Of a stretch of DNA of 64,000 bases, positions 1 to 64,000 are shown piece by piece; position 1 is the first letter of the stretch, and the number at the start of each line of letters is the position of its first letter. The notes under the pieces were generated by a model that was not told where the DNA came from, made no database searches, and saw only the letters and a program-made list of their open reading frames with translations. Source of the DNA: Actinomycetes bacterium (GTDB lineage: Bacteria; Actinomycetota; Actinomycetes; DATJPE01); NCBI GenBank assembly GCA_035506535.1, contig DATJPE010000001.1, positions 1-64,000 on the forward strand. The letters are read 5' to 3'. The position numbers and the translations under genes are program-made.

Positions 1-34
1 CCGCAACCTCGCGAAGTCGGTCACCGTCGAATAG
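1..34 (+). CDS. glmS: GlmS C-terminal end (partial)
   Basis: Reading from base 2, the first codons spell RNLAKSVTVE followed by TAG at 32-34. That decapeptide is the highly conserved C-terminus of glutamine-fructose-6-phosphate aminotransferase, which makes glucosamine-6-phosphate for cell-wall synthesis. Only the last ten residues are inside the window, so the call rests on this terminal motif and on context: from memory, glmS lies just upstream of acpS in Streptomyces. The rest of the gene must lie left of the window. Confidence 0.75.
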   Translation, partial: RNLAKSVTVE

Positions 35-85
35 CCCAGCACCGCCGCCTGGCCACCTCCTCACCGCGCCCGCCTCTGTCCTGCC

Positions 86-138
86 CGAATGAACGCGACG
101 TTGAGTCGGACCTATTGGAGGAACGCCGCGTTCATTCG
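86..138. repeat. 12-bp perfect inverted repeat between glmS and acpS
   Basis: The arms at 86-97 and 127-138 are perfect reverse complements, separated by 29 nt. There is no T-run after the right arm, so it is a poor intrinsic terminator. It could end glmS transcription or be an operator ahead of the acpS operon. The rest of 35-171 holds no recognisable gene. Confidence 0.5.
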
Positions 139-159
139 AAAAGGTCGGGGGTGGGGTCG

Positions 160-165
160 TAGCGT
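160..165 (+). promoter_or_regulatory. -10 element of acpS (leaderless)
   Basis: TAGCGT ends 6 nt before the GTG at 172, which would place the transcription start on the first base of the start codon. No Shine-Dalgarno sequence is visible. This is probably the promoter of the acpS-tsaD operon. Confidence 0.5.
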
Positions 166-171
166 GGCGGC

Positions 172-522
172 GTGATCATCGGGATCGGGACCGACGTGGT
201 GGCGCTGGACCGGCTCGCGGCGGTCCTCCAGCGCACCCCGTCGTTCCTGGATCGGGTGTTCACCCCGGCGGAGCGCGGCCTGCCGCTGGAGTCCCTCGCG
301 GGCCGCTGGGCCGCCAAGGAGGCGGTGGCCAAGGCGCTCGGCGTCCCGGACGGCCTGTCCTGGCAGGACTGCGAGATCCGTAACGAGAGCGACGGGCGGC
401 CGGTGCTCACCGTGACCGGGACCGTCGCCGAGGCCGCCCGGGCCCGGGGCGTCACGTCCTGGCACGTGACGCTCACCCACGACGCCGGGGTCGCCTCGGC
501 GGTCGTCGTCGCGGAAGGCTAG
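172..522 (+). CDS. acpS: Holo-[acyl-carrier-protein] synthase AcpS
   Basis: This enzyme transfers 4'-phosphopantetheine from coenzyme A to a serine of acyl carrier protein, activating it for fatty-acid synthesis. The 116-residue protein has the usual AcpS length. It starts with the family motif IGIGTDVV, where D8 is a Mg ligand, and has [12 protein letters not shown] around residues 47-57 with the second metal ligand E50. The GTG start at 172 lies 6 nt after a -10-like TAGCGT and begins right at the conserved N-terminus. It is the first gene of a dense operon: nnr starts 4 nt after its stop. Confidence 0.95.
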
Positions 523-526
523 GCGC

Positions 527-1987
527 GTGCGCACCGCCCACACCGCCGATCAGGTCCGCGCGGCCGAGGCCCCGCTGCTCGAGGCCCTGCCCGAGGGCGC
601 CCTCATGGCGCGTGCGGCCGGCGGCCTGGCGGCCAGGTGCGCCTCGCTGCTGGGGCGCGTGTACGGCGCCCGCGTGGTCCTCCTCGTCGGCGCCGGCAAC
701 AACGGCGGCGACGCGCTGCACGCGGGGGCCGCCCTCGCCCGGCGGGGGGCGCGCGTCGACGCCGTGCTCCTGGGCGCGAGCGCGCACGAGGCCGGCCTGG
801 CGGCGCTGCGCCGGGCCGGCGGGCGTCCCTGCTCCGCCGCGGACGCCGCCGGCGTCCTCGCCGGCGCCGACCTCGTGGTCGACGGCATCCTCGGCATCGG
901 CGGCCGCGGCGGCCTGCGGCCCGAGGCCGCCGCGGTCGTGGCCGCCGTCCCGCAGACCGCCATCGTGGTCGCGGTCGACGTACCCAGCGGGGTCGACGCC
1001 ACCACCGGCGAGGTCCCCGGCGAGGCGGTGCGCGCCGACGTCACGGTCACCTTCGGCAGCCTCAAGGCCGGCCTGCTGGTGGCCCCCGGGGCCGACCACG
1101 CCGGCATCGTCGACGTCGTGGACATCGGCCTTAGGCCCGGCCCCGCCGCGCTCGAGGCACTCCAGGCCGAGGACGTGGCGCAGCGCTGGCCGTGGCCTCA
1201 GGAGCAAGGGGACAAGTACGCCCGCGGCGTGCTGGGCGTCCACGCCGGGTCCAGCGCCTATCCCGGGGCCGGGGTCCTCTGCCTGGCCGGGGCGCTGGGG
1301 GCGGGCTGCGGCTACGTCCGGGTGGCCGCGACGTCGGGGGCGGCGGTGGCCGTCCGGATGGCCCACCCAGAGGCGATCGTCGTCCACGTCGAGCCCGAGC
1401 ACCCCGCCCACGGGGTCGGCCGCGTCCAGGCATGGGCGACCGGGCCGGGCCTGGGGACCGGACGGGCGGAGCAGGCCGGGGTACGCGCGCTGCTGGCGGA
1501 GGGGCTGCCGACGGTGCTGGACGCCGACGCCCTGGTCGTGCTGGCCGCCGACCCGGGCCTGCTGCGTGGTCGGGAGGGCGGTCCGGGGGCGGTGCTGCTG
1601 ACCCCGCACGCGGGGGAGCTGGCCCGGCTGCTGGGCGTCGGGCGCGAGGAGGTCGAGCAGCGACGGCTGGAGCACGCGCGGGCGGCCGCCGAGCGCTTCG
1701 AGGCCACCGTGCTGCTCAAGGGGTCGACGACCCTGGTCGCCGCTCCCGGCGAGGTACCAGTGCGGGTCAACACCACGGGGACGGCGTGGCTGGGCACGGC
1801 CGGCTCGGGCGACGTCCTCACCGGCGTGGCCGGGTCCCTGCTCGCCGCCGGCCGAGACGCCCGGGACGCCGGCTCGGTCGCGGCGTGGGTGCACGGCCTG
1901 GCCGCCCGCCTGGCCTCCGCCGGCGGCCCGCTCACCGCCTCGCGGCTGGCCGAGGCACTGCCCCGAGCGGTCGCCTCCCTGGGCTGA
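527..1987 (+). CDS. nnr: Bifunctional NAD(P)H-hydrate epimerase / ADP-dependent dehydratase
   Basis: This is a fused metabolite-repair enzyme of 486 residues. The N-terminal YjeF domain (about 1-210) carries the Rossmann motif GAGNNGGD at 55-62 and epimerises R- and S-NAD(P)HX. The C-terminal ribokinase-like domain (about 225-486) carries GTAGSGDVLTG near residue 424 and removes the hydration in an ADP-dependent step. Both domains look intact. The GTG start follows the acpS stop by 4 nt, so expression probably depends on acpS readthrough or coupling. This fused arrangement is common in bacteria, and no frameshift is seen. Confidence 0.94.
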   Translation: MRTAHTADQVRAAEAPLLEALPEGALMARAAGGLAARCASLLGRVYGARVVLLVGAGNNGGDALHAGAALARRGARVDAVLLGASAHEAGLAALRRAGGRPCSAADAAGVLAGADLVVDGILGIGGRGGLRPEAAAVVAAVPQTAIVVAVDVPSGVDATTGEVPGEAVRADVTVTFGSLKAGLLVAPGADHAGIVDVVDIGLRPGPAALEALQAEDVAQRWPWPQEQGDKYARGVLGVHAGSSAYPGAGVLCLAGALGAGCGYVRVAATSGAAVAVRMAHPEAIVVHVEPEHPAHGVGRVQAWATGPGLGTGRAEQAGVRALLAEGLPTVLDADALVVLAADPGLLRGREGGPGAVLLTPHAGELARLLGVGREEVEQRRLEHARAAAERFEATVLLKGSTTLVAAPGEVPVRVNTTGTAWLGTAGSGDVLTGVAGSLLAAGRDARDAGSVAAWVHGLAARLASAGGPLTASRLAEALPRAVASLG

Positions 1988-1997
1988 GCCGCCGCGC

Positions 1998-3170
1998 GTG
2001 ACAGACTCGACGCCGATGGGCGGGACGTCGACACACCCGGTCCACCGGGCCGAGGCCGTGGTGGACCTCGCGGCGATCCGCGCCAACGTGGCGACGCTGC
2101 GCCGCGCCGCCGGTCGGGCCGAGGTGCTGGCCGTCGTCAAAGCCGACGCGTACGGACACGGGCTGCTCCCCGCCGCCCGGGCCGCGCGGGACGCGGGCGC
2201 GGCCTGGCTGGGCACCGCGCTGCTCGAGGAGGCCCTCGCGCTGCGCGCCGCGGGGGACGGCGGACGTCTCCTGGCCTGGATGCTCGACCCGGGCGACCCC
2301 TTCGCCGAGGCGGTGGCCGCGGACATCGACCTCTCGGTCAGCGCCCCGTGGGCGGTCGAGGAGATCGCCGCGGCAGCACGGACGGCCGGCCGGCCCGCGC
2401 GCCTGCACCTCAAGGTCGACACCGGCCTCGGACGGGCGGGGGCACCAGTGCACGACTGGCCGGCCCTCGTCGAGCGGGCCGCCAAGGCCCAGGCCGACGG
2501 CGAGGTGGTGGTCAGCGGGGTCTGGTCGCACCTGGCGTACGCCGACGCGCCGGGCCACCCCACCACCGATGCGCAGATCGAGGCCTTCCGCGAGGCGGTG
2601 GCCCTGGCCGAGGCCGAGGGGCTGCGCCCGGAGGTGCGGCACCTGGCGAACAGCGCCGCGACGCTGACCCGGCCGGACGCCCACTTCGACCTGGTGCGGC
2701 CCGGCATCGCGGTGTACGGCCTGTCCCCGATGCCCGACGACCACCCGGCCGACACCCTCGGGCTGCGCCCGGCGATGACGCTGCGCGCCCGGATCGCCCT
2801 GGTCAAGCGGCTGCCGCCCGGCCACGGTGTCTCCTACCTGCACCGCTATCGCACGACCCGGGAGACGACGACCGCGCTCGTCCCCCTCGGCTACGCCGAC
2901 GGCATCCCGCGCAACGCGACCAACGTCGGGCCGGTGCTGGCGGCGGGGGCGCGACGCACGATCGCCGGCACGGTGTGCATGGACCAGTTCGTCCTCGACC
3001 TGGGCGACGACCCGGTCTCGGTCGGCGACGAGGTCGTCCTCTTCGGGCCAGGGGACGGCGGGGAACCCAGCGCCGACGACTGGGCACGGGCCACCGGCAC
3101 CATCTCCTACGAGATCGTGACGCGGATCGGACCCCGCGTGCCGCGCGTCCACCTCGGCGGCTCGGCGTGA
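1998..3170 (+). CDS. alr: Alanine racemase
   Basis: This PLP enzyme interconverts L- and D-alanine and so supplies D-Ala for peptidoglycan. The 390-residue length is typical. The PLP lysine K48 lies in the hallmark VVKADAYGHG, and the catalytic tyrosine of the C-terminal domain is in GVSY, about residue 280. GTG 1998 is taken as start; ATG 2016, six codons later, is an alternative because the conserved part only begins around residue 17. It lies 10 nt after nnr, and its TGA overlaps the next GTG (GTGA). Confidence 0.96.
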   Translation: MTDSTPMGGTSTHPVHRAEAVVDLAAIRANVATLRRAAGRAEVLAVVKADAYGHGLLPAARAARDAGAAWLGTALLEEALALRAAGDGGRLLAWMLDPGDPFAEAVAADIDLSVSAPWAVEEIAAAARTAGRPARLHLKVDTGLGRAGAPVHDWPALVERAAKAQADGEVVVSGVWSHLAYADAPGHPTTDAQIEAFREAVALAEAEGLRPEVRHLANSAATLTRPDAHFDLVRPGIAVYGLSPMPDDHPADTLGLRPAMTLRARIALVKRLPPGHGVSYLHRYRTTRETTTALVPLGYADGIPRNATNVGPVLAAGARRTIAGTVCMDQFVLDLGDDPVSVGDEVVLFGPGDGGEPSADDWARATGTISYEIVTRIGPRVPRVHLGGSA

Positions 3171-4234
3171 GCCCGCGCATGTCCGGGCCGGCGGGCCTCG
3201 GCCTCGGGGTGCTGGCCGCCGGCGCCGCCCTCGGCTGGGTCGGCGAGCGGCTGCTCGTCAAGCGCCCGCCGGGCGGCGCGATCGCCATCACCGGCCCGAA
3301 CGCGGGGCGCGCCGACCCGCGGCTGCTCACCGTCGACGACGGGGTCGAGCTGTACGTCGAGATCGACGAGGTCGCCGCCACGGCGGCGTACGCGCCGCTC
3401 ACCGCGATCTTCATCCACGGCTACGCGCTCAACCTCGACTGCTGGTACTTCCAGCGTCAGGCGCTGTCCGGCGACGTCCGCGGCGTGTTCTACGACCAGC
3501 GCGGCCACGGCCGCGCCGGTCGGGGCGAGGCGGGCACCCACACCATCGAACGACTGGGACGCGACCTGGGCGAGCTGCTCGACGTCGTGGCCCCGCAAGG
3601 ACCGGTCGTGCTCATCGGTCACTCGATGGGCGGGATGACCATCATGGCGCTCGCGGAGCAGCGGCCCGAGGTGTTCGAGCGCCGGGTGGTGGGCGTGGGT
3701 CTGGTCGCCACGTCGGCCTCCGGGGTGGGGGAGTCGCCGCTCGGCCTGCCCCGCCGGCTCGGCGAGGTCGTGCACCGGGCCGCCCCGCTGGTGGTGTCCG
3801 CGTTGTCGCGGGCACCCGCCCTGGTGGAGCGTGGGCGCAAGTCGGGCAGCGACCTCGGACACCTGCTCACCCGCTACTACAGCTTCGCCTCGCGTGTCCC
3901 GCCGGGACTGGTGGAGTTCGCGGCGGAGATGCTCTCGGCGACCCCGCTGGAGGTCGTGGCCGAGTTCCTGCCCTCCCTCGACGCCCACGACCGCACCGAC
4001 GCGCTCCCGGTGCTGCGGTCCTGCCCGGTCCTCGTGGTGGGCGCGCAGCAGGACCTCATGACCCCCGTCGAGCACACGCACGCGATCGCCGCGGCCCTTC
4101 CCGAGGCGGACGTCCGCGTCGTCGAGCCCGGCGGGCACATGATCCTGTTGGAGTACCCCGACGAGGTCACGGCCTGGATCCGGGAGCTGTTGCGCCGCTC
4201 GCTGACGCTCGCGCAGCAGCGGGGTCTCGCGTGA
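3167..4234 (+). CDS. Alpha/beta-fold hydrolase with N-terminal hydrophobic segment
   Basis: This serine hydrolase of the alpha/beta fold has about 355 residues. The nucleophile elbow GHSMGG places Ser at about residue 153. An HGYALN oxyanion-type motif lies upstream and a C-terminal GGHM supplies the probable catalytic His. Residues 5-25 are Gly/Ala/Leu-rich and could be a signal anchor. The substrate is unknown. The GTG at 3167 overlaps the alr stop (GTGA); ATG 3179 is an alternative start. Between alr and tsaE it occupies a position where actinobacteria usually carry such a hydrolase. Its stop overlaps the uracil-DNA glycosylase start. Confidence 0.85.
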   Translation: MSPRMSGPAGLGLGVLAAGAALGWVGERLLVKRPPGGAIAITGPNAGRADPRLLTVDDGVELYVEIDEVAATAAYAPLTAIFIHGYALNLDCWYFQRQALSGDVRGVFYDQRGHGRAGRGEAGTHTIERLGRDLGELLDVVAPQGPVVLIGHSMGGMTIMALAEQRPEVFERRVVGVGLVATSASGVGESPLGLPRRLGEVVHRAAPLVVSALSRAPALVERGRKSGSDLGHLLTRYYSFASRVPPGLVEFAAEMLSATPLEVVAEFLPSLDAHDRTDALPVLRSCPVLVVGAQQDLMTPVEHTHAIAAALPEADVRVVEPGGHMILLEYPDEVTAWIRELLRRSLTLAQQRGLA

Positions 4235-4794
4235 GCGAGGCCTGGTCCCGGCTGGCCGCACGGATCGCCGGGTGCACGGCCTGCGCCGAGCTCGTCGCGA
4301 CGCGCACCCAGGTCGTGCCCGGCGTCGCGCCGCCGGGGGCCCGCCTCGTCCTGCTCGGCGAGGCGCCCGGCGCGGCCGAGGACGCGGCCGGCGTCCCGTT
4401 CGTGGGCCGCTCGGGCTGGTGGCTGGACGCGGCCCTCGGCGCGGCCGGGCTGGCGCGCGCGGACGTGGCCGTCGTCAACGTGCTGAAGTGCCGGCCGCCG
4501 GGCAACCGGGCCCCCCGCCGTGCCGAGGTGGCCGCCTGCCGCCCCTGGCTCGAAGCGCAGCTCGACCTGCTGGACCCCGCCCTCGTGGTGGCCCTCGGGG
4601 GCACCGCCGCCCAGTGGTTCTTCGGGCCCGCCGCTCGCATCAGCCGGCTGCGCGGCGAGACGCATCGGGCCCTGGGCCGCCGCGTGCTCGTGACCTACCA
4701 CCCCTCGGCGGCGCTGCGCTTCGGGCCGACGGGGCAGCCCGCGCTCGCGCTGGCGGCCGACCTGGCGATCGCGGCCGACCTCCTGGCGGCGTAG
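4231..4794 (+). CDS. Uracil-DNA glycosylase, family 4 (Fe-S)
   Basis: This 187-residue enzyme removes uracil from DNA at the start of base-excision repair. The family-4 features are complete: four candidate [4Fe-4S] cysteines at C15, C18, C87 and C103, the active-site motif GEAPG at 43-47, FVGRSG at 57-62, and the C-terminal HPSAALR that contacts the DNA minor groove. It is translationally coupled to the hydrolase (GTGA overlap), and its TAG shares one base with the tsaE GTG. Its place inside the alr/tsa operon is not obviously functional; it may simply be carried along. Confidence 0.9.
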   Translation: MSEAWSRLAARIAGCTACAELVATRTQVVPGVAPPGARLVLLGEAPGAAEDAAGVPFVGRSGWWLDAALGAAGLARADVAVVNVLKCRPPGNRAPRRAEVAACRPWLEAQLDLLDPALVVALGGTAAQWFFGPAARISRLRGETHRALGRRVLVTYHPSAALRFGPTGQPALALAADLAIAADLLAA

Positions 4795-5297
4795 TGGCCG
4801 ACGTCGCGCTCGAGGTGCCCACGGAGCAGGACATGCGGGCCCTCGGCCGGCGCCTGGCGACCCGCCTGCGCGCCGGCGACCTCGTGGTCCTGGGGGGCGA
4901 CCTGGGGGCGGGCAAGACCACCCTCGTCCAAGGGCTCGGGGCGGGCCTCGGCGTCCTGGGCGAGGTGACCTCGCCGACCTTCGTGCTCGCGCGGGTCCAC
5001 CGCAGCCGCGTCGGCGGTCCCGCCCTCGTGCACGTCGACGCCTACCGGCTGGCCTCCCTCGCCGAGGTGGACGACCTCGACCTGGACGCCTCGCTGGCCG
5101 AGTCGGTGACGGTGGTCGAGTGGGGCGGCGGGAAGGTCGAGGGGCTCAGCGAGGACCGCCTGGAGATCGAGCTGGTCCGCCCCCGCGGCGCGGCCGGGGG
5201 AGAGGTCCGCACGGTACGCCTGCACGCGGTCGGGCCTCGCTGGAGCGGCGAGGACCTCGCCTCGGCGGTGGAGGGCCGCCCCGAGGGCAGCGCCTAG
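4794..5297 (+). CDS. tsaE: tRNA t6A biosynthesis ATPase TsaE
   Basis: This P-loop ATPase works with TsaB and TsaD in threonylcarbamoylation of A37 in tRNAs that read ANN codons. The protein has 167 residues. Walker A GDLGAGKTT is at 35-43, SPTF follows at 60-63, and the family motif HVDAYRL is at 80-86, followed by VEWG. The GTG at 4794 shares its G with the preceding TAG. The C-terminal 30 residues are a less conserved tail. The tsaE TAG at 5295-5297 is also the start of the TAGGGT that resembles the tsaB -10 element. Confidence 0.93.
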   Translation: MADVALEVPTEQDMRALGRRLATRLRAGDLVVLGGDLGAGKTTLVQGLGAGLGVLGEVTSPTFVLARVHRSRVGGPALVHVDAYRLASLAEVDDLDLDASLAESVTVVEWGGGKVEGLSEDRLEIELVRPRGAAGGEVRTVRLHAVGPRWSGEDLASAVEGRPEGSA

Positions 5298-5300
5298 GGT
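5295..5300 (+). promoter_or_regulatory. -10 element of tsaB, overlapping the tsaE stop
   Basis: TAGGGT begins with the tsaE stop codon and ends 7 nt before the GTG of tsaB. The spacing fits a leaderless transcript giving tsaB-rimI-tsaD its own promoter. No good -35 is required for this class, and none is obvious. Confidence 0.45.
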
Positions 5301-5307
5301 TTCGGTC

Positions 5308-5976
5308 GTGCTCGTCCTCGGCCTCGACACCTCGACCGCGCAGCTGACGCTGGCCCTGCACGACGGGACGCGGATGGTGGCCGAACGCCACGCCCTGGAC
5401 GCCCGCCGCCACGGCGAGCTGCTCGCCCCCCTCCTGCGCGACCTGCTCGTGGAGGCCGGACCGGCGGAGGTCACCGACGTGGCGTGCGGGGTAGGTCCGG
5501 GGCCGTACACCTCGCTTCGGGTCGGGCTGGTGAGCGCGGTGGCCTTCGCCGCGGCCCGCCGCCTGCCGGTGCACGGCGTGTGCTCCCTCGACGTGCTCGC
5601 GGCCGAGGCGGCGCGGACGGGCGCGAACCGGGGCGAGCCGTTCGCGGTGGCCACCGACGCCCGTCGGCGCGAGGTGTACTGGGCGACCTACGACCCGAGC
5701 GGGACGCGGACGTCCGGCCCCGCGGTCGGCCACCCGGCCGGGCTGGGCCTGCGCGAGGTGCCGGCGGCGGGGGAGGGCCCGCGCCGGTACCCCGAGGCGT
5801 TCGCGCGGCCGATCGAGCCGACCTACCCACGGGCGGCGGTGCTGGCCGGGCTGGTCGCCGCCGCGCTGTCCGGCTCGGCCTCCGGCACGTCCATCGAGCT
5901 GCTGCCGCCGCGCCCGCTGTACCTGCGCCGGCCCGACGCCGCCGAGCCGCACTCCCCGAAACCGGTGCTCACGTGA
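5308..5976 (+). CDS. tsaB: tRNA t6A biosynthesis protein TsaB
   Basis: TsaB is an ASKHA-fold, non-catalytic partner that dimerises with TsaD. The 222-residue protein begins LVLGLDTSTAQLTLAL, the usual N-terminal strand with DTS, and contains GVGPGPYTSLRVGL around 61-74, the family signature. The C-terminal part is shorter and variable, as usual for TsaB. GTG 5308 is 10 nt after tsaE, preceded by a -10-like TAGGGT rather than a ribosome-binding site. Its TGA overlaps the rimI start. Confidence 0.93.
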   Translation: MLVLGLDTSTAQLTLALHDGTRMVAERHALDARRHGELLAPLLRDLLVEAGPAEVTDVACGVGPGPYTSLRVGLVSAVAFAAARRLPVHGVCSLDVLAAEAARTGANRGEPFAVATDARRREVYWATYDPSGTRTSGPAVGHPAGLGLREVPAAGEGPRRYPEAFARPIEPTYPRAAVLAGLVAAALSGSASGTSIELLPPRPLYLRRPDAAEPHSPKPVLT

Positions 5977-6437
5977 GTGCGGCCACGCTGCGTCCGATGC
6001 GCTGGTGGGACGTCGAGGAGCTGGCTGCGCTGGAGGAGGAGGCGTTCCCCGACCTGCCCTGGTCGGCCGCCGCGTTCTGGAGCGAGCTCGCCGGGGTGCC
6101 GCTGACCCGCTGGTACGTCGTCGCCGAGGAGGACGGCGGCATCGCTGGCTACGCGGGCCTGTTCGCCACGGGGCCCGAGGCCGACGTCCAGACGGTGGCG
6201 GTACGCCCGGACCGCCGCGGCAGCGGGCTCGCCGACCGGCTGGTGACCGCGTTGCTCGAGGAGGCCGGACGGCGCGGGGCGGCCCGGGTGCTGCTGGAGG
6301 TCCGCGATGACAACACGCCTGCGCTTCGCCTCTACGAGCGGCACGGGTTCGCGGCCGTGGGGCGCCGGCGCGGCTACTACGGGCCCGGACGCGACGCCGT
6401 CGTGATGGCCCGCCGGCTCGGGGCGGGGACCGCGTGA
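5973..6437 (+). CDS. rimI: Ribosomal-protein-alanine N-acetyltransferase RimI
   Basis: This GNAT acetyltransferase of 154 residues classically acetylates the N-terminal Ala of ribosomal protein S18; actinobacterial homologues may have wider targets. The acetyl-CoA loop reads [14 protein letters not shown] at about 77-90. The catalytic-type E109 and Y121 sit in LLEVRDDN...RLYERHGF. The GTG start overlaps the tsaB stop (GTGA) and its own stop overlaps tsaD (GTGA). The order tsaB-rimI-tsaD is widely conserved in actinobacteria, which makes the RimI call firm within the GNAT superfamily. Confidence 0.92.
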
Positions 6438-7483
6438 GCGACGTACCGCTCGTCCTGGGCATCGAGACGTCCTGCGACGAGACCGGGGTCGGGATCGTCG
6501 CCGGGACAGCGCTGCTGGCGAACGAGATCGCGAGCAGCGTCGAGGAGCACGCCCGCTTCGGCGGCGTGGTCCCCGAGGTCGCCTCGCGGGCGCACCTCGA
6601 GGCGCTCGTGCCGACCGTCGAGCGGGCGTGCGCCACCGCCGGCGTCGGGCTGGCCGACGTCGACGCCATCGCCGTCACGGCGGGGCCGGGCCTCGTGGGG
6701 GCGCTGCTCGTCGGTGACGCGGGGGCCAAGGCGCTGGCCGTCGCGCTGGGCAAGCCGCTGTACGGGGTCAACCACCTCGCCGCCCACGTCGCCGTGGACG
6801 TCCTCGAGCACGGCCCGCTGCCGGAACCGACGCTCGCCCTGCTGGTCAGCGGCGGCCACTCCTCGCTGTTGCTGGTGCGCGACGTCACCGGCGACGTGGA
6901 GCCGCTCGGCCGGACCATCGACGACGCGGCCGGCGAGGCCTTCGACAAGGTGGCGCGGCTGCTCGGGCTCGGCTTCCCCGGAGGGCCGTACGTCGATCGC
7001 GCCGCCCGCGACGGAGACCCGGACTCGATCGCGTTCCCCCGCGGGCTCACCGGCCCGGCCGACCTACGCGAGCACCGCTACGACTTCTCCTTCAGCGGGC
7101 TGAAGACGGCCGTGGCCCGCTGGGTCGAGCAGCGGGAGCGGGACGGGGAGGCGGTGCCCGTCGCCGACGTGGCGGCCGCCTTCCAGGAGGCGGTGGTCGA
7201 CGTGCTCGTCCGCAAGGCGCTGCTCGCGTGCGCCGAGCACGGCGTCGACTCGCTGCTCATCGGCGGTGGGGTCGCGGCCAACTCCCGGCTGCGGGTGGTC
7301 GCCGAGCAACGGTGCGCCGGAGCCGGCGTACGGCTGCGCGTCCCACGCCCGGGGCTGTGCACGGACAACGGGGCGATGGTCGCCGCGCTGGGGTCCGAGA
7401 TGGTGCGGCGCGGACGTACGCCTTCCGCCCTGGACCACCCGACCGACTCGGCGCTACCGGTCACCGAGGTCCTCCTGCCCTGA
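6434..7483 (+). CDS. tsaD: tRNA N6-adenosine threonylcarbamoyltransferase TsaD
   Basis: This is the catalytic subunit that transfers the threonylcarbamoyl group to A37 of tRNA. The 349-residue protein has the ASKHA start [11 protein letters not shown], the metal-binding HLAAH (H114, H118), [13 protein letters not shown] and the later [11 protein letters not shown]. TsaC, which makes the intermediate, is not in the window. The gene is coupled to rimI by a GTGA overlap and ends the operon that began with acpS. Downstream is a G-rich spacer and a convergent gene. Confidence 0.96.
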
Positions 7484-7489
7484 CGTTGC

Positions 7490-7519
7490 GGGTCGGGGTC
7501 GCGTCGGGTCGGGTCGGGG
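7490..7519 (+). other. G-quadruplex-type G-run cluster between convergent genes
   Basis: Five runs of three or four G occur at 7490-7492, 7495-7498, 7506-7508, 7511-7513 and 7516-7519, with loops of 2, 7, 2 and 2 nt. This meets the usual G4 pattern. It lies between the ends of tsaD and the convergent release-factor gene, where it could act on transcript ends. Confidence 0.45.
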
Positions 7520-7528
7520 TGCGGCGCG

Positions 7529-8158
7529 TCACGTTGCGTCGGTGATGGTGACGTGGGCGCGGGCGAGCCGTCGCGGCAGCTCCGGGAGCAGGCGGCGGGT
7601 CGGCTGCGCGACGTCCAGGCGCCGCTCGGCGACCAGCGGGACCAGGGCGGCCAGGCGCGGATCGGCGAGAACGGCCGCGAGCGCGGCGCGGTCCCCGCCG
7701 AGGACGATCGCGTCGAGGCGGTCCACGCGGGGGAGCACGACGAGCGCCGTCGCGTCGGCGGCGGCCGCGTACGACTCGCGTGCCTGCGCCTCCCGGCGGC
7801 GCGCGAAGCGCTGCTGGGACCAGCCACCCGCGGCCGAACGGCCTTGGACGTGGCGCGTCCCGACCTTGGACGCCACGACCGTGTCCCCGTCGACAACCGC
7901 GACGAGGTAGCCCGCCTTGCGGGCCAGCGCGATACCCACGAGGCGGCGGCGCCGAACGTGGGCCAGCAGGCAGGCCAGCCCCCGACCGTCGTCGACCAGG
8001 GGCGGGAACGCCACGTCGATCCTCGCCGTGGTGCCGTCCTCCGCCCGCAGCAGCGCGCCCGACGGCCCGAGCTCGGTCGACGTCGCCCCGTGTGCGGCGA
8101 CGAAGCGCTCGATCCAGCCGGCCAGGCGCGCGGCGTCGACCTCGACCGCACGGGTCAT
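7529..8158 (-). CDS. acVLRF1-family peptidyl-tRNA hydrolase (Vms1/eRF1-like)
   Basis: This 209-residue protein resembles the actinobacterial VLRF1 (Vms1-like release factor 1) family, related to eukaryotic Vms1/ANKZF1, which cleaves peptidyl-tRNA on stalled ribosomes. The recognisable core is [17 protein letters not shown] at 75-91 followed by the loop [12 protein letters not shown] at 111-122. The glutamines Q115/Q116 are candidates for the catalytic residue and the Arg cluster could contact RNA. ATG 8158 overlaps the stop of the upstream methyltransferase by 4 nt, so the two are translated together. Function is inferred from the motif; no partner for tagging nascent chains is seen nearby. 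Confidence 0.8.
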
Positions 8159-9387
8159 CGGGGCGTCCCCAGGGCGGCCGGATCCCCTGATCGCGGCGGG
8201 TCGTAGCGCGCCACCAGCAGCGCGAGCGGGCCGCCCTCGGTACGGGTGAGCACGAGCGTCGCGATGGGGCCGTCGCCGCCGAGGGCGAGCCGGCGGCGCA
8301 GCTCTTCGGGCGCGACGCCCACCCCCCGCTTCTTCACGACCACGTCGCCGACTCCCCTGGCGCGCAGCACGGCGCGCATCCGCTTGAGCGCGAAGGGGAT
8401 CTCCTCGAGCACCTCGAACACCGCCCCGAAGCGGGCGTCGGGCTCGGTCTCGGTGGTCACATAGGCGATGTGCCGGTCGAGCAGGTGACCGGCCAGCCGC
8501 TGCGCGACCGCGCCGACCAGCCCCGCGCGGATGATCGCGTCGTCGGGCTCAACCAGCCACCCCTCCACCGCACCGACCGCCACCGAGGGCGGGAGGTCAG
8601 CGTCGGTGAGCACGGTCCCTGCCGGCAGCAGGGTGGCGCGGCGCCGGGCCGTCGCCAGCGGCCCGTGCCAGATGGCGGCCTCCTTCAGCTCGCCCCTCAC
8701 CGACACCCACTCGCCCTCCGCGTCCGGCGGTATCAGCGAGTGCGGGATGCCCGGGGCCACCTTGGCGACGGTCGCCGGCACCTCGCGGGCGAGGTCGGCG
8801 ATCCACGACCAGGGCGGTGACCACGTCTCCGGCTGCTGCCGGCGGTGCGCGCCGGCACGGCGTGCCGGGTCGACGTACGCCGCCTCGCAGCCGAGCCCGG
8901 CGAGCCGAAGCGTCGTCACGTCGGCGGTTCGCACTGTGATCCGGCCGGAATGGCCCTCGGCGGCCGCGTTGGCGGCCGCGAGGGCCGCGACGGTCGGGTC
9001 ACGGTCCACCGCGAGCACCTGCGGACCGGCGTCGGCGAGGGCCAGCGCATCGGCCCCGGCCCCGCAGCACAGGTCGGCCACCCGGGCGAAGCCGGCCAGC
9101 CGGGTGGCGCGATGCGCCGCGACCTCGGGCCGGGTGGCCTGCTCCAGGGTCTCCTGGGTCCAGAGCAGGCGCCCCCCGCGTGGACCCAGGCGGACGGCTG
9201 CCCGGCGGCGCAGGCGGCCCTGGGTGAGGGCGAGAGCGACCAGCACCGGGTCGTGACCCTCGGCCCGCAGCCGCTCGGTGAGGCCGAACAGGTCGGGCTC
9301 GGCGTCGCCGGCGTACGCCTCGGTCGCCGCGCGCAGCACGTCCGCCGCCGCCGCGGACCGCAGCAGGGCCACGTCCTCAGGGGTCAC
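8155..9387 (-). CDS. THUMP-like class I SAM-dependent methyltransferase
   Basis: This 410-residue protein has a SAM-binding motif DLCCGAG at 105-111, an acidic LAVDRD at the end of strand 2 (125-130), and DPARR at 173-177 in place of the DPPY-type motif IV. After about residue 300 follows a domain resembling the THUMP-like C-terminal region, including [20 protein letters not shown]. The target is unknown; nucleic acid is likely, given the domain. The GTG start at 9387 is chosen because the conserved N-terminus begins there and the sequence upstream is the groES regulatory region. It is translationally coupled to the acVLRF1 gene. Confidence 0.82.
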
Positions 9388-9455
9388 GCCCCCAGCCTGC
9401 CGCCCCCCTCCGCCGTTCGGCAGCGGCCCACCCTGGGGGAGCCACCCCAGGCACA

Positions 9456-9482
9456 CTGGCACTCGGGTTGACGGAGTGCTAA
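9456..9482. promoter_or_regulatory. CIRCE operator 1 (HrcA site)
   Basis: Arms at 9456-9464 (CTGGCACTC) and 9474-9482 (GAGTGCTAA) flank a 9-nt spacer, matching the CIRCE consensus TTAGCACTC-N9-GAGTGCTAA at all but two bases. It overlaps the -35 region of the groES promoter, as expected for repression by HrcA. hrcA itself is not in the window. Confidence 0.9.
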
Positions 9483-9497
9483 CGGCCTGGCTAGGTT
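9468..9497 (+). promoter_or_regulatory. groES-groEL promoter
   Basis: TTGACG at 9468-9473 and TAGGTT at 9492-9497 are 18 bp apart. The -35 lies inside CIRCE 1, and CIRCE 2 covers the expected start near 9503-9505, so HrcA bound to either would block transcription. Confidence 0.75.
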
Positions 9498-9502
9498 GGT
9501 CG

Positions 9503-9529
9503 TTGGCACTCTCCGGCTGGAAGTGCCAG
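9503..9529. promoter_or_regulatory. CIRCE operator 2 (imperfect)
   Basis: TTGGCACTC at 9503-9511 and AAGTGCCAG at 9521-9529 flank a 9-nt spacer. The dyad is imperfect but keeps the GCACT core on both sides. It sits at the expected transcription start and in the 5' leader, 20 bp downstream of CIRCE 1. Confidence 0.7.
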
Positions 9530-9621
9530 CGACCTCCAGGGTCTGGCCCCGCGACGGCAGGGTCTGGTGGTGGCAACCAAGCCGCATACCCACACACGAA
9601 GCTCACGGAGGGTAGACCACC

Positions 9622-11713
<2,092 letters not shown>

Positions 11714-11759
11714 GGGTGCACTGGGACCGCCCAGCGAGCTCAGCCCAGCGGACGCCAGG

Positions 11760-11801
11760 CCAGTGAGGTCAGGCCAGTGAGGTCAGGCCAGTGAGGTCAG
11801 G
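11760..11801. repeat. Three tandem 14-bp repeats
   Basis: The unit CCAGTGAGGTCAGG occurs three times without interruption at 11760-11773, 11774-11787 and 11788-11801, preceded by degenerate copies from about 11730. It lies in the 188-nt gap between groEL and whiD and codes for nothing I recognise. Confidence 0.85.
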
Positions 11802-11847
11802 CGCATGAGACTGGCCCAGGGCGGGTCTGGCCAGCGATGAGCGTCGG

Positions 11848-11886
11848 GCTCGCCCCGCACCGGCTCCGGCACGGTGCGGGGCGAGC
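11848..11886. terminator. Bidirectional terminator-like hairpin (groEL / whiD)
   Basis: The arms 11848-11862 and 11872-11886 form a perfect 15-bp GC-rich stem with a 9-nt loop. It sits between the convergent groEL and whiD genes, 134 nt after the groEL stop and 15 nt beyond the end of whiD. No T-tract follows, as is common in high-GC actinobacteria. Confidence 0.75.
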
Positions 11887-11901
11887 TGCTCTCAGGACCT
11901 C

Positions 11902-12201
11902 TCAGGACGCCGTCGCGAAGGTGGGCGTGCGCCGGCTGAGCAGCCGCTCGCGCTCGTCCTCGGTCATGCCGCCCCAGACGCCGTACGGCTCCCGCACGGC
12001 GAGGGCATGCGTCCGGCAGGCGTCGATCACCGGGCAGCGCGCGCACACGGCCTTGGCCGCGCGGTCGCGGGCCAGGCGGGCCGGGCCGCGCTCGCCCTCG
12101 GGGTGGAAGAAGACGCTGGGCTCCACCTCGCGGCAGGCGCCCCGCAGCTGCCAGTCCCACAGGTCGGCGTTCGGCCCGGGGAGCCGGGACAGGTCCGCCA
12201 T
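11902..12201 (-). CDS. whiD: WhiB-family transcription factor, WhiD/WhiB3 type
   Basis: This 99-residue iron-sulfur regulator binds the housekeeping sigma factor at target promoters. Four cluster cysteines are present at C23, C53, C56 and C62 in the C-Xn-CxxC-x5-C pattern. The turn motif GVWGG is at about 74-78, followed by the basic C-terminus. The N-terminal LPGPNADLWDWQLRGAC is close, as I remember them, to Streptomyces WhiD (spore maturation) and Mycobacterium WhiB3 (redox sensing). ATG 12201 is preceded by AGGAGG and fits the family start; the longer reading frame upstream lies in the promoter. Confidence 0.93.
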   Translation of the reverse strand: MADLSRLPGPNADLWDWQLRGACREVEPSVFFHPEGERGPARLARDRAAKAVCARCPVIDACRTHALAVREPYGVWGGMTEDERERLLSRRTPTFATAS

Positions 12202-12235
12202 GTCTGCCTCCTGGAGTCTTGGCGTCGTCGATGGC

Positions 12236-12264
12236 ACCGTATAACCGAGCCACGATCGAGTCAA
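12236..12264 (-). promoter_or_regulatory. whiD promoter
   Basis: On the reverse strand TTGACT (12264-12259) and TACGGT (12241-12236) are separated by 17 bp, close to the sigma-70-type consensus. The start would fall near 12229, leaving a leader of about 28 nt that includes the AGGAGG ribosome-binding site. The stretch 12241-12300 is unusually AT-rich for this window. Confidence 0.7.
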
Positions 12265-12331
12265 CTTCCAAAGATGAACAACTTATGACGCGATCGTTCC
12301 GGCTTCGGGGTGCGCTGCCGGCTCGGGGCGG

Positions 12332-12337
12332 GACAAT
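12332..12337 (+). promoter_or_regulatory. -10 element of the MerR/B12 regulator gene (leaderless)
   Basis: GACAAT ends 6 nt before the GTG at 12344, with no Shine-Dalgarno sequence, suggesting a leaderless mRNA. It is divergent from the whiD promoter, with the two starts about 115 bp apart, so shared regulation is possible. Confidence 0.4.
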
Positions 12338-12343
12338 GAGCGT

Positions 12344-13276
12344 GTGTCCGCCGACCCGCAGCCCGGCGCAGGGGCGGAGACCTCCGCCCCCGCGCTGACG
12401 GTGGCCGCGGTGGCCCGCCGGCTCGGGGTGGCGCCGGCCACCCTGCGGACCTGGGACCGCCGCTACGCGCTTGGTCCCTCCGCGCACACGGCGGGTGCCC
12501 ATCGCCGCTACGGCCCCCACGATGTGGCCCGCCTCGAGGTGATGCGCCGCCTGACCATGGAGGGGGTCGCGCCGGCGGACGCCGCGCGGGTCGCCCGCGA
12601 CTTCCACGGCCCCGCCCCCGAGGAGGCGCTCGCTCCGCCGCCCGACGCGCGGGTGGTCTCGATGCGCGCCGAGTCGCGAGCGGTCCGCGGGCTGGTCAAC
12701 GCGGCGTCGGCGCTCGACGCCGGGCAGACCGCGCGCGTGCTGAGCGAGGCGATCCATCGACGTGGAGTGGTCTGGACCTGGGACCACCTGGCGGTACCCG
12801 CCCTGGTGAGCGTCGGCGCCCGCTGGGAGGCGACGGGGCGCGGGATCGAGGTCGAGCACCTGCTCTCCTCGTGCGTGGCCACCGCGTTGACCGGCGCCGT
12901 GGAGTCTCCGCGGCGGCCGCTGAACGCCCGGCCGGTGCTGCTCGCCGCGGCCGACGAGGAGCAGCACGTGCTGCCCCTCCACGCGCTGGCCGCCGCGCTG
13001 GCTGAACGGCACATCGCCACCCACCTGCTCGGGATGCGGGTACCGACCGCTGCGCTGTTCGACGCGGTACGCCGTACCGGGCCTGCCGTCGTCTTCGTCT
13101 GGTCGCGCCTGGAGGCCACCGGCGACCCGGACGCCCTCGCGGCGCTGCCGGCGATGCGTCCCCCGGTCGCGGTGGTCGCGGGCGGTCCGGGCTGGACCTC
13201 GCCCCTGCCGCCGGGCGTCCAGCGGGCCCACGACCTCGTCGAGGCCGTCACCACGGTGATCCGCGCCGCCGCCTGA
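12344..13276 (+). CDS. MerR-family regulator with cobalamin-binding-type domain (CarH/LitR-like)
   Basis: The 310-residue protein has a MerR winged-helix DNA-binding domain at about 18-88, with VARRLGVAPATLRTWDRRY at 23-41. A helical domain at about 110-190 contains W161-x9-E171-H172, the Wx9EH signature of adenosylcobalamin-binding light sensors such as CarH. A Rossmann-like domain at about 195-305 has E206-Q-H208-x-x-P211, which resembles the CarH ExHxxG with the axial-ligand His but with Pro for Gly. The residue after W161 is E162 rather than the His that, as I recall, ligates cobalt in the light state of Thermus CarH. Cobalamin binding is inferred, not shown. No carotenoid genes are nearby; whiD and bldM flank it. 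Confidence 0.8.
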   Translation: MSADPQPGAGAETSAPALTVAAVARRLGVAPATLRTWDRRYALGPSAHTAGAHRRYGPHDVARLEVMRRLTMEGVAPADAARVARDFHGPAPEEALAPPPDARVVSMRAESRAVRGLVNAASALDAGQTARVLSEAIHRRGVVWTWDHLAVPALVSVGARWEATGRGIEVEHLLSSCVATALTGAVESPRRPLNARPVLLAAADEEQHVLPLHALAAALAERHIATHLLGMRVPTAALFDAVRRTGPAVVFVWSRLEATGDPDALAALPAMRPPVAVVAGGPGWTSPLPPGVQRAHDLVEAVTTVIRAAA

Positions 13277-13463
13277 GACGCCCCGGCGAGGGTCGCGACG
13301 TGGCACCGGCCGACGACCCGCGGTGAGCCTCGACCGACGCGCCGCCACGGTCCGTCGCGGCGCGCTCGGTACCCTGCCGCGAGGCGGTGCCGACGTCGCG
13401 GCGTGGGCGGGCCGCAGGACCGGGCGGTCAACCGCCGGCCGGTGCGAGCCGAAGGTGGGATCC

Positions 13464-14378
13464 GTGGAGTCGGTCGAGGGCGAACTGGCGGGGCTGCTCG
13501 CCTCCGGCGAGCGCGCCGCCTTCCACGGCCGCCCGGTCTCCGGGATCACGCCCCTTCAGCAGGCCGTGGAGGTGGCCCGAGCCGCCGGCCGCCCGGCCGA
13601 GGCCACGGCGGCCGCATGGCTGCTCGGCGTCGCCCTCGGCGCTGCGGGGCGCTACGGCAGCGCGCTCACGGTCCTCGAGCCCCTGACCACGACCCACTCG
13701 GGCTCGGCCGAGCGGCGGCTTTTCGCGGCGCTCGCCGCCGCCACGGCGGCCAGCGTGCAGCGCCAGCTGGGCAGCCACGCGGTGGCCGCCGAGCTGGACG
13801 AGCTGGCGGAACGGCTGGCCGGCGACTCACCCGAGGCCTGCTTCGACGCAGCCCTCGGTCTGGCCGCGGACGCGGTGGGGCTCGCTGATGCCGCCACCGC
13901 CCGCCGTCACGTCGAGCGCGCGGCGTCGCTGACCGAGGGCCGGGCGGACTGGTGGCGCCAGCGGGTCCGCCTGCTGTGGGTGCGCGCCGAGGTGGCGCTG
14001 CTGGAGACCGATCCCGGCTCCGCCGCCCAGCTCGCCGAGCGGGCCGTCAGCCTGGCCGAGTCCTCCCGGGCACCCAGGCATGTCGCCAAGAGTCTGCTGT
14101 TCCTGGGGATCGCCCAGGTGCACGCCGGCGAGAACGCCGAGGCCATCACGACGCTTCGACGCGCCGCGACGCTGGCGGAGTCGCTGGGCACGCTGCCGCT
14201 GCTCTGGCCCTCCCGGGCTCTCCTCGGGGCTCTGCTCGAGGCGAGCGCCCCCAAGGAGGCCGCTCGCTCGCTGGCGTCCGCGCGCAACGCGGTGCTGCAG
14301 ATCGCCGACGACCTGCCCGAGAGCCTGCGCGGGCCGTGGCTGGCTCGCCCGGACGTCGCGGCGCTGCTCGGCGGCTGA
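13464..14378 (+). CDS. Helical-repeat (TPR-like) protein of unknown function
   Basis: This 304-residue, Ala/Leu-rich protein appears built almost wholly of paired helices, as in tetratricopeptide repeats. Repeat-like units such as HVAKSLLFLGIAQVHAGENAEAITTLRRAATLA lie in the C-terminal third. There is no signal peptide, membrane segment or catalytic motif I recognise. GTG 13464 is preferred because GAAGGTGGGA stands just upstream; the frame stays open to 13323. A TACCCT at 13370-13375 could be its -10 element. Its place between the MerR-type regulator and bldM hints at a regulatory or scaffolding role, but that is only context. Confidence 0.65.
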   Translation: MESVEGELAGLLASGERAAFHGRPVSGITPLQQAVEVARAAGRPAEATAAAWLLGVALGAAGRYGSALTVLEPLTTTHSGSAERRLFAALAAATAASVQRQLGSHAVAAELDELAERLAGDSPEACFDAALGLAADAVGLADAATARRHVERAASLTEGRADWWRQRVRLLWVRAEVALLETDPGSAAQLAERAVSLAESSRAPRHVAKSLLFLGIAQVHAGENAEAITTLRRAATLAESLGTLPLLWPSRALLGALLEASAPKEAARSLASARNAVLQIADDLPESLRGPWLARPDVAALLGG

Positions 14379-14434
14379 GGCGATCTGTCGCTTCCGGGCT
14401 CACGTCGGGGTCCCCTCCTGCCGACACCTAGATC

Positions 14435-15049
14435 GTGACCACCGTGTGCGTCTGCGACGACTCCCCGCTGGCCCGGGAGTCGTTGCGCCGTGCGGTGGCG
14501 GCGCTGCCCGGGGTGACCCGGGTCACTGCGGCCGCCAGCGGCGAGGAGGTCCTCAACCGCTATCCCGCCGAGCGGCCCGACCTGGTCCTGCTCGACGTGC
14601 GGATGCCCGGCCTCGGCGGAGTGGAGGCGCTGCGACGGCTGGTGGCCGTGCACCCGGAGGCCTCGGTGCTCATGCTCACCCTCGCCGAGGACACCGACGG
14701 GGTCGCTCGCGCGGTCGCTGCCGGTGCCCGGGGCTACCTGCGCAAGGACGCCACCCGCGAGGAGCTGATCGCGACGGTCGGGCAGGCGCTCAGTCGAAGC
14801 CGGGGACGCGAGTCCGCGGCGGCCCGCCCCCGGCCGACGGTGGAGGGGATGCCGCCAGTGCTCACCGAGCGCGAGCTCCAGGTGCTCTCGGGGATGTCCC
14901 GGGGTCGCTCCAACGCCGAGATCGGGCGTGAGCTGTACCTGTCCGAGGACACCGTGAAGACCCACGCGCGGCGCCTGTTCCGCAAGCTGGGGGCCGCGGA
15001 CCGCGCCCACGCGGTGGCGCTCGGGTACCGCTGGGCCCTGCTGCGCTAG
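14435..15049 (+). CDS. bldM: LuxR/NarL-type response regulator, BldM-like
   Basis: The 204-residue protein has an N-terminal receiver domain with D8/D9, phospho-acceptor D54 and K104. A LuxR-type helix-turn-helix at about 140-204 reads LTERELQVLSGMSRGRSNAEIGREL...SEDTVKTHARRLFRKLGAADR. The sequence is strikingly close to what I remember of Streptomyces BldM, which controls aerial development as a homodimer or as a heterodimer with WhiI. No cognate histidine kinase is adjacent. GTG 14435 has neither a clear ribosome-binding site nor a correctly spaced -10 element. The neighbours whiD upstream and guaB downstream match the Streptomyces arrangement. Confidence 0.88.
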   Translation: MTTVCVCDDSPLARESLRRAVAALPGVTRVTAAASGEEVLNRYPAERPDLVLLDVRMPGLGGVEALRRLVAVHPEASVLMLTLAEDTDGVARAVAAGARGYLRKDATREELIATVGQALSRSRGRESAAARPRPTVEGMPPVLTERELQVLSGMSRGRSNAEIGRELYLSEDTVKTHARRLFRKLGAADRAHAVALGYRWALLR

Positions 15050-16600
<1,551 letters not shown>

Positions 16601-16609
16601 GGTCGCCGC

Positions 16610-17728
16610 GTGACCGAGATCGAGATCGGGCGCGGCAAGCGGGGGCGGCAGGCGTACGCCTTCGACGACATCGCGATCGTGCCAAGCCGGCGCACCCGGG
16701 ACCCCCAGGAGGTCTCCATCGCCTGGCAGATCGACGCCTACCGCTTCGAGCTGCCACTGCTCGCGGCCCCCATGGACTCCGTCGTCTCGCCCGAGACAGC
16801 CATCGCCATCGGGCGGCTCGGCGGCGTCGGCGTGCTCAACCTCGAGGGACTGTGGACCCGCTACGAGGACCCGCTGCCGCTCTTCGAGGAGCTCGGGCAG
16901 ACCACCGACTCGTCGGTGACCGCGCGCATGCAGGAGATGTACGCCGCGCCGATCCGCCCCGACCTGGTGGCCGAGCGCATCGCTCAGGTCCGGTCCGCGG
17001 GCGTGACCGCGGCCGCCTCGCTGTCGCCGGGGCGTACCGCCCAGCTGTGGAAGACCGTCGTCGACGCCGGCGTCGACCTGTTCGTCATCCGTGGCACGAC
17101 CGTGTCGGCCGAGCACGTCTCCGCCCACACCGAGCCGTTGAACCTCAAGCAGTTCATCTACGAGCTCGACGTCCCGGTCGTCGTGGGCGGCTGCGCCACG
17201 TACACCGCGGCCCTGCACCTCATGCGCACTGGCGCTGCCGGCGTGCTCGTCGGGTTCGGTGGCGGCGCCGCGCACACCACGCGTGACGTCCTGGGCGTCC
17301 GGGTCCCCATGGCCTCGGCGGTCGCCGACGTGGCGGCCGCCCGCCGCGACTACATGGATGAGAGCGGCGGGCGCTACGTCCACGTCATCGCCGACGGCGG
17401 CGTCGGCCGTTCCGGCGACATCGCCAAGGCGGTCGCCTGCGGAGCCGACGCGGTGATGATGGGCTCCCCCCTCGCCCGCGCGTCGGAGTCGCCGGGACGC
17501 GGCTGGCACTGGGGCTCCGAGGCGCACCACCCGTCGCTGCCCCGGGGCGAGCGCGTGCAGGTCGGCACGATCGGCTCGCTCGAGGAGATCCTGCTCGGAC
17601 CGTCACGGCGCGCCGACGGCTCGATGAACCTCTTCGGAGCCCTGCGCCGCGCGATGGCGACGACCGGTTACAGCGACCTCAAGGAGTTCCAGCGCGTCGA
17701 GGTCACCGTCTCCGGCGCCCTGCGCTGA
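16610..17728 (+). CDS. guaB3: GuaB3-family IMP dehydrogenase-related protein
   Basis: This 372-residue TIM-barrel protein is homologous to IMPDH but lacks the CBS insertion. Conserved elements are FDDIAIVPSRRT, AAPMDSVVSPETA and the phosphate-binding IADGGVGRSGDIAKAVACGADAVMMGS. At the position of the IMPDH catalytic loop it has IRGTTVSAEHVS, with no cysteine. GuaB3 is conserved next to guaB in actinobacteria; its activity in them is less settled than that of GuaB. It starts at GTG 16610, 9 nt after guaB, with a leaderless-type -10 element. Confidence 0.92.
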   Translation: MTEIEIGRGKRGRQAYAFDDIAIVPSRRTRDPQEVSIAWQIDAYRFELPLLAAPMDSVVSPETAIAIGRLGGVGVLNLEGLWTRYEDPLPLFEELGQTTDSSVTARMQEMYAAPIRPDLVAERIAQVRSAGVTAAASLSPGRTAQLWKTVVDAGVDLFVIRGTTVSAEHVSAHTEPLNLKQFIYELDVPVVVGGCATYTAALHLMRTGAAGVLVGFGGGAAHTTRDVLGVRVPMASAVADVAAARRDYMDESGGRYVHVIADGGVGRSGDIAKAVACGADAVMMGSPLARASESPGRGWHWGSEAHHPSLPRGERVQVGTIGSLEEILLGPSRRADGSMNLFGALRRAMATTGYSDLKEFQRVEVTVSGALR

Positions 17729-17740
17729 GCCGCCCGTCAG

Positions 17741-18124
17741 TCAGATAGCGGTCGTAGCGGGTGGGCCCCCGACCGGCGGGCCGGCGGCGGCTGGGCCGAG
17801 GTAACGGCTGGAGTCGAGCCCCAGGATGAGCAGGAAGATCCAGCTGAGCAGGACCAGGCCCACGGTGAATCCGGCCCCGTGGCCGAAGCTGCGGGCGAGG
17901 TCGTAGGCCACGATGATCCAGATGATGAGGCTGACGAGAGGGATGAAGAACAGGATCAGCCACCATCCTGGGCGGCCCACCACCTTGAGGGTGATGTAGA
18001 TGTTGTAGATCGGGATCAGCGCCGCCCACCCGGGCTGGTCGGCCTTGCGGAAGACCAGCAGCAGCGGGAGCACCGCGATGACGTACACCGCGACGACGAG
18101 GATCAGTCCGACGAGTCCGCTCAC
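17741..18124 (-). CDS. DUF5684-type small membrane protein
   Basis: The 127-residue protein has three or four hydrophobic segments (about 5-25, 52-75 and 84-103) and the signature WAALIPIYNIYITLKVVGRPGWW at 33-55, typical of the DUF5684 family. The C-terminal 20 residues are Pro/Gly/Ala-rich. The function is unknown; the family appears near signal-peptidase-like and secretion genes as well as alone. It is convergent with guaB3, with a 12-nt gap, and stands 81 nt downstream of the two-gene ABC operon, so it may be read through from that operon. Confidence 0.75.
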   Translation of the reverse strand: MSGLVGLILVVAVYVIAVLPLLLVFRKADQPGWAALIPIYNIYITLKVVGRPGWWLILFFIPLVSLIIWIIVAYDLARSFGHGAGFTVGLVLLSWIFLLILGLDSSRYLGPAAAGPPVGGPPATTAI

Positions 18125-18205
18125 GACGAGCCTCCCAACTCTTCGGCGCGATTCTCACAGACAGAGTGGGTCCATCCAGCCGAGGCGCGCCGCGGCGGCC
18201 GCCGG

Positions 18206-19990
18206 TCAGTCCGCGTCCTGCCAGGAGTGCCAGAGGGCGGCGTACGGACCGTCGGAGGCGACCAGCTCCTCGTGCGAGCCGTACTCGGTGACCCGGCCGC
18301 CCTCGACCACCGCGACGACGTCGGCGTCGTGCGCGGTGTGCAGCCGGTGGGCGATCGCGACGACGGTACGGCCGTCCAGCACGGCGCCCAGGGAGCGTTC
18401 CAGGTGCCGTGCGGCGCGCGGGTCGAGCAGCGACGTCGCCTCGTCGAGCACCAGGGTGTGCGGGTCCGCGAGGACGAGTCTCGCCAGTGCGATCTGCTGC
18501 GCCTGCGCCGGCGTCAGCTTCCACGCTCCTGCCCCCACCCGCGTGTCCAGTCCCTCGGGGAGCTCGCGGACCCAGCCGGCGGCGTCGACCGCCTCAAGCG
18601 CGGCGAAGACCTCCTCGTCGGTCGCGTCGGGCTTGGCCAGCCGCACGTTGTCGCGCATGCTGCCCACGAAGACATGGTGCTCCTGGGTCACCAGCGCCAC
18701 GTGCCGCCGGACCTTCTCCGCCGGCATCCGCGCGAGTGCGACCCCGCCCATCGTCACGTGCCCGGTGCGCGGGCCGTGGATGCCGGCGAGCAACCGGCCC
18801 AGGGTGGACTTGCCGGCGCCGGAGGGCCCGACGACCGCCACCCGCGAGCCGGGTTCGACGTCGAGGTCGACGCCGTGCAGGACGTCGCGCTCGCCGCGGT
18901 AGGCGAAGCGCACGTTGCGGGCCTCGATCGCGTCACCGGCCGGCTCCTGGGAGGCGTCGACCTCGGGGTCGGGCACCTCGTGGATGCCCAGCAGCCGGGC
19001 GAGTGAGGCCTGGCCGGTCTGCAGCTCGTCGAACCACATGAGCAGCAGGTCGACCGGCTCGATGAGCATCTGGGTGTAGAGCACGGCGGCGGTCATCTGC
19101 GCGAGGGAGACGTGCCCGCCGATGTAGAGCAGTCCGCCGGCGAGCAGCACGACCGCGATCGGCAGGACGTAGGCCGCCTCGACGCTGGGGAACCACACCG
19201 AGCGCAGACCCAGGGTGTAGGTCTCCCACGACACCCAGCGGCGGACGCGGTCGTCGGTACGCCGTACCCGCCGATCACCCAGGCGGAACGCCTCGATCGT
19301 TCGCCCCGAGTCCACGGTCTCGGCGAGCGAGGCGTTGACCGAGGCGTAGGCGGCGAGCTCGGCGTAGTACGCCTGGGGCGCGCGGCGGAAGTACCAGCGG
19401 CTCGCGAGCAGGATCGGCGGCACCGCCACCAGCCAGGCGGCGGCGAGCACGGGGGCGGTGAGCAGCAGCGCCGCCAGGATGAGGACCGCCGTCACGGCCG
19501 CGATCACCATCTCGGGTACGGCCTGCCGGACGGCCCAGGACAGGCGGTCGACGTCGGTCGTGGCCCTGGTGACCAGGTCACCGGTCCCGGCGCGCTCGAC
19601 CGCGCCCAGCGGCAGGGCCACCGCGCGCCCGAGGAACTCCTCGCGCAGGTCGGCGAGGATCCACTCCCCGAGGATCGCCCCCCGCATCCGGGCGAGGCGG
19701 GTGAACACGGTCTGGACGGCGACCGCCACGACGAACAGCAGCGCCAGCTGGTTGATGCGGCTGGAGGTGATGGTGGAGTCGCGAACGCCCTCGACCACGT
19801 CGCCCAGGACGCGCGGTCCGACGAGGGCCGCGAGCGCGGCCACCCCGTTGAGCAGGGCGACCTTGACGAAGCCCGAACGGTGGGCGTTGATGAGCGCGAG
19901 GGCGTGGCGGCGTACGACGGGCGGCGCCGCCACCGGCAGCGTCGTCGCCGAATCGCCGACCAGCTCCTCGACTCCGGCCGGGGCTCTCAC
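18206..19990 (-). CDS. ABC exporter half-transporter with canonical ATPase site
   Basis: The 594-residue protein fuses an exporter-type membrane domain (about 30-330, six helices) to a nucleotide-binding domain. Walker A GPSGAGKST is at about 387-395, Walker B LVLDEA keeps the catalytic Glu, and an H-loop His lies in VVAIAHRLH. Its signature motif is degenerate, LTPAQ instead of LSGGQ, near 491. Paired with its neighbour it gives one canonical and one dead ATP site. GTG 19990 overlaps the stop of the upstream partner gene. The substrate cannot be read from the sequence; drug or lipid export is typical for the class. Confidence 0.9.
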   Translation of the reverse strand: MRAPAGVEELVGDSATTLPVAAPPVVRRHALALINAHRSGFVKVALLNGVAALAALVGPRVLGDVVEGVRDSTITSSRINQLALLFVVAVAVQTVFTRLARMRGAILGEWILADLREEFLGRAVALPLGAVERAGTGDLVTRATTDVDRLSWAVRQAVPEMVIAAVTAVLILAALLLTAPVLAAAWLVAVPPILLASRWYFRRAPQAYYAELAAYASVNASLAETVDSGRTIEAFRLGDRRVRRTDDRVRRWVSWETYTLGLRSVWFPSVEAAYVLPIAVVLLAGGLLYIGGHVSLAQMTAAVLYTQMLIEPVDLLLMWFDELQTGQASLARLLGIHEVPDPEVDASQEPAGDAIEARNVRFAYRGERDVLHGVDLDVEPGSRVAVVGPSGAGKSTLGRLLAGIHGPRTGHVTMGGVALARMPAEKVRRHVALVTQEHHVFVGSMRDNVRLAKPDATDEEVFAALEAVDAAGWVRELPEGLDTRVGAGAWKLTPAQAQQIALARLVLADPHTLVLDEATSLLDPRAARHLERSLGAVLDGRTVVAIAHRLHTAHDADVVAVVEGGRVTEYGSHEELVASDGPYAALWHSWQDAD

Positions 19991-21708
19991 GACTCCTCCT
20001 CGGAGCGCAGCACGACGCGCCGGTACGCCGGCTCGCCGTGCAGCAGCTCGCGATGCGTCCCGCTGGCCGCGACCCGACCGTCGACGAGCAGGCTGACGTC
20101 GTCGACCCGGTCCAGCAGCAACGGCGAGGTCGTCGTGACGACCGTCGTCCGTCCGCGCCGCAGCGCCACGAGCCGCTCCGCGATCCTCGCCTCGGTGTGC
20201 GCGTCGACGGCCGAGGTCGGCTCGTCGAGCAGCAGCACGTCGGGGTCGGCGTACAGGGAGCGGGCCAGCGCCACCCGTTGCCGTTGGCCCCCCGAGAGAC
20301 TCCGGCCGCGCTCGGGCAGCTCGGTGTCCAACCCCTGGGGCAGGGAGTCCACGATGTCATCGGCATCGGCTGCGCCGAGCGCATCAGCCAGCGGCACCGC
20401 TCCGGCTCCGGGCACGTCGAGGTTCTCGCGCAACGTCCCGGCGAGCAGCGCGGGGTCCTTGTCCTGGACCAGAACGTGCTCCCGGACACGGGGGGTGGGG
20501 ACGTCGGTGAGACTCACCCGACCGAGGCTCACCTCTCCCGGCAGGTAGCGGCCCAGCCGGTCGACGAGGGCGCTGGCATCGTGCGGCTCGGCGCTGACGA
20601 CGGCGCTCATCCGCCCCGGCCGGGCACGAAAGCCCGACGCGGCGTCCACGAGCTCGCCCCCGCGCGCTGCGGACGACGACAGCTCGACGCCGTCCGACGG
20701 CTCGGGCAGGGATCGCTCGAGGAGGAGCAGGGCGATGGTCCGTGCCGCCGCCACCCGCGCCGACGTCCAGCGCTGCGCGGTCTCGGTGATGGTGCGGAGC
20801 GGCAGCACGAGGAAGGCCGTGTAGCCGTAGAACGCGACGAGCGCGCCGACGGAGAGCTTGCCCTCCAGGGCGAGGTGAGCGCCGAGCCAGGTGACCGCGA
20901 CGACGAAGATCCCCGGCAGGGCGACCTGCAGGGCGTCGAGCAGCGAGCGAACCTTGGCGCTGCGCACCGCGGCGCGTCGTACCTCGTCCGAGGCGGTGTG
21001 GAAGCGCTCGACGAACAGCTCCTCACCCCCGATGCCGCGCAGGACCCGCAGCCCGGCGACGGTGTCGGCGGCGATCGCGGTCGCCTCCCCGAAGCGGGCC
21101 CGCTGCGCGCGCTCGCGCCGCTCCAGGGGGCGGATCAGCGGCGTGACGCCGAGGGCCACCACGGGGACGCCCACGACGACCACCGCCCCGAGGGTCGGTT
21201 CCTTGACCAGAAGCACGACGGCGACGGTCAGGAACGACACGACGGCCCCCGCGAAGCGGCAGCACACGTCCATGGCCGAGCCGATGCGCTCCACGTCGTT
21301 CGCGGTGACCGCGACGACCTCCCCGGTGGCGACCTGGCGGGGCAGGTCCGCCCCGAGGTGGGCGGCGCGGCGGGCGACAAGCTGCTGGATCCGGCTGGCG
21401 GCGTAGATCCAGTTCGAGACCGCCATCCGGTGCCGCAGGATGCCGGCGGCCGCCTGGGTCGCGCCGAGCGCCAGCACGAGCAGCGACCACTCGGCCAGCT
21501 GGGTCCTGTCGTGGCTCGATGCGGCGTTCACGCCACCGCCGAGGGCGGCCGGCACGGCCGCCTGCGCCAGCATCCACACCGAGCCCCAGAGGACGCCCAG
21601 GCCGAGGACGCGACGCTGCTGCCAGGCGAGCCAGCGCAGGAGCGCGGTCGGCGAGGACAGGTCCGGTGTGCCCGGGTCGTCCACGGGGAGACGGTCGAGG
21701 GCACGCAT
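19987..21708 (-). CDS. ABC exporter half-transporter with degenerate ATPase site
   Basis: The 573-residue partner of the neighbouring half-transporter has the same membrane-NBD layout. Its signature LSGGQ (about 466) and Walker B LLLDEPTS are intact. The Walker A region near 365 reads VVSAEPHDASAL and has no GKS/T, and the H-loop position reads TTTSP with no His. Together with the partner's LTPAQ, every defect falls in the same composite site. ATG 21708 is chosen because a TAGCCT -10 element stands 10 nt upstream with GAGG between them; the frame stays open to 21792. It is divergent from guaA. Confidence 0.9.
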   Translation of the reverse strand: MRALDRLPVDDPGTPDLSSPTALLRWLAWQQRRVLGLGVLWGSVWMLAQAAVPAALGGGVNAASSHDRTQLAEWSLLVLALGATQAAAGILRHRMAVSNWIYAASRIQQLVARRAAHLGADLPRQVATGEVVAVTANDVERIGSAMDVCCRFAGAVVSFLTVAVVLLVKEPTLGAVVVVGVPVVALGVTPLIRPLERRERAQRARFGEATAIAADTVAGLRVLRGIGGEELFVERFHTASDEVRRAAVRSAKVRSLLDALQVALPGIFVVAVTWLGAHLALEGKLSVGALVAFYGYTAFLVLPLRTITETAQRWTSARVAAARTIALLLLERSLPEPSDGVELSSSAARGGELVDAASGFRARPGRMSAVVSAEPHDASALVDRLGRYLPGEVSLGRVSLTDVPTPRVREHVLVQDKDPALLAGTLRENLDVPGAGAVPLADALGAADADDIVDSLPQGLDTELPERGRSLSGGQRQRVALARSLYADPDVLLLDEPTSAVDAHTEARIAERLVALRRGRTTVVTTTSPLLLDRVDDVSLLVDGRVAASGTHRELLHGEPAYRRVVLRSEEES

Positions 21709-21718
21709 GGCGTACCTC

Positions 21719-21724
21719 AGGCTA
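21719..21724 (-). promoter_or_regulatory. -10 element of the ABC exporter operon
   Basis: On the reverse strand TAGCCT lies 10 nt before ATG 21708. The short leader contains GAGG. The position supports the shorter start for the ABC gene. Confidence 0.45.
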
Positions 21725-21812
21725 CGTGCGCGGACCCCGCCGACGGAAACCGATTTGACCGGCGGTTGACCGGCCGGCGCCTTGGTCCGCAAGGCTGTTG
21801 GCAGCGCGCGGA

Positions 21813-21818
21813 TACCCT
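21813..21818 (+). promoter_or_regulatory. -10 element of guaA (leaderless)
   Basis: TACCCT ends 6 nt before GTG 21825 and no ribosome-binding site is present, the clearest leaderless-type arrangement in the window. Confidence 0.55.
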
Positions 21819-21824
21819 GGCACC

Positions 21825-23396
21825 GTGAGCCTCACGCCGCGTCCGGTCCTGGTCGTCGACTTCGGCGCGCAGTACGCCCAGCTCATCGCGCGGCGCGTCC
21901 GCGAGGCTCACGTGTACAGCGAGATCGTGCCCTCGACGATGCCGCTCGATGCCCTGCTGGCGAAGCGGCCGGTCGCGCTGATCCTCTCCGGGGGGCCCTC
22001 GTCGGTCTACGCGGCGGGCGCCCCGCAGGTGGACGCCGCGCTGTTCGACGCCGGCGTCCCGGTGTTCGGGATCTGCTACGGCTTCCAAGCGATGGCCCAG
22101 GCCCTCGGCGGAGCGGTCGAGCGCACCGGGCTCTCGGAGTTCGGGCGCACCCCGCTGCACGTCACCGACCCCGGTTCGCGCGTGCTGGCCGGTCTCCCCG
22201 AGCTGGTATCGGTGTGGATGTCGCACGGCGACGCCGTGGTGGCGGCCCCGGCTGGGTTCGCGGTGACCGCGTCGTCGGCCGGCGCCGCGGTCGCGGCGTT
22301 CGAGGACCTCGGTCGCGGTCTGGCCGGGGTGCAGTTCCACCCGGAGGTCGCCCACACCGAGGGTGGCCAGCGGGTGCTGGAGCACTTCCTGTACGACGTG
22401 GCGGGGCTGGAGCCGTCATGGACCACCGCGTCGATCGTCGAGGAGCAGGTGCAGGCGGTCGCCGCCCAGGTGGGCGGGAAGCGCGTCATCTGCGGGCTCT
22501 CCGGCGGCGTCGACTCGGCGGTGGCCGCGGCGCTGGTCCAGCGCGCGGTGGGTGACCAGCTCACCTGCGTGTTCGTGGACCACGGGCTGCTGCGCAAGGG
22601 CGAGGCGGAGCAGGTGGAGCGCGACTTCGTCGCCGCGACGGGTGTCTCCCTCACGGTGGTCGACGCCTCTGAGACCTTCCTGTCCGCGCTCGCCGGGGTC
22701 GCCGACCCCGAGCAGAAGCGCAAGATCATCGGACGGGAGTTCATCCGCGCCTTCGAGGGTGCGGCGCGCGCGGTGGTCGCCGACGCCGGGGCGCACGGCG
22801 AGAGCGTGGACTTCCTCGTCCAGGGGACGCTCTACCCCGACGTCGTGGAGTCCGGCGGCGGCAGCGGGACGGCCAACATCAAGAGCCATCACAACGTGGG
22901 CGGGCTGCCCGACGACCTGCAGTTCGCCCTGGTCGAGCCGCTCCGCACGCTGTTCAAGGACGAGGTGCGCGCCGTCGGGCGCGAGCTCGGTCTGCCCCCG
23001 GAGATCGTCGGGCGCCAGCCGTTCCCGGGGCCGGGCCTGGCCATCCGCATCGTCGGCGAGGTGACCCGGGAGCGGCTCGACATCCTGCGCGAGGCGGACG
23101 CGATCACCCGCGAGGAGCTGAGCGCGGCCGGGCTGGACGAGCAGATCTGGCAGTGCCCGGTGGTGCTGCTGGCCGACGTCCGCTCCGTCGGGGTGCAGGG
23201 CGACGGGAGGACGTACGGCCATCCGGTCGTGCTGCGGCCGGTCTCCTCGGAGGACGCGATGACCGCCGACTTCTCTCGCGTCCCCTACGACGTGCTCGCC
23301 CGGATCTCCACGCGCATCACCAACGAGGTGCGCGCCGTCAACCGCGTCGTCCTCGACGTCACGAGCAAGCCGCCCGGCACCATCGAGTGGGAGTGA
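21825..23396 (+). CDS. guaA: GMP synthase (glutamine-hydrolysing)
   Basis: This enzyme converts XMP to GMP with glutamine and ATP. The 523-residue protein has a class-I glutamine amidotransferase domain (about 5-200) with the nucleophile Cys in FGICYGFQ and the His in [10 protein letters not shown]. The ATP pyrophosphatase domain with the P-loop [10 protein letters not shown] is near 226-235. The dimerisation domain ends PGTIEWE, the standard GuaA C-terminus. GTG 21825 matches the family N-terminus; the frame is open nine codons further, but the -10 element occupies that region. A small basic reading frame overlaps its stop. Confidence 0.97.
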
Positions 23397-23455
23397 TCCA
23401 TCGGCGCTGGTGGGTGGTCCGGCGGTACGGGCGTCGCGGCGTCCGATACGTCTGA
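23393..23455 (+). CDS. Possible 20-residue basic peptide overlapping guaA stop
   Basis: A GTG at 23393-23395 overlaps the guaA stop (GTGA) and opens a 20-codon frame ending TGA at 23453-23455. The product would hold eight Arg, two Trp and many Val, and 17 of 20 third positions are G or C, like the neighbouring genes. I do not recognise the peptide. Such a short high-GC frame can arise by chance; the GTGA overlap is the main argument for it. Confidence 0.3.
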
Positions 23456-23503
23456 CCGCTCGCCGGGGGTCAACCTGTCGGCTCCACGCGCCGATGGACG
23501 GGC

Positions 23504-24826
23504 ATGGACCAAGGTCTGGCCACCGCCGCGCCCGCCGAGGACCCGGGGGCGAAGCGCCCTGCGGGCCGTCGCGCCCTCGGCTTGCTGGTCCGCTGGCGCT
23601 TTGCGGTGCTGACCGCCTGGACGCTCGCCTGCGGCTACCTCGTCTTCCGCCCGCAGACGCTGTCGACCGACTGGTGGGTCTTCGAGTACGGCTCCCGCAT
23701 GCTCTCCGGACTCAAGACCTCGCACTACACCCCGATCGAGGGCGGTCCGCTGCACCTCTACACGTGGTTCCCGCGCCTGCAGATCGGGCCGCCGCCGCTG
23801 CTCGCCGCCGTGCCGACCCAGCTCCTGCCCCCGCAGCAGGGCAAGATCGTCGCCGCGGTCGTCATGTGCGGTCTCGGGGTGTGGGCCCTGTGGCTGATCG
23901 AGCGGATCGCCGGCTTGGTCGGGGTGGCGGCGGACCGGGTCAGCCGGATGACGCTGTGGGGCGGGCTGCTCGTGCTCCCCGCCTGGGCGGTGCTCGCGAC
24001 CTACTGGATGCACCTCGACGACGCCATCGCACTGACCTTCACCCTGTGGGCCACCGGCTTCGTGCTGCGCGGCCGGTGGTGGGCGGCGGCGCTGCTGCTC
24101 GGGATCGCCGCGGCGGGCAAGCCGTGGGCGGTGGCCTTCTGGTTCCTGCTCCTGCTCCTACCCAGGGCGCGACGCTCCCACGCGGCGCTGCTCGCGATGG
24201 CGAGCGCCGCGGTGTGGTGGGTGCCGTTCGTCGTCGCCGATCCGACGACGTTTCGCGCCACCGGGAACGTCGTGTACATCACCACCGCCGACTCCACCGC
24301 GCGGCTGTTGGGGTTCGCGCGCACCGACGGCGGCCTGCGCGCCTTCCAGCTGCTCACGATGATCTTCGTCGGGTGGCTGGTGGTCCGCTACGGCCGTTGG
24401 CCGGCGATCGTGCTGGCGGTCGTCGCGACCCGCATGCTGACCGACCCGCAGACCTGGTCGTACTACACGGTCGGTCTCGTCCTCGGGGCCTTCCTGGTCG
24501 ACGTCGTGGCGACCCGCTGGCGCTGGCCGTGGCTCACCACGCTGACGGCAGCGTTCCTCCTCGTGCAGAGCGTGGCGGACGTCAAGGCCCTCTCGCCCGT
24601 GACGGCGCTGACGCAAGGCCTGTGCTTGCTTCGTCTCGCCCTGCTGCTCCCGATCATCGTGCTGTTCGCGTGGCCGAGCCGCTCGCAGCCGTTCGGGCAG
24701 CCGCTCCCGGCTGCGGCGGCCGAGCCAGAGGGTGCAGACCCGGACGTGCCCGACGGGGCTACGTCGGGGGAGCCGGCAGTGGTCGAGTCCGCTGCTGGGA
24801 CCGAGCTGACCGACTCCCTGGCCTGA
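23504..24826 (+). CDS. Multipass membrane protein, possibly GT-C-type glycosyltransferase
   Basis: The 440-residue protein has a charged cytoplasmic start, about ten hydrophobic segments between residues 28 and 395, and an acidic, disordered C-terminal tail of about 45 residues. The first loop after helix 1 contains TDWWVFEYG and a Tyr/Trp-rich stretch, and a later loop has HLDDAIALT. These recall GT-C/mannosyltransferase-like membrane enzymes that use polyprenyl-phosphate sugars, but no diagnostic motif is certain, so the enzymatic role is a guess. ATG 23504 lies 107 nt after guaA. The spacer otherwise contains only the small basic frame. Confidence 0.65.
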   Translation: MDQGLATAAPAEDPGAKRPAGRRALGLLVRWRFAVLTAWTLACGYLVFRPQTLSTDWWVFEYGSRMLSGLKTSHYTPIEGGPLHLYTWFPRLQIGPPPLLAAVPTQLLPPQQGKIVAAVVMCGLGVWALWLIERIAGLVGVAADRVSRMTLWGGLLVLPAWAVLATYWMHLDDAIALTFTLWATGFVLRGRWWAAALLLGIAAAGKPWAVAFWFLLLLLPRARRSHAALLAMASAAVWWVPFVVADPTTFRATGNVVYITTADSTARLLGFARTDGGLRAFQLLTMIFVGWLVVRYGRWPAIVLAVVATRMLTDPQTWSYYTVGLVLGAFLVDVVATRWRWPWLTTLTAAFLLVQSVADVKALSPVTALTQGLCLLRLALLLPIIVLFAWPSRSQPFGQPLPAAAAEPEGADPDVPDGATSGEPAVVESAAGTELTDSLA

Positions 24827-24888
24827 GCCGGCCCGACACCAGAGACGACGAACGCCAGGCGCCCAGACCGGGCCGCCGGGCGGCCCGG

Positions 24889-24894
24889 CAGACT
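24889..24894 (+). promoter_or_regulatory. -10-like element of the SDR gene
   Basis: CAGACT, one base off TAnnnT, ends 7 nt before GTG 24902, and no ribosome-binding site is visible. Confidence 0.3.
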
Positions 24895-24901
24895 GTGGTC
24901 C

Positions 24902-25660
24902 GTGACGTCCTCGCCGCGCCGGGTGCTGGTCACGGGCGGCTCAGGGGGGATCGGGGCGGCGGTGTGCCGTGCCTTCGCCGACCGCGGTGACGTGGTGGCC
25001 GTGCACTGCGGTGCCGGCCGAGCCGCCGCCGAGGACGTGCTCGCCTCGCTCCCTGGCCAGGGCCACGTCGTCGTCCAGGCGGACCTGCGCGACCCCGCGG
25101 CCGTACGCCGCATGGTGGACGCGGCGGCCTTGGCCATGGGTGGGCTCGACGTCCTCGTCAACAACGCCGGCGTGTTCGTGCCGCACCACATCGACGAGGT
25201 CGACTACGAGCAGTGGCAGGCCTCGTGGCGCGACGTCGTAGGGGTCAACCTCGTCGGCGCGGCCAACGTCACCTGGTGCGCTGTTCGTCACCTGCCTCGG
25301 GACGGCACCGGTCGCATCGTCAACGTCTCGTCGCGGGGCGCCTTCCGTGGGGAGCCGCGCAGCCCGGCCTACGGCGCCAGCAAGGCCGGTCTGGTCGCGC
25401 TGGGCCAGTCCCTCGCGAGAGCCCTGGGCCCGATGGGGATTGCGGTGACCACCGTCGCGCCCAGCTTCGTGGCGACCGCCATGGCCGCCGACGCGCTCGC
25501 CGGGGACGGCGCCCTCCGGCGCGCCGCCGAGAGCCCCTTGGACCGGATCGGCACCGCTGAGGAGGTGGCAGCCGCCGTCGTCTACCTCGCCTCAGGCGCG
25601 GCCCAGTGGGCCAGCGGAGCGGTGCTCGACCTCAACGGGGCGTCGTACCTGCGGATGTGA
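24902..25660 (+). CDS. Short-chain dehydrogenase/reductase (SDR)
   Basis: This classical SDR of 252 residues has the NAD(P)-binding TGGSGGIG at 11-18, NNAG at 87-90, the catalytic Ser in NVSS (143/144), and Y157-x-x-x-K161. It resembles 3-oxoacyl-ACP reductase or sugar/alcohol dehydrogenases, but the substrate cannot be assigned. D61 in VQADLRD is the usual adenine-contacting acid. The C-terminus ASGAVLDLNGASYLRM fits the family, where the motif is normally GxxxxVDGG; the second half departs from it. It stands alone, 24 nt from a convergent PIG-L gene. Confidence 0.88.
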   Translation: MTSSPRRVLVTGGSGGIGAAVCRAFADRGDVVAVHCGAGRAAAEDVLASLPGQGHVVVQADLRDPAAVRRMVDAAALAMGGLDVLVNNAGVFVPHHIDEVDYEQWQASWRDVVGVNLVGAANVTWCAVRHLPRDGTGRIVNVSSRGAFRGEPRSPAYGASKAGLVALGQSLARALGPMGIAVTTVAPSFVATAMAADALAGDGALRRAAESPLDRIGTAEEVAAAVVYLASGAAQWASGAVLDLNGASYLRM

Positions 25661-25684
25661 ACCCGCGCGCACGCGCGTCGAGCC

Positions 25685-26410
25685 TCACGGCGTCGACACG
25701 ACCAGGAAGCTCTCGGCGAGGTGCCCCTCCGGTAAACCGGCGGCGGTGGCGTTCGCCACGCCCCACTGCCGGAGTCGGGCCTCCAGACCCTCGCCCATAT
25801 GAGCGGTCTGCGAGACATGGCAACGCAGGGCCTCGAGCTTGGCCGCGAAGGTCTCGGTGATGTCGACGTAATGGTCCGGGCTCGGGCCACCCATCACCCA
25901 GACCTCGGGCACGCGCCAGGCCTCGAGCCCCTCCTCGGACAGGTGGGGGTGCGCGAAGGGGTTCCGCGCGTCGGGGTACACGGCGAAGATGGCCGCTTCC
26001 CCGGCCGCCAGGTGGTCCGGGTGGGAGGCGCCGATGCGCTGCCAGTTGCGCTCCGGGGACTGCTGCAGGACCCGCTGCGGGCGGACCTCTCGGATGACCC
26101 GCGACAGGTCGCTGCGCAGCTGCTGCGTCACCGTGAGCCGGCCATCGGGATAGCCGAGGAAGCGGACGTCGTGCACGCCGACCGCGGCGGCCGCCGCCGT
26201 CTGCTCGGCCCGGCGGATTCCTGGGATGTGCGCACGGGGCACGTCGGGGTCGAAGCCGCCGGCGTCCCCGTCGGTGATCACGCAGTACGTCACCTCGATG
26301 CCGATCCTGGTCCAGGACGCGATGGTCCCGGCGGCACCGAAGTCGACGTCGTCGGGGTGGGCAGTGACCACGAGGGCCCGTTCGATCGAGGCGTCGTCGA
26401 GCACCGGCAT
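25685..26410 (-). CDS. PIG-L family deacetylase
   Basis: This zinc-dependent N-acetyl-sugar deacetylase-like protein has 241 residues. The metal motif AHPDD is at 17-21 and SHPDH at 129-133, giving the ligand set H18, D21 and H133. The family includes MshB and Mca of mycothiol metabolism and LmbE-like enzymes; this protein is shorter than MshB and I would not assign it to that step. ATG 26410 is directly abutted by GGAAGG, so GTG 26404, six nucleotides later, may be the true start because it gives that ribosome-binding site proper spacing. It is divergent from a secreted peptidase gene. Confidence 0.87.
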   Translation of the reverse strand: MPVLDDASIERALVVTAHPDDVDFGAAGTIASWTRIGIEVTYCVITDGDAGGFDPDVPRAHIPGIRRAEQTAAAAAVGVHDVRFLGYPDGRLTVTQQLRSDLSRVIREVRPQRVLQQSPERNWQRIGASHPDHLAAGEAAIFAVYPDARNPFAHPHLSEEGLEAWRVPEVWVMGGPSPDHYVDITETFAAKLEALRCHVSQTAHMGEGLEARLRQWGVANATAAGLPEGHLAESFLVVSTP

Positions 26411-26532
26411 CCTTCCAGGCAGGGCGCGGTCAGGTTCTGGCCGCGGTCGTCGAACCGGGGGCAGCGCCAGCGGACGGGTGACATGGTAGGCAGGTGCTGC
26501 AGGCCCGGGCGGCCGGTGCCGATCATCACCCC

Positions 26533-28344
26533 ATGCGCACCGTGGCTCCTCGCGCGTCGCGACGGTGCTCGCTCACGCTGCTGTTCGGCGTGCTCACCGT
26601 GCTGGGCGTGCTGCTGCAGCCGCTTGGGGTCCCGGGCGCCCTGGCCTCGCCGAAGCCTCCGGTCCCGGCTCCAATCACGCTCCCGGCCGCGATCGAGCCG
26701 CTGCCGACCTACCAGCCGCCGGTCGCGTGCGACCCCGTGGCCAAGGCCGGCCCCAAGCGGCTCGAGGCCCTGCTCGCGGCGACGTACGGATCGACCGCGT
26801 TCGGGATCACCCGCCCCTGCTCGGGGACCCCCACCTCCGAGCACCAGGAGGGCCGTGCGCTGGACTGGATGCTCGCCGCGCCGACGACCAAGGCGGACAT
26901 CAACGCCTTCCTCAGCTGGCTGCTCGCCAAGGACGCCCAGGGGCACGCCGTCGCGATGGCCCGCCGGATGGGGATCATGTACGTCATCTGGCAGAACCGG
27001 ATGTTCCGCGTCTACCAGCCGTCGGCGGGCTGGCAGCCCTATCTCGACTGCGCCAAGCATCCGCAAGCGGCCTACGACACCACCTGCCACCGCGACCACG
27101 CGCACTTCTCCTTCACCTGGGACGGAGCCCGGGCGCGCACGTCGTACTGGTCGGGCCGCGCGGTCACCGTGCCGGACTGCCCCGAGGCGACCGGGCAGCC
27201 CGTTGCGACCACGGTCTCGGCCAAGGGCCTGCAGTTCCTGCCGCTGCCCGCGACGACGCTGTTGGACACGCGCACCGGCAAGGACGCCTGCCGGCTCTCC
27301 CAGGACGAGTACGTCGGCGAGGGCCGGCGCCTCGACGTCACCGTGGCCGGCGTCGGCGGGGTGCCCGCCGGCGCGAAGGCGGTGCTGCTGCGGGTGTACG
27401 CGACCAGCCCCAACGCGTCTGGCGACCTGCGCGTGCAGCCCGCCGGTGCGCCCTCCTGGGCCAGCGACGCGCTCACGCTGACCGCCGGTGTCACGGGGAC
27501 CAACGTGATCACCGTCCCGGTCGGGGCCGGGGGCGCCGTGTCGCTCACCCTCAGCACGGGCCAGGCCGCGATCGCGGTCGAGGTGCTCGGGGCGTTCGTC
27601 CCGGCCGACGCGACGCTGCTGCACCCCGTGGTGCCGAGCACCGTCCTGGAGGCCACGGTGCAGCCCTCGTCCGTGACGCCGCTCTCCCGCGCCCAGCTCG
27701 GCGTCCCCGCCGACGCGAGCGCCGTCGCCCTCTCGGTCGCGGTGTCCGGCGGCAGCGTCGCGGGCGGGGTCCGCGTGTACGGCGCCCACGACCCGCTCCC
27801 CGCCGCCGCCATGGCGGCCCCCACGGCGACGACCGGGCGCACCGCGACGGCGGCCGACGTGGTCGCGCTCGGCCCTGGGCTCCCCGACGACCCGGCGGTC
27901 CTCGTCCGCAGCGCCTCCGGCACCAGGGCCGTCCAGGTCGTCCTCACCGGGTGGTACGCCCCCGCGTCGGTCGCCGGCGGGGCGCTGTTCACGGCGGTGA
28001 AGCCGGCCACGCTGGTCAACTCCGCGAGCGGTGTCGGGCTCAAGGCGGCTCTCGCGGCGGGACGTTCGGCGACCCTGCGGCTGATCGGGCACGGCGTGCC
28101 GTCCGCGGCCGTCGCGGTCGTGGCCCAGGCCCGGCTGGCCTCCAGCGCCCGTACCCAAGCAGTGGTCTGGCCGGCCGGCACCGAGCCGGACGCGTGGGTG
28201 CTCGCCGCGGAGGCCAAGCGGGTGACCACGACCCAGCTCACGACCGCCCTCAGCTCCGCGGGCGCGGCGAGGATGGCAGCGGATGCGGGGGCGACCGCGG
28301 TCCGGCTGGTCGCGGTCGGTGCCTGGGTCCCGGCCGCGGGTTAG
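26533..28344 (+). CDS. Secreted LAS-type metallopeptidase with repeat domains
   Basis: The 603-residue protein begins with a signal peptide (Arg-rich start, hydrophobic core about 13-30, cleavage near ALAS-P at 39-40). The domain at about 65-205 contains H104-x6-D111 in SEHQEGRALDW and H189-x-H191 in HRDHAHFSF, the zinc pattern of LAS peptidases that cut peptidoglycan peptides. It resembles the actinobacterial VldE/ARB-07466-like group. From about 230 on are two or three beta-rich modules starting with DTRTGKDACRLS, the kind attached to actinobacterial wall enzymes. Specificity is unknown. ATG 26533 directly precedes the signal peptide. Confidence 0.8.
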   Translation: MRTVAPRASRRCSLTLLFGVLTVLGVLLQPLGVPGALASPKPPVPAPITLPAAIEPLPTYQPPVACDPVAKAGPKRLEALLAATYGSTAFGITRPCSGTPTSEHQEGRALDWMLAAPTTKADINAFLSWLLAKDAQGHAVAMARRMGIMYVIWQNRMFRVYQPSAGWQPYLDCAKHPQAAYDTTCHRDHAHFSFTWDGARARTSYWSGRAVTVPDCPEATGQPVATTVSAKGLQFLPLPATTLLDTRTGKDACRLSQDEYVGEGRRLDVTVAGVGGVPAGAKAVLLRVYATSPNASGDLRVQPAGAPSWASDALTLTAGVTGTNVITVPVGAGGAVSLTLSTGQAAIAVEVLGAFVPADATLLHPVVPSTVLEATVQPSSVTPLSRAQLGVPADASAVALSVAVSGGSVAGGVRVYGAHDPLPAAAMAAPTATTGRTATAADVVALGPGLPDDPAVLVRSASGTRAVQVVLTGWYAPASVAGGALFTAVKPATLVNSASGVGLKAALAAGRSATLRLIGHGVPSAAVAVVAQARLASSARTQAVVWPAGTEPDAWVLAAEAKRVTTTQLTTALSSAGAARMAADAGATAVRLVAVGAWVPAAG

Positions 28345-28384
28345 CGTGGTGGCAACGGGGGAGGTCGGCTCGACGAAGGGGATC

Positions 28385-31258
28385 ATGAGCACGACGCGGT
28401 CGGTCCGGGGTGCCGCGTTGGCGGTCGCCCTCGTTGCCGTCGTGGCGGGTACGCCGCGGGCGGCGGCCAACCCCACGCCGCCCTCGCCCCCCGCGCCGCC
28501 CCCTCCGGTCACGGCGGTGACGACGTCGGGCGACGCCTCGGGCAGCGTCCGTCTGTCCGTGGTCACCCGGGCCGGTGCCGACCCGTTCCAGGTGCGCCGT
28601 GAGTCGCTCGGCGTGGCCGGGGCGCTTGGGGTCTCGTCGCGGACCGACGGGCAGCCCTACGACCGCTACTTCACCCTGGTGGTGCCCCGTGCCGACGTCG
28701 CGGCGACGACAGCGGGGCTGCGCCTCGACCCGGCAGTCGCCTCCGTCGAGCCGGTGCACCCGATGTCGCTGCTCGACGCGCCCTCGGACGCCCTCTTCAG
28801 CCAGCAGGAGCCCTATCTGAGCGCCATCGACGTCCCTAGGGCGTGGACCGTGACGCACGGATCGGCCGCCGTACGGGTCGCCGTCATCGACAGCGGCGTC
28901 AACACCTCCCACCCCGATCTCGCGGGCAAAGTGGTCGCGCGGTACAACGCGGTGACCGGCGGCACCAACGTCACCGACAAGGTCGGCCACGGCACGATGG
29001 TCGCCTCGATCATCGCCGCCGACACCGACAACGGGGCGGGCATCGCCGGGGTCGGGTGGCGCACCGAGCTGATGGCGGTGCGCGTGGCCGACAGCGCGGG
29101 TGCCATCGACGACGCCGACGTCGCGGTCGGGGTCAGCTGGGCGGTCCGGCACGGCGCCAAGGTCATCAATCTGAGCCTCGGCGGGCCGGCGGTGGGGACC
29201 GCACTGCGGACCGCGATCGCGGACGCGGTCGCCTCCGGCGTCGTCGTCGTAGCAGCGGCGGGCAACGACGGCACCACCAAGCGGTTCTACCCCGCCGCCC
29301 TGCCGGGCGTGATCGCGGTCGGCGCGACCACCCACGACGGCAAGGCGCGGGCGTCGTTCTCCGAGCACGGGAGCTGGGTCGACGTGGCGGCGCCGGGCGT
29401 CGGCATCCTCGGGGCCGCCCGAACCGGATCGGGGTACGACTCCGGTGACGGCACCTCCTTCGCCGCCCCTCTCGTCTCCGGCGTCGCGGCGCTGATCCGA
29501 GCATCCCGGCCGACGCTGAGCGTCGCCGGCGTGGGCAACGCGCTGCGGACGACCGCCTCGAAGGACGCGCACGGCTTCGCCCACGGCGACGTCGACGCCT
29601 ATCGCGCCCTCGGCTACCACCTGGTGCTGCCGGGCCCGACCGTCACCTCGCCGACCCCCGGTGCGACCGTCGGCGGGGACGCCAACGTCCAGGTGGACGT
29701 CCCTTCTGGCGACCACGTCCGCGCCTGGCTGGTGGGGCGCCCGGGGACGAAGGCCGCGGCAGTCTCTGCCGCTTCCGCCGCTCTCACCCTGCCCGCCTGG
29801 GGGTCCGCCGGGTCGCGCACGCTGCGGGTCGTCGCGTGCCGGCAGACCCTGTGCTCCAGCACGGGCACCGACGTCCCGGTCACCGTCGACTACCCGGCGC
29901 CGGTGCTGACCGCGCCGTCCGACGGTGACCACGAGACCGCCACCTGGACGGTCTCCGCCACCTCGTCCGCGCCGGCCGTCCGGTTCCTGGCCGACGCCTC
30001 GACGGTGCTCGCGACGGACACCACCGCGCCGTTCAGCGCGTCGATCCCGGTGGGCAGGCTGCCCTCGGGCAGCCACGTGATCACCGCGGTGGCGTGCGAC
30101 GCGGCTGGGACCACCTGCGACTCCTCGCCCGCCAGCTCCTCGGCGACGGTGAGCGTCGCGCACCTGACGCCGACCGTCACGTCGCTGACCCCTCGGGTGA
30201 TCTCACCCAACGCCGACGGGACGCGCGACCGCACAACGCTCACCTACTCCCTGGACGAGGCCTCCGACGTCACTGTCAGCGTCGTTGGCCCGCGTGCGAC
30301 GACGATCCACACGTGGTCGCTCGGGCAGCTCGGACCGGGCCGGCACCGGTGGATCTGGGACGGCACCGACGGGACCGGGACCGTCGTCGCCTCCGCCAGC
30401 TACGTGATCCGGCTCGACACCAGCAGCGTGAGCGGGGAGGCTCGGACGGGGACGGCGTCGGCGTCGGTCCGCGTCGACCTGGTGCGTCCGTCGCTGACCT
30501 CGGTCGCGACGACGTACGCCACCGTCTACCCGCACCACGACGGGTTCCGCGACTCCACCGTCTTGTCAGCGCGGCTGTCGGAGTCGGCGTCCGTGCTCAT
30601 GGAGGTGCGCAACGCCGCGGGGGCTCGCGTCTGGTCAGCGACGGTGTCGCGGACCGGGCCTGGTGCGGTGCGGGCGACGTGGAGCGGCCGGTCCTCGGGC
30701 GGTCACGCCCTGCCCGCCGGCGCCTATCGCTTCACTCTGCGCGCGACCGACCTCGCGGGCAACACCACCACGACCCCAGCGCACGAGGTGACCGTGTCGC
30801 TGCGGGCGGCGGCGGTCCGCCACTGGAGCGAGACGATCAGCGCGCAGAGCGCCGGGGGCGGGGGCTATCAGTCCTCGGACGACGCGAGCTACGCCGAGGT
30901 GTACCCGCCCTTCGGCAGCGGTGCCCTGCGGCTGCACGCCTCGCCCTCCGGCGCGGTGCGCACGGTGAACCGGCTCGGGCTGCCGGCGGCGGCGGAGTAC
31001 CGCTCGCTGCGGTTGTCCGCGTACGGCCGCGGGGTGGGCGGCGGGACCGCGGAGCTCGCCTTCCTCGACGACGCGGGGGATGAGGTCGGGGTCACCCACC
31101 TCCCCGCGTCCACGGGCAACCATTCGGGGACCGCGGTGCGGGCCACGCCCGCCGTGCTGGACGGGCACCGGGCCCGGTGGGAGCTGCTCGTCGAGGACGG
31201 CGACACCTACGACGTGCGCGACTTCACGATCACGCTCACCTACGTCGTGCTCGTCTGA
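28385..31258 (+). CDS. Secreted S8 serine peptidase with Ig-like tail
   Basis: The 957-residue subtilase has a signal peptide at about 1-28, a Pro-rich linker, an I9-like propeptide at about 52-130, then the catalytic domain with D169 (VIDSGVNTSHPDL), H202 (GHGTMVASI), N294 (AAAGNDG) and S358 (GDGTSFAAP). From about 400 to the end is a tail of beta modules: Ig-like repeats, two FlgD-type modules (SPNADGTRD near 635 and YPHHDGFRD near 717) and a C-terminal beta domain. ATG 28385 directly precedes the signal peptide. It follows the metallopeptidase by 40 nt, so both may be exported together. Confidence 0.9.
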   Translation: MSTTRSVRGAALAVALVAVVAGTPRAAANPTPPSPPAPPPPVTAVTTSGDASGSVRLSVVTRAGADPFQVRRESLGVAGALGVSSRTDGQPYDRYFTLVVPRADVAATTAGLRLDPAVASVEPVHPMSLLDAPSDALFSQQEPYLSAIDVPRAWTVTHGSAAVRVAVIDSGVNTSHPDLAGKVVARYNAVTGGTNVTDKVGHGTMVASIIAADTDNGAGIAGVGWRTELMAVRVADSAGAIDDADVAVGVSWAVRHGAKVINLSLGGPAVGTALRTAIADAVASGVVVVAAAGNDGTTKRFYPAALPGVIAVGATTHDGKARASFSEHGSWVDVAAPGVGILGAARTGSGYDSGDGTSFAAPLVSGVAALIRASRPTLSVAGVGNALRTTASKDAHGFAHGDVDAYRALGYHLVLPGPTVTSPTPGATVGGDANVQVDVPSGDHVRAWLVGRPGTKAAAVSAASAALTLPAWGSAGSRTLRVVACRQTLCSSTGTDVPVTVDYPAPVLTAPSDGDHETATWTVSATSSAPAVRFLADASTVLATDTTAPFSASIPVGRLPSGSHVITAVACDAAGTTCDSSPASSSATVSVAHLTPTVTSLTPRVISPNADGTRDRTTLTYSLDEASDVTVSVVGPRATTIHTWSLGQLGPGRHRWIWDGTDGTGTVVASASYVIRLDTSSVSGEARTGTASASVRVDLVRPSLTSVATTYATVYPHHDGFRDSTVLSARLSESASVLMEVRNAAGARVWSATVSRTGPGAVRATWSGRSSGGHALPAGAYRFTLRATDLAGNTTTTPAHEVTVSLRAAAVRHWSETISAQSAGGGGYQSSDDASYAEVYPPFGSGALRLHASPSGAVRTVNRLGLPAAAEYRSLRLSAYGRGVGGGTAELAFLDDAGDEVGVTHLPASTGNHSGTAVRATPAVLDGHRARWELLVEDGDTYDVRDFTITLTYVVLV

Positions 31259-31277
31259 GGGGGTCGGGCCGCGCACC

Positions 31278-31283
31278 TAGACT
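31278..31283 (+). promoter_or_regulatory. -10 element of pcrA
   Basis: TAGACT ends 9 nt before ATG 31293, giving a leader of at most about three nucleotides. Confidence 0.4.
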
Positions 31284-31292
31284 GGCTCGACG

Positions 31293-33575
<2,283 letters not shown>

Positions 33576-33594
33576 CCGGGGGATCCGCGGACGC

Positions 33595-33600
33595 TAGGGT
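33595..33600 (+). promoter_or_regulatory. -10 element of the hydroxyacid dehydrogenase gene
   Basis: TAGGGT ends 7 nt before GTG 33608, the leaderless spacing, with no Shine-Dalgarno sequence. Confidence 0.45.
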
Positions 33601-33607
33601 CGCTCGA

Positions 33608-34621
33608 GTGCGCCCGCTGGTGCTCCTCTGCGCCTCACCGCGCTCACGCGAGGACCTCTTCGACCCCATGGCGTGGGCGGTGTTGACCGAGGAGTTCGAG
33701 GTCGTCGAGTACACCCTGCCGGCCGACGCGTCCTTCGACGAGGTGCTCCCGCGAGCCTTCGCCGTCGTCGGGCAACCGCGGCTGACGGCCCAGCGCCTGC
33801 AGCGGGCGGAGAGCCTGCGGGTCATCGCCAACGTCGAGGGCAACTTCTTGCCGAACGTCGACTACGACGCCGCCTTGTCCCGCGGCATCCACGTGCTGTC
33901 CTGCGGGCCGGCGTACGCGCAACCGGTCGCCGAGTACGCGCTCGCCCTCGCCCTCGACCTCGGTCGCGGGATCACCCGCGCGGACCGGGACTTCCGGGCC
34001 GGCGTCGAGCGGTACACCGTCGACGGCAACGCCGACTCGATCCTGCTCCGCCACGCCGACGTCGGACTGCTGGGGTTCGGCGGCATCGCTCGCGCGCTGC
34101 TCCCGCTGCTGCGGCCCTTCGCACCCCGGCTCCGGGCGTACGACCCCTGGCTGCCCGACGGGCTGCTCCGCGAGGCCGAGGTCGAGCCGGTCCCCCTGGA
34201 GGAGCTCCTGCGGCGCAGCACGTACGTGTTCGTCCTCGCGACCGTGACCGAGCAGAGCACCCACCTGCTCGACGCCGCGCGGCTCGACCTGCTGCCGCCG
34301 CGAGCCCGGCTGGTGGTCGTCAGCCGGGCGGCGATCGTCGACTTCACGGCGCTGTACGAGCGGGTGCGCGCCGGACGGCTCCTCGCGGCGGTCGACGTGT
34401 GGCCGCAGGAGCCGGTGGCGCTGGACGACGAGGCTCGTTCCCTCGACGGGATGGTGCTGTCGGCGCACCGCGCGGGCGGCATCGCCTCCGCGTTCCGTTT
34501 GATCGGCGACATGGTGCTGGACGACCTGCGCCTGGTGGCGTCGGGGCTGCCGCCGGTTCGCCTGCAGCGCGCGGAGCGGGAGCTGGTCCGCCGCTACCGC
34601 AACCGGCCGGTCGAGGCCTAG
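33608..34621 (+). CDS. D-isomer-specific 2-hydroxyacid dehydrogenase family protein
   Basis: This NAD-dependent dehydrogenase has 337 residues. The dinucleotide motif GLLGFGGIAR is at 153-162. The catalytic triad of the family is present: R240 in VSRAAIVD, E268 in PQEP and H287 in SAHRAGG. The N-terminal half resembles the substrate domain of phosphoglycerate dehydrogenase or formate dehydrogenase relatives, but no substrate can be deduced. GTG 33608 is chosen by position of the -10 element. It is convergent with a lipase gene, 16 nt away. Confidence 0.85.
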   Translation: MRPLVLLCASPRSREDLFDPMAWAVLTEEFEVVEYTLPADASFDEVLPRAFAVVGQPRLTAQRLQRAESLRVIANVEGNFLPNVDYDAALSRGIHVLSCGPAYAQPVAEYALALALDLGRGITRADRDFRAGVERYTVDGNADSILLRHADVGLLGFGGIARALLPLLRPFAPRLRAYDPWLPDGLLREAEVEPVPLEELLRRSTYVFVLATVTEQSTHLLDAARLDLLPPRARLVVVSRAAIVDFTALYERVRAGRLLAAVDVWPQEPVALDDEARSLDGMVLSAHRAGGIASAFRLIGDMVLDDLRLVASGLPPVRLQRAERELVRRYRNRPVEA

Positions 34622-34637
34622 CTCCTCGGGACGAGGC

Positions 34638-35594
34638 TCAGGACGACGGTGCCGCGCGGGGCCTGGCCCGGGGCGGCAGCTGTGGCGCGCGGGCCGGCGC
34701 GCGCGGCGTCTCCGCCGGCGGGGCCGCGGGACGGGGGGACAGCTCAGCCAGCGTGCTCACGAGCTCGCGCACGACACGCCCGTCGACGAGCAGGGAGGAG
34801 TGGCCGACGCCGCGGACCAGGACGTTCTTGGCCTCGAGGTCCGGGTGCTCCAGCCGCGCCGACGCGCGGGGAACGACGATCGGGTCGTGGTCGGACCAGA
34901 AGCAGACGAACCGCGTGCGAATCCCGGGAGCGGGCTGCGCCAGCTCCTTGATGATGTCGCTGCCCGGCCGCAGGCTGCGCAGCAGCGGGTGCGGGACGAG
35001 GCGCGCGGGAAGGGTGCCGCCGTGCGGTGAGCCCAGGGTCACCACCGTGTGCACCCGCTTGTCGCCGCCGAGCCGCTGGACGTAGTAGCGGGCCACGATC
35101 CCGCCCAGCGAGTGCCCGATCAGGTGCACCTGCTCAGCGCCCCGTTCCTCGCACACCTGCTCGACATAGGTCCCCAGCTCCTCGGCGACGGCCCGCAGGT
35201 CGGTCGCCAGGACGCCGTACTCGAAGTTGTGGACGTGGCGGAAGCCACGGCGCCGCAAGGCCCGGCGGAGCAGGGTGAAGATCGAGCGGTTGTCCACGAT
35301 GCCGTGCACCAGCACGATCGGGGTGCCCGCCGCCTCGACGTCGGACACGTACAGGCTGCGCTGGACCAGGGACAACCCCGAGACCGACAGCGGGGGAGCC
35401 TCCATGCTCGCGCGCTCGCGACGTGTGTTGAGCGGGTAGAGCAGCACGTGGGCACCGAGCCAGGCCGCCTCGACGACCGTGCTGCGCACAGCGGTCGCGA
35501 CGTCCGCGGACATGACGGCCCGGGGTACGGCCACCGGGAGCGTGACGGCGCCCGTCACCGCGTCCAGGACCCTGCCGCGTACCCGCATGTTCAC
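34638..35594 (-). CDS. Alpha/beta-fold lipase/esterase
   Basis: The 318-residue protein has the oxyanion-hole motif VLVHGIVDN at about 94-102, the nucleophile elbow GHSLGG near 155-160, an acid in the FWSDHDPIV loop and the likely catalytic His in GVGHSSLL. This layout is that of lipases such as the Pseudomonas/Streptomyces triacylglycerol group. Residues 1-60 are weakly hydrophobic and no clear secretion signal is seen. The last 45 residues are Pro/Arg/Ala-rich and probably unstructured. ATG 35594 may be replaced by ATG 35588. A palindrome lies in the divergent promoter region. Confidence 0.82.
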   Translation of the reverse strand: MNMRVRGRVLDAVTGAVTLPVAVPRAVMSADVATAVRSTVVEAAWLGAHVLLYPLNTRRERASMEAPPLSVSGLSLVQRSLYVSDVEAAGTPIVLVHGIVDNRSIFTLLRRALRRRGFRHVHNFEYGVLATDLRAVAEELGTYVEQVCEERGAEQVHLIGHSLGGIVARYYVQRLGGDKRVHTVVTLGSPHGGTLPARLVPHPLLRSLRPGSDIIKELAQPAPGIRTRFVCFWSDHDPIVVPRASARLEHPDLEAKNVLVRGVGHSSLLVDGRVVRELVSTLAELSPRPAAPPAETPRAPARAPQLPPRARPRAAPSS

Positions 35595-35627
35595 CCGGCC
35601 TTCCCACGTCGTACGTCACAACGGTGC

Positions 35628-35639
35628 CACATCGATGTG
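35628..35639. promoter_or_regulatory. 12-bp perfect palindrome in a divergent promoter region
   Basis: CACATCGATGTG at 35628-35639 is a perfect palindrome in the 124-nt gap between the lipase and flavoprotein genes. It could be an operator for a dimeric repressor, although a single palindrome of this size can occur by chance. Confidence 0.35.
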
Positions 35640-35718
35640 TCGTCATGATGGAGGTGCCCCTGGAGACCCGTCAGCATCATCGGGCGCGAAACCGTTGCCC
35701 GCACGGCATGATCGGCTC

Positions 35719-36144
35719 ATGGAGCTCAGCGACGCCCTCGACTTCCTGCGCCCGCGCCACCACGGGGTCCTCGTGACCCTCAAGCGCGACGGCCGGCCCC
35801 AGCTGTCCAACATCGCCTTCGCCGTCGGCGACGACGACCTCGTGCGGGTATCGGTGACCGACTCCCGCGCCAAGACCGCGAACGCTCGCCGCGACCCACG
35901 GGTGTCCCTGCACGCGGCGTCCCAGGACTTCTGGTCCTACGTCGTGCTCGAAGGCGAGGCCGAGCTGGCTCCGGTCGCGGTCGAGCCGCACGACGCGACG
36001 GTCGACGAGCTCATCGAGCTGTATCGGGCGGTGTCGGGGGAGCACCCCGACTGGGAGGACTACCGCCGCGCCATGGTGGCCGACCGCCGGCTGGTGCTGC
36101 GGATCCGCCCCGTCCGGGCATACGGACAGCTGCCTGGCGCCTGA
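35719..36144 (+). CDS. PPOX-class flavin/F420-dependent oxidoreductase
   Basis: This split-barrel flavoprotein of 141 residues resembles the F420-binding or FMN-binding PPOX class (Rv1155-like). The core motif HHGVLVTLKRDGRPQLSNIAF is at 14-34, followed by a VSVTDSRAKTANARRDPRVSL strand-turn-strand at about 44-64, which binds the cofactor phosphate. The final strand ends RIRPVRAYG. The cofactor and substrate cannot be settled from the sequence. ATG 35719 follows a CATGAT 6 nt upstream, which may be a leaderless -10 element. The frame is open upstream to 35479, but that part runs through the lipase gene and its promoter. Confidence 0.82.
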   Translation: MELSDALDFLRPRHHGVLVTLKRDGRPQLSNIAFAVGDDDLVRVSVTDSRAKTANARRDPRVSLHAASQDFWSYVVLEGEAELAPVAVEPHDATVDELIELYRAVSGEHPDWEDYRRAMVADRRLVLRIRPVRAYGQLPGA

Positions 36145-36166
36145 TCCGGGGCGCGCGCCGCGGGGT

Positions 36167-36172
36167 TAGTCT
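36167..36172 (+). promoter_or_regulatory. -10 element of the cobalamin-subunit gene
   Basis: TAGTCT ends 6 nt before GTG 36179, the exact leaderless spacing. Confidence 0.5.
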
Positions 36173-36178
36173 GCTGAC

Positions 36179-36580
36179 GTGGAGCCGATCCGCGTAGTGA
36201 TCGCGAAGCCGGGCCTCGACGGCCACGACCGGGGTGCCAAGGTGGTGGCCCGCGCCCTGCGCGACTCCGGCGTCGAGGTGGTCTACACCGGGCTGCACCA
36301 GACACCCGAGCAGATCGTCGCGACCGCGATCGAGGAGGACGCCGACGCGGTCGGGCTGAGCATCCTCTCGGGCGCGCACCTCACGTTGTTCGCCCGCGTC
36401 CTCGAGCTGCTGCGCGAGCACGATGCGACGGACATCGTCGTCTTCGGCGGCGGCATCATCCCGGAGGAGGACATCCCCGAGCTCCAGGCCATGGGAGTCG
36501 CGGCCGTGTTCACCCCGGGCACGTCGACGCAGACGATCGTCGACTGGGTCCGCGACCACGTGGCCGCGCCTACCGGCTGA
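36179..36580 (+). CDS. Cobalamin-binding small subunit of an acyl-CoA mutase
   Basis: The 133-residue stand-alone B12-binding domain has D14-G-H16-D-R-G19, the DxHxxG motif whose His is the lower axial cobalt ligand, then SILSGAHL and [14 protein letters not shown]. This is the C-terminal domain of methylmalonyl-CoA mutase as a separate subunit, as in the small subunits of isobutyryl-CoA and some methylmalonyl-CoA mutases. The likely partner is the catalytic subunit at 55382-56962, which lacks such a domain. It lies 124 nt upstream of sucC, whose enzyme uses the mutase product. The gap holds no gene, only short direct repeats (TACCTGCAC twice). Confidence 0.9.
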
Positions 36581-36664
36581 CCCGGCGCCGCGTTCACCAA
36601 TACCTGCACCGCTACCTGCACTGGGGACGGCAGGGGGCGCGGATCCGCTGGGCCAGCAGGGGCC

Positions 36665-36670
36665 TAGGCT
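36665..36670 (+). promoter_or_regulatory. -10 element of sucCD
   Basis: TAGGCT lies 34 nt before ATG 36705, giving a leader of about 28 nt with GGAGG ahead of the start. An in-frame GTG at 36684 is a less likely start. Confidence 0.45.
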
Positions 36671-36704
36671 GCCTCGCATCCACGTGACGAGGCGGAGGCC
36701 GCGG

Positions 36705-37883
36705 ATGGACCTGTTCGAGTTCCAGGCCAAGGAGCTGTTCGCGGCCCATGGCGTCCCGGTGCTCCCCGGGGTGGTCGTCTCGACCCCGGAGGCCGCGCGC
36801 GAGGCGGCCGAGGCCCTCGGCACCGCTGTCGTCGTCAAGGCGCAGGTCAAGACCGGCGGACGCGGCAAGGCCGGTGGCGTCAAGTTCGCGGCCACTCCCG
36901 AGGAGGCCGAGCAGCGGGCGCGCGACATCCTGGGCATGGACATCAAGGGCCACACCGTGCGCCGAGTCCTGGTCACCGAGGCGAGCGACATCGCCGAGGA
37001 GTACTACGTCTCGTTCCTCCTCGATCGGGCCAACCGCAGCTACCTGTCGATGGCCTCCCGCGAGGGCGGGATGGAGATCGAGCAGCTGGCGGTCGAACGG
37101 CCCGATGCCCTCGCCATGGTCCCCATCGACGCGCGCTCCGGCGTCGACCACGCCAAGGCCCGCGCCATCGCCGCCGAGGGTCGTTTCGCCGACGACGTCC
37201 TCGACCAGGTCGTGGGGATCCTCGAGCAGCTGTGGACGGTCTTCAAGGACGAGGACGCGACGCTGGTCGAGGTCAACCCGCTGGTGCGTACGCCCGACGG
37301 GCGGGTGCTGGCCCTGGACGGCAAGGTCACCCTCGACGACAACGCCGGCTTCCGCCACGCCGACCACGACCGCTTCGCCGACGTCGAGGGCACCGACCCC
37401 CTCGAGCTGCGCGCCAAGGAGCGGCACCTCAACTACGTCAAACTCTCCGGCGAGGTCGGGATCATCGGCAACGGCGCGGGCCTGGTCATGAGCACCCTCG
37501 ACGTCGTCGCCTACGCGGGCGCCGACGTCGGGGGGATCACCCCGGCGAACTTCCTCGACATCGGCGGGGGCGCCTCGGCGGAGGTGATGGCGGCCGGCCT
37601 CGACATCGTCCTCAACGACCCCGATGTGCGCGCCGTCCTCGTCAACGTCTTCGGCGGGATCACCGCCTGCGACGCGGTGGCCAACGGCATCGTGTCCGCC
37701 GTCGAGCTGCTGGCGGCCCAGGGCGAGAGCATCGACAAGCCCCTCGTCGTACGGCTCGACGGCAACAACGCGGAGAAGGGCCGGCAGATCCTCACCGAGG
37801 CCGCCCTGCCCAGAGTGGAGCTCGTCGACACGATGGACGGAGCCGCCCGCCGGGTGGCCGAGCTGGCCGCCTCGGCCGCCTGA
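36705..37883 (+). CDS. sucC: Succinate-CoA ligase (ADP/GDP-forming), beta subunit
   Basis: This nucleotide-binding subunit of the TCA enzyme links succinyl-CoA hydrolysis to nucleotide phosphorylation. The 392-residue protein starts [12 protein letters not shown] as usual. It has an ATP-grasp fold with [16 protein letters not shown] near 44-60 and the C-terminal Rossmann part with NIFGGI-type [10 protein letters not shown] near 314-323. ATG 36705 has GGAGG upstream. sucD follows after 31 nt. The cobalamin subunit gene upstream links it to propionyl-CoA breakdown. Confidence 0.97.
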
Positions 37884-37914
37884 GTCGGGACCTGGGGTCG
37901 GGAAAGGACACTCG

Positions 37915-38781
37915 ATGGCGATCTTCCTGGACGAGGGCTCGCGGATCCTCGTCAACGGCATGACCGGCTCCGAGGGGACCAAGCACACCAGGCGCATGGT
38001 CGCCTCGGGCGCCAACGTCGTCGCCGGCGTCACCCCGGGCAAGGGCGGCCTCGACGTCGACGGGATCCCAGTGTTCGGCTCGGTCAAGGAAGCCGTCGAG
38101 GAGACCGGGGCCAACGTCTCCGTGGTCTTCGTGCCGCCGCGGTTCACCGCCGGCTCGGTCCACGAGGTCATCGACGCCGGCGTCCCGTTGTGCGTCGTCA
38201 TCACCGAGGGCGTGCCGGTCCACGACACCGCGGAGTTCTTCGCCCGGTCGCAGGGCAGCGCCACGCGCATCGTCGGTCCCAACTGCCCGGGCCTGATCAG
38301 CCCCGGGAAGTCCAACGCGGGGATCATCCCCGCCGACATCACCGGTCCCGGGCCGATCGGCCTGGTCAGCAAGTCCGGGACGCTGACCTACCAGATGATG
38401 TACGAGCTTCGCGACCTCGGGTTCTCCACCGCCCTCGGGATCGGCGGTGACCCGGTCATCGGAACCACTCACATCGACGCGCTGGCGGCCTTCCAGGAGG
38501 ACCCGGAGACCGAGGTCGTGGTGATGATCGGCGAGATCGGCGGGGACGCCGAGGAGCGTGCCGCCGCCTACATCGCCGCGCACGTGACCAAGCCTGTCGT
38601 CGGCTACGTGGCGGGGTTCATGGCGCCCGAGGGCAAGACCATGGGGCACGCGGGCGCCATCGTGTCGGGCTCCTCGGGGACCGCCCAGGCCAAGAAGGAG
38701 GCGCTGGAGGCGGTGGGCGTACGCGTCGGCAAGACCCCCAGCGAGACCGCCCGCCTGGTCCGCGAGGTCCTCACCGGCTGA
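37915..38781 (+). CDS. sucD: Succinate-CoA ligase, alpha subunit
   Basis: This subunit binds CoA and carries the phospho-histidine. The 288-residue protein has the CoA-binding [15 protein letters not shown] near 14-28, the [14 protein letters not shown] loop near 121-134, and the phosphorylated His at about 245 in [10 protein letters not shown]. The start ATG 37915 has GGAAAGGA upstream. It ends the sucCD operon, followed by a large inverted repeat that may terminate it. Confidence 0.97.
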
Positions 38782-38807
38782 CCGACCTCCTCCCGCGCCC
38801 CACCTCT

Positions 38808-38880
38808 CTTCCCGCGATTGCGCGGAATCCGGGGGTCCGGACCGGTGCCGGGGGCGCGATTCCGCGCAATCGGCGGGAAG
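38808..38880. terminator. Large nested inverted repeat after sucD
   Basis: Arms at 38808-38829 and 38858-38880 pair over 22 bp with one extra base in the right arm. The 28-nt loop contains its own 10-bp palindrome, GGTCCGGACC. Located 27 nt after sucD, it could terminate transcription, though no T-run follows. The outer part could also be an interspersed palindromic element. Confidence 0.6.
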
Positions 38881-38954
38881 CGGGTACGTGCTCGGCGGGC
38901 TCGCCCAGCGTGTCGGTCGGCACCCGGCGGCGCGTCGCCGCCCACGATGGGGCG

Positions 38955-40337
38955 GTGGCCCTGACCGACCGGCGAGCGACTGCCGCGCGGGCCCGGCGGC
39001 CCGCGGTGTCGGCCTCCGGCCCGGGCACGCGCATCGGACCCCCGGACACGGTGCAGACGCCGTTCGCGGCCGGGGCGGGCGCCGCCTTGTGGTCGGCCGC
39101 GCTGGGGCTCGCGGTGACGACCGCGGCCGTGCTGGCGACGTGGGCGGTCGGCGGGGTGGCCGGACCGCGCTCGGCGCTCGTGATCGGCGCGCAGGCCTGG
39201 CTGCTCGGCCACGGCACCGACCTGCGGATGGCGCACGGCAGCCTCACCCTGGTCCCGCTGGGGCTGACGCTGCTCTTCGGCGGGCTGCTGGCGCGAAGCG
39301 GGGTGTGGGCCGGCCGGGCGGCCATGGTGCGCACGCTGCGCGAGGCGGCGGCGACCACCGCGTGGCTGGCCGGGGTCTACGCCGCGGTCGCCGTCGGGGT
39401 GTCGCTCGGCGCGACCTCCCCGGTGGTCACGCCCGCCCCGGCCTCGGCGCTCGTCGGCGCGGCGGTGCTGGCCGTGGTCTCCGGCGGCTGGGGGGTCCTC
39501 TACGGCAGCGGGCTGCTGGGCACGGCCCTCGCGGGCCTGCCGACGGAGGTCCGTCTCGCCGGGCGAGCCGCTCTGACCGGCGTCGCGACGTTGCTCGCGG
39601 GGGGTGCCCTGACCCTGCTGGCCGCCCTGCTGTGGCATGCGCAGGACGCGGCGCACGTCTACTCCGCCCTGGGAGCCGACCTCGTCGGGTCGGTCGAGCT
39701 GGTCGTGCTGAGCGCCGTCTACGTCCCCGTCGGCGCGGTCTGGGCGATGACCTACTGCCTCGGGCCCGGCTTCGCGGTCGGGGCCGGCACCCTGGTCGCG
39801 CCCTCCGGCACCACGCTGGGCGACCTGCCGAGCTTCCCACTGCTCGCGGCGCTGCCCGGGGAGGGGCCGGCCCGGGGCGTGGGGTTTGCCGCCCTCGCCG
39901 TCCCGCTCGCCGCCGGCGTGGTGATCGGTCTCGTCGTGGCCCGCCGATCGCCGTGGCCGGCCGGGCGTACCGCCTGGGTCGCTGCTGTCGGCGGCGCGCT
40001 CACCGGTGGGCTGGCCGGCGTGCTGGCGCTCCTGGCCCGCGGTGGGCTGACGTCGGGCCGGATGGCCAGCCTCGGCCCCCAGCCGCTCGTGGTCGCCGCC
40101 TGGAGCGCCCTCGAGCTCGGCGTCCTGGGCGCGCTGGTCGCCGGCGAGTACCGCCACCGGGTGCTCGTGCGCGCCGAGCGTCGGAGCAGTCCCAGGGTCA
40201 TCGACCTCACCGAGTCGGCGGTCCGTGTCCTCGATCCCGGCGAGGTGGCGCGTGCGGCCGACGTGACGGACGCGGAGCCGGCCCCGGCGCAAGGCGTGGG
40301 AGATCCGGCGGAGGGCGAGGACATCGGCGACCGGTAG
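38955..40337 (+). CDS. DUF6350-type polytopic membrane protein
   Basis: The protein is about 460 residues with about ten hydrophobic segments from residue 40 to 395 and a charged cytoplasmic tail. The stretch [23 protein letters not shown] near 73-95 followed by LVPLGLTLL is typical of the actinobacterial DUF6350 family. The function is unknown. GTG 38955 is chosen because CACGAT ends 6 nt before it; GTG 38910 would add 15 residues. The location between sucD and purN is, as I recall, conserved in actinobacteria. Its stop TAG is the first part of the TAGGCT that resembles the purN -10 element. Confidence 0.75.
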
Positions 40338-40340
40338 GCT
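40335..40340 (+). promoter_or_regulatory. -10 element of purN, overlapping the DUF6350 stop
   Basis: TAGGCT begins with the TAG stop of the DUF6350 gene and ends 8 nt before GTG 40349; no ribosome-binding site is visible. Confidence 0.4.
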
Positions 40341-40348
40341 CCCCGGCC

Positions 40349-40954
40349 GTGCCCGCCCGGATGGTGGTCCTGGTCTCCGGGACCGGCTCCAACCTCCAAG
40401 CGCTGCTCGACGCCGCCGCCGATCCCGGCTTCGGTGCCACTGTCGTCGCGGTGGGAGCCGACCGGGCGGGGATCGCCGCGCTGGAGCGCGCCGAAGGCGC
40501 GGGACTGCCCACCTTCGTGCTCCCGGTGGCGGAGTTCGAGTCCCGCGCCGCCTGGGACGCGGCGCTGGCCGAGGCGGTGGCCGGGCACCTCCCGGACCTG
40601 GTGGTCCTCGCGGGCTTCATGAAGCTCGTCGGCGGGGCCTTCCTCGCCCGCTTCGGCGGTCGCACGGTCAACACCCACCCTGCGCTGCTTCCGGCCTTCC
40701 CCGGGATGCACGCGGTCCGCGACGCCCTGGCGTACGGGGTCAAGGTGACGGGGTGCACCCTGTTCATCGTCGACGAGGGCGTCGACAGCGGGGCGATCCT
40801 CGCCCAGCGCGCCGTCGAGGTCCGTCCGGACGACGACGAGGCGGCGCTGCACGAGCGGATCAAAGTCGCCGAGCGCGCGCTCCTCATCGACACCGTGGGC
40901 CGGATGGCCCGCGAGGGTTGGTCGGTCGACGGCAGGAAGGTCAGCATCCCGTGA
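40349..40954 (+). CDS. purN: Phosphoribosylglycinamide formyltransferase
   Basis: This enzyme transfers a formyl group from 10-formyl-tetrahydrofolate to GAR in purine synthesis. The 201-residue protein has [16 protein letters not shown] at about 8-23 for phosphate binding, and the folate-site residues in [20 protein letters not shown] near 109-128 with N109 and H111. D of [10 protein letters not shown] completes the set. GTG 40349 gives the usual length; ATG 40361 would remove four residues. The stop overlaps the purH start (GTGA). Confidence 0.95.
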
Positions 40955-42549
40955 GTGACAGCAGCGACGTGCAGGCGCGGACCACCGGCGAGGGGAGGCG
41001 ACCGGTGCGCCGGGCCCTCGTCAGCGTGTACGACAAGACGGGGCTGGTCGACCTCGCGCTCGGCCTCCAGGCCGCCGGGATCACGATCATCTCGACCGGC
41101 AGCACGGCGGCACGCATCGCCGAGGCCGGGGTCCCGGTCACCGAGGTCGCCGAGCTGACCGGCTTCCCGGAGTGCCTGGACGGGCGGGTGAAGACCCTGC
41201 ACCCGCGGGTGCACGCCGGGATCCTCGCGGACGTACGCCGTCCCGAGCACCGGGCCCAGCTCAGCGAGCTGGGCATCGAGGCCTTCGACCTCGTGGTGTC
41301 GAACCTGTACCCCTTCGCCGAGACCGTCGCCTCGGGCGCCGGCGAGGAGGAGACGATCGAGCAGATCGACATCGGCGGCCCGGCCATGGTGCGCGGGGCC
41401 GCCAAGAACCACGCGAACGTCGCCGTGGTCGTCTCGCCCAGCCGCTACCCGGAGGTGCTCGAGGCCGTGCGCTCCGGGGGCTTCACCCTGGCCGAACGGC
41501 AGGCGCTGGCCGCGGAGGCGTTCCGGCACACGGCGACCTACGACGTCGCCGTGGCCTCCTGGATCGGCAACGTCGTCGCCCCTGACGCCGGTGAGAGCGG
41601 CTTCCCCGGCTGGCTGGGCGGGGTGTGGCAGCGGGCCGAGGCCCTGCGCTACGGCGAGAACCCGCACCAGCGGGCCGCCCTGTACATCTCCGAGCCGCCC
41701 CAGCCCGGACTGGCGGGGGCCGACCAGCTGCACGGCAAGGCCATGTCGTACAACAACTACGTCGACGCCGACGCGGCGTGGCGCGCCGCGCACGACTTCG
41801 ACGTACCGGCTGTGGCCGTCATCAAGCACGCCAACCCGTGCGGGATCGCCGTCGGGTCCGACGCCGCCGAGGCGCACCGCAAGGCGCACGCCTGCGACCC
41901 GATCTCGGCGTACGGCGGGGTGATCGCGAGCAACCGGCCGGTGGACCGCACCTTCGCCGAGCAGGTCGCCGAGGTCTTCACCGAGGTGCTCGTCGCTCCC
42001 GAGATCGCCGCCGACGCGCTTGCGCTGCTCGTCGAGCGCAAGAACCTGCGCATCCTCGTCGCCCAGCCGCCCGTCCGCGGCGGCCTCCAGCTCCGCGACA
42101 TCAGCGGTGGGCTCCTGCTGCAGACGGCGGATGCGCTCGACGCCGCCGGGGACGACCCGGCCACCTGGACCCTCGTGAGCGGTCAGCCCGCCGACGAGGC
42201 CACCTTCGCCGACCTGGCGTTCGCCTGGCGGGCGGTGCGCGCGGTCAAGTCCAACGCGATCGTCCTCGCCCACGACGGGGCGACCGTGGGGATCGGCATG
42301 GGCCAGGTCAACCGAGTCGACGCGGCCCGGCTCGCCGTGGCCCGTGCGGGGGAGGAACGGCGACAGGGCGCGGCCGCCGCGTCGGACGCCTTCTTCCCGT
42401 TCCCGGACGGGCTCGAGGTCCTGCTCGAGGCGGGCGTCCGCGCGGTCGTGCAGCCCGGCGGCTCCGTGCGCGACGACGAGGTCCGGGCTGCCGCGGAGGC
42501 CGCCGGGGCCACGATGTACTTCACGGGGACCCGGCATTTCGCCCACTGA
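40951..42549 (+). CDS. purH: Bifunctional AICAR formyltransferase / IMP cyclohydrolase
   Basis: This enzyme carries out the last two steps of IMP synthesis. The 532-residue protein has the N-terminal MGS-like cyclohydrolase domain (about 20-215) with [23 protein letters not shown], followed by the formyltransferase domain with [13 protein letters not shown], the catalytic Lys-His in IKHANPCG near 292-298, and VKSNAIVL near 432-439. The gene is coupled to purN by GTGA. With purN, folD, guaB and guaA in the same window it makes a purine cluster. Confidence 0.96.
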
Positions 42550-42622
42550 CGACTCCACGGGGCCGGGCTCGCTGGCGGCGGTCCCCGGACGCGGCCTCGC
42601 CGCGCCGGTCCTCAGCGCGGCG

Positions 42623-43531
42623 GTGATCGGGGCCCTGTCCTCCTGGCAGGGACACCTCAACGGCGAGCTCGCCCGCGACCTGGACGACGCGCGCCAGGCG
42701 GCCCTGGTGTCCATGACCATCAGCCTGCTCATCGCCTCGGTGCTGCTGGCCGTGCGCCCGACCATGCGCGCGGGGCTGACCCGTGGCCTGCGGGCCTACC
42801 GCGGCGGCTCGCTCGTGTGGTGGCAGCTGCTCGGCGGGCTCGGCGGCGCGACCCTGCTCGCCGCGCAGAGCGTGGTGGTGCCGCTCGTCGGCGTCGCGCT
42901 GTTCACCGTCGCGGTCATCGCTGCCCAGACCGCCGCCTCCCTCGCCGTCGACCGCGCCGGGCTCGGGCCGGCCGGGCCCCAGCCGCTGACGTCCCGTCGA
43001 GTCCTCGCCGCGGCGATCGCGGTGGCGGCCGTCGTCGTGAGCGTCTTCGGCAAGCACGGCTCCTTCGCCCTCGCCCCGCTGCTCCTCGCCGCGCTCGCCG
43101 GCGTCGCCGTCGCCGTCCAGTACGCCCTCAACGGCCGGGTCGGCGTCGCCACCGCCGACCCGATGGTGGCCGCCTGGGGCAACTTCGTGGTCGGCTTCCT
43201 GGCACTCGTCGTGGTGTTCTCCATCGGTGCCGGAGTGACCGGCCATCCCCCGGGGGCGCTGCCGAACCGTTGGTGGCTGTACCTGTCCGGCCCGATCGGC
43301 GTCGTCTTCGTGGCCGTCGCCGCTCACGTGGTCCGGGTCCTCGGGGTCCTGCTCTTCTCGCTGTCCGTGGTGTGCGGACAGGTCGTGGGCGCCGTGCTCA
43401 TCGACGTGGTGTCGCCGACGGGAGGCGCGGGTGTGGGAGCCGCCACGCTGGCCGGCGTTGCGATGACGGTGCTGTCCGTCGGAGTCGGGTCCGGGGTGAT
43501 CGGCCGGCGCGTGCAAGGATCGCCGACGTGA
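42623..43531 (+). CDS. DMT-superfamily transporter, YdcZ (DUF606) type
   Basis: The polytopic protein has about ten helices in two similar halves, typical of YdcZ-type members of the drug/metabolite superfamily. The conserved N-terminal helix contains [15 protein letters not shown]; the second half begins near [21 protein letters not shown], which repeats that pattern. The start is uncertain: GTG 42623 is the first standard start codon after purH in this frame, but it cuts into helix 1, and the preceding [14 protein letters not shown] also looks like coding sequence. A non-standard start near 42572 is possible. The stop overlaps the folD start. Confidence 0.7.
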
Positions 43532-44388
43532 GCGCGACCATCCTGGACGGCAAGGCCACGGCCACGGCGATCAAGGCCGAGATCCGGCAGCGGGTCGACG
43601 CCCTCCGGGCGCGGGGCGTCACGCCCGGCCTGGGCACCGTCCTGGTCGGCGACGACCCGGGTTCGCACGCCTACGTCGCGGGCAAGCACCGCGACTGCGC
43701 CGAGGTCGGCATCGCCTCGCTGCGGGTCGACCTGCCGGAGACCGCGTCGCAGGAGGAGCTCGAGGCCCGCATCGCCGAGCTCAACACCGACCCGGGCTGC
43801 AGCGGTTACATCGTGCAGCTGCCCTTGCCGTCCGGCCTGGACCAGGGGCGCGTGCTCGGGCTGATCGACCCCGCCAAGGACGCCGACGGCCTGCACCCGA
43901 TGAGCCTCGGCGACCTCGTCCTGGGCATCGACGCGCCGCTGCCCTGCACACCGCGAGGGATCGTGGAGCTCCTGCGCCGCTACGGGGTGGCCCTGGCCGG
44001 GGCCGAGGTGGTGGTGGTGGGTCGCGGGGTCACCGTCGGCCGGCCCCTCGGGCTGCTGCTCACTCGTCGCAGCGAGAACGCAACCGTCACGTTGTGCCAC
44101 ACCGGGACCCGCGACCTCGCGGCACACCTGCGGCGCGGGGACGTCATCGTGGCGGCGGCGGGCGTGCCTGGGCTGGTGCGGCCGCAGGACGTACGTCCCG
44201 GGGCGGCCGTGCTCGACGTGGGCATCACCCGGACCGAGCGGGGGCTGGTCGGGGACGTCGATCCGGCCGTCGCGGAGGTCGCCGGGTTCCTCGCGCCGAT
44301 GCCCGGCGGGGTGGGCCCGATGACCCGCGCGATGCTCCTGGCCAACGTCGTCGAGCTCGCCGAGCGCGCCGCGGACCTGGAGTCGTGA
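43528..44388 (+). CDS. folD: Methylenetetrahydrofolate dehydrogenase / cyclohydrolase FolD
   Basis: This bifunctional enzyme makes 10-formyl-tetrahydrofolate, the formyl donor for PurN and PurH. The 286-residue protein has the substrate motif [17 protein letters not shown] with the catalytic Lys near 54, [11 protein letters not shown] near 91-101, and the NADP-binding [16 protein letters not shown] near 159-174. GTG 43528 overlaps the transporter stop by GTGA, and its own stop overlaps the DUF3017 gene. The proximity to purN and purH fits its role. Confidence 0.95.
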
Positions 44389-44678
44389 CCGAGCCCGACC
44401 AGTCGGCCGAGGGTCGGCTCGCGTGGCTGGGCCGGCAGTGGCCGATCACGGTGGTGCTCGTGGTCGCCGGGATCGGCCTGGTGGTCGTGGCCGGGCGCAG
44501 CTTCCGTCCCGGGTGCCTGCTCATCGCCGCCGCCCTCGTCCTCGCCGCCCTGCTCCGGGCACTGCTGCCGGACGAGGCGGCCGGGCTGCTGCGCCTGCGC
44601 TCCCGGGTCACCGACGTCGCGGTTCTCGGCGTCCTCGGCGTCGGCATCGGGGTGCTGGCCGTGGCAGTACCGCGCTGA
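44385..44678 (+). CDS. DUF3017 membrane protein
   Basis: The 97-residue protein has a short hydrophilic start, two membrane segments around 22-40 and 47-64, an acidic turn [10 protein letters not shown], and a final hydrophobic stretch at about 78-96. The pattern of [15 protein letters not shown], then [10 protein letters not shown], is the actinobacterial DUF3017 family, usually just downstream of folD. The function is unknown. It is coupled to folD by GTGA and precedes mdh by 48 nt. Confidence 0.85.
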
Positions 44679-45716
<1,038 letters not shown>

Positions 45717-45762
45717 ACGGCGCCCACCGCCCCCGACTCTTCCGCAACAGGGTGAGGTGGCT

Positions 45763-45811
45763 GGGCTGGCTGGGGCGGCGGGCGCCGGCAGGTGGGGGCG
45801 GCGAGGGCGGG
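45763..45811 (+). other. G-rich tract with G-quadruplex potential upstream of icd
   Basis: Runs of three or more G occur at 45763-45765, 45772-45775, 45780-45782, 45794-45798, 45805-45807 and 45809-45811. The tract lies in the 157-nt mdh-icd spacer, upstream of the icd -10 element. No gene or terminator stem is evident in the spacer. Confidence 0.35.
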
Positions 45812-45835
45812 CCGAAGGGCGTACGGCGTCCTCGG

Positions 45836-45841
45836 TAGGCT
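45836..45841 (+). promoter_or_regulatory. -10 element of icd
   Basis: TAGGCT lies 32 nt before ATG 45874, giving a short leader with AGGAAGGA as a ribosome-binding site. An in-frame GTG at 45847 lies only 5 nt after this hexamer and could be an alternative near-leaderless start. Confidence 0.4.
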
Positions 45842-45873
45842 CGAGGGTGCCGAGAGGAAGGACCGCAGCGCCG

Positions 45874-47094
45874 ATGGCGAGCATCAAGGTCGTGAACCCC
45901 GTCGTCGAGGTCGACGGCGACGAGATGACCCGGATCATCTGGCACTTCATCAGGGAGCAGCTGATCCTGCCCTACCTCGACATCCAGCTGGAGTACTACG
46001 ACCTCGGGATCGAGCATCGCGACGCCACCGACGACCAGGTCACCATCGACGCGGCGAACGCGATCAAGCGCCACGGCGTGGGTGTGAAGTGCGCCACCAT
46101 CACCCCCGACGAGGCGCGCGTGGAGGAGTTCGGCCTGAAGCGGATGTGGCGCTCGCCCAACGGCACGATCCGCAACATCCTCGGCGGCGTCGTCTTCCGT
46201 GAGCCCATCATCATCAGCAACATCCCGCGACTTGTGCCCAGCTGGACCAAGCCGATCGTCATCGGCCGCCACGCGCACGGTGACCAGTACCGCGCCACCG
46301 ACTTCAAGGTCCCCGGCCCGGGCACGGTCACCATCAGCTACACCCCCGACGACGGGTCCGCGCCGATGGAGCTCGAGGTCGCCCGCTTCCCCGAGGGCGG
46401 CGGCGTGGCGATGGGGATGTACAACTTCACCCGCTCCATCGAGGACTTCGCCCGCGCCTCCTTCGCCTACGGCCTGCGGCGCGGCTACCCCGTCTACCTG
46501 TCCACGAAGAACACGATCCTCAAGGCCTACGACGGGCTGTTCAAGGACGTCTTCGCGGAGGTCTACGAGAAGGACTTCCGGGCCGACTACGAGGCCCGGG
46601 GCCTCACCTACGAGCACCGGCTCATCGACGACATGGTCGCCGCTGCGCTGAAGTGGGAGGGCGGCTACGTCTGGGCGTGCAAGAACTACGACGGGGACGT
46701 GCAGTCGGACACGGTCGCGCAGGGGTTCGGCTCGCTCGGCCTGATGACCAGCGTGCTCATGACACCCGACGGCAAGACCGTCGAGGCGGAGGCGGCGCAT
46801 GGCACGGTCACGCGGCACTACCGCCAGCACCAGCAGGGCCGGTCCACGTCGACGAACCCGATCGCGTCGATCTACGCCTGGACGGGCGGGCTCAAGCACC
46901 GCGGGCTGCTCGACGGGACCCCCGAGGTGACCGGCTTCGCCGAGACCCTGGAGCGAGTGTGCGTCGAGACGGTGGAGTCCGGTCGCATGACCAAGGACCT
47001 CGCCCTGCTGATCGGCCCGGACCAGCCGTGGTTGACGACCGAGGAGTTCCTCGACGCCCTCGACGAGGGGTTGGCGAAGGCGCTGGGCTCCTGA
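45874..47094 (+). CDS. icd: Isocitrate dehydrogenase (NADP), homodimeric type
   Basis: This enzyme oxidises isocitrate to 2-oxoglutarate. The 406-residue protein is of the dimeric, eukaryote-like subfamily rather than the E. coli type. Clear marks are [14 protein letters not shown] at about 8-21, the substrate loop [14 protein letters not shown] near 92-105, and [15 protein letters not shown] near 307-321 for NADP. ATG 45874 is the normal family start; a GTG nine codons upstream is in frame. It is convergent with galK, 7 nt apart. Confidence 0.96.
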
Positions 47095-47101
47095 CGGTCG
47101 G

Positions 47102-48235
47102 TCAGGAGTCGCGCCGTGCGCCGTCCGACGGGGTGACCGGGAAGGGATCCGGCGCGGCCCAGCCGTGGGCGGCGAAGGCGGCGCGCACAGCCGTGGTGCA
47201 CGCCTCGACGTCGCCGGCGGGGAGCAGGGCGATGGCCGAGCCACCGAACCCGCCGCCGGTCATCCGCGCCCCGACGGCGCCATGCGCGAGGAGGGTCTCG
47301 ACGCTGCAGTCCAGCTCTGCGCAACTGACCTCGTAGTCGTCGCGCAGTGACGCGTGCGAGGCGGTCATCAGCCCCCCGACCGTGGTCCAGTCGCCGGCAC
47401 GCAGGGCGGCGACCGTGTCCAGCACGCGGGCGTTCTCGCTGACCACGTGGCGTACGCGCTGTCGCTGCTCCTCGTCACCCAGCCGCTCGAGCGCATCGTC
47501 GAGGTCGGTGACGTCGCGCAGCGCGGTGACGCCGAGGAGCTTCGCCGCGTCCTCGCAGACCGACCGCCGGCGGCCGTACGCGCCCTCCGCGTTGCCGTGG
47601 TGCACCCGGGTGTTGACCACCAGGAGCGCGAGCCCGGCGTCGGCCACAGGCAGCGGGACCTGCTCGACGACGAGGCTGCGCATGTCGACGAACAGGGCGT
47701 TGTCGCGGGTCGCGAGCAGGGAGGCGACCTGGTCCATCATGCCGGTGGGGGCGCCGACGAACTGGTTCTCGCTGATACGAGCGAGGCGGGCGACGTCGAG
47801 GCGGGCCATCCCGAGCCCGTGGATCTCGTCGACGGCGAGGCCCACCGCGCACTGGAGCGCGTGCGACGAGGACAACCCGCTGCCCAGCGGGACCCGTCCG
47901 TCGACGAACACGTCCAGCCCGCCGACGTGGTGCCCCTCCAGGCGGGCCGCCCAGAGCATCCCGGCGACGTAGGCTCCCCAACCCAGCCCCTGGCCGGGCG
48001 TGACCTCGTCGAGGGGGACCAGCACCTCGTCGGGCTGCTGCACCGAGCGCACCCGGAGGATGCCGTCGGCGCGAGCCGCCGCGGCGACGTACGTGCGGGC
48101 GGCGATCGCGAAGGGCAGGACGAAGCCGTCGTTGTAGTCGGTGTGCTCGCCGATCAGGTTGACCCGCCCGGGCGCGGACCAGACACCGACCGGCGCACGG
48201 CCGTACGCCGCCTCGAACGCCTCCGCGACGCTCAT
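47102..48235 (-). CDS. galK: Galactokinase
   Basis: This GHMP kinase phosphorylates galactose in the Leloir pathway. The 377-residue protein has the three signatures: APGRVNLIGEHTDYN near 21-35, the ATP-binding PLGSGLSSSHALQCAV near 116-131, and GARMTGGGFGGSAIAL near 328-343. The last ATP-loop residues are normal except that the usual SSSA reads SSSHA. ATG 48235 overlaps the galT stop (ATGA), so the two are translated together. galE is not in the window. Confidence 0.95.
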   Translation of the reverse strand: MSVAEAFEAAYGRAPVGVWSAPGRVNLIGEHTDYNDGFVLPFAIAARTYVAAAARADGILRVRSVQQPDEVLVPLDEVTPGQGLGWGAYVAGMLWAARLEGHHVGGLDVFVDGRVPLGSGLSSSHALQCAVGLAVDEIHGLGMARLDVARLARISENQFVGAPTGMMDQVASLLATRDNALFVDMRSLVVEQVPLPVADAGLALLVVNTRVHHGNAEGAYGRRRSVCEDAAKLLGVTALRDVTDLDDALERLGDEEQRQRVRHVVSENARVLDTVAALRAGDWTTVGGLMTASHASLRDDYEVSCAELDCSVETLLAHGAVGARMTGGGFGGSAIALLPAGDVEACTTAVRAAFAAHGWAAPDPFPVTPSDGARRDS

Positions 48236-49329
48236 GCGCCCACGCCGGGCAGGGCGTCGCGCAGGGCGGACGCCGCGCGTTCCGGGGGGATGTCGTTGAT
48301 GAACGCCCCCATGCCCGACTCCGACCCCGCCAGGTACTTGAGCTTGTCCGGCGCCCGTCGGGACGAGAACAGGCGCAGGTGCAACGCGGCGAGGTCACGG
48401 TCTCGGCGCACCGGAGCCTGGTGCCAGGCGGCGATGTAGGGCATCGGCAGGCCGAACAGTCCGTCGAGGGCTCGGAGCACGCGCAGGTACAGAGGACCGA
48501 AGTCGTCCCGCTCGTCCGGGTCCAGGGCCGGCAGGTCGGGGACGCGCCGCCTCGGGTAGAGGTGCACCTCGTACGGCCACCGGGCCGCCGCGGGTACGAA
48601 GGCAACCCAGTGGCGGGACTCGGCCACGACGCGCAACTCCTCGTCGAGCTCGGAGGCGAGCACCTGCTCGAAGAGGTTGTGGCCTGTCCTGTCGTGGTGC
48701 GCGCGGACCGCCTCCAGCATGCGCGAGGTGGTCGGCGTCACGAACGGGTAGGCGTAGATCTGCCCGTGCGGGTGGCTGAGGGTGACGCCGATCTCGGCGC
48801 CGCGGTTCTCGAAGGCGAAGACCTGCTCGACGCCCTCGATGGCGGACAGCGCCCTGGTCCGGTCGATCCACGCCTCGAGCACGGTGCGGACCCGTTCGGG
48901 GGACAGTGACGCGAAGGAGGAGTTGTGATCGGAGCTGAAGCAGACCACTTCGCAGCGCCCCCGTCCCGGCCGGCGGGCGACGACCTGCGAGCGGTCCGCC
49001 CATGGGGGAACGCTCGCGACGTCCTCGGCGAAGGACGGGAAACGGTTCTCGAAGACGACCACGTCGTAGGACGAGGACGGGATCTCGGTCGCCTTGCCGA
49101 CGGTGGACGGGCACAGCGGGCACTCGTCCGCCGGAGGCAGGAACGTGCGGGTCTGGCGGTGCGAGGCGATGGCGACCCACTCGTCCATGAGCACGTCGTG
49201 GCGGACCTCGGACGCGGTCGTCGCCTCGGGAAGGTCGCGGGAGTCGTGGAGCTCATGCTCCGCCGCGTCGTCCTCGTCGAAGTAGATGATCTCACGGCCG
49301 TCGGCGAGCCGGGCCTCGGTGCGCTTCAT
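48232..49329 (-). CDS. galT: Galactose-1-phosphate uridylyltransferase
   Basis: This enzyme exchanges UMP between UDP-glucose and galactose-1-phosphate. The 365-residue protein has a zinc-type CPLCPS near 68-73, the active-site HPHGQIYAYPF with the uridylylated His near 184-194, and the family start MKRTEARLADGREI. ATG 49329 is preferred over GTG 49389, since it fits family members and the upstream start lies between the likely promoter boxes (TTGACT at 49405-49400 on this strand). It is transcribed divergently from glpD. Confidence 0.93.
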   Translation of the reverse strand: MKRTEARLADGREIIYFDEDDAAEHELHDSRDLPEATTASEVRHDVLMDEWVAIASHRQTRTFLPPADECPLCPSTVGKATEIPSSSYDVVVFENRFPSFAEDVASVPPWADRSQVVARRPGRGRCEVVCFSSDHNSSFASLSPERVRTVLEAWIDRTRALSAIEGVEQVFAFENRGAEIGVTLSHPHGQIYAYPFVTPTTSRMLEAVRAHHDRTGHNLFEQVLASELDEELRVVAESRHWVAFVPAAARWPYEVHLYPRRRVPDLPALDPDERDDFGPLYLRVLRALDGLFGLPMPYIAAWHQAPVRRDRDLAALHLRLFSSRRAPDKLKYLAGSESGMGAFINDIPPERAASALRDALPGVGA

Positions 49330-49447
49330 CCGCGTCCATCCCTCGTGGTCCTCGGCGGTGCCGACGTCGGCCGACAGCGTGCCGAGCACTCGCGCGCAAA
49401 GTCAACGCGAAGCGACCGCGGGCGATGAGGAGGCGCCCCGGGCTCGC

Positions 49448-49453
49448 TACCCT
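49448..49453 (+). promoter_or_regulatory. -10-like element upstream of glpD
   Basis: TACCCT lies 47 nt before GTG 49501. The leader between them is GC-rich with AGTGAGGGC directly before the start, a weak ribosome-binding site. The divergent galT promoter is about 50 bp to the left. Confidence 0.35.
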
Positions 49454-49500
49454 CGTCGGGGCGGGCAAGCCGCCCTCCCCGAGCGGAACGAAGTGAGGGC

Positions 49501-51150
49501 GTGAGCGCAGGTCGACTCGACCCGGGCGAGCGCGTACGAGCGCTTCGCCGGCTGACGGAGGAACGCGTCGACGTCCTCGTCGTCGGCGGTGGCGTGGTCG
49601 GCGCGGGGGCAGCGCTGGATGCCGCCTCGCGGGGTCTTCGGGTCGGGATCCTGGAACGTCGCGACTGGGCCTCGGGTACGTCCAGCCGGTCCTCACGCCT
49701 CGCCCATGGCGGCCTGCGCTACCTCGAACAGCTCGAGTTCGCCCTCGTCCACCAGGCACTCAGCGAGCGCGGCCTCCTGCTGGAACGCCTCGCCCCCCAC
49801 CTGGTGCGCCCGGTGCCCTTCGTGCTACCGCTCACCCACCGGGGCTGGGAGCGCCCGTACATCGGGACCGGGGTCGCGCTGTACGACGTGCTCTCCCGCG
49901 TCTCGCGCAAGGGCGGCGCCCTGCCCGGCCACCGCCACCTGAGTCGCAAGGCGACCGCGCGCCTGGCCCCGGGGCTGGCGCCGGCGTCCTACACCGGCGC
50001 GATCGGGTTCTTCGACGCGCAGATCGACGACGCCCGCCACACCCTGGCTCTCGTCCGGACCGCGGTCGCGCACGGCGCCCACGCCGCCTCGCGTGTGGAG
50101 GTGACCGGCTTCCTGCGCGAGGAGGATTCGGTGGTCGGCGTCGAGGCGCGCGACCACGAGTCGGGGCGTGACATGCGCATCCGCGCCCGCGTCGTCGCGG
50201 GTGCGACCGGCGTGTGGACCCCGGAGACCGCCGCCCTGCTCGGCGGTGAGACCAAGCCGGGTCACGTCCAGCCCAGCAAGGGGGTGCACCTCATCGTGCC
50301 CCGGGGTGCGATCGACCTGCATGCCGCGCTGATCGCGCGCACCCGCTCCTCCGTGCTCTTCCTGCTGCCCTGGGGACAGACCTGGCTGGTCGGCACGACG
50401 GACACCCCGTGGGACGGCGACCCCGACGAGCCGAGCGTCACCGCCCAGGACGTGGACTACCTGCTGGCCGAGGCCAACCGCTGGCTCACCCGCCCCCTCA
50501 CCCACGACGACGTCGTGAGCGTGTACGCCGGGCTGCGCCCGCTGCTCGCCGCCACCGACGAGGGCGTCGACACCGCCAAGCTGTCCCGCGAGCACGCGGT
50601 GACCCGCCCGGCAGCCGGCTTCGTCCAGGTCGCCGGCGGCAAGTACACGACCTACCGCGTGATGGCTCGCGACCTCGTCGACGCCGCGGTCGCTGGGCTG
50701 CCGTTCGCGGTGCCGCCCTCCCGCACGGAGCAGGTGCCGCTCGTGGGCGCCGAGGGCTTCGCCCAGGCATGGGCCGAGCGGGAGACCTACGCCGTCGAGT
50801 CGGGGCTGGGGGAGACCCAGGTCCGCCGGCTGCTCCGCCGCTACGGCGCCGACGCCCCTGAGGTGCTCGAGGTGGCATCCGACGACCCGGCCGCCCGTGA
50901 GCTGGTGCACCCCGAGGCGCCGTTGCTGCGGGCAGAGGCTCGTTACGCCGTGACGCACGAGGGGGCGCTCCGGCTCGAGGACGTCCTCCTGCGACGGACC
51001 CGGCTGGCCTTCGTCACCCGAGACGGTGCCCGCTCGGTGGCCGAGGAGGTGGCCCGCATCGTGGCGCCGTTCCTCGGCTGGGACGAGGACCGGGTCGCCG
51101 ACGAGGTGGCGGCGTTCCGCGCGCTCGCCCCCCACGTCGACGAGCCATGA
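49501..51150 (+). CDS. glpD: FAD-dependent glycerol-3-phosphate dehydrogenase
   Basis: This membrane-associated enzyme oxidises glycerol-3-phosphate to dihydroxyacetone phosphate and passes electrons to quinone. The 549-residue protein has the FAD motif VLVVGGGVVGAGAALDAASRG near 25-45, the GlpD signature TSSRSSRLAHGGLRYLE near 60-76, and QVAGGKYTTYRVMARD near 377-392. The C-terminal domain is complete. GTG 49501 gives the expected N-terminus. No glpF or glpK neighbour is present, so it may serve lipid turnover as much as glycerol uptake. Confidence 0.94.
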   Translation: MSAGRLDPGERVRALRRLTEERVDVLVVGGGVVGAGAALDAASRGLRVGILERRDWASGTSSRSSRLAHGGLRYLEQLEFALVHQALSERGLLLERLAPHLVRPVPFVLPLTHRGWERPYIGTGVALYDVLSRVSRKGGALPGHRHLSRKATARLAPGLAPASYTGAIGFFDAQIDDARHTLALVRTAVAHGAHAASRVEVTGFLREEDSVVGVEARDHESGRDMRIRARVVAGATGVWTPETAALLGGETKPGHVQPSKGVHLIVPRGAIDLHAALIARTRSSVLFLLPWGQTWLVGTTDTPWDGDPDEPSVTAQDVDYLLAEANRWLTRPLTHDDVVSVYAGLRPLLAATDEGVDTAKLSREHAVTRPAAGFVQVAGGKYTTYRVMARDLVDAAVAGLPFAVPPSRTEQVPLVGAEGFAQAWAERETYAVESGLGETQVRRLLRRYGADAPEVLEVASDDPAARELVHPEAPLLRAEARYAVTHEGALRLEDVLLRRTRLAFVTRDGARSVAEEVARIVAPFLGWDEDRVADEVAAFRALAPHVDEP

Positions 51151-51170
51151 TCATCCGGCTGGCCTCCCCG

Positions 51171-51176
51171 TACCCT
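51171..51176 (+). promoter_or_regulatory. -10 element for leaderless uORF and CorC gene
   Basis: TACCCT ends 6 nt before GTG 51183, the exact leaderless spacing. This GTG opens a 14-codon frame rather than the CorC gene itself. Confidence 0.45.
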
Positions 51177-51182
51177 ACAGAG

Positions 51183-51227
51183 GTGTCCCGAGCCTGGCCC
51201 GGCCGCCGATCGGGGTGGGCGCCGTGA
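51183..51227 (+). CDS. Putative leaderless upstream ORF, 14 codons
   Basis: The frame from GTG 51183 encodes VSRAWPGRRSGWAP and stops at TGA 51225-51227, which overlaps GTG 51224 of the next gene (GTGA). A -10 hexamer sits 6 nt upstream. If transcribed from there, the first codon read would be this one, and the CorC-type gene would be reached by termination-reinitiation. Two Trp codons and three Arg codons are present. The peptide itself need not have a function. Confidence 0.4.
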   Translation: MSRAWPGRRSGWAP

Positions 51228-52492
51228 GCAGCACTCTCCGCGACGCCGGGCTCATCCTGCTGTTCATCCTGACCAGCGGCTTGTTCGTCGCGGCCGAGCT
51301 GGCGCTCGTCTCCCTGCGCGAGGGACAGCTGCGCACGCTGGCCGCGCGCGGCAAGCGTGGTCAGCGGGTGGCCGACCTCGCCGCCGAGCCCAACCGCTTC
51401 CTCGCGGCGGTGCAGATCGGGGTGACGGTCACCGGCTTCCTGTCGGCGGCCTTCGGCGCGGCGACCCTCGGCAAGCGGCTCGCCCCGCGCCTGGAGTCGT
51501 GGGGGCTGTCCTCCGGCGCGGCATCGGCCCTCGCCATCATCTGCGTGACCCTGGTGATCTCCTACGTCTCCATCGTCCTCGGCGAGCTGGTCCCGAAGCG
51601 CCTCGCGCTCCAACGGTCCGAGGGCATCGCGCTGGTCGTGGCGCCGTTCGTGGACCGGATGGCCCGCCTGCTGCGCCCCGTGATCTGGCTGCTGTCCCGC
51701 TCGACCAACGGTGTGGTGCGCCTGGTCGGCGGGGATCCCGACATCGGTCGCGAGGAGATGAGCGAGGAGGAGCTGCGCACCCTCGTCAGCGAGCACGAGT
51801 CGCTGGGCGAGGAGGAGCGCCGTATCGTCGAGGACGTCCTCGACGTCGGCGAGCGGCAGCTTCGCGAGGTGATGCTGCCGAGGACGGAGGTGGACTTCCT
51901 CGAGGCGTCCACCCCGGTGCGCCGCGCGGTGGAGGAGTGCAAGGACCGGCCGCACTCCCGCTACCCGGTCATGCGAGGAACGCCGGACGAGGTCGTCGGC
52001 TTCGTCCACGTGCGCGACCTGTTCGACCCGGGCGTCGCGGCGCCGGGGATGCGCGTCGGCGAGCTCGTGCGTGACGTGCTGCAGTTCCCGTCCTCCAAGC
52101 GGGTCCTGCCCGCGCTGTCGGAGATGCGGGCGTCGGGGCAGCACCTGGCCATGGTGGTCGACGAGTACGGCGGCACGGCAGGGATCGTGACGCTCGAGGA
52201 CCTCGTCGAGGAGCTGGTCGGGGACATCCGGGACGAGTACGACGTCGCCGCCGGCCAGACCACCCACCTGACGGACGGCGCGGTCGAGGTCGGGGGCCTG
52301 CTCAACCTCGAAGACTTCGAGGACGAGCTCGGGTTCGCCCTGCCGGACGGCCCGTACGAGACGGTGGCCGGCTACGTCGTCGCTGCCCTCGGTCACCTGC
52401 CGCGGATCGGCGAGACGGTCGCCGTCGGCGGGCACACCCTCACCGTGACCGAGCTCGACGGGCGGCGGATCTCCCGGCTACGCGTCCACTAG
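51224..52492 (+). CDS. CNNM/CorC/HlyC-type membrane protein with CBS pair
   Basis: The 422-residue protein has an N-terminal DUF21 (CNNM) domain with three or four membrane helices in about 5-155, a tandem CBS pair at about 200-320 containing MLPRTEVDFLEAS and VVDEYGGTAGIVTLEDLVEELVGDI, and a CorC_HlyC C-terminal domain at about 335-420. Such proteins are linked to Mg/Co homeostasis; the haemolysin label is historical. GTG 51224 overlaps the stop of a short upstream ORF; GTG 51215 is an alternative. trpS begins 51 nt downstream. Confidence 0.88.
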   Translation: MSSTLRDAGLILLFILTSGLFVAAELALVSLREGQLRTLAARGKRGQRVADLAAEPNRFLAAVQIGVTVTGFLSAAFGAATLGKRLAPRLESWGLSSGAASALAIICVTLVISYVSIVLGELVPKRLALQRSEGIALVVAPFVDRMARLLRPVIWLLSRSTNGVVRLVGGDPDIGREEMSEEELRTLVSEHESLGEEERRIVEDVLDVGERQLREVMLPRTEVDFLEASTPVRRAVEECKDRPHSRYPVMRGTPDEVVGFVHVRDLFDPGVAAPGMRVGELVRDVLQFPSSKRVLPALSEMRASGQHLAMVVDEYGGTAGIVTLEDLVEELVGDIRDEYDVAAGQTTHLTDGAVEVGGLLNLEDFEDELGFALPDGPYETVAGYVVAALGHLPRIGETVAVGGHTLTVTELDGRRISRLRVH

Positions 52493-52543
52493 CGGCCGCG
52501 GCCGCTGCCGGAGCCGTACCCGGGCATGGGTCACAATGTGCGG

Positions 52544-53575
52544 ATGCCCGATCGCCGGTCCGACCTCCCGCGCGTGCTGTCCGGGATGCAGCCGACGGCG
52601 GACAGCCTCCACCTCGGCAACTACCTCGGCGCGCTCGTGCAGTGGGTCGCGCTGCAGGAGACCCACGAGAGCTACTACTGCGTCGTCGATCTCCACGCGC
52701 TGACCGTTCAGCCAGACCCGGACCTGCTGCGCCAACGTACGCGGGTGACCGCCGCGCAGTACCTCGCGGGTGGCGTCGACCCCACACGCAGCGCGCTGTT
52801 CGTCCAGAGCCACATCCGCGAGCACGCCGAGCTCGCCTGGGTGCTCAGCTGCCTCACCGGCTACGGCGAGGCCAGCCGCATGACGCAGTTCAAGGACAAG
52901 AGCGCCCGCGGGGAGGTGGTGAGCGTCGGGCTGTTCAACTACCCGATCCTCATGGCCGCGGACATCCTGCTCTACCAGGCCGACCAGGTGCCGGTGGGCG
53001 CGGACCAGCGACAGCACCTGGAGCTGACCCGCGACCTCGCGATCCGGTTCAACGCCCGCTACGGCGATGCCTTCCGGGTCCCCGAGGCCTACATCATGAA
53101 GGAGACCGCCAAGATCTACGACCTGCAGGCGGTCGACAAGCAGATGAGCAAGTCCCTCGGCGGGACCGGGGCCATCTGGCTGCTCGACGACCCGGCGGTC
53201 ACCGTCAAGCGGATCCGCAGTGCGGTGACCGACACCGGTCGGGAGGTCCGCTACGACCCCGAGGCCAAGCCCGGTGTCAGCAACCTGCTCGCCATCCACT
53301 CGGCCCTGTCCGGCCGCTCGATCACCTCGCTCGAGGCCGACTTCGAGGGCCGCGGCTACGGCGACCTCAAGACCGAGGTCGCCGAGGTCGTCGTCGAGGA
53401 GCTGCGGCCCTTCCGGGAGCGGACCTTGGAGCTGCTGGCGGACCCGGCCGAGCTCGACCGCATCCTGGCCGAGGGCGCCGCTCGGGCGCGCCGCGTCGCC
53501 GCCCGGACCCTGGCCGACGTCTACGAGCGCGTCGGCCTGCTGCCCGCGTCGCCCCGCGGGGGCGACGGACGTTGA
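52544..53575 (+). CDS. trpS: Tryptophanyl-tRNA synthetase
   Basis: This class I synthetase charges tRNA-Trp. The 343-residue protein has the HIGH-like SLHLGNYLG near 22-30, the Trp-site segment [29 protein letters not shown] near 130-158, and KQMSKSLGG near 197-205 as the KMSKS loop. ATG 52544 is favoured because a CACAAT ends 6 nt before it; ATG 52526 would add six residues. The stop overlaps a TTG start of the next gene (TTGA), so the two are probably translated in series. Confidence 0.95.
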
Positions 53576-54099
53576 CCGCCGGCTCGACCTCCCTGATCGG
53601 GGTCGTGTTCACCATCCCGCGGCCCTGGGGTGACGAGCTGGCCGCGTGGCGGCGGGCGTTCGGCGATCCCCTGGCGGACGCGGTACCCCCGCACGTCACC
53701 CTGCTCCCGCCGACCCCCGTACCGGGCGAGGAGCTGCCTGCCGCCGAGGAGCACCTGCGCAAGGTGGCCGAGCGATCCACCCCCTTCGACGTGCATCTGC
53801 GCGGGACCGGGACCTTCCGGCCGATCACGCCGGTGGTCTTCGTCCACCTGGCCGCGGGCATCGGCGGGTGTGAGCGGGTCGAACAGCTCGTCCGATCGGG
53901 ACCACTGTCGCGGGAGCTCGAGTTCCCCTACCACCCGCACGTCACGGTCGCCCACGAGCTGCCCGACGACGTGCTGGACCGCGCCTACGCCGAGCTCGCG
54001 TCCTACGAGGCGAGGTTCCTCGTCGAGGGGTTCAGCCTGTACGAGCACCTCGACGGGGTCTGGCAGCCCCTGCGCGACTTCGCCTTCGGGGTGGGCTGA
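53572..54099 (+). CDS. 2H phosphoesterase / 2'-5' RNA ligase-like protein
   Basis: This 175-residue protein is of the LigT-like 2H phosphoesterase family, with the two HxT motifs H41-V-T43 in PPHVTLLPP and H123-V-T125 in [10 protein letters not shown]. Members cleave cyclic phosphodiesters in RNA or nucleotides; the natural substrate here is unknown. TTG 53572 overlaps the trpS stop (TTGA) and is the only start placing the conserved strand VVFTIP properly; no better start lies nearby. It ends convergently with the carboxypeptidase gene, 5 nt away. Confidence 0.85.
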
Positions 54100-54104
54100 G
54101 CTCC

Positions 54105-55289
54105 TCAGGGCGACCAGCGCCGGGCCGCCCTCAGCAGCCGGTCTCGCTCCGTCCCCCGCCGGCGACGCCCGACGAGAGGGCGCACGAGCAAGGCGATGCC
54201 CACGAGGACCAGCGCGGCCCCGGCCCACATCAGCCAGCCGTGCCCCGAGGTCCCCGAGGTCTTGGCGTGCGTGGTCGCGACGCTCGGCGTCGCCTTGGCC
54301 GCCCCTGGCGAGGCGGCGGCCGCTGCAGAGGGCGCGGCGTGGGCGGTCGTGCTGGCCGGCGGCACGAGGATTCCGACCGGGTGCGCCTTCGAGGCGTTGT
54401 GGAACCCCCATGCGAGCAGCGAGCGCGCCGCCGCCGCTGACGGCTCCTTGATCCCCATGAGCGTGACGATGATGGTGTGCCCGCCGCGCTGGGCAGCGGC
54501 CACGAAGGTCCGGCCGGCCAGCGTGGTGTAGCCGGTCTTGCCGCCGATGAGGCCGGGGTAGCCCTGCTGCAGGAGCCGGTCCTGGTTCCACAGCTCGTAC
54601 GTCTTGCGTGGGTGACCCTTCTTGGGCATCTTCCCCGGCATCGGGTGCTCGAGGGTCCCGATGTAGAGACGGAAGTCCGGACGGGCCAGCCCCGCCCGGA
54701 AGATCAGCGCCAGGTCGTAGGCGGAGGAGTACTGCCCGTCGGCGTCCAACCCGGTCGGGTTCACGACGGTCGTGTCCAGGGCCTGCAGCGTCTTCGCCTC
54801 GGCGTTCATGAGCGCGACCGTGCTGCGAACACCTCCAGCAGCCTTGGCGAGCGCCGTCGCGGCATCGTTGCCCGACGGGAGGAACATCCCGTAGAAGAGC
54901 TGGTCGACGGTGTACGGGGCGTTCGGCACCAGCCCGGCCTTGCTCCCCTCGACCCGAGCGTCTGCGTCGGTGGCGACGTACGTCGCGGACTTGTCCAGCC
55001 GGGGCAGCAGGGTGACCGCGGTCAGCGTCTTGAGCGTGCTGGCCGGGCGGTGCCGTACGTGCGGCGCCTTCGCCGCGAGGACCTCGCCGGTGGTCGCGTC
55101 CGCGACTACCCAGGAGGCGGCCTGGACCTTGGGCAGCCTGGACACTCCGGCCGCGTAGTCGACGACGACCCCGCGCGAGGCGAGCGCAGGCCCCCCCACG
55201 GGCGACCCCGTCGCGTGAGCGGGGGCCGTCGCAAGCCCCGCGGCACCGGCCGCGAGGACGAGGACGGCGAGGGTCCGGAGGCAGCGCAT
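54105..55289 (-). CDS. D-alanyl-D-alanine carboxypeptidase (PBP5-type, membrane-anchored)
   Basis: This S11 serine peptidase trims the terminal D-Ala of peptidoglycan stems. The 394-residue protein has a signal peptide at about 1-26, the three penicillin-binding motifs STLK near 84-87 (nucleophile Ser), SGN near 139-141 and KTG near 246-248, and, after an Ala/Pro/Thr-rich linker, a C-terminal transmembrane helix near 350-367 with a basic cytoplasmic tail. This topology is that of actinobacterial DacC/VanY-like enzymes. ATG 55289 has a TACCCT -10 element 9 nt upstream. Confidence 0.92.
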   Translation of the reverse strand: MRCLRTLAVLVLAAGAAGLATAPAHATGSPVGGPALASRGVVVDYAAGVSRLPKVQAASWVVADATTGEVLAAKAPHVRHRPASTLKTLTAVTLLPRLDKSATYVATDADARVEGSKAGLVPNAPYTVDQLFYGMFLPSGNDAATALAKAAGGVRSTVALMNAEAKTLQALDTTVVNPTGLDADGQYSSAYDLALIFRAGLARPDFRLYIGTLEHPMPGKMPKKGHPRKTYELWNQDRLLQQGYPGLIGGKTGYTTLAGRTFVAAAQRGGHTIIVTLMGIKEPSAAAARSLLAWGFHNASKAHPVGILVPPASTTAHAAPSAAAAASPGAAKATPSVATTHAKTSGTSGHGWLMWAGAALVLVGIALLVRPLVGRRRRGTERDRLLRAARRWSP

Positions 55290-55298
55290 GGCCGCTTC

Positions 55299-55304
55299 AG
55301 GGTA
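55299..55304 (-). promoter_or_regulatory. -10 element of the carboxypeptidase gene
   Basis: On the reverse strand TACCCT ends 9 nt before ATG 55289, leaving almost no leader and no ribosome-binding site. It is divergent from the mutase gene. Confidence 0.45.
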
Positions 55305-55327
55305 CGCGGCCCTTCGACCCTGTCCGA

Positions 55328-55333
55328 TAGGTT
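55328..55333 (+). promoter_or_regulatory. -10 element of the mutase gene
   Basis: TAGGTT lies 48 nt before ATG 55382. The leader contains GGGAGG with a 7-nt spacer to the start codon, a good ribosome-binding site. Confidence 0.4.
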
Positions 55334-55381
55334 CCGCCCGCGGGGATCGTGGAGGCCGCTGGCCACCGAGGGAGGCGCACG

Positions 55382-56962
<1,581 letters not shown>

Positions 56963-57084
56963 GGCCGGGCCATCGGCCTTGCCGCGCCGAGCGCCGAGGA
57001 ACCGGACGTTCTCCGCCGCTCACAGTCCGATAACGGCATTGCATTCGGCCACCGGACCCCCCTGGACGCGCAACCTTCGAGCCC

Positions 57085-57090
57085 TATGCT
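57085..57090 (+). promoter_or_regulatory. -10 element of the nucleoside transport operon
   Basis: TATGCT at 57085-57090 lies 57 nt before GTG 57148. No convincing -35 is seen at 17-18 bp. A strong ribosome-binding site GGAGGAG is at 57137-57143. The spacer 56963-57084 holds no gene or clear terminator. Confidence 0.45.
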
Positions 57091-57147
57091 GACGCCCGAG
57101 CGGGGTGCCGGGGTCCCCGAGGTCCGTCGGCGAACTGGAGGAGTCTG

Positions 57148-58299
57148 GTGAACAAGCGTGTGCAGGCCCTCGCCCTGGTGGGCGTGGCAGCACTGGCCCT
57201 GTCCGGGTGCGCGTCCAAGAGCAGCGGCTCGAGCGGCGGTACGTCCTCGAGTGCTGCGCCGGCGACCTCCACTGCGGCCTCGACGCCCACGTCGAGCAAC
57301 GGTGGGTCGGGCGTCGCGACGGCAGCGTTGAAGGCCTGCATGGTCCTGGACACCGGTGGGGTCGACGACCGCTCGTTCAACCAGTCCTCGTGGGCGGGCA
57401 TGCAGGCGGCCCACGCCTCCAACCCGAACATCCAGATCAGTTATGTGCCGTCGAACTCCCAGAACGACTACGCGCCGAACCTCGCGGCGGAGCAGGCGAA
57501 GGGCTGTGACACGATCATCGCGGTCGGCGGCCTGATGGCCGATGCGGTGAAGGCGGCGGCCGCCAAGAACCCGCAGCAGACCTACGCCGAGATCGACAAC
57601 GCCTCGCAGGGCCCGAACATCTACGGCCTTCAGTACAACACCGCGCAGGGTGCGTTCCTGGCGGGCTACCTCGCCGCCGGTATGACCAAGACCGGCAAGG
57701 TCGCCACATACGGAGGAATCCCCATCCCGCCGGTCACGATCTACATGGACGGCTTCTGGGAGGGCGTCCAGTACTACAACAAGCAGAACAACAAGCAGGT
57801 CCAGGTCCTGGGGTGGAACGAGACCCAGCAGAAGGCCGGGACCTTCGTCAACGGGGGCAACCCCTTCAATGACCTCAACAAGGGCAAGCAGATCACCGCG
57901 GCGTTCCAGGGCCAGGGTGCAGACATCGTCTTCCCGGTGGCCGGTGGCACCGGTCTGGGCTCGGCCGCCGCTGCGAAGGCTTCGGGCGGCAAGCTCTCCG
58001 TGATCTGGGTCGACACCGACGGGTGCGTGAGTGCCCAGCAGTACTGCTCGGTGTTCCTCACCAGTGTCACCAAGGGGCTCACCACCTCCGTCACGGCGTA
58101 CGTGAAGGCGCTGGCGTCCGGCGCCAAGCTCGGCGGCGGCAACTACATCGGGACCCTGCAGAACGGCGGTACCGGCCTGGCGCCGTACCACGACTACGCC
58201 AGCAAGGTCCCGGCGGCACTCACGGCTCAGCTGGCGCAGGTCAAGGCCGACATCATCTCCGGCAAGATCACGATTACGTCGCCCAGCCAGCCCAAGTAG
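57148..58299 (+). CDS. bmpA: BMP-family substrate-binding lipoprotein
   Basis: This 383-residue lipoprotein receptor belongs to a nucleoside ABC importer. The signal peptide ends in the lipobox LSGC with acylated C21, followed by a Ser/Thr/Gly-rich tether to about 57. The BMP/Med domain begins KACMVLDTGGVDDRSFNQSSWAGM, the classic family start, and contains GCDTIIAVGGLMADAVK. BMP proteins (Med, PnrA, BmpA) bind purine or pyrimidine nucleosides; cdd and deoA downstream support nucleosides here. GTG 57148 is 4 nt after GGAGGAG. It is the first gene of the operon. Confidence 0.93.
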   Translation: MNKRVQALALVGVAALALSGCASKSSGSSGGTSSSAAPATSTAASTPTSSNGGSGVATAALKACMVLDTGGVDDRSFNQSSWAGMQAAHASNPNIQISYVPSNSQNDYAPNLAAEQAKGCDTIIAVGGLMADAVKAAAAKNPQQTYAEIDNASQGPNIYGLQYNTAQGAFLAGYLAAGMTKTGKVATYGGIPIPPVTIYMDGFWEGVQYYNKQNNKQVQVLGWNETQQKAGTFVNGGNPFNDLNKGKQITAAFQGQGADIVFPVAGGTGLGSAAAAKASGGKLSVIWVDTDGCVSAQQYCSVFLTSVTKGLTTSVTAYVKALASGAKLGGGNYIGTLQNGGTGLAPYHDYASKVPAALTAQLAQVKADIISGKITITSPSQPK

Positions 58300-58311
58300 C
58301 CCGGGGTACCG

Positions 58312-59850
58312 GTGAGGCTGGAGCTGCGAGGGATCACCAAGCGGTTCGGCAGTCTGGTCGCGAACGACCACATCGACCTGACCGTCGAACCCGGTGAGAT
58401 CCACGCGCTCCTCGGCGAGAACGGGGCCGGCAAGAGCACGTTGATGAACGTGCTCTACGGCCTCTACGCCCCCGACGAGGGGGAGATCGTCATCGACGGT
58501 CGCCCGGTCCACTTCGGTGGGCCGGGCGACGCGATCGCGGCCGGGATCGGCATGGTGCACCAGCACTTCATGCTCATCCCCGTGTTCACCGTCGCGGAGA
58601 ACATCGCCCTCGGCCACGAGGAGACGTTCGGCGGTCCACTGGGCTTCCTCGACCGTCGACGGATCAAGCGCGACGTCCAGGAGGTGTCCAAGCGGTACGG
58701 CCTTGCAGTGCCTCCCGACGCCCTCGTCCAGGATCTGCCCGTCGGCGTGCAGCAGCGCGCCGAGATCCTCAAGGCCCTCATGCGCGACGCGTCGGTGCTC
58801 ATCCTGGACGAGCCCACGGCGGTGCTCACGCCGCAGGAGATCGAGGAACTCGCCGCCGTCATGCGGAGGTTGCGCGACTCAGGCACCTCGATCGTGTTCA
58901 TCACGCACAAGCTCAAGGAGGTTCGCTCCTTGGCGGACCGCATCACCGTGATCCGCCGGGGTCGCGTCGTGGGAGAAGCGACGACGTCGATGTCGGAGGC
59001 GGACCTCGCCTCGATGATGGTTGGCAGAGAGGTCCGACTGACCGTCGAGAAGCAGAAGGCTTCCCCGGGCGAGGTCGTCCTGGACGTGCGCGATCTGCGA
59101 TACCTCGATCCCGCGGGGGTCGTTCACGTCGACGGGGTGAGCTTCTCGGTCCGCGCCGGCGAGGTCGTGGCCATCGCTGGGGTGCAGGGGAACGGTCAGA
59201 CCGAACTGACCGAGTGCATCCTCGGGCTCGAGCAGCCGCTCGCGGGCGTCATCGCGGTCAAAGGGCTTGACATCACCAAGTTCGGTGTCGAGGACCGCCT
59301 ACGCATGGGCCTCGGGTACGTCCCCGAGGACCGGATGCACGATGGCCTGATCGGTGCGTTCACCGTCGCCGAGAACCTCGTGCTGGACGTGCACAACAGC
59401 CCGCCGTACGCCAAGGGGATGATGCTCGATCTCGGCGAGATCGAGCGCAACGCTCAGAAGCGCGTCGAGGAGTTCGACGTGCGCACACAGTCGGTCGAGA
59501 GCACCGCGGACACCCTGTCTGGAGGCAACCAGCAGAAGGTCGTGCTGGCCAGGGAGCTGTCTCGCCCGCTTGATGTCTTCGTCGTCGCGCAACCGACTCG
59601 CGGACTCGATGTCGGATCGATGGAGTTCGTGCACCAACGCATCATCCAGGAGCGTGACCGTGGGGCGGCGGTGCTGCTGATCTCCACCGAGCTGGAGGAG
59701 ATCCTCGGTCTCGCGGACCGGATCCTGGTCATGTACCGGGGGCAGATCATCGGCGCGCTCGAAGCCGCGTCGGCCACGGCCGACCAGGTCGGCCTACTCA
59801 TGGCTGGGGCGGCGCTGGAGTCGACGGGAACCGGCGAGGGCGCAGCATGA
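58312..59850 (+). CDS. Nucleoside ABC importer, tandem ATP-binding protein
   Basis: This 512-residue energy subunit has two ABC domains in one chain, as in NupO/YufO and RbsA. The first (about 1-235) has a normal P-loop GENGAGKSTLM near 36-46 and LPVGVQQRAEI as its signature. The second (about 250-505) has a degenerate P-loop GVQGNGQTELTE and an intact LSGGNQQKV signature, followed by VVAQPTRGLD where the usual DEP is AQP. Such asymmetry is normal in this family. GTG 58312 is 12 nt after bmpA; ATGA overlaps the next gene. Confidence 0.93.
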   Translation: MRLELRGITKRFGSLVANDHIDLTVEPGEIHALLGENGAGKSTLMNVLYGLYAPDEGEIVIDGRPVHFGGPGDAIAAGIGMVHQHFMLIPVFTVAENIALGHEETFGGPLGFLDRRRIKRDVQEVSKRYGLAVPPDALVQDLPVGVQQRAEILKALMRDASVLILDEPTAVLTPQEIEELAAVMRRLRDSGTSIVFITHKLKEVRSLADRITVIRRGRVVGEATTSMSEADLASMMVGREVRLTVEKQKASPGEVVLDVRDLRYLDPAGVVHVDGVSFSVRAGEVVAIAGVQGNGQTELTECILGLEQPLAGVIAVKGLDITKFGVEDRLRMGLGYVPEDRMHDGLIGAFTVAENLVLDVHNSPPYAKGMMLDLGEIERNAQKRVEEFDVRTQSVESTADTLSGGNQQKVVLARELSRPLDVFVVAQPTRGLDVGSMEFVHQRIIQERDRGAAVLLISTELEEILGLADRILVMYRGQIIGALEAASATADQVGLLMAGAALESTGTGEGAA

Positions 59851-61094
59851 CCGGGAGTGCGCAGAACGCACCCTCCTCCGACCCGACGACCGCCAGCACA
59901 CGTGGCGGGGTCATCGCATGGCTGCGCACCGCCCATCCCGTCGTCGTCACGGCGTTGGCCATCCTGTCCGCGATCGTCGTGGGCGGGCTGCTCATCGCGC
60001 TCACCGACGATCGCACGACCCATGCGATGACGTACTTCTTCTCCTACCCGTGGGACACCTTCACCTTCGGGTGGGAGGCGATCTGGGAGGCGTACAAGGC
60101 CCTCTTCGAGGGAGCGATCTTCAACCCGTCCTCGATCTCGAGCGGAAGCATGACCCAGATGCTCTCGCCGATCTCCGAGACTCTGGTCACCGCCACCCCT
60201 CTGATCCTCGTCGGCCTCTCGGTCGGCCTCGCCTTCCGCTCCGGGCTGTTCAACATCGGCGGCCAGGGCCAGATCATCATGGGGGCGATCTGCGCCGGGT
60301 TCGTGGGCTTCGCGTGGAATCTTCCGCCTGGGCTGCACCTGCTGCTGGCCGTCGTCGCGGGCGTGATGGGTGGCGCGCTGTGGGGTGGTCTCGCCGGTTG
60401 GCTCAAGGCTCGGACCGGGGCGCACGAGGTCATCACGACGATCATGCTCAACTACATCGCGCTGTACTTCCTGCAGTACCTGCTCAGCATCTCCGGATTC
60501 CAGCGGCCCGGCTCGAACCAGGCGATCTCGAAGATCGTCTATCCCAGTGCCCGCCTGCCCCATCTGCTCGGACCGGATCTTCGTCTGCACGCCGGGCTGT
60601 TGGTCGCGCTGGCAGCGACCGCCGGAGTCTCCTGGCTGCTCACTCGGAGCACCACTGGGTTCCAGCTGCGCGCGGTCGGAGCGAACCCGAACGCAGCCCG
60701 GACCGCAGGGATGCGAGTCGAGCGCAGCTTCATCATCGTCATGGTGCTCGCGGGAGCCCTGGCCGGGCTGGCCGGCTGCACTCAGATCCTGGGTACCAAC
60801 ACGGCGATCACCGGTGACATCGACGCCGGCTTCGGCTTCGACGGGATCACGGTGGCGCTGCTCGGCCGGGCGAATCCATGGGGCACCGTGCTCGCGGGCC
60901 TGCTGTTCGGCGGGCTCAAGGCGGGCGGTCTCGCCATGCAGTCCCGTACGTCGACGCCAGTCGATCTGGTCACCGTCCTCCAGGCTCTGGTCGTGCTGTT
61001 CGTCGCGGCTCCCGCGCTGGTGAGCTCGGTGTTCCGCCTGAAGCCCACGGGCGAGGGGGTCAGTCCCCAGCTGGCCAAGGGGTGGAACGGATGA
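59847..61094 (+). CDS. Nucleoside ABC importer permease 1
   Basis: This 415-residue permease has an N-terminal cytoplasmic stretch and about nine or ten membrane helices. The family motif GLAFRSGLFNIGGQGQIIMGAICAGF near 127-152 and NPNAARTAGM near 277-286, near the ATPase coupling helix, match the NupP/YufP branch of the BPD_transp_2 family. The long first periplasmic loop is typical. ATG 59847 overlaps the ATPase stop and its own stop overlaps permease 2. Confidence 0.92.
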   Translation: MTGSAQNAPSSDPTTASTRGGVIAWLRTAHPVVVTALAILSAIVVGGLLIALTDDRTTHAMTYFFSYPWDTFTFGWEAIWEAYKALFEGAIFNPSSISSGSMTQMLSPISETLVTATPLILVGLSVGLAFRSGLFNIGGQGQIIMGAICAGFVGFAWNLPPGLHLLLAVVAGVMGGALWGGLAGWLKARTGAHEVITTIMLNYIALYFLQYLLSISGFQRPGSNQAISKIVYPSARLPHLLGPDLRLHAGLLVALAATAGVSWLLTRSTTGFQLRAVGANPNAARTAGMRVERSFIIVMVLAGALAGLAGCTQILGTNTAITGDIDAGFGFDGITVALLGRANPWGTVLAGLLFGGLKAGGLAMQSRTSTPVDLVTVLQALVVLFVAAPALVSSVFRLKPTGEGVSPQLAKGWNG

Positions 61095-62410
61095 GCCTGA
61101 CCGACCAGGAGCTCTCGTCGATCGAGCCGGGGGAGGCGCCGCTCGTTGTCGAGGTCCCCATCTCGCAGCGTCGCCGTCTTGTGACGGGGCTCGTGCTCAT
61201 CGTCCTCGGCCTGTTGTGCGTTCTCGCTCTCGGACTCGGCTCCAAAGCTGGCCGAAGTGCCCACTTCTCGCTGACCCAGGCGGGGGCGCGCTTCACGATT
61301 CCCACGATCGCGCTGCCGGCGCGATGGGTGTGCGTCGTTCTGGGCCTGGTCGTGATCGGGCTGGGGGTCTGGCAGATCGCCCGCGGCTTCACCCGCCGGG
61401 CCATGCGATGGGTCATCGCCGTGACCGTCCTCGCGGTCGTGGTGTCGTTCTTCTGCTGGGCCGCGACGGGGCCCGGGGGCGAGACGGTGGACCTGTTCCA
61501 GCTCTTGCAGAACACCCTGATCAGCGCCGTCCCCCTCATCCTCGGCGCTCTCGCCGGTGTCGTCGGCGAGCGCTCGGGTGTCATCAACGTCGCCATCGAG
61601 GGGCAGCTGCTCGTTGGTGCGTTCACCGGCGCCCTCCTGGGGTCCGCGCTGCACAACGACGGGGTCGGCGTCGTCGGGGCGATGTTGGCCGGCGGTCTCA
61701 TGGGCGGCTTGCTCGCCGTGTTCGCGATCAAGTACTTCGTGAACCAGGTGATCCTGGGTGTCGTTCTCAACGTCTTCGCCCTCGGCGTGACGGGCCTCTT
61801 CTACGACTCGCTCATGCAGAAGAACCCCGACACCTACAACAACCCGGCGGTTCTCGGGTCGATCAAGATCCCCATCCTCGGGGACATCCCCGTCATCGGG
61901 CCGCTGTTCTTCGACGAGAACATCATCGTGTATCTGACGTACCTGTTGATCATCGCGGTTGACGTGGGGCTCTTCCGCACGCGGTGGGGGCTGCGGACCC
62001 GTTCGGTCGGCGAGCACCCGAGGGCGGCTGACACCGTGGGCATCAACGTCAACCGGACTCGCTACGTCAACGTCATGGCGGCGGGGCTCATCGCCGGTCT
62101 CGGCGGGGCGTTCCTCACCATCGGACAGGTCGGGACATTCAGCAAGGACATCAGCGCCGGCAAGGGGTTCATCGCTCTGGCCGCGGTCATCTTCGGACGT
62201 TGGAGCCCTCGCGGCGCGGTCGCCGCCGCCCTGCTCTTCGGCTTCGCGGACGCCCTTCAGACGGTCCTGACGATCATCGGCACACCGGTCACCATCCCCT
62301 CGTCGTTCATGGCGATGCTGCCCTACCTCGCGACCATCTTCGCGGTCGCCGGCCTCGTGGGACGCGTCCGGGCGCCGGCCGCGGACGGGCAGCCGTACAC
62401 GACGCGATGA
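61091..62410 (+). CDS. Nucleoside ABC importer permease 2
   Basis: This 439-residue permease pairs with permease 1. After a charged, weakly conserved first 30 residues there are about ten helices. The motif GVVGERSGVINVAIEGQLLVGAFTGAL near 156-182 is the counterpart of that in permease 1, and RSVGEHPRAADTVGINV near 304-320 is the coupling segment. A Trp-rich N-terminal extension with three extra helices is unusual compared with shorter NupQ proteins. ATG 61091 overlaps the previous stop (ATGA), and the stop overlaps cdd. Confidence 0.92.
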   Translation: MSLTDQELSSIEPGEAPLVVEVPISQRRRLVTGLVLIVLGLLCVLALGLGSKAGRSAHFSLTQAGARFTIPTIALPARWVCVVLGLVVIGLGVWQIARGFTRRAMRWVIAVTVLAVVVSFFCWAATGPGGETVDLFQLLQNTLISAVPLILGALAGVVGERSGVINVAIEGQLLVGAFTGALLGSALHNDGVGVVGAMLAGGLMGGLLAVFAIKYFVNQVILGVVLNVFALGVTGLFYDSLMQKNPDTYNNPAVLGSIKIPILGDIPVIGPLFFDENIIVYLTYLLIIAVDVGLFRTRWGLRTRSVGEHPRAADTVGINVNRTRYVNVMAAGLIAGLGGAFLTIGQVGTFSKDISAGKGFIALAAVIFGRWSPRGAVAAALLFGFADALQTVLTIIGTPVTIPSSFMAMLPYLATIFAVAGLVGRVRAPAADGQPYTTR

Positions 62411-62808
62411 GCGCGCCGGACTGGGAGCTGCTGCGGGAGCGCGCGGTCGAGGCGATGCGCGCCGCGTACGCGCCGTACTCCGCCTTCCCGGTCGGAGCCG
62501 CGGGTCTGGTCGACGACGGTCGCATCGTCGCCGGGTGCAACGTGGAGAACGCGTCGTACGGCCTCACGCTGTGCGCCGAGTGCGGGCTGGTGTCCGCCCT
62601 TCACGCGAGCGGAGGGGGACGGCTCGTGGCTGTTGTGTGCGTCAACGGCGAGGGCGACCTGCTCATGCCGTGCGGGCGCTGCCGCCAGCTGCTGTGGGAG
62701 CACGGCGGGGCCGAGTGCCTGCTGCTGACCCGTCAGGGACCGCAGCCGATGCGCGAAGTGCTGCCGGCCGCGTTCGACGCCGCAGAGCTGGGCGAGGTCG
62801 GTCCGTGA
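62407..62808 (+). CDS. cdd: Cytidine deaminase
   Basis: This enzyme converts cytidine and deoxycytidine to uridine and deoxyuridine. The 133-residue homotetramer-type protein has the substrate motif NVENASYGLTLCAE with the zinc Cys and catalytic Glu near 57-60, and PCGRCRQ near 86-92 with the two remaining zinc cysteines. YAPYSAFPVGAAG near 19-31 is the family start. ATG 62407 overlaps the permease stop and its stop overlaps deoA. It acts on nucleosides imported by the operon's transporter. Confidence 0.96.
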   Translation: MSAPDWELLRERAVEAMRAAYAPYSAFPVGAAGLVDDGRIVAGCNVENASYGLTLCAECGLVSALHASGGGRLVAVVCVNGEGDLLMPCGRCRQLLWEHGGAECLLLTRQGPQPMREVLPAAFDAAELGEVGP

Positions 62809-64000
62809 GCACCGAGGCGTTCAGCGCCGTGGAGGTTATCGCCGCCAAGCGGGACCGTCGGGAGCTGAGCGACGCGCAGATCGACTGGGTGGTCGACGCC
62901 TACACGCGGGGTGCCGTCGCCGACGAGCAGATGGCCGCGCTGGCGATGGCCATCCTGCTCAACGGCATGACCACAAGGGAGATCGCGCGCTGGACGGCCG
63001 CGATGATCGCCACGGGCGAGCGGATGGACTTCTCCAGCCTCGGGCGACCGACCGCCGACAAGCACTCCACCGGCGGGGTCGGCGACAAGATCACCCTTCC
63101 GCTGGCGCCGCTGGTCGCCGCCTGCGGGGTGGCGGTGCCACAGCTGTCCGGGCGCGGTCTCGGTCACACCGGTGGCACCTTGGACAAGCTGGAGTCGGTC
63201 CCGGGCTGGCGGGCGCTGCTGTCGAACGAGGAGATGCTCGACCAGCTGGTCGAGGTCGGGGCGGTGATCTGCGCCGCCGGGGAGGGGCTGGCGCCGGCCG
63301 ACCGCAAGCTGTACGCGCTCCGCGACGTCACGGCCACCGTCGAGTCGATCCCGCTCATCGCCAGCTCGATCATGAGCAAGAAGATCGCCGAGGGCACCGG
63401 TGCACTGGTGCTCGACGTGAAGGTCGGCTCGGGGGCGTTCATGAAGGACGCGGAGCGGGCCGGCGAGCTGGCCCGCACGATGGTCGCGCTCGGCCAGGAG
63501 TCCGGCGTCCGGACCGTCGCCCTGCTGACCGCGATGGACACCCCGCTCGGTCTCACAGCCGGCAATGCGCTCGAGGTGCGCGAGTCGGTCGAGGTGCTCG
63601 CCGGCGGCGGGCCATCGGACGTGGTCGAGCTCACGCTGCGCCTCGCGCGCGAGATGCTGTCCGCTGCCGGGCGCGAGGACCTCGACCCCGCCCAGGTGCT
63701 CGCGGACGGGCGGGCGATGGACGTGTGGCGACGCATGATCCGCGCGCAGGGCGGCGACCCGGACGCGCCGTTGCCGCTCGCGCGGGAGAGCATGGTCCTG
63801 CCGGCCCCCGCCACCGGGGTGCTCACCCGGCTCGACGCGCTGGCCGTGGGCGTCGCCGCGTGGCGGCTCGGGGCGGGACGTGCGCGCAAGGAGGACCCTG
63901 TCCAGGCCGGGGCCGGCGTCCAGCTGCACGCGAAGCCGGGCGACCGCGTACGCGCGGGCCAGCCGCTGCTCACCCTGCACACCGACGACCCGGCCCGGTT
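62805..64000 (+). CDS. deoA: Thymidine/pyrimidine-nucleoside phosphorylase (partial, 3' end outside window)
   Basis: This enzyme splits thymidine or uridine with phosphate to base and (deoxy)ribose-1-phosphate. About 398 residues are in the window, out of a usual 430. The phosphate and nucleoside motifs DKHSTGGVGDKITLPLAPLVAACG at about 84-107 and LSGRGLGHTGGTLDKLES near 113-130 match. SSIMSKKIAEG and VKVGSGAFMK follow, then the C-terminal biotinyl-like domain with KEDPVQAGAGVQLHAKPGDRV. The GTG start overlaps the cdd stop (GTGA). The frame is open at the end of the window. Confidence 0.95.
   Translation, partial: MSTEAFSAVEVIAAKRDRRELSDAQIDWVVDAYTRGAVADEQMAALAMAILLNGMTTREIARWTAAMIATGERMDFSSLGRPTADKHSTGGVGDKITLPLAPLVAACGVAVPQLSGRGLGHTGGTLDKLESVPGWRALLSNEEMLDQLVEVGAVICAAGEGLAPADRKLYALRDVTATVESIPLIASSIMSKKIAEGTGALVLDVKVGSGAFMKDAERAGELARTMVALGQESGVRTVALLTAMDTPLGLTAGNALEVRESVEVLAGGGPSDVVELTLRLAREMLSAAGREDLDPAQVLADGRAMDVWRRMIRAQGGDPDAPLPLARESMVLPAPATGVLTRLDALAVGVAAWRLGAGRARKEDPVQAGAGVQLHAKPGDRVRAGQPLLTLHTDDPAR

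Follow-up and report, generated by a model that had tools for sequence, protein, structure and literature searches.

The gene under study is part of a row of open reading frames in the window, i. e. the whole stretch of 64,000 nucleotides that was analysed. The following genes and domains are of relevance here:

9622-9912: groES, the upstream neighbour of groEL
10070..11713, forward strand: groEL, a conserved upstream neighbour (ORF list, synteny)
11902..12201, reverse strand: whiD-like gene of the WhiB family (wbl), the predicted main target (Pfam Whib, 2.6e-26; synteny)
12344..13276, forward strand: litR/carH-like gene (310 amino acids, GTG start), an open reading frame judged to be real
13323..14378, forward strand: open frame for a TPR protein between litR and bldM, its true start probably further downstream
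14435..15049, forward strand: gene for a bldM-like orphan response regulator (Pfam, homologues)
15101..16600, forward strand: guaB (IMP dehydrogenase), a conserved downstream neighbour (ORF list, synteny)
36188-36532: cobalamin mutase domain

The names whiD and bldM are supported by Streptomyces-like genomes, in which wbl and bldM homologues that are about 70% identical to those of the window lie side by side. An earlier, sequence-only reading of this DNA had placed the regulator between these two genes, which holds for both names but left the intervening TPR frame unmentioned; the latter is possibly co-transcribed with litR. Its remark that the flanks are free of carotenoid genes was accurate, as a link to crt genes is missing and the neighbours are whiD, tpr, bldM, and guaB, and the cobalamin-dependent mutase it had reported in the window is accounted for by the domain listed above. 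Between the end of groEL and whiD, a short tandem repeat with gccagtgaggtca... units is located at positions 11740-11806.

Within the regulator, three domains can be delineated:

12392..12595, forward strand: MerR-type winged-helix DNA-binding domain, residues ~17-84 (Pfam MerR_1, 7.7e-16)
12686..12889, forward strand: four-helix bundle, residues ~115-182 (Pfam B12-binding_2, 2.7e-6, above the cut-off; helices present in the model)
12935..13195, forward strand: Rossmann cobalamin domain, residues ~198-284 (Pfam B12-binding, 2.8e-6; with 27.6 bits just below the cut-off of 32.1)

The 310-residue protein hence resembles CarH/LitR over its whole length, with an N-terminal MerR head followed by the C-terminal four-helix bundle and Rossmann cobalamin domain that make up the LitR/CarH architecture. 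Its best full-length sequence match in the PDB is Thermus CarH (5c8d, 2.8e-12, residues 9-276), followed by CtMerR (8jbs, 3.2e-9). An AF2 model built from 25 homologues (mean pLDDT 89.9) displays helices and strands in the order expected for a protein of the CarH/LitR type. When this model was compared to the PDB with Foldseek, all 50 top matches were Thermus CarH/LitR or CtMerR (best E value 6.2e-15), with TM scores of up to 0.83 (by target length) for the cobalamin domain. Pfam domains, PDB matches, and Foldseek matches thus agree with the original description as a CarH-like cobalamin/light-type MerR regulator. The gene was not filed as a CarH equivalog because it scores 52.6 bits with the NCBIfam model NF052513, compared to a curated cut-off of 400. 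The protein is classed as an actinobacterial member of the LitR/CarH family with a different predicted target, and not as CarH.

Three elements of the predicted cobalamin pocket deserve closer inspection:

12824..12859, forward strand: W161-x9-E171-H172, forming the predicted adenosyl pocket; E162 occupies the position of H132 of Thermus thermophilus CarH (TtCarH) (5c8d alignment, conservation)
12965..12976, forward strand: H208-x-x-P211, comprising the predicted lower axial ligand of cobalt (TtCarH H177) and the Gly-to-Pro position
13031..13045, forward strand: G230-x3-P234, the GxxxP element of a published light-responsive signature

The residues emphasized in the sequence-only reading, namely W161 with x9 and E171-H172, E206-Q-H208-x-x-P211, and E162 directly after W161, are all present where they had been placed. 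An alignment with CarH had been posed beforehand as a test of their relevance. Using the 5c8d alignment, W161, E171, H172, and H208 fall on the TtCarH pocket residues W131, E141, H142, and H177 rather than outside, and E162 falls on H132. The Wx9EH motif and the lower-ligand His typical of LitR/CarH are thus complete, and these four residues are predicted to be part of an AdoCbl pocket of the Thermus CarH type. Counted over 139 family sequences, H172 is found in 139, H208 in 138, E171 in 133, and W161 in 122, a conservation far above chance, while the GxxxP element is retained to a similar extent (G230 in 137, P234 in 138). That H208, H172, and E171 hardly vary even between remote lineages, streamlined genomes among them, suggests that the pocket for cobalt and the adenosyl group is under selection. 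The light-responsive signature for cobalamin domains obtained with SignatureFinder consists of GxxW, EH, GxxH, and GxxxP (PMC11796333). GxxW, EH, and GxxxP are intact in the 310-residue protein; GxxH keeps H208, but carries Glu205 instead of Gly.

The deviations from TtCarH had been taken as a hint that the light cycle may have been lost, which was not supported by comparison with other family members. The column of E162 mostly holds Glu or Ala, with His outside the eight commonest residues, and at position 211, where the terminal Gly of ExHxxG is replaced by Pro in the window protein, 100 of the 139 sequences have Pro and 35 have Ala. The H132 position is occupied by Arg, Gln, and Tyr in the photoresponsive CtMerR, SasPcob, and AbDPcob, respectively (PMC11796333). 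Moreover, E162, P211, and W253 are common to the window protein and three Streptomyces homologues, one of which, from S. atratus, is flanked by genes for a sigma factor, lycopene cyclase, phytoene synthase, and crtI. The terminal Gly is not strictly defining, since Pro occurs in the Streptomyces homologues and Ala in CtMerR, and E162 and P211 are no evidence of loss because Streptomyces homologues, CtMerR, and other photoresponsive proteins deviate there too. The light output could still differ, as the TtCarH H132A variant is impaired in tetramer dissociation and remains mostly tetrameric after light (PMC10442372). At residue 253 (window 13100-13102), Trp replaces the Ser of the cobalamin SxL motif in 134 of the 139 sequences, and may alter the shape of the pocket that takes up the cobalamin tail.

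The stretch 12202-12343 between whiD and litR had been highlighted as DNA of interest, a choice borne out by a conserved predicted operator in this wbl-litR gap:

12236..12264, reverse strand: predicted whiD promoter (-35 TTGACT, 12264-12259; 17-bp spacer; -10 TACGGT, 12241-12236)
12247..12264, forward strand: predicted operator site 1, which overlies the whiD promoter and is degenerate in the window genome (about 5 bits)
12274..12291, reverse strand: predicted operator site 2, an inverted copy 27 bp from site 1 with the near-consensus sequence GCGTCATAAGTTGTTCAT (24 bits)

Motif discovery in 86 different wbl-litR gaps returned one strong motif, CTTGAACAACTTATGACGCGGTTGTA (read towards wbl), which is present in the wbl-facing orientation at 12 bits or more in 80 of them and overlies the -35 box and spacer of the wbl promoter (family consensus TTGAAC-17-TAagGT). 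A second copy is frequent across the gaps, either inverted at +27 (16 cases) or +38 (3 cases), or direct at +25 to +27 (15 cases). The strongest internal period of the motif is 11 bp, both in the wbl-linked set and in an independent ECF-sigma set, with period statistics that are inflated by shared descent. Known CarH operators are tandem 11-bp direct repeats that overlap the promoter (PMC8156234). At the sequence level, this arrangement recurs in the 11-bp period over the wbl -35 box, with a partial match to the letters of TtCarH: the strict three-repeat TtCarH operator (nAnnTnnACAn) was rejected, as the period holds but the letters differ.

The motif closely follows litR. Searching 36 genomes for the exact pattern gave 23 matches, 22 of which are located in a wbl-litR gap, compared to 3 for the reversed control. 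The sole exact match in the window genome is the one in the whiD-litR gap, and a near-consensus operator elsewhere in this genome was not found. A wider regulon therein was discarded, since matches with up to two mismatches (22, versus 33 for the reversed control) are background. Among 12 wbl upstream regions, the one with an adjacent litR scores 28.7 bits, while the 11 without it are at background, including one that keeps the order groEL-wbl-tpr-bldM. Conversely, the motif is found away from wbl between litR and an ECF-sigma gene in Actinomadura (17.7-21 bits) and, as a weaker copy, in Nonomuraea. A CTTGAACAACTTATGACGCGGTTGTA-type sequence was not found at Streptomyces litR loci. The litR-litS gaps of two Streptomyces loci (L240, 8885-8918; L239, 8888-8915) contain apparent 11-bp direct repeats, GTGCGTCGTTT/GTGCGTCGTAT, which were recognized by eye only and represent a candidate LitR operator. 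The only exact match outside a wbl-litR gap (locus L206, 1501-1518; G031:C64:6497) lies about 80 bp before a dihydrouridine-synthase-like frame and points the other way; it may be due to chance or mark a second target.

Family members (E <= 1e-15) are encoded in 212 of 390 good-quality genomes of the class. A divergent wbl adjoins litR in 75 of 80 named loci, mostly in the order groES-groEL-wbl-litR-...-guaB. As bldM is present in only about 24 of the 75 wbl-linked loci and missing from the small freshwater genomes, the constant partner of litR is wbl and not bldM. The groESL-wbl(whiD)-litR-guaB setting is thus old and recurs across Actinomycetes, with bldM as an optional component. In other lineages, litR is accompanied by genes for a photolyase, an ECF sigma factor, a polyprenyl synthetase, or a phytoene-desaturase-like oxidoreductase. 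In a phylogenetic tree, members without wbl linkage are scattered among the linked ones, and linkage requires about 6 changes versus 23 in shuffles. An ancestral wbl linkage is only a suggestion, because the tree is rooted with two outgroups on very long branches and the majority of its deep forks are poorly supported. Tentatively, and with somewhat less than even confidence, we propose that many Actinomycetes, streamlined freshwater lineages among them, use a B12 photoreceptor as a switch dedicated to a single locus, where it acts on whiD and on its own operon, and that this wiring is the older one in actinobacteria, from which control of carotenoid or photolyase genes by LitR arose through later re-wiring.

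Comparison with characterized systems places the window protein in the same family as Streptomyces homologues from lit-crt, photolyase, and ECF-sigma loci. The Streptomyces LitR homologues that were compared are about 42% identical to it, have W161, E162, E171, H172, H208, P211, and W253 all in common, and likewise feature apparent 11-bp repeats in the gap to a divergent partner gene. In contrast, their operator sequence differs, and Streptomyces litR is associated with an ECF-sigma gene (litS) and often with crt or photolyase genes, whereas the window gene is found with whiD, tpr, bldM, and guaB. LitR from S. coelicolor has been reported to sense light by means of coenzyme B12 and to regulate litS (PMC12705666). 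TtCarH (5C8D/5C8E/5C8F, 3WHP; sequence taken from the PDB alignment) shares the domain order, fold, Wx9EH, lower His, GxxxP, and the 11-bp direct repeats that are predicted for the operator here, but is ~24-25% identical in the structural alignment, has different targets and an only partly similar operator sequence, and differs by H132 to Glu, the last Gly of ExHxxG to Pro, and the Ser of SxL to Trp. CtMerR from Chloracidobacterium thermophilum (8JBS/8JBT) also combines a MerR domain with an AdoCbl photoresponsive domain and equally lacks an H132 equivalent (Arg), with Ala at the position of Pro211; its identity is ~23% (structural alignment), and lineage and context differ. Finally, CarA from Myxococcus xanthus possesses MerR and cobalamin domains and an operator that overlaps a -35 box, yet is a B12-independent repressor that works with the antirepressor CarS.

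Taken together, we consider it probable that the gene encodes a LitR/CarH family member that controls whiD, and probably also its own operon, via AdoCbl and probably light. From the computed fold, pocket, and operator we infer AdoCbl binding, a light response, an oligomer switch, contact to DNA, and a direction of regulation along the following lines. In the dark, AdoCbl would be held by W161, E171, and H172 of the four-helix bundle on one side and by the Rossmann domain on the other, where H208 would provide the lower cobalt ligand, and the protein would assemble. The assembled form may then bind the tandem 11-bp direct repeats over the -35 box and spacer of the divergent whiD promoter, as well as the inverted second site, which lies towards litR. 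Exposure to light or a lack of AdoCbl would break or weaken the complex and thus alter whiD transcription, most simply by derepression; transcription of the litR-tpr-bldM-guaB unit would probably be altered likewise. Activation of whiD by light is just as conceivable as derepression, because Streptomyces LitR has been described as a repressor in the dark and an activator in the light (PMC12705666). Several points count against this proposal. The open-licence papers searched contain no experiment on this protein or on a whiD-linked homologue. The cobalt-ligating His of TtCarH in its light state is replaced by E162, and dissociation is poor in the TtCarH H132A variant. The site over the whiD promoter is degenerate in the window, though the inverted site is near consensus, and the NF052513 score is far below its cut-off. 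By analogy, M. xanthus CarA, which binds B12 without needing it, could likewise speak against the proposal.

Three other explanations were weighed. The protein might sense the level of AdoCbl instead of light, with AdoCbl driving assembly and DNA binding, a Glu at the H132 position permitting photolysis without release of DNA, and B12 status being reported to whiD. This would fit the absence of His from the eight commonest residues of the E162 column, the mostly tetrameric state of illuminated TtCarH H132A (PMC10442372), and the housekeeping and developmental neighbours in the window genome instead of pigment or photolyase genes. We nevertheless regard it as unlikely, considering that other photoresponsive proteins also lack an H132-type His, that Streptomyces homologues, including one from a lit-crt cluster, have the same Glu, and that AdoCbl is intrinsically light-labile. 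It is rather improbable that the regulator is CarA-like, i. e. that its cobalamin domain was kept for dimerization or a protein partner while neither B12 nor light affects its binding to DNA. M. xanthus CarA provides a precedent, as it has a B12 motif yet does not require B12 (PMC8156234), and the Rossmann half deviates from TtCarH at residues 205 (Glu for Gly), 211 (Pro for Gly), and 253 (Trp for Ser). However, P211 and W253 also occur in Streptomyces homologues of the lit-crt type, and the conservation of H208, H172, and E171 described above speaks against it.

Conceivably, the element in the gap is not an operator of the litR product at all, but a promoter element or the site of another regulator of wbl. 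In favour of this, a sigma-70-like promoter of wbl, good in both its -35 and its -10 box, lies beneath the motif, and the exact sequence is missing at Streptomyces litR loci. We judge this the most improbable of the alternatives, since the motif is absent at the 11 wbl genes without adjacent litR, including the groEL-wbl-tpr-bldM case, but present at the litR-adjacent ECF-sigma promoter in Actinomadura and Nonomuraea, and the Streptomyces litR-litS gap has apparent 11-bp repeats of its own (by eye).

Known LitR/CarH proteins have been studied mainly as carotenoid switches. Unlike its relatives at pigment genes, the LitR/CarH-type protein described here appears to be tied to whiD by its location and a near-unique predicted operator. 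In Streptomyces, whiD is a sporulation regulator, and Mycobacterium needs its counterpart WhiB3 for virulence (PMC4255298). Papers that link LitR or CarH with WhiB-family genes were not found among the open-licence papers searched, which does not prove novelty. The highly conserved predicted DNA-binding site over the whiD promoter makes control of whiD by light or B12 directly testable. If the preferred reading holds true, it would show concretely how light or coenzyme B12 could act on the development of actinobacteria, link both signals to development and redox/NO control via the iron-sulfur regulator WhiD, and yield a candidate light-sensing regulator in abundant freshwater actinobacteria.

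With respect to cofactor supply, the genome of the window encodes an AdoCbl-making enzyme and an AdoCbl-type NrdJ. Of 38 genomes, 36 encode a PduO-type adenosyltransferase, as do all 18 genomes of a further set; being near-universal in the class, AdoCbl supply has no discriminating value. Its use as a pointer to the regulator in freshwater genomes was dropped, because NrdJ is another AdoCbl user there. The NrdJ match in the window genome (G000:C83:105192-108347) breaks off at profile position ~566 and resumes about 1.3 kb further on within one uninterrupted frame of 1433 amino acids, and the insert looks like an intein. Lastly, four metagenome records (L050, L106, L089, and L094) contain the groEL-wbl-litR(-guaB) locus typical of freshwater actinobacteria; their titles, which name Bifidobacterium breve, Streptomyces griseus, or Fonsibacter, look mislabelled.
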